Shown here piece by piece: positions 1 to 10,903 of a stretch of DNA of 10,903 nucleotides (its first letter is position 1; each line of letters opens with the position of its first letter). The notes beneath the pieces were generated by a model. It had not been told where the DNA came from, did no database searches, and was given only the letters and a program-made list of their open reading frames with translations. Source of the stretch: Bradyrhizobium sp. (GTDB lineage Bacteria > Pseudomonadota > Alphaproteobacteria > Rhizobiales > Xanthobacteraceae); the NCBI GenBank assembly GCA_028290165.1, contig JAQGKJ010000708.1:1-10903 (forward strand), written 5' to 3'. The position numbers and the translations under genes were made by a program.

Positions 1-895
1 TTTCAATCATCTCCGCCGGATTGCGGAAATCCAGCCGAAACAGGCCCACCAGCTGCGCCCGCATCGAATCAGTGAGATCCTCACCCTGCCAGATCGCGTC
101 GCCGATACGCGTGGCCTCGGAACTTAATCCGACATACCAACTCCATGGCGCGCCATGCAGTTCCGCCAGGGGCTCGATCGCGACGTCGATCGCAAGCAGA
201 TGCGCGAGCCAGCGCGTGATGACCTCGCCGAGCGCGGCCAGACCGCGCCGGCCGGCGGTCAGATCGAGCGCCATGTCGAAGCGGTCGCTGCGTTCCCAGT
301 AGCTGCCGGCGGTGGTGTCATCGAGCAGGTCGATTTCGGTCGCCGTCGGCAACCCCAATAACGCGAGCAGCGGCGATCGGGGATGTCGGCCGAACGGCTG
401 TTCCGTCTCTTCGTCGACTGCGACGATCGAAGCTTCCTGCATCAGAAGCTTCTGCGGACGGAAAAACATCTCGGCGGCGCGCAGCATGAAAGCATCGTCG
501 CAATCATCCAATGTGTTGCGCAGGATCGCCTGCACCAACTGGCCGATCAGAAGGTGGGGAAATCTGATATTGCGCCTGACGATGTCGAGATAGGCGGCTT
601 CGAGCGTACGGTGTTTCACAAGATGATCGCGCCAGGCGATCATCATCTGCCAATTTTCGCGGGCGTCAGCGTCAGCGATCGCCGCAAGCTGCGAGGCATC
701 GACCGGGTCCCGTGGGTTTGACAAAAATGCCTGGTGCAGCCCTTGCTCTGCGGCGCACGCCCCCGGCGGCGGCATAAGCTCCGGGCGCGCGAGATAGGCT
801 TTCAGGAATTCGTCGGTAACCAGCAAGTTGCGCGTGGCATCGCGATCGAGCAAATGATGTCCACAGGAGAGCCAGAAGTCGCGCGATGCATTCAC
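1..895 (-). CDS. DUF6352-type protein linked to formate dehydrogenase (3' end off the left edge)
   Basis: An open frame of 298 codons runs from a GTG at 895-893 to the window edge with no stop, so the C-terminus is missing. The N-terminus reads V-N-A-S-R-D-F-W-L-S-C-G-H-H-L-L-D-R, followed by V-T-D-E-F-L-K-A-Y-L-A-R-P-E-L. I recognise this as the start of the DUF6352 family, which occurs in alphaproteobacterial formate dehydrogenase clusters. No signal peptide or membrane segment is visible, so it is probably cytoplasmic. Cys11, His13 and His14 form a compact possible metal or cofactor site (inference). The start codon overlaps the stop of the preceding gene as GTGA (895-892), which suggests translational coupling. 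The family has no established function that I know of; a role in maturation of the molybdoenzyme is an inference from context only. Coding is certain; the family name is from memory. Confidence 0.8.
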   Translation of the reverse strand, partial: MNASRDFWLSCGHHLLDRDATRNLLVTDEFLKAYLARPELMPPPGACAAEQGLHQAFLSNPRDPVDASQLAAIADADARENWQMMIAWRDHLVKHRTLEAAYLDIVRRNIRFPHLLIGQLVQAILRNTLDDCDDAFMLRAAEMFFRPQKLLMQEASIVAVDEETEQPFGRHPRSPLLALLGLPTATEIDLLDDTTAGSYWERSDRFDMALDLTAGRRGLAALGEVITRWLAHLLAIDVAIEPLAELHGAPWSWYVGLSSEATRIGDAIWQGEDLTDSMRAQLVGLFRLDFRNPAEMIE

Positions 896-1431
896 CCGCC
901 CGTTCCTTTCTTCAGGCCGGCGAGATCGAGGTGCTCGGATGATTCATCGTCATCGCCAACAACTTCCAGAAATTCGAAAGCACGGGCGTGCCCCGTTCCC
1001 TCGCGTGGACGGAGCGCGCGGAACGTCTCGTGGACCGCTCCGTTCTCGTAACTGCGCGCCACCGCAATAACCATGCCAGCCGGATGAATGCAAAGCGAAG
1101 CCGCAAAGCCGATCTCCTCCTCCGCCGCCAGCCGTGCGGTGGCAAGATCGGGAGCACCGAAATGCGTGACCAGTTGCATCGCGAGCCTATCGACGGCCGT
1201 CCTGCGGTCGGGCTCGCTCGCATCGACAATCTGCGCCAGCGTCGAACGGCCAAGCGACTGCAACCCCAAAAAGCCGGCACGGAATGCCGTGCGCGCCTTG
1301 CCCCGCAAACTCGCAGGGTCGCCATGCGCGAACGGGAAAGCGCCGGGCACAGCCCACTCGCCGGGCTCGGCGGCCTTTTCAAAAATAAACGAATCCGACA
1401 CATCGAGCCGGATGGTGCGCAACAGTTTCAC
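892..1431 (-). CDS. DUF6505-type protein, formate dehydrogenase accessory
   Basis: A 179-residue protein beginning with GTG (read as Met): M-K-L-L-R-T-I-R-L-D-V-S-D-S-F-I-F-E-K-A. I recognise this as a DUF6505-like N-terminus, a small uncharacterised family found near formate dehydrogenase genes in Rhizobiales. The start is set by a strong Shine-Dalgarno GGAGGAG at 1439-1445, seven bases upstream. It has no signal peptide or transmembrane helix and is acidic toward the C-terminus (a D-D-D-E-S-S-E run), so it is probably cytosolic. One cysteine is visible, in the C-I-H-P-A-G segment near residue 115. It is the first gene of a minus-strand unit, divergent from the ferredoxin-like gene, and its TGA overlaps the GTG of the DUF6352-type gene. 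Function is unknown. The family name is from memory and less certain than the gene call. Confidence 0.75.
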   Translation of the reverse strand: MKLLRTIRLDVSDSFIFEKAAEPGEWAVPGAFPFAHGDPASLRGKARTAFRAGFLGLQSLGRSTLAQIVDASEPDRRTAVDRLAMQLVTHFGAPDLATARLAAEEEIGFAASLCIHPAGMVIAVARSYENGAVHETFRALRPREGTGHARAFEFLEVVGDDDESSEHLDLAGLKKGTGG

Positions 1432-1438
1432 CGGTTCG

Positions 1439-1445
1439 CTCCTCC
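1439..1445 (-). promoter_or_regulatory. Ribosome binding site of the DUF6505-type gene
   Basis: On the minus strand this reads GGAGGAG, seven bases before the GTG at 1431. It decides the non-ATG start, since no better in-frame start with a Shine-Dalgarno lies nearby. Confidence 0.8.
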
Positions 1446-1567
1446 GGCGATCGGATCAGGCCGATCAGGCGCCTGACGACAACGGCATCTCAGTTCGCAA
1501 GCGAATTTTGGCCGGATGCAACGGATATCCGTTGGCTACTCCAGCCATCGCGCTTTCCAGTGCAAAG

Positions 1568-1577
1568 AGTATATACT
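1568..1577. promoter_or_regulatory. TATA-type palindrome in the divergent control region
   Basis: AGTATATACT is a perfect 10-bp palindrome in an otherwise GC-rich 217-bp divergent spacer. It contains the hexamer TATACT in both directions, a good match to the -10 element TATAAT. On the plus strand it lies about 70 bases before the ATG of the ferredoxin-like gene. On the minus strand it lies about 137 bases before the DUF6505-type gene. I see no convincing -35 element at the right spacing for either direction. It could be a promoter core, a regulator half-site pair, or both. Confidence 0.35.
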
Positions 1578-1584
1578 TTCCACG

Positions 1585-1617
1585 GGTTCCCGGCCAGTTG
1601 CCGCCACGGCCGGGACC
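1585..1617 (+). repeat. Inverted repeat (leader hairpin) before the ferredoxin-like gene
   Basis: CCCGGCC at 1589-1595 pairs with GGCCGGG at 1608-1614. The pairing extends outward through T1588-A1615 and, across one bulged T, through GG/CC. This gives about 10 base pairs around a 12-base loop. The hairpin sits about 30 bases upstream of the ATG at 1649, so it would lie in the 5' leader if transcription starts near the TATA palindrome. No T-tract follows, so it is not a simple terminator. Confidence 0.4.
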
Positions 1618-1648
1618 TGCAGTCCGGCTACAAGAAATTGTGAGAGCG

Positions 1649-3685
1649 ATGGCCGATCCCACCAGGCATCTCCTGATCTGTTCATGCGAAAGCACCATGC
1701 CGGTTGACGCCGACGCGGTCCGCCGTGCTTGCCGCGGCGAAACGGGGACGGCGACCCAGCTATGCCGCGCCGAACTCGATCGCTTTCGCGCGATCGCGGC
1801 AAAGGACACGCCACTCACGGTCGGATGCACGCAGGAGGCGGCGTTGTTCTCCGAAGTCGCAGCGGAAGGCGGGCGAACAAGTCCGATTCAATTTGCCAAT
1901 ATTCGGGAGGCCGCCGGATGGTCCAGCGAGGCAGCGCAGGCGGGGCCGAAAATGGCAGCGCTGTTGGCGGCTGCGGCCGAGCCGGCGCCACCGGTACCGT
2001 CGGTCAAGCTGGAAAGCGGCGGCGTCATATTGATCTGCGGCCGCGATGAAGCTGCCGTCGAAGCCGGCAACCTGCTCAAGGACCACCTTGACGTCACCGT
2101 GCTGATCGAACCGCCGGCAGCGATTGTGCCGCCGCGCATCAGCGAGTTTCCGGTGGCGAAGGGCAAAGTCAGAAATGCGAGCGGCCATCTCGGCGCCTTC
2201 GAGCTCACGGTCGACGATTTCGCGCAAGCTGCGCCATCTTCGCGCAGCGCATTGGTCTTCGGGCCATCGCGCGATGGTGCAAGGTCGAACTGCGATATCA
2301 TCCTGGATCTGACCGGCGGCACGGCGTTGTTCCCGTCCGCTGATCTGCGCGACGGCTATCTGCGCGCCGATCCCGGCAATCCGGCCGCGATGCTGCAGGC
2401 GGTTCTGCGTGCGCGCGACCTCACCGGCAGTTTTGAGAAACCACGTTACATCGCCTTCGACGCCGCGCTGTGCGCCCATTCACGTTCGCAGCTCACCGGC
2501 TGCACGCGTTGCCTCGATCTTTGTCCGACGAGCGCGATCATGCCCGCCGGCGATCATGTGGCGATCGATGCAAATGTGTGCGCAGGCTGCGGGCAATGCG
2601 CCGCCGCCTGTCCGACAGGAGCTGCATCCTACGCGCTGCCGCCGGAGGACGCGCTGATGCGCAGGCTGCGCGCGATGCTCCTCGTCTATCGCGAGGCCGG
2701 CGGCGAAGGAGCCATCGTGCTGCTGCTTGATGAACCCCACGGCGCACCGCTGATCGATGCGCTGGCCCGCTTCGGCGACGGGCTGCCGGCGCATGTGCTG
2801 CCGTTTTCGGTCAACGAGATCACGCAGGTCGGTCTGGAGAGCATCGCTGCCGCCTTCGCCTATGGCGCGGCTGGATTGCGGTTCTTGCTGCGGGCGCGGC
2901 CGCGCCACGACCTCTCGGGCCTGATGCGGACGATCGCGCTGGCGGATCCGATCCTGAAAGGACTGGGCTTCGGCGCCGGCCGGATTGCGACCATCGAGAC
3001 CGATGATCCGGACACTCTTATCGAGGCGTTGCGTGCGATCCCGTCGATGCCGTCGGCACCGCGGCCGGCAAGTTTTCGCCCCGTGGGGCGAAAACGCGAC
3101 GTGCTGCGGTTTGCGCTCAGCGAGCTTCATCGTGCGGCGCCCGCGCCTGTCGATATCATCGCGCTTCCCGCTGGCGCACCGTTCGGCGCGGTGGAGATCG
3201 ACGCCGGCGGTTGCACGCTGTGTCTATCCTGCGTGTCGGCGTGTCCGACCGGCGCCTTGCGCGACGATCCGGAACGGCCAATGCTGCGCTTTGTCGAAGA
3301 TGCCTGCGTGCAATGCGGACTGTGCGAGGCGACCTGCCCCGAGCATGTCATTACGTTAAAACCCCAGATCGACTTCCGCGCCGCGAGAGCGCCGGCCCGC
3401 ATCCTCAAGGAAGAAGAACCGTTCTGCTGCATCCGCTGCGGCAAGCCGTTCGGCGTCAGGAGCACGATCGAACGCGTGGTGGCGAAGCTGGAAGGCAAAC
3501 ACTGGATGTATACAGGCTCATCCCGGCGGCTCGACGTCATCAAGATGTGCGACGACTGCCGCGTTGCTTTCGTTGCGGAAGAAGGCTTTGAGCCTTACGG
3601 CGCGCAGAGCCAGACCGTCCGCACGACGGACGATTATCTGCGCGAGCGCGAGGCGCAAAAGAGCGCCGATCGGACCAAGAACTAG
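1649..3685 (+). CDS. HdrA/MvhD-like multi-[4Fe-4S] ferredoxin protein linked to formate dehydrogenase
   Basis: A 678-residue soluble protein. The ATG at 1649 is preferred because family resemblance begins there. An in-frame GTG at 1640 is possible and the frame stays open further upstream. The N-terminal region has C11-x-C13, C39 and C60, followed by an N-I-R-E motif near residue 84; this pattern resembles the N-terminal cluster domain of heterodisulfide reductase HdrA. Residues ~125-260 look like a degraded FAD/Rossmann segment lacking GxGxxG. Two ferredoxin pairs follow: C285/C288/C292 with C311/C314/C317/C321, and C522/C525/C528/C532 with C553/C556/C559/C563. Residues ~355-465 between them resemble MvhD but lack its cysteines. 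The tail has C593-C594-x2-C597 and C634-x2-C637, a likely zinc or extra cluster site. It diverges from the DUF6505/DUF6352-type genes. A role as a cytoplasmic electron-transfer or assembly partner of formate dehydrogenase is inferred. The Fe-S assignment is firm; the HdrA/MvhD relationship is from motif reading. Confidence 0.88.
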   Translation: MADPTRHLLICSCESTMPVDADAVRRACRGETGTATQLCRAELDRFRAIAAKDTPLTVGCTQEAALFSEVAAEGGRTSPIQFANIREAAGWSSEAAQAGPKMAALLAAAAEPAPPVPSVKLESGGVILICGRDEAAVEAGNLLKDHLDVTVLIEPPAAIVPPRISEFPVAKGKVRNASGHLGAFELTVDDFAQAAPSSRSALVFGPSRDGARSNCDIILDLTGGTALFPSADLRDGYLRADPGNPAAMLQAVLRARDLTGSFEKPRYIAFDAALCAHSRSQLTGCTRCLDLCPTSAIMPAGDHVAIDANVCAGCGQCAAACPTGAASYALPPEDALMRRLRAMLLVYREAGGEGAIVLLLDEPHGAPLIDALARFGDGLPAHVLPFSVNEITQVGLESIAAAFAYGAAGLRFLLRARPRHDLSGLMRTIALADPILKGLGFGAGRIATIETDDPDTLIEALRAIPSMPSAPRPASFRPVGRKRDVLRFALSELHRAAPAPVDIIALPAGAPFGAVEIDAGGCTLCLSCVSACPTGALRDDPERPMLRFVEDACVQCGLCEATCPEHVITLKPQIDFRAARAPARILKEEEPFCCIRCGKPFGVRSTIERVVAKLEGKHWMYTGSSRRLDVIKMCDDCRVAFVAEEGFEPYGAQSQTVRTTDDYLREREAQKSADRTKN

Positions 3686-3735
3686 ATTGCCGGCACTTTA
3701 AACCTGTACCAAACCTGCCCTCGAATGTTTGCCGA

Positions 3736-4956
3736 TCATCCCGGCACCACCGGGAACTTCTCCTTGTGGAAGGCCGCCAGCGTCTGTGGATCCAGCCTCA
3801 GGTGGGCCTGCACCAGTTCAGGCGGTGTCAGCGCCAGCCACTGGTTCAGCGAGACGTCGGCGTAGTAGTTTCTCTTGAAGACCTCGAGGAAGCGCAGCGG
3901 CGTCGTGCCGGTGTTTTCGATGTAATGCCCCATCGCGAACGGCACATAGCCGACATCGCCGGCCATGAAATCGAAGGTCCGCGCCTGGCCTGACGCCGCG
4001 AACACGCCCATGCGCGCCTGACCCTCGATGTAATACTGCCATTCATTGATGTTGGGATGCCAGTGCAGCTCGCGCATGCCGCCCGGCTCAACCTCCACCA
4101 GCGCCGCCGAGATCGTTTTCGAAGCCGGGAACACGCTGGTATCAGTGATCCGCACCGTGCCGCTCTTGGTCTTGATCGGCTGCTGCGCCAGCATTTTGTG
4201 GCTGAAGGTTGGTGACGCCGCGACTGCCCCGACGGTTCTGTCGGAGGCAAGCGGCCCCGGCACCGGCGCCGGGAAAATATACAGTTTGCTCGGATCGGGA
4301 ACGTTAGCGAAGGATGACCCGGAAACCCCGAAGTTCTTGGACAGCACCTCCTTCGGCGTATGCTTGAACCAGTCGCTCAGCAGGAAGGTATTGTCTTCGT
4401 CGAAGTCGCCATCATCGAACACCAAAAGGAATTCGCAGCCGTCGGGATTAAGACCCTGGATCGAATGCGGAACGCCCGACGGGAAATACCAGAGATCGCC
4501 GACACCGACGTCATCGACGAAGTTGTGTCCCTGAGGGTCGATCGCTGTGATGCGAGCGGTGCCGTACAGCATATAGGCCCATTCGGCCGCCTTGTGCCAA
4601 TGCAGTTCACGAACGCCGCCGGCGTTCAGGCGCATGTTCACGCCGGCGATGTCTTTGGAAATACCGAGTTCTCGCTGCGTGACCTGGCGAGTCCAGCCCC
4701 CGGGTTCGAGCCGCATATGCGCGTCGGCAAATGAGAAACGCAGATTGGGCAGCGTGCCGTGATCGGTGGAGGGTGGCGAAAGCAGATCGGGATTCTGCCG
4801 GTCCCGGGTGAGGTTGCGCGGACCGGGATCGGTGCCGCCCTCTCCGGGGCGGACGGGTTGCGGTTCACCAGTTTCTGCGCCGGCAGTTGCCGCCGCCGCA
4901 AAAAGGCCGCCGGCCGCGGTCGCCGCCAATATCGTACGTCGCGTGACATCATCCAT
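3736..4956 (-). CDS. oxdC: Tat-exported bicupin oxalate decarboxylase
   Basis: A 406-residue bicupin expected to convert oxalate to formate and CO2 using manganese. It begins with a Tat signal (T-R-R-T-I-L-A, hydrophobic stretch, likely cleavage after A-G-A near residue 27), so it acts outside the cytoplasm. The N-terminal cupin has [14 protein letters not shown], giving Mn ligands H119, H121, E125 and H164. The C-terminal cupin has H298, H300, E305 and H344. The lid that separates decarboxylase from oxidase in Bacillus subtilis OxdC (SENST) reads D186-E-D-N-T190 here. It keeps the catalytic glutamate (E187) and the general arginine (R116), which favours decarboxylase. The ATG is supported by AGGGAG at 4965-4970. 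It lies 121 bases downstream of fdoI on the same strand and converges with the ferredoxin-like gene. The formate it makes is the substrate of the neighbouring enzyme. Substrate is inferred from family residues, not shown. Confidence 0.9.
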
Positions 4957-5048
4957 AACAGTCGCTCCCTTCTCGCCGATCCCTCCAGATCCGCGACGAA
5001 AAATGAAAAATATTGTGGTGATGCGTTAGGCAGGTCGCGCGTGTCGCA

Positions 5049-5054
5049 AGTCAA
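5049..5054 (-). promoter_or_regulatory. oxdC: Possible -35 element for the oxalate decarboxylase gene
   Basis: On the minus strand TTGACT lies in the 121-base gap between fdoI and oxdC, about 95 bases before the oxdC start. Only weak -10 candidates (GCCTAA or CCTAAC) follow at 17-18 bases. The gap is wide enough for a separate promoter, but read-through from the formate dehydrogenase operon is equally possible. I see no terminator in the gap. Confidence 0.2.
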
Positions 5055-5077
5055 TGAACTGTCCGGTCAACCCTCCC

Positions 5078-6079
5078 TCACTCTGCGGCTCTCACTGATG
5101 CCTGTCGGTCCTGGTTTGCCAGTTGTTGGGCAAGCCAGAGATCGTGATGTTCTTTCGCCCAGTTGAGATCGACCTCCCCGGTACCCATGGCCTCGAACGC
5201 GCCCTCCATGCCGAGCGTGCCGATATAGATGTGGGCCAGGATCAGGGCGACGAACAGAACGGCTACCACGGCATGAACGACCTGCGCGAGCTGCATCCCG
5301 GCGATGTCGGTTCCGAAAAAGGGAAACAGCAGCAGCAATCCGGACAGGGAGACTGCAATGCCGGCAGCAAGCGAAAGCCAATAGACCAGCTTCTCGCCCA
5401 AGTTAAAGCGTCCGGAGGGGGCGTGCTTGTTCTTGATGAAACCGCCGCCTTGCTTGATCCATTCGAGATCTACCTTCTCGAACAGATTGTCCCGGAAGAA
5501 GATCACGACGATGAGGAGGAGGCCGGCCATGAACGCGAAGCTGGTGAAATCGTGCACGTATTTTGCCGCTTGCGAGACGTCGGCGAACGCGTCCGGGCCG
5601 ATCAGCGGCAACAGCAGGATCTTGCCGAAGGTGATGTTGAGGCCGGTCAGGCCGAGAACGACGAACGAGACCGCCGTCAGCCAATGCGAAAATCTCTCAA
5701 AGGCCTTGAAGCGGAGGATTTTCTGTCCCGAACGCCCCTCGGCGATCCGGATCTTTCCCACAATCACGTAGGCCAACGCTAGTAACGCAAGGGTGCCGAG
5801 TATCACGACCGCGCCGCCCCGATGCAGCAGCACCTCGTGGAAATAGTCCCAGGTTCGTCCGGCGGGCTGGATCAGCACGGCGGCCTTTGAATCGGGAATG
5901 ATGATGCGACCCTCGACGCGGGGAGCCTGCTTCAGCAGCGTCTGTTCGTCGACGACGCTCGCGGTCGGATTAGGGGCGCCATCCGGGTTGAGTTTTTGGG
6001 CGTGCGCGGGAAGTGTCGCGGCCATCGACAGCAGCGCGACGGTGACGATAAGAACGCGAATGCGCACAGGAAGCGTCAT
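5078..6079 (-). CDS. fdoI: Formate dehydrogenase gamma subunit, cytochrome b556
   Basis: A 333-residue membrane protein that takes electrons from the iron-sulfur subunit and reduces quinone. Numbered from the ATG at 6079, it has a cleavable-type signal (residues 1-27, ending near A-H-A), then a ~60-residue exported segment and about five membrane helices (roughly 89-108, 133-152, 178-195, 232-252, 263-286). Four histidines match the haem ligands of E. coli FdnI: H132 in F-S-H-W, H176 in K-Y-V-H-D-F, and H269 and H283, which keep the 14-residue spacing of FdnI H155/H169. It is about 115 residues longer than FdnI (217), because of the N-terminal extension. A TTG at 6088 opens the frame earlier. 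The ATG is preferred because GGAGAGG (6089-6095) ends nine bases before it. It follows fdoH by 58 bases. Confidence 0.92.
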   Translation of the reverse strand: MTLPVRIRVLIVTVALLSMAATLPAHAQKLNPDGAPNPTASVVDEQTLLKQAPRVEGRIIIPDSKAAVLIQPAGRTWDYFHEVLLHRGGAVVILGTLALLALAYVIVGKIRIAEGRSGQKILRFKAFERFSHWLTAVSFVVLGLTGLNITFGKILLLPLIGPDAFADVSQAAKYVHDFTSFAFMAGLLLIVVIFFRDNLFEKVDLEWIKQGGGFIKNKHAPSGRFNLGEKLVYWLSLAAGIAVSLSGLLLLFPFFGTDIAGMQLAQVVHAVVAVLFVALILAHIYIGTLGMEGAFEAMGTGEVDLNWAKEHHDLWLAQQLANQDRQASVRAAE

Positions 6080-6088
6080 GACGATCAA

Positions 6089-6099
6089 CCTCTCCCCCC
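6089..6099 (-). promoter_or_regulatory. fdoI: Ribosome binding site deciding the fdoI start
   Basis: On the minus strand this reads GGGGGGAGAGG. Its end touches the alternative TTG at 6088 but is nine bases from the ATG at 6079, so it supports the ATG. Confidence 0.6.
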
Positions 6100-6137
6100 A
6101 TTTCCACGTGACTTGCCCATGTCAGCCACGGCGCGGC

Positions 6138-6740
6138 TCAAACCTCGACCCCCTCGCGGTAAGCGGTCATCCAGCCCCAGGCGCCGGAGCCATAGCCGCG
6201 CTTCAACACCCGTTCCCGGTAGATCTGGGCAATGATGTCGCCGTCGCCTGCCAGCAACGACTTGGTCGAACACATCTCGGCGCACAGCGGCAGCTTGCCC
6301 TGGCCGAACCGGTCCGAACCGTATTTTGCAAATTCCTCGGCGCTGCCCGGCGCCTCCGGCCCGCCGCCGCCGGCGCAATAGGTGCATTTGTCCATCTTGC
6401 CGCGCGAGCCGAAATTGCCGACCTGCGGATATTGCGGCGCGCCGAACGGACAGGCGTAGAAACAGTAGCCGCAGCCGATGCACAGATCCTTCGAATGCAG
6501 CACGATACCGTCTTCGGTCGGGTAGATGCAGGTCACGGGGCAAACCGCCGCACAGGGCGCATCGGTACAATGCATGCAGGCCATCGATACCGAACGCTCG
6601 CCGGGCTTGCCGTCATTGATGGTGACGACGCGACGCCGGTTGATGCCCCAGGGCACCTCGTTCTCGTTCTTGCAGGCGGTGACGCAGGCGTTGCAGTCAA
6701 TGCAGCGGTCCGCGTCGCAAAGAAATTTCATGCGCGCCAT
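6138..6740 (-). CDS. fdoH: Formate dehydrogenase beta subunit, four [4Fe-4S] clusters (FDH3-type)
   Basis: A 200-residue ferredoxin-type subunit that relays electrons from the molybdenum subunit to the cytochrome. The cysteine groups are those of the DmsB/FdnH family: C13-x2-C16-x2-C19-x3-C23; C55-x2-C58-x4-C63-x3-C67; C87-x2-C90-x2-C93-x3-C97; and C119-x2-C122 with C153 and C157. That is 16 ligands for four clusters. C8 and C71 are extra. It has no export signal, so it would cross the membrane with the Tat-carrying alpha subunit. Unlike E. coli FdnH and FdoH (about 300 residues) it ends at residue 200 and lacks the C-terminal membrane anchor. This matches what is usually annotated as the FDH3 beta subunit. 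It begins 13 bases after fdoG stops, with AAGGGCGGAAG just upstream of the ATG. Confidence 0.93.
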   Translation of the reverse strand: MARMKFLCDADRCIDCNACVTACKNENEVPWGINRRRVVTINDGKPGERSVSMACMHCTDAPCAAVCPVTCIYPTEDGIVLHSKDLCIGCGYCFYACPFGAPQYPQVGNFGSRGKMDKCTYCAGGGGPEAPGSAEEFAKYGSDRFGQGKLPLCAEMCSTKSLLAGDGDIIAQIYRERVLKRGYGSGAWGWMTAYREGVEV

Positions 6741-6753
6741 CGCTTCCGCCCTT

Positions 6754-9708
6754 TCACGCCGCCCTGATCTGACAAAGAGTAGCCTTCGGCTCCTGCATGC
6801 CGGTCGCAGGATCGTAGCCGTAGGTCGTGAGCGTGTTCACGCTCTCGCCGAGCACGATCGGATCGGCGCCTTTCGGATATTTAGAGCGGAGATCGGCGCC
6901 TTCATACCAGCCGGCGAAATGATACGGCATCCAGGCAAGGCCCTTGCCGACCCGCTCGGTCACGAGCGCCTTCATGCGGGTCTGTGAACTGTTCTCCGGG
7001 CCCGTCACCCAGACCCAATCGCCGTCCTTGATGCCGCGCGCGGCCGCATCCGCCGGATTGATTTCGACATACATGTGCTGCTTCAACTCGGCGAGCCATT
7101 TGTTCGAGCGGGTTTCCTCGCCGCCGCCTTCATATTCCACAAGCCTGCCGGAACTCAGGATCAAGGGAAACTGTTTGGCGATGCCGCGATCAACGGCAGC
7201 CTTTTGGACGGAAAAGCCGATATTCGGCATGCGGAACTGCCGCGCATCCGGCAGGGTCGGATAGTCAGCGACGAGGTCCGGACGTGGGGTAAAGATCGGC
7301 TCACGATGGGTGGGAATTGGGTCGGGCAGATTCCAGGCGATCATGCGCGCCTTGGCGTTGCCATAGGGCGAACAGCCATGCTCGATCGCCACGCGTTGGA
7401 TTCCCCCCGAGAGGTCGAGCGACCACGACACCAGATCGGGATTGGCGGAATTGACGCGCTGGATGATTTCCATTTCCTGCGGCGTGAGGTCCTTGTCCCA
7501 GCCGAGTTTCTTGAGCACGCCCAGGGTAAACTCGGGATAGCCGTCCTTGATTTCGGAGCCGGCCGAATAGGAGCCTTCGGCGAGAAGGTTGTCGTGCTCC
7601 TCCTTTTCGACCTCCTGCCCGTTTTCCATCACCTTGCGTTTGACGATGCGTTCGACGCCGAACCGGGCGCGGAACGTGCCGCCGCCCTCCTTCACCGGCA
7701 GACTGGTGTCGTAAAGGATCGGCGAACCCGGATGCCTGAACTCCGGTGTTCCCCAGCACGGCCACGGCAGGCCGTAATAATCGCCGCCGACCTCCGGATC
7801 GTCCTTCGGCGCCCGCAGGGTGACGAGGTCGAACTTGGCCTGGTTCTTCATGTGGGCCTTGAGCCGTTCGGGAGATTGCCCGCAATAGCCGGTCGACCAG
7901 CCGCCGCGATTGATCTCCCGCAGGATATCTTCCGCCGACACCGCGTTGTTCTCTACCTTGATATTCTTGAACATCTTGTCGGCGAAGCCGAACTTGCGCG
8001 CGAACAGGTACATCGTGTCGTAATCGTTCTTCGATTCGAACACCGGATCCACGATCTTCTCGCCCCACTGCAGCGAGCGGTTCGAGGCGGTACGCGAGCC
8101 ATCCATCTCGAAACTGGTACAAGCAGGCAAAAGATAGACGCCGTCCTTGCGCTCCGAGAGCACCGACCACGCGGTCGGATAGGGATCGCAGACCACCAGC
8201 AACTCGAGCTTCTCGATGCCGCGCTTGGCCTCCGGCATTCGGGTGATCGTGTTGACGCCATGCCCCATGATGAACATCGCCTGCACGTTGTCAGGCTGGC
8301 TGACCTGGTCCTTCGGCAGCAACGTGGCATCGAACCAGCGTGTGCTCGGAATGCCCGGGGTTTCCATCAGCGTCTTGCTCGGGAAGCGGGACTTCATCCA
8401 GTCGTAATCGACTTCCCACACCCGGCACCAATGCCGCCAGGCATCTTCGGCAAGGCCGTAATAGAGCGGCAGCGTCGTCACATCGAGGCCGAGATCGGTG
8501 GCGCCCTGCACATTGGTGTGACCGCGGAATATGTTGGCGCCCCCGCCGGGCATTCCGACGTTGCCGGTGGCCAGCAGCAGGATGCAACTGGCACGGACGT
8601 TGGCCGTGCCGGTCGAGAACTGGGTCTGTCCCATCGCCCAGATCAACGTCGCCGGCTTTTGCTTGGCGAAGATTTCGGCGACATGCTTGACTTGCGCTTC
8701 AGGCAGACCGGTGACGCGTTCGACCTCGTGAGGCGTCCACTTCGCCACTTGTTTTCGGATGTCGTCGATGCCGTAGACACGCTGCTGGATGAATTCCTTG
8801 TCCTCCCAGCCGTTTTCGAAAATGTGCCAGAGCATCCCGTAGATGGTGGCGATATGCGTGCCCGGACGGACGCGGACATATTCGGTCGCGTGCGCGGCGG
8901 TGCGTGTCATCCGCGGATCGACCACGATCATGTTGGCCCGGTTCAGTTCCTTGCCTTCAAGAATATGCTGAAGCGAAACCGGATGCGCCTCCGCCGGGTT
9001 GCCGCCCATCAGCAGGATGGTCTTGGCGTTGCGAATGTCATTGTAGCTGTTCGTCATCGCGCCATAGCCCCAGGTATTGGCGACGCCGGTGACGGTAGTG
9101 GAGTGGCAGATCCGCGCCTGGTGATCGGAATTATTGGTCCCCCAGAACGCGGCGAACTTGCGGTTGAGGTAGGCGGCCTCGTTGGTGAACTTGGCGGAGC
9201 CGAGCCAGTAAACCGAATCCGGACCCGACTTGGCGCGAATCTCCAGGAGCTTGTCGCCGATCTCGTCGACGGCCTTGTCCCAGCTGAGCCGCGTCCATTG
9301 GCCGTTTACGAGCTTCACCGGGTAACGCAAGCGGCGCTCGCTCAGTACGTCGTCGCGAACCGCAGCACCCTTGCAGCAATGCGATCCGCGATTGATCGGG
9401 CTGTCGTAGTCCGGCTCCTGGCCGATCCAGACGCCGTTTGCGACCTTGGCGATCACCGAACAGCCGACCGAGCAATGGGTGCAGACGTTTTTGCGAGTTG
9501 CCACGGCCGCGCCGGGGGGCGGCGGCGGGCCGGCTTCCGCCTCGCGCACCGCGCCGAGCGGCAGATTGCCGAGCGCGGCGAGAGCCCCGGCCGCGAGGCC
9601 GGAGCGTTTGAGGAAAGTTCGGCGATCCGGATGACCGCTGGCGTCACTCGCTGGGGCGGAAGCAAATCTTCCCTGACTTCGATGACGTTCCGACTTCCTG
9701 ATCAGCAC
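6754..9708 (-). CDS. fdoG: Formate dehydrogenase alpha subunit, Tat-exported molybdenum or tungsten enzyme, cysteine form
   Basis: The catalytic subunit, oxidising formate to CO2 at a Mo or W bis-pterin site. Numbered from the GTG at 9708 it has 984 residues, close to E. coli FdnG (1015). The Tat signal is D28-R-R-T-F-L-K34 with a hydrophobic stretch up to about residue 60, so it is periplasmic. The [4Fe-4S] cluster is C76-x2-C79-x3-C83 and C111, with conserved K113 in C-C-K-G-A. The active site reads H-Q-A-R-I-C-H: C201 replaces selenocysteine 196 of FdnG and H202 matches H197. It is followed by the family segments G-A-M-T-N and N-P-A-E-A-H-P. An earlier in-frame GTG at 9723 overlaps the upstream stop as GTGA but has no Shine-Dalgarno, while AGGGAG sits six bases before 9708. 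It is the second gene of the operon and precedes fdoH by 13 bases. Confidence 0.95.
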   Translation of the reverse strand: MLIRKSERHRSQGRFASAPASDASGHPDRRTFLKRSGLAAGALAALGNLPLGAVREAEAGPPPPPGAAVATRKNVCTHCSVGCSVIAKVANGVWIGQEPDYDSPINRGSHCCKGAAVRDDVLSERRLRYPVKLVNGQWTRLSWDKAVDEIGDKLLEIRAKSGPDSVYWLGSAKFTNEAAYLNRKFAAFWGTNNSDHQARICHSTTVTGVANTWGYGAMTNSYNDIRNAKTILLMGGNPAEAHPVSLQHILEGKELNRANMIVVDPRMTRTAAHATEYVRVRPGTHIATIYGMLWHIFENGWEDKEFIQQRVYGIDDIRKQVAKWTPHEVERVTGLPEAQVKHVAEIFAKQKPATLIWAMGQTQFSTGTANVRASCILLLATGNVGMPGGGANIFRGHTNVQGATDLGLDVTTLPLYYGLAEDAWRHWCRVWEVDYDWMKSRFPSKTLMETPGIPSTRWFDATLLPKDQVSQPDNVQAMFIMGHGVNTITRMPEAKRGIEKLELLVVCDPYPTAWSVLSERKDGVYLLPACTSFEMDGSRTASNRSLQWGEKIVDPVFESKNDYDTMYLFARKFGFADKMFKNIKVENNAVSAEDILREINRGGWSTGYCGQSPERLKAHMKNQAKFDLVTLRAPKDDPEVGGDYYGLPWPCWGTPEFRHPGSPILYDTSLPVKEGGGTFRARFGVERIVKRKVMENGQEVEKEEHDNLLAEGSYSAGSEIKDGYPEFTLGVLKKLGWDKDLTPQEMEIIQRVNSANPDLVSWSLDLSGGIQRVAIEHGCSPYGNAKARMIAWNLPDPIPTHREPIFTPRPDLVADYPTLPDARQFRMPNIGFSVQKAAVDRGIAKQFPLILSSGRLVEYEGGGEETRSNKWLAELKQHMYVEINPADAAARGIKDGDWVWVTGPENSSQTRMKALVTERVGKGLAWMPYHFAGWYEGADLRSKYPKGADPIVLGESVNTLTTYGYDPATGMQEPKATLCQIRAA

Positions 9709-9714
9709 GGACGT

Positions 9715-9720
9715 CTCCCT
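9715..9720 (-). promoter_or_regulatory. fdoG: Ribosome binding site deciding the fdoG start
   Basis: On the minus strand AGGGAG lies six bases before the GTG at 9708 and immediately downstream of the competing GTG at 9723. This favours the shorter protein by five residues. Confidence 0.6.
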
Positions 9721-9929
9721 CACTGAGCCGGATATTTATTGACGCGATAGAAATCTTCGACCTCCGGGGAGTTCGCCTGGTAGCGGGCCTTGCGCTTATC
9801 TGTGAGGTCAACGGGTTTAGCGGCCGCCGGCTCCGGCACCAAAGTGCTCGCGGCCGCTGCTCCAGTGCCGGCAACCGCAAAGCGAAGCAGGTCGCGCCGG
9901 CGGATAATCGTCTTGAGGCGATCCTTCAT
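9720..9929 (-). CDS. Small Tat-signal protein of formate dehydrogenase operons (formate_TAT family)
   Basis: A 69-residue protein, half of it a Tat signal: R10-R-R-D-L-L-R16, a hydrophobic alanine-rich stretch, and a likely cleavage after A-A-A near residue 37. The mature part is only about 32 residues. It ends K-A-R-Y-x5-E-V-E-D-F-Y-R-V-N-K-Y-P, which I recognise as the signature of the short family named for its place in formate dehydrogenase regions. It is the first gene of the operon, with the ATG at 9929 and GGGAG at 9940-9944 as the Shine-Dalgarno. Its stop overlaps a possible fdoG start. The function is not established. It may be a small subunit or assembly factor of the exported complex (inference). 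It is too small to be an enzyme. Confidence 0.88.
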   Translation of the reverse strand: MKDRLKTIIRRRDLLRFAVAGTGAAAASTLVPEPAAAKPVDLTDKRKARYQANSPEVEDFYRVNKYPAQ

Positions 9930-9948
9930 GAAGGTCGCGCTCCCAAAT

Positions 9949-9979
9949 CAGGTTGTGGCCAAACTGCGCCCACAACCTG
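9949..9979. repeat. Perfect 10-bp inverted repeat in the leader of the formate dehydrogenase operon
   Basis: CAGGTTGTGG at 9949-9958 and CCACAACCTG at 9970-9979 are exact inverted copies around an 11-base spacer. In the minus-strand transcript the hairpin ends nine bases before the GAG of the GGGAG Shine-Dalgarno region and about 20 bases before the ATG of the small Tat protein. No T-tract follows on either strand, so it is not a standard terminator. It may be an operator for a dimeric regulator or an RNA element controlling translation. Confidence 0.6.
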
Positions 9980-10484
9980 GCTTCGATCATCGTCTTGCTT
10001 AACCACGCTACTACTCGCAGACCGCCATTTCAACGCCTTCACAAGCACGGTTTCGTGGTTCCGCGCCGGAATTTTGCTTCCCGGAGACACAACCGATGGT
10101 GGAAAGACAAATGTCGGAAACCTGACGTACCCGGCACGTTGAAATTCCACCGGTTTGAAAAATTGACGCATCGCAAACTCGAGGGGGTTCTTTTCCGCAA
10201 CGCTTCCTTGCGAAGTGACTTTCAGGTTGGCCCGTGAACCCGTCAATTAAATATTTTTATAATCAAGCCACGTGAACGCGAGACGACCGCGCCGGTCCGC
10301 GGTGCCGAGTGGGATGGAAATACGACCCGCATGACCGGCTCTAGCTAAATTTGCCTGATGTGGACAGCGGTCAAGGCACTCCGCCTCGCCTGCCTTTATC
10401 AATCAGGATGACCACGCGGTTGGCGCGAAATATCACTCCGGCAACCCGATTGGCATGAATCTCGTAACTGATCAGGAGACAATC
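9980..10484. other. Intergenic region upstream of the formate dehydrogenase operon
   Basis: No convincing gene is seen on either strand. A minus-strand open frame (TTG at 10246 to TGA at 9926) overlaps the Tat gene start as ATGA, but it has no recognisable family, an unusual composition and no ribosome binding site I would trust. The notable part is an AT-rich patch (10244-10264) containing TATAAT on the plus strand at 10258-10263 and, next to it, the palindrome CACGTG at 10269-10274. The formate dehydrogenase promoter should lie somewhere here on the minus strand, but I cannot place it. Confidence 0.5.
10258..10263 (+). promoter_or_regulatory. Consensus -10 hexamer TATAAT in an AT-rich patch
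   Basis: TATAAT is an exact match to the -10 element on the plus strand. The only -35 candidates are weak (around GTGAAC at 18 bases). It could drive plus-strand transcription toward the short ORF at 10485 and the terminator at 10697. The same AT-rich patch could serve the minus-strand operon. Confidence 0.25.
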
Positions 10485-10588
10485 ATGAGCAAGCTTATGC
10501 ACGCCCCCTTGCGATTTTCGGCAGCGCCGGCATCGCGGAGATCGTCGACACCTTGACGGATGTCAGCGGACGCTGCGAACAACTTTAA
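10485..10588 (+). pseudogene. Short ORF with strong ribosome binding site, apparently frameshifted
   Basis: An ATG at 10485 follows AGGAGAC with good spacing. As written it encodes 23 residues (M-S-K-L-M-H-A-P, then arginine- and serine-rich) and stops at 10554-10556. If one base is added within the C-run at 10504-10508, the frame continues to a TAA at 10586-10588 and gives a more protein-like tail, P-L-A-I-F-G-S-A-G-I-A-E-I-V-D-T-L-T-D-V. That would make about 34 residues. I do not recognise a family. It may be a genuine small protein with a sequencing error or natural frameshift, a decayed gene start, or chance. Confidence 0.3.
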
Positions 10589-10640
10589 GCGCGACCCAAA
10601 TTGAGATTCGTCAATGCACTTAACTCTCCCGTTTGCAATA

Positions 10641-10730
10641 TGGAAGAAGCGATGGTCCCCATTGCTGCCCGCCCCCGGGCGCTTCCTCCCTGACTTGGAC
10701 CGCCGGTGAAAACCGCGCGGTCCTTTTTTT
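10641..10730 (+). ncRNA. Candidate small RNA with anti-Shine-Dalgarno motif
   Basis: Three hairpins lie end to end. AGCGATGG/CCATTGCT (10648-10666) forms 8 pairs with a 3-base loop. GCCCG/CGGGC (10667-10680) has a CCCC loop. The third is the terminator hairpin at 10697-10723 followed by seven T. Between the second and third sits CTTCCTCCC (10682-10690), complementary to Shine-Dalgarno sequences. GGAAG at 10642-10646 could pair with CTTCC at 10682-10686, closing the first two hairpins into a junction and masking the motif. This resembles alphaproteobacterial trans-acting small RNAs such as the alpha-r14 type, which carry CCUCCUCCC and end in a terminator. The 5' end is not determined and no promoter is clear. 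It may instead be the 3' UTR of the short upstream ORF. Confidence 0.45.
10697..10730 (+). terminator. Strong intrinsic terminator
   Basis: GGACCG (10697-10702) pairs with CGGTCC (10718-10723). An inner CGGT/ACCG stem closes a GAAA tetraloop. Seven T follow at 10724-10730. The T-tract is only on the plus strand, so it ends a rightward transcript, although no confident plus-strand protein gene precedes it. Confidence 0.85.
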
Positions 10731-10748
10731 GCAAACTTTCTTTGCAAA
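10728..10748. repeat. Two copies of the palindrome TTTGCAAA
   Basis: TTTGCAAA occurs at 10728-10735 and again at 10741-10748, 13 bases apart, just past the terminator. Each copy is self-complementary. It may be chance in an AT-rich stretch or a paired protein site. Confidence 0.3.
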
Positions 10749-10903
10749 TAAGTCCGACTGATCGCAGAGGAAGACTTGGGTAAAATTGCTTTTGTAAACT
10801 GAGCAATATTGAACTGCGAGCCGGCAACCGGAAGAACTACTGTTCGGTTACGGCTCGGCTTTCTCGATATGACCGGGCTCGAGAGCGCAGCAGTCACGAC
10901 CGT
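10749..10903. other. Right-end region without a clear gene, with one hairpin
   Basis: No supported gene. GAGCCG at 10818-10823 pairs with CGGCTC at 10851-10856, with an inner AACCG/CGGTT stem. This makes a strong hairpin, but no T-tract follows it on either strand, so termination is doubtful. The long minus-strand open frame spanning 10472-10897 crosses the terminator and the small-RNA candidate and is treated as chance. Confidence 0.4.

Follow-up and report, generated by a model that had tools for sequence, protein, structure and literature searches.

A Tat-signal oxalate decarboxylase gene beside FDH3-type formate dehydrogenase genes in Bradyrhizobium: a putative extracytoplasmic route for oxalate

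In a stretch of 10,903 nucleotides from Bradyrhizobium sp., referred to here as the window, we have identified the gene of a bicupin of the oxalate decarboxylase family (OxdC) with a Tat-type N-terminus, situated directly after the genes of a formate dehydrogenase (FDH) of the FDH3 type. It is fairly probable that the two constitute an accessory extracytoplasmic oxalate route, in which formate produced by OxdC would be oxidised in the periplasm by FDH3 and would feed quinone. An intact pair of this kind has been found in at least 11 different genomes besides the window.

Gene order and protein families in the window

The genes are transcribed from the minus strand in the order small Tat-like protein, FDH alpha, beta, gamma and OxdC (Table 1), and the best matches of the window genes are from Bradyrhizobium and Tardiphaga. 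The profile scores and coordinates bear out the named genes, positions, shared strand and 121-base gap between fdoI and oxdC given in a preliminary description of this DNA. The Tat signals that it had assigned to both OxdC and FDH alpha are also recognised, by motif only, as a twin-arginine motif and a hydrophobic stretch at the start of each protein. The stop codon of the small Tat-like protein overlaps the start of FDH alpha, and a homologue of this small protein is present in 48 of the 54 FDH3 loci that have been read.

Table 1. Features of the window with their profile matches
Feature	Position	Strand	Profile match or remark
formate_TAT-like small Tat-signal-like protein, 69 aa	9720..9929	-	TIGR02811 26.5 bits, below cut-off 48.45
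FDH3-type alpha, Cys form, Tat motif DRRTFLK, GTG start	6754..9723	-	Pfam Molybdopterin, Molydop_binding, Molybdop_Fe4S4
FDH3 beta, 4Fe-4S protein, 200 aa	6138..6740	-	NF038355 FDH3_beta 323.4 bits, cut-off 240
FDH gamma, cytochrome b561 type, N-terminal signal-like segment	5078..6088	-	TIGR01583 160.8 bits, cut-off 115.85; PF01292
fdoI-oxdC spacer, 121 bases	4957..5077	-	contains block CATCACCACAATA
Tat-signal bicupin OxdC, 406 aa, lid DEDNT	3736..4956	-	TIGR03404 565 bits, cut-off 254.2
Protein bearing multiple 4Fe-4S domains; gene convergent with oxdC	1649..3685	+	Pfam Fer4-type matches
DUF6505 protein	892..1431	-	PF20115 173 bits
DUF6352 protein, extends past the window edge	2..895	-	PF19879 198 bits

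The match of the bicupin to TIGR03404 spans residues 39-404, is full length and lies above the curated cut-off, and residues 31-404 align to B. subtilis OxdC (1j58, E 2.7e-155). Mapped through this alignment, the protein keeps the equivalents of R92, R270, all eight Mn ligands, E333, Y340 and the lid glutamate E162. The roles of these residues follow in part the accessible text of PMC3585803 and PMC10192776. Over the 128 non-duplicate rows of the OxdC alignment the two Mn sites (HxH, E and H in each cupin), R92 and R270 are invariant except for one gap at H275, the equivalent of E162 is present in every row, and the commonest lids are DEDST (41 rows) and DEDNT (34 rows). Since the lid glutamate, the Mn ligands and the arginines are kept, the window bicupin is expected, as judged from its active-site residues, to be a decarboxylase.

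A Tat-like N-terminus is seen in 119 of the 128 OxdC rows and in 12 of the 12 FDH3-linked rows, by a motif rule of our own and not a signal-peptide predictor. Predicted Tat export is therefore usual across this branch of OxdC and is not peculiar to the pairing with FDH.

The alpha subunit has the twin-arginine motif at residue 33 and a cysteine, not selenocysteine, in the RICH motif starting at residue 204. Its best solved relative is FdhA of 9vap_A (1203 bits over residues 33-988), and it falls below the cut-offs of TIGR01591 and of the FDH-N model TIGR01553 (321 of 814 bits). The beta subunit is above the FDH3_beta cut-off and shows no TM-like segment in a hydropathy scan, and the gamma subunit aligns to 1kqf_C. 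A Tat-type alpha and a cytochrome b gamma accompanying such a beta subunit are the features of FDH3. Assignment to the FdnGHI/FdoGHI type was considered and rejected on the TIGR01553 score and the cysteine of alpha and on the lack of a TM-like segment in beta. The term 'FdnGHI-type' of the preliminary description is thus close in function and wrong in family, the NF038355 score of beta and the failed TIGR01553 cut-off placing the enzyme in FDH3. The FDH3 of Methylobacterium (genes fdh3DABC) is described as periplasmic in the accessible part of PMC12180729.

The 54 FDH3 loci are no random sample, with selected genomes and repeats among them; oxdC is absent from 41 of them. These 41 loci carry, within the stretch fetched, a 4Fe-4S (ferredoxin) gene in 32 cases, a DUF6352 gene in 20 and a DUF6505 gene in 17. 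As FDH3 stands with its companion genes in the absence of oxdC at so many loci, oxdC looks like the added part of the FDH3 locus. The 4Fe-4S protein, DUF6505 and DUF6352 recur often at FDH3 loci, whichever of the two paralogue groups the FDH3 belongs to and whether oxdC is there or not, and their role is perhaps one of maturation.

In the 121-base spacer a scan with consensus patterns has revealed neither promoter-like nor terminator-like sites, and such sites show no clear excess over shuffled sequences between positions 3600 and 10400. Comparison of the spacers of 11 linked loci, with the OxdC start taken for L090 misplaced by about one codon, shows that the spacer varies among them and that a block like CATCACNACRATA upstream of oxdC is common to four loci, namely the window, L098, L099 and L100. 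This block could be a separate promoter or regulator site and is a candidate for both. In L099 the region directly before oxdC (9771-9874) is a tandem repeat of 6.9 copies of a 15-base unit with 98% matches, and the unit holds a Shine-Dalgarno-like GGAG.

Of 99 loci, 17 have close to oxdC a gene of a histidine kinase family named from one representative, which is almost without exception on the opposite strand (L004, L005, L010-L015, L018, L038, L039, L042, L051, L060, L079, L092 and L093, of which L092 repeats L004), and a family of LuxR-type response regulators is found near oxdC in 26 loci. Both families are candidate sensors of oxalate or acid.

Recurrence of the pairing and other formate partners

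Of the OxdC loci in the species genome collection, the best 80 of 190 were read, and five of these (L001, L002, L003, L006 and L022) have FDH3 genes immediately next to oxdC. The genus of L001 is represented by 265 genomes, with an OxdC match in 127 (E<=1e-60) and an FdoG match in 178 (E<=1e-290). An intact FDH3-oxdC pair within about 2 kb is encoded in at least eight of the 265 (G001, G004, G049, G050, G074, G228, G212 and G134), a lower bound obtained by comparing the match lists by eye; L001 comes from G001 and L006 from G004, and these two are counted in both surveys. In 11 linked loci the spacers are of 44-173 bases and the genes are on one strand. At E<=1e-110, OxdC has been identified in 5 of 385 genomes of a class draw and 14 of 398 of a phylum draw, making 17 different genomes. 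The matching OxdC copy was read in 16 of these, leaving out G257, and FDH3 lies within 2 kb of it in two (G001 and G212), one of which is the centre of the draw.

Decayed forms of the pair are also encountered. The FDH3 locus of G085 (L154) has a fragmented oxdC between fdoI and the ferredoxin gene, G006 (L031) has an FdoG remnant downstream of oxdC, and the oxdC of G257 is in pieces. G026 retains an oxdC of the main clade described below, and no FDH3 was found in it at E<=1e-150. A more distant OxdC gene is located 15-60 kb from an FDH3 locus in the Bradyrhizobium genomes G031, G041, G051, G060, G077, G171, G196 and G262, among the matches listed. A plasmid search for OxdC gave 78 records, of which 42 are from Pantoea.

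The label 'beside FDH3' changes five times on the OxdC tree, both with FastTree (128 rows) and with IQ-TREE (63 rows, a chosen subset of the 128); the 128-row tree leaves out L094, whose oxdC is short and broken, and 10 near-duplicates. Four of the changes in the IQ-TREE tree are forced by well-supported branches, and a single origin is seen in 0% of 200 bootstrap trees. A main clade, named after the tree was seen, comprises nine linked rows and one unlinked row, L091 of G026. The AU test rejects one clade for all linked rows (p-AU 7e-6) and thereby rules out a single event for the FDH3 pairing on this tree. It also rejects the joining of L089 (2e-5) and of L090 (0.003) to the main clade. The joining of L022 is not rejected (p-AU 0.138); this row is possibly the sister of the main clade, and the FDH3 origins could therefore be three instead of four. 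The pairing appears to have arisen at least three times on the OxdC tree. The FdoG tree (52 rows), which excludes spans of 800 residues or less, L002 among them, has a patchy distribution of the linked label with eight changes, six of them forced. The arrangement in L089 is oxdC-Tat-GHI, and in the other loci Tat-GHI-oxdC, with oxdC following fdoI.

Another class of exported FDH has been identified beside OxdC in a single locus, that of Rhodomicrobium sp. R_RK_3 (L009). Here a selenocysteine FDH-N/O set and the gene of a Tat-OxdC are transcribed away from each other, 354 bp apart (coordinates 3881-9647 and 9950-11221). The alpha subunit has an in-frame TGA near the Sec position and scores 1397 bits with TIGR01553 when TGA is read as U; it belongs to another FDH family and is non-orthologous to FDH3. 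The set also includes FDH-beta, gamma and FdhE. In L111 and L112 a related FDH is encoded 7-8.5 kb from a distant OxdC. A survey for conserved adjacency had been proposed in the preliminary description, with a lack of conservation counting against the module; the pairing is found to recur on separate OxdC branches, and once with a non-orthologous exported FDH.

Formate-handling genes of any sort are situated within about 2 kb of oxdC in 20 of the 80 OxdC loci. Nine of the 80 have the gene of a formate/nitrite channel downstream of oxdC, no more than 122 bp away and in the same orientation (L024, L028, L032, L034, L038, L039, L040, L051 and L079), and an oxidoreductase of the YdeP/FdhF family is encoded within 2 kb in 12, each family being named from one representative. 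Both FocA and YdeP are seen by Tat-OxdC in L024, L028, L032, L034, L038, L051 and L079, FocA only in L039 and L040, and YdeP in L042, L063, L064, L069, L077, L123 and L145-L148. In a more distant Bradyrhizobium OxdC group (about 50-53%) YdeP is divergent from oxdC at 227-403 bp in five of six loci (L123, L145-L148) and is 7 kb off in the sixth, L122. These arrangements hint that YdeP handles formate derived from oxalate. In E. coli YdeP is required for a form of acid resistance, for which no explanation had been proposed when PMC4283999 appeared; its authors raised, in the accessible part, a breakdown of formate linked to oxalate as a possibility. Of 139 OxdC loci read, 100 yielded no gene for FDH, FocA or YdeP; the 139 contain selected genomes as well as repeats and are no random sample, and some of them are short, with contigs ending close to oxdC. 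The OxdC of L028, labelled Mycobacterium sp. KBS0706, groups with Inquilinus, which may reflect a wrong label or a contaminating contig.

The pairing with FDH3 is uncommon yet recurrent, which suggests that the two enzymes work together.

Proposed route and alternative explanations

The mechanism put forward in the preliminary description, oxidation in place of formate made outside the membrane, is the one that we favour. The bicupin would most likely fold and load Mn in the cytoplasm and then be exported by the Tat system, as is reported for MncA of Synechocystis. Once in the periplasm it would turn oxalate into formate with release of CO2, consuming a proton. This formate would be oxidised to CO2 by FDH3, with its Tat-exported alpha subunit, its beta subunit and its cytochrome b gamma subunit in the membrane, and two electrons would pass to quinone. 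Oxalate would in this manner yield electrons and proton-motive force outside the cell membrane, and neither carbon nor NADH.

The preliminary description had held that oxalate would be used without its uptake or the CoA-dependent route, and this part finds no support in the relatives tested, which also encode that route. Frc and an OxlT-type antiporter are above their cut-offs in 13 of 13 relatives tested, and Oxc has been found in 16 of 16; all 11 linked genomes are included among those tested. In one set Oxc is above the cut-off in eight of eight relatives versus one of 14 control genomes, counting only such matches, as the model matched all 14 controls at E<=0.001. Replacement of the CoA route by the OxdC-FDH module is rejected on this basis. 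The presence of Frc, Oxc and the antiporter therefore favours OxdC-FDH3 as a second, external route, which would stand beside the cytoplasmic Frc/Oxc/OxlT route and not instead of it. A PF01226 formate channel is encoded in seven of 13 relatives and only five of the 11 linked genomes, those devoid of it including MAGs that are possibly incomplete. The antiporter itself could move formate.

The main rival to a respiratory route is that OxdC relieves acid or oxalate stress by consuming a proton and removing oxalate at the surface, FDH merely clearing the leftover formate with incidental gain of energy. We consider this somewhat unlikely, though it is compatible with the respiratory reading and both can be true. 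B. subtilis OxdC is termed a low-pH stress enzyme in the accessible text of PMC8254039, some other OxdC loci have a formate channel with a protein similar to YdeP, an acid-resistance protein of E. coli (PMC4283999, accessible part), and the histidine kinases near oxdC in 17 of 99 loci would also fit. The recurring partner is, however, an energy-conserving membrane FDH of the quinone type, which would be needless for mere clearance of formate. A quite different possibility, that the bicupin is an oxalate oxidase generating two CO2 and H2O2 and no formate, appears very improbable. The window lid is a hybrid: it has D161 and N164 in common with the lid DASN of the fungal bicupin oxidase and differs from it at E162. 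As given in the accessible text of PMC3585803, the lid is DASN in oxalate oxidase and SENS in B. subtilis OxdC, and it is the loss of the lid glutamate (E162Q, DSS, DSSN and DASN mutants) that shifts the enzyme towards oxidase. The glutamate is kept in all 128 rows, and the repeated pairing with formate genes also argues against an oxidase. Assignment to the oxidase type of CsOxOx was rejected as the glutamate is present despite the shared D and N.

It is also to be considered that oxdC has merely landed, with a promoter of its own, by a stand-alone FDH3 operon, the two having no joint action. The occurrence of FDH3 with its companion genes and no oxdC in 41 of 54 loci, the spacer block common to the window, L098, L099 and L100, the linkage lost or broken in some relatives and the pair in only two of 16 wider-draw genomes are in keeping with such chance neighbours. 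Against this stand at least three separate FDH3 pairings in the genus (main clade, G212 and G134) and one pairing with a different FDH class, and also the presence of formate-handling genes some 2 kb or less from oxdC in 20 of 80 OxdC loci. A rough chance model, resting on assumed copy numbers and an assumed limit of 2.5 kb, expects 0.08 neighbour pairs in the 265 genomes, with P(>=3) of about 1e-4. Chance neighbourhood is regarded as improbable.

Returning to the extracytoplasmic oxalate route, we tentatively propose a wider scheme, which may well not hold in full, where exported OxdC is one half of a modular system and a formate disposer has been recruited repeatedly, be it FDH3 on the periplasmic side, an FDH-N/O with selenocysteine, or a YdeP/FdhF-like oxidoreductase of the cytoplasm together with a formate channel. 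Together with a respiratory FDH it would represent an undescribed cell-surface oxalate respiration, quinone being fed without entry of oxalate; with a channel, YdeP would handle the formate derived from oxalate.

Comparison with known systems

Plants and fungi commonly produce oxalate, and schemes of its use by bacteria usually show uptake and then the CoA route. If it exists, an external route would provide electrons from oxalate without transporting it, possibly in acid soil. From the recurrent neighbours, formate also emerges as a testable candidate substrate of the YdeP-like oxidoreductases. A literature search that reached few subscription papers found no description of an OxdC-FDH pairing.

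The MncA of Synechocystis PCC 6803, which we take to be Sll1358 and PDB 2vqa, resembles the window OxdC in belonging to the Mn cupin family and in its Tat-type export signal, the latter matched by the twin-arginine motif of the window protein. It is a moderate relative, scoring 274 bits (2vqa) versus 521 for B. subtilis OxdC. The accessible part of PMC11742986 refers to MncA as an oxalate decarboxylase that reaches the periplasm through Tat, and mentions no FDH partner for it.

B. subtilis OxdC (YvrK) shares with the window OxdC the family, the Mn ligands, the arginines and the lid glutamate. It differs in its lid, SENST versus DEDNT, and in being called cytosolic (PMC11742986, accessible part), whereas the window protein has a Tat motif. 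Its route, 'Type V', converts oxalate to formate in one step and possibly relies on the OxlT antiporter according to the accessible text of PMC10192776, a reliance that an exported enzyme would not need.

The Frc/Oxc/OxlT system likewise leads from oxalate to formate and CO2; in contrast to the route proposed here it is cytoplasmic, requires CoA and uptake, and is encoded elsewhere in the relatives tested. The FDH3 of Methylobacterium extorquens, likened here by its description, is a four-gene periplasmic set in the accessible part of PMC12180729, and the window beta subunit is of the FDH3_beta family; that set is treated there in the context of methanol and formaldehyde metabolism, with no link to oxalate decarboxylase mentioned. 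In M. extorquens AM1 a predicted route of periplasmic XoxF and periplasmic FDH yields ATP and no NAD(P)H (PMC3227643, accessible part). This route starts from methanol or formaldehyde and that of the window would start from oxalate, and in both a periplasmic substrate would be converted to CO2 outside the cytoplasm.
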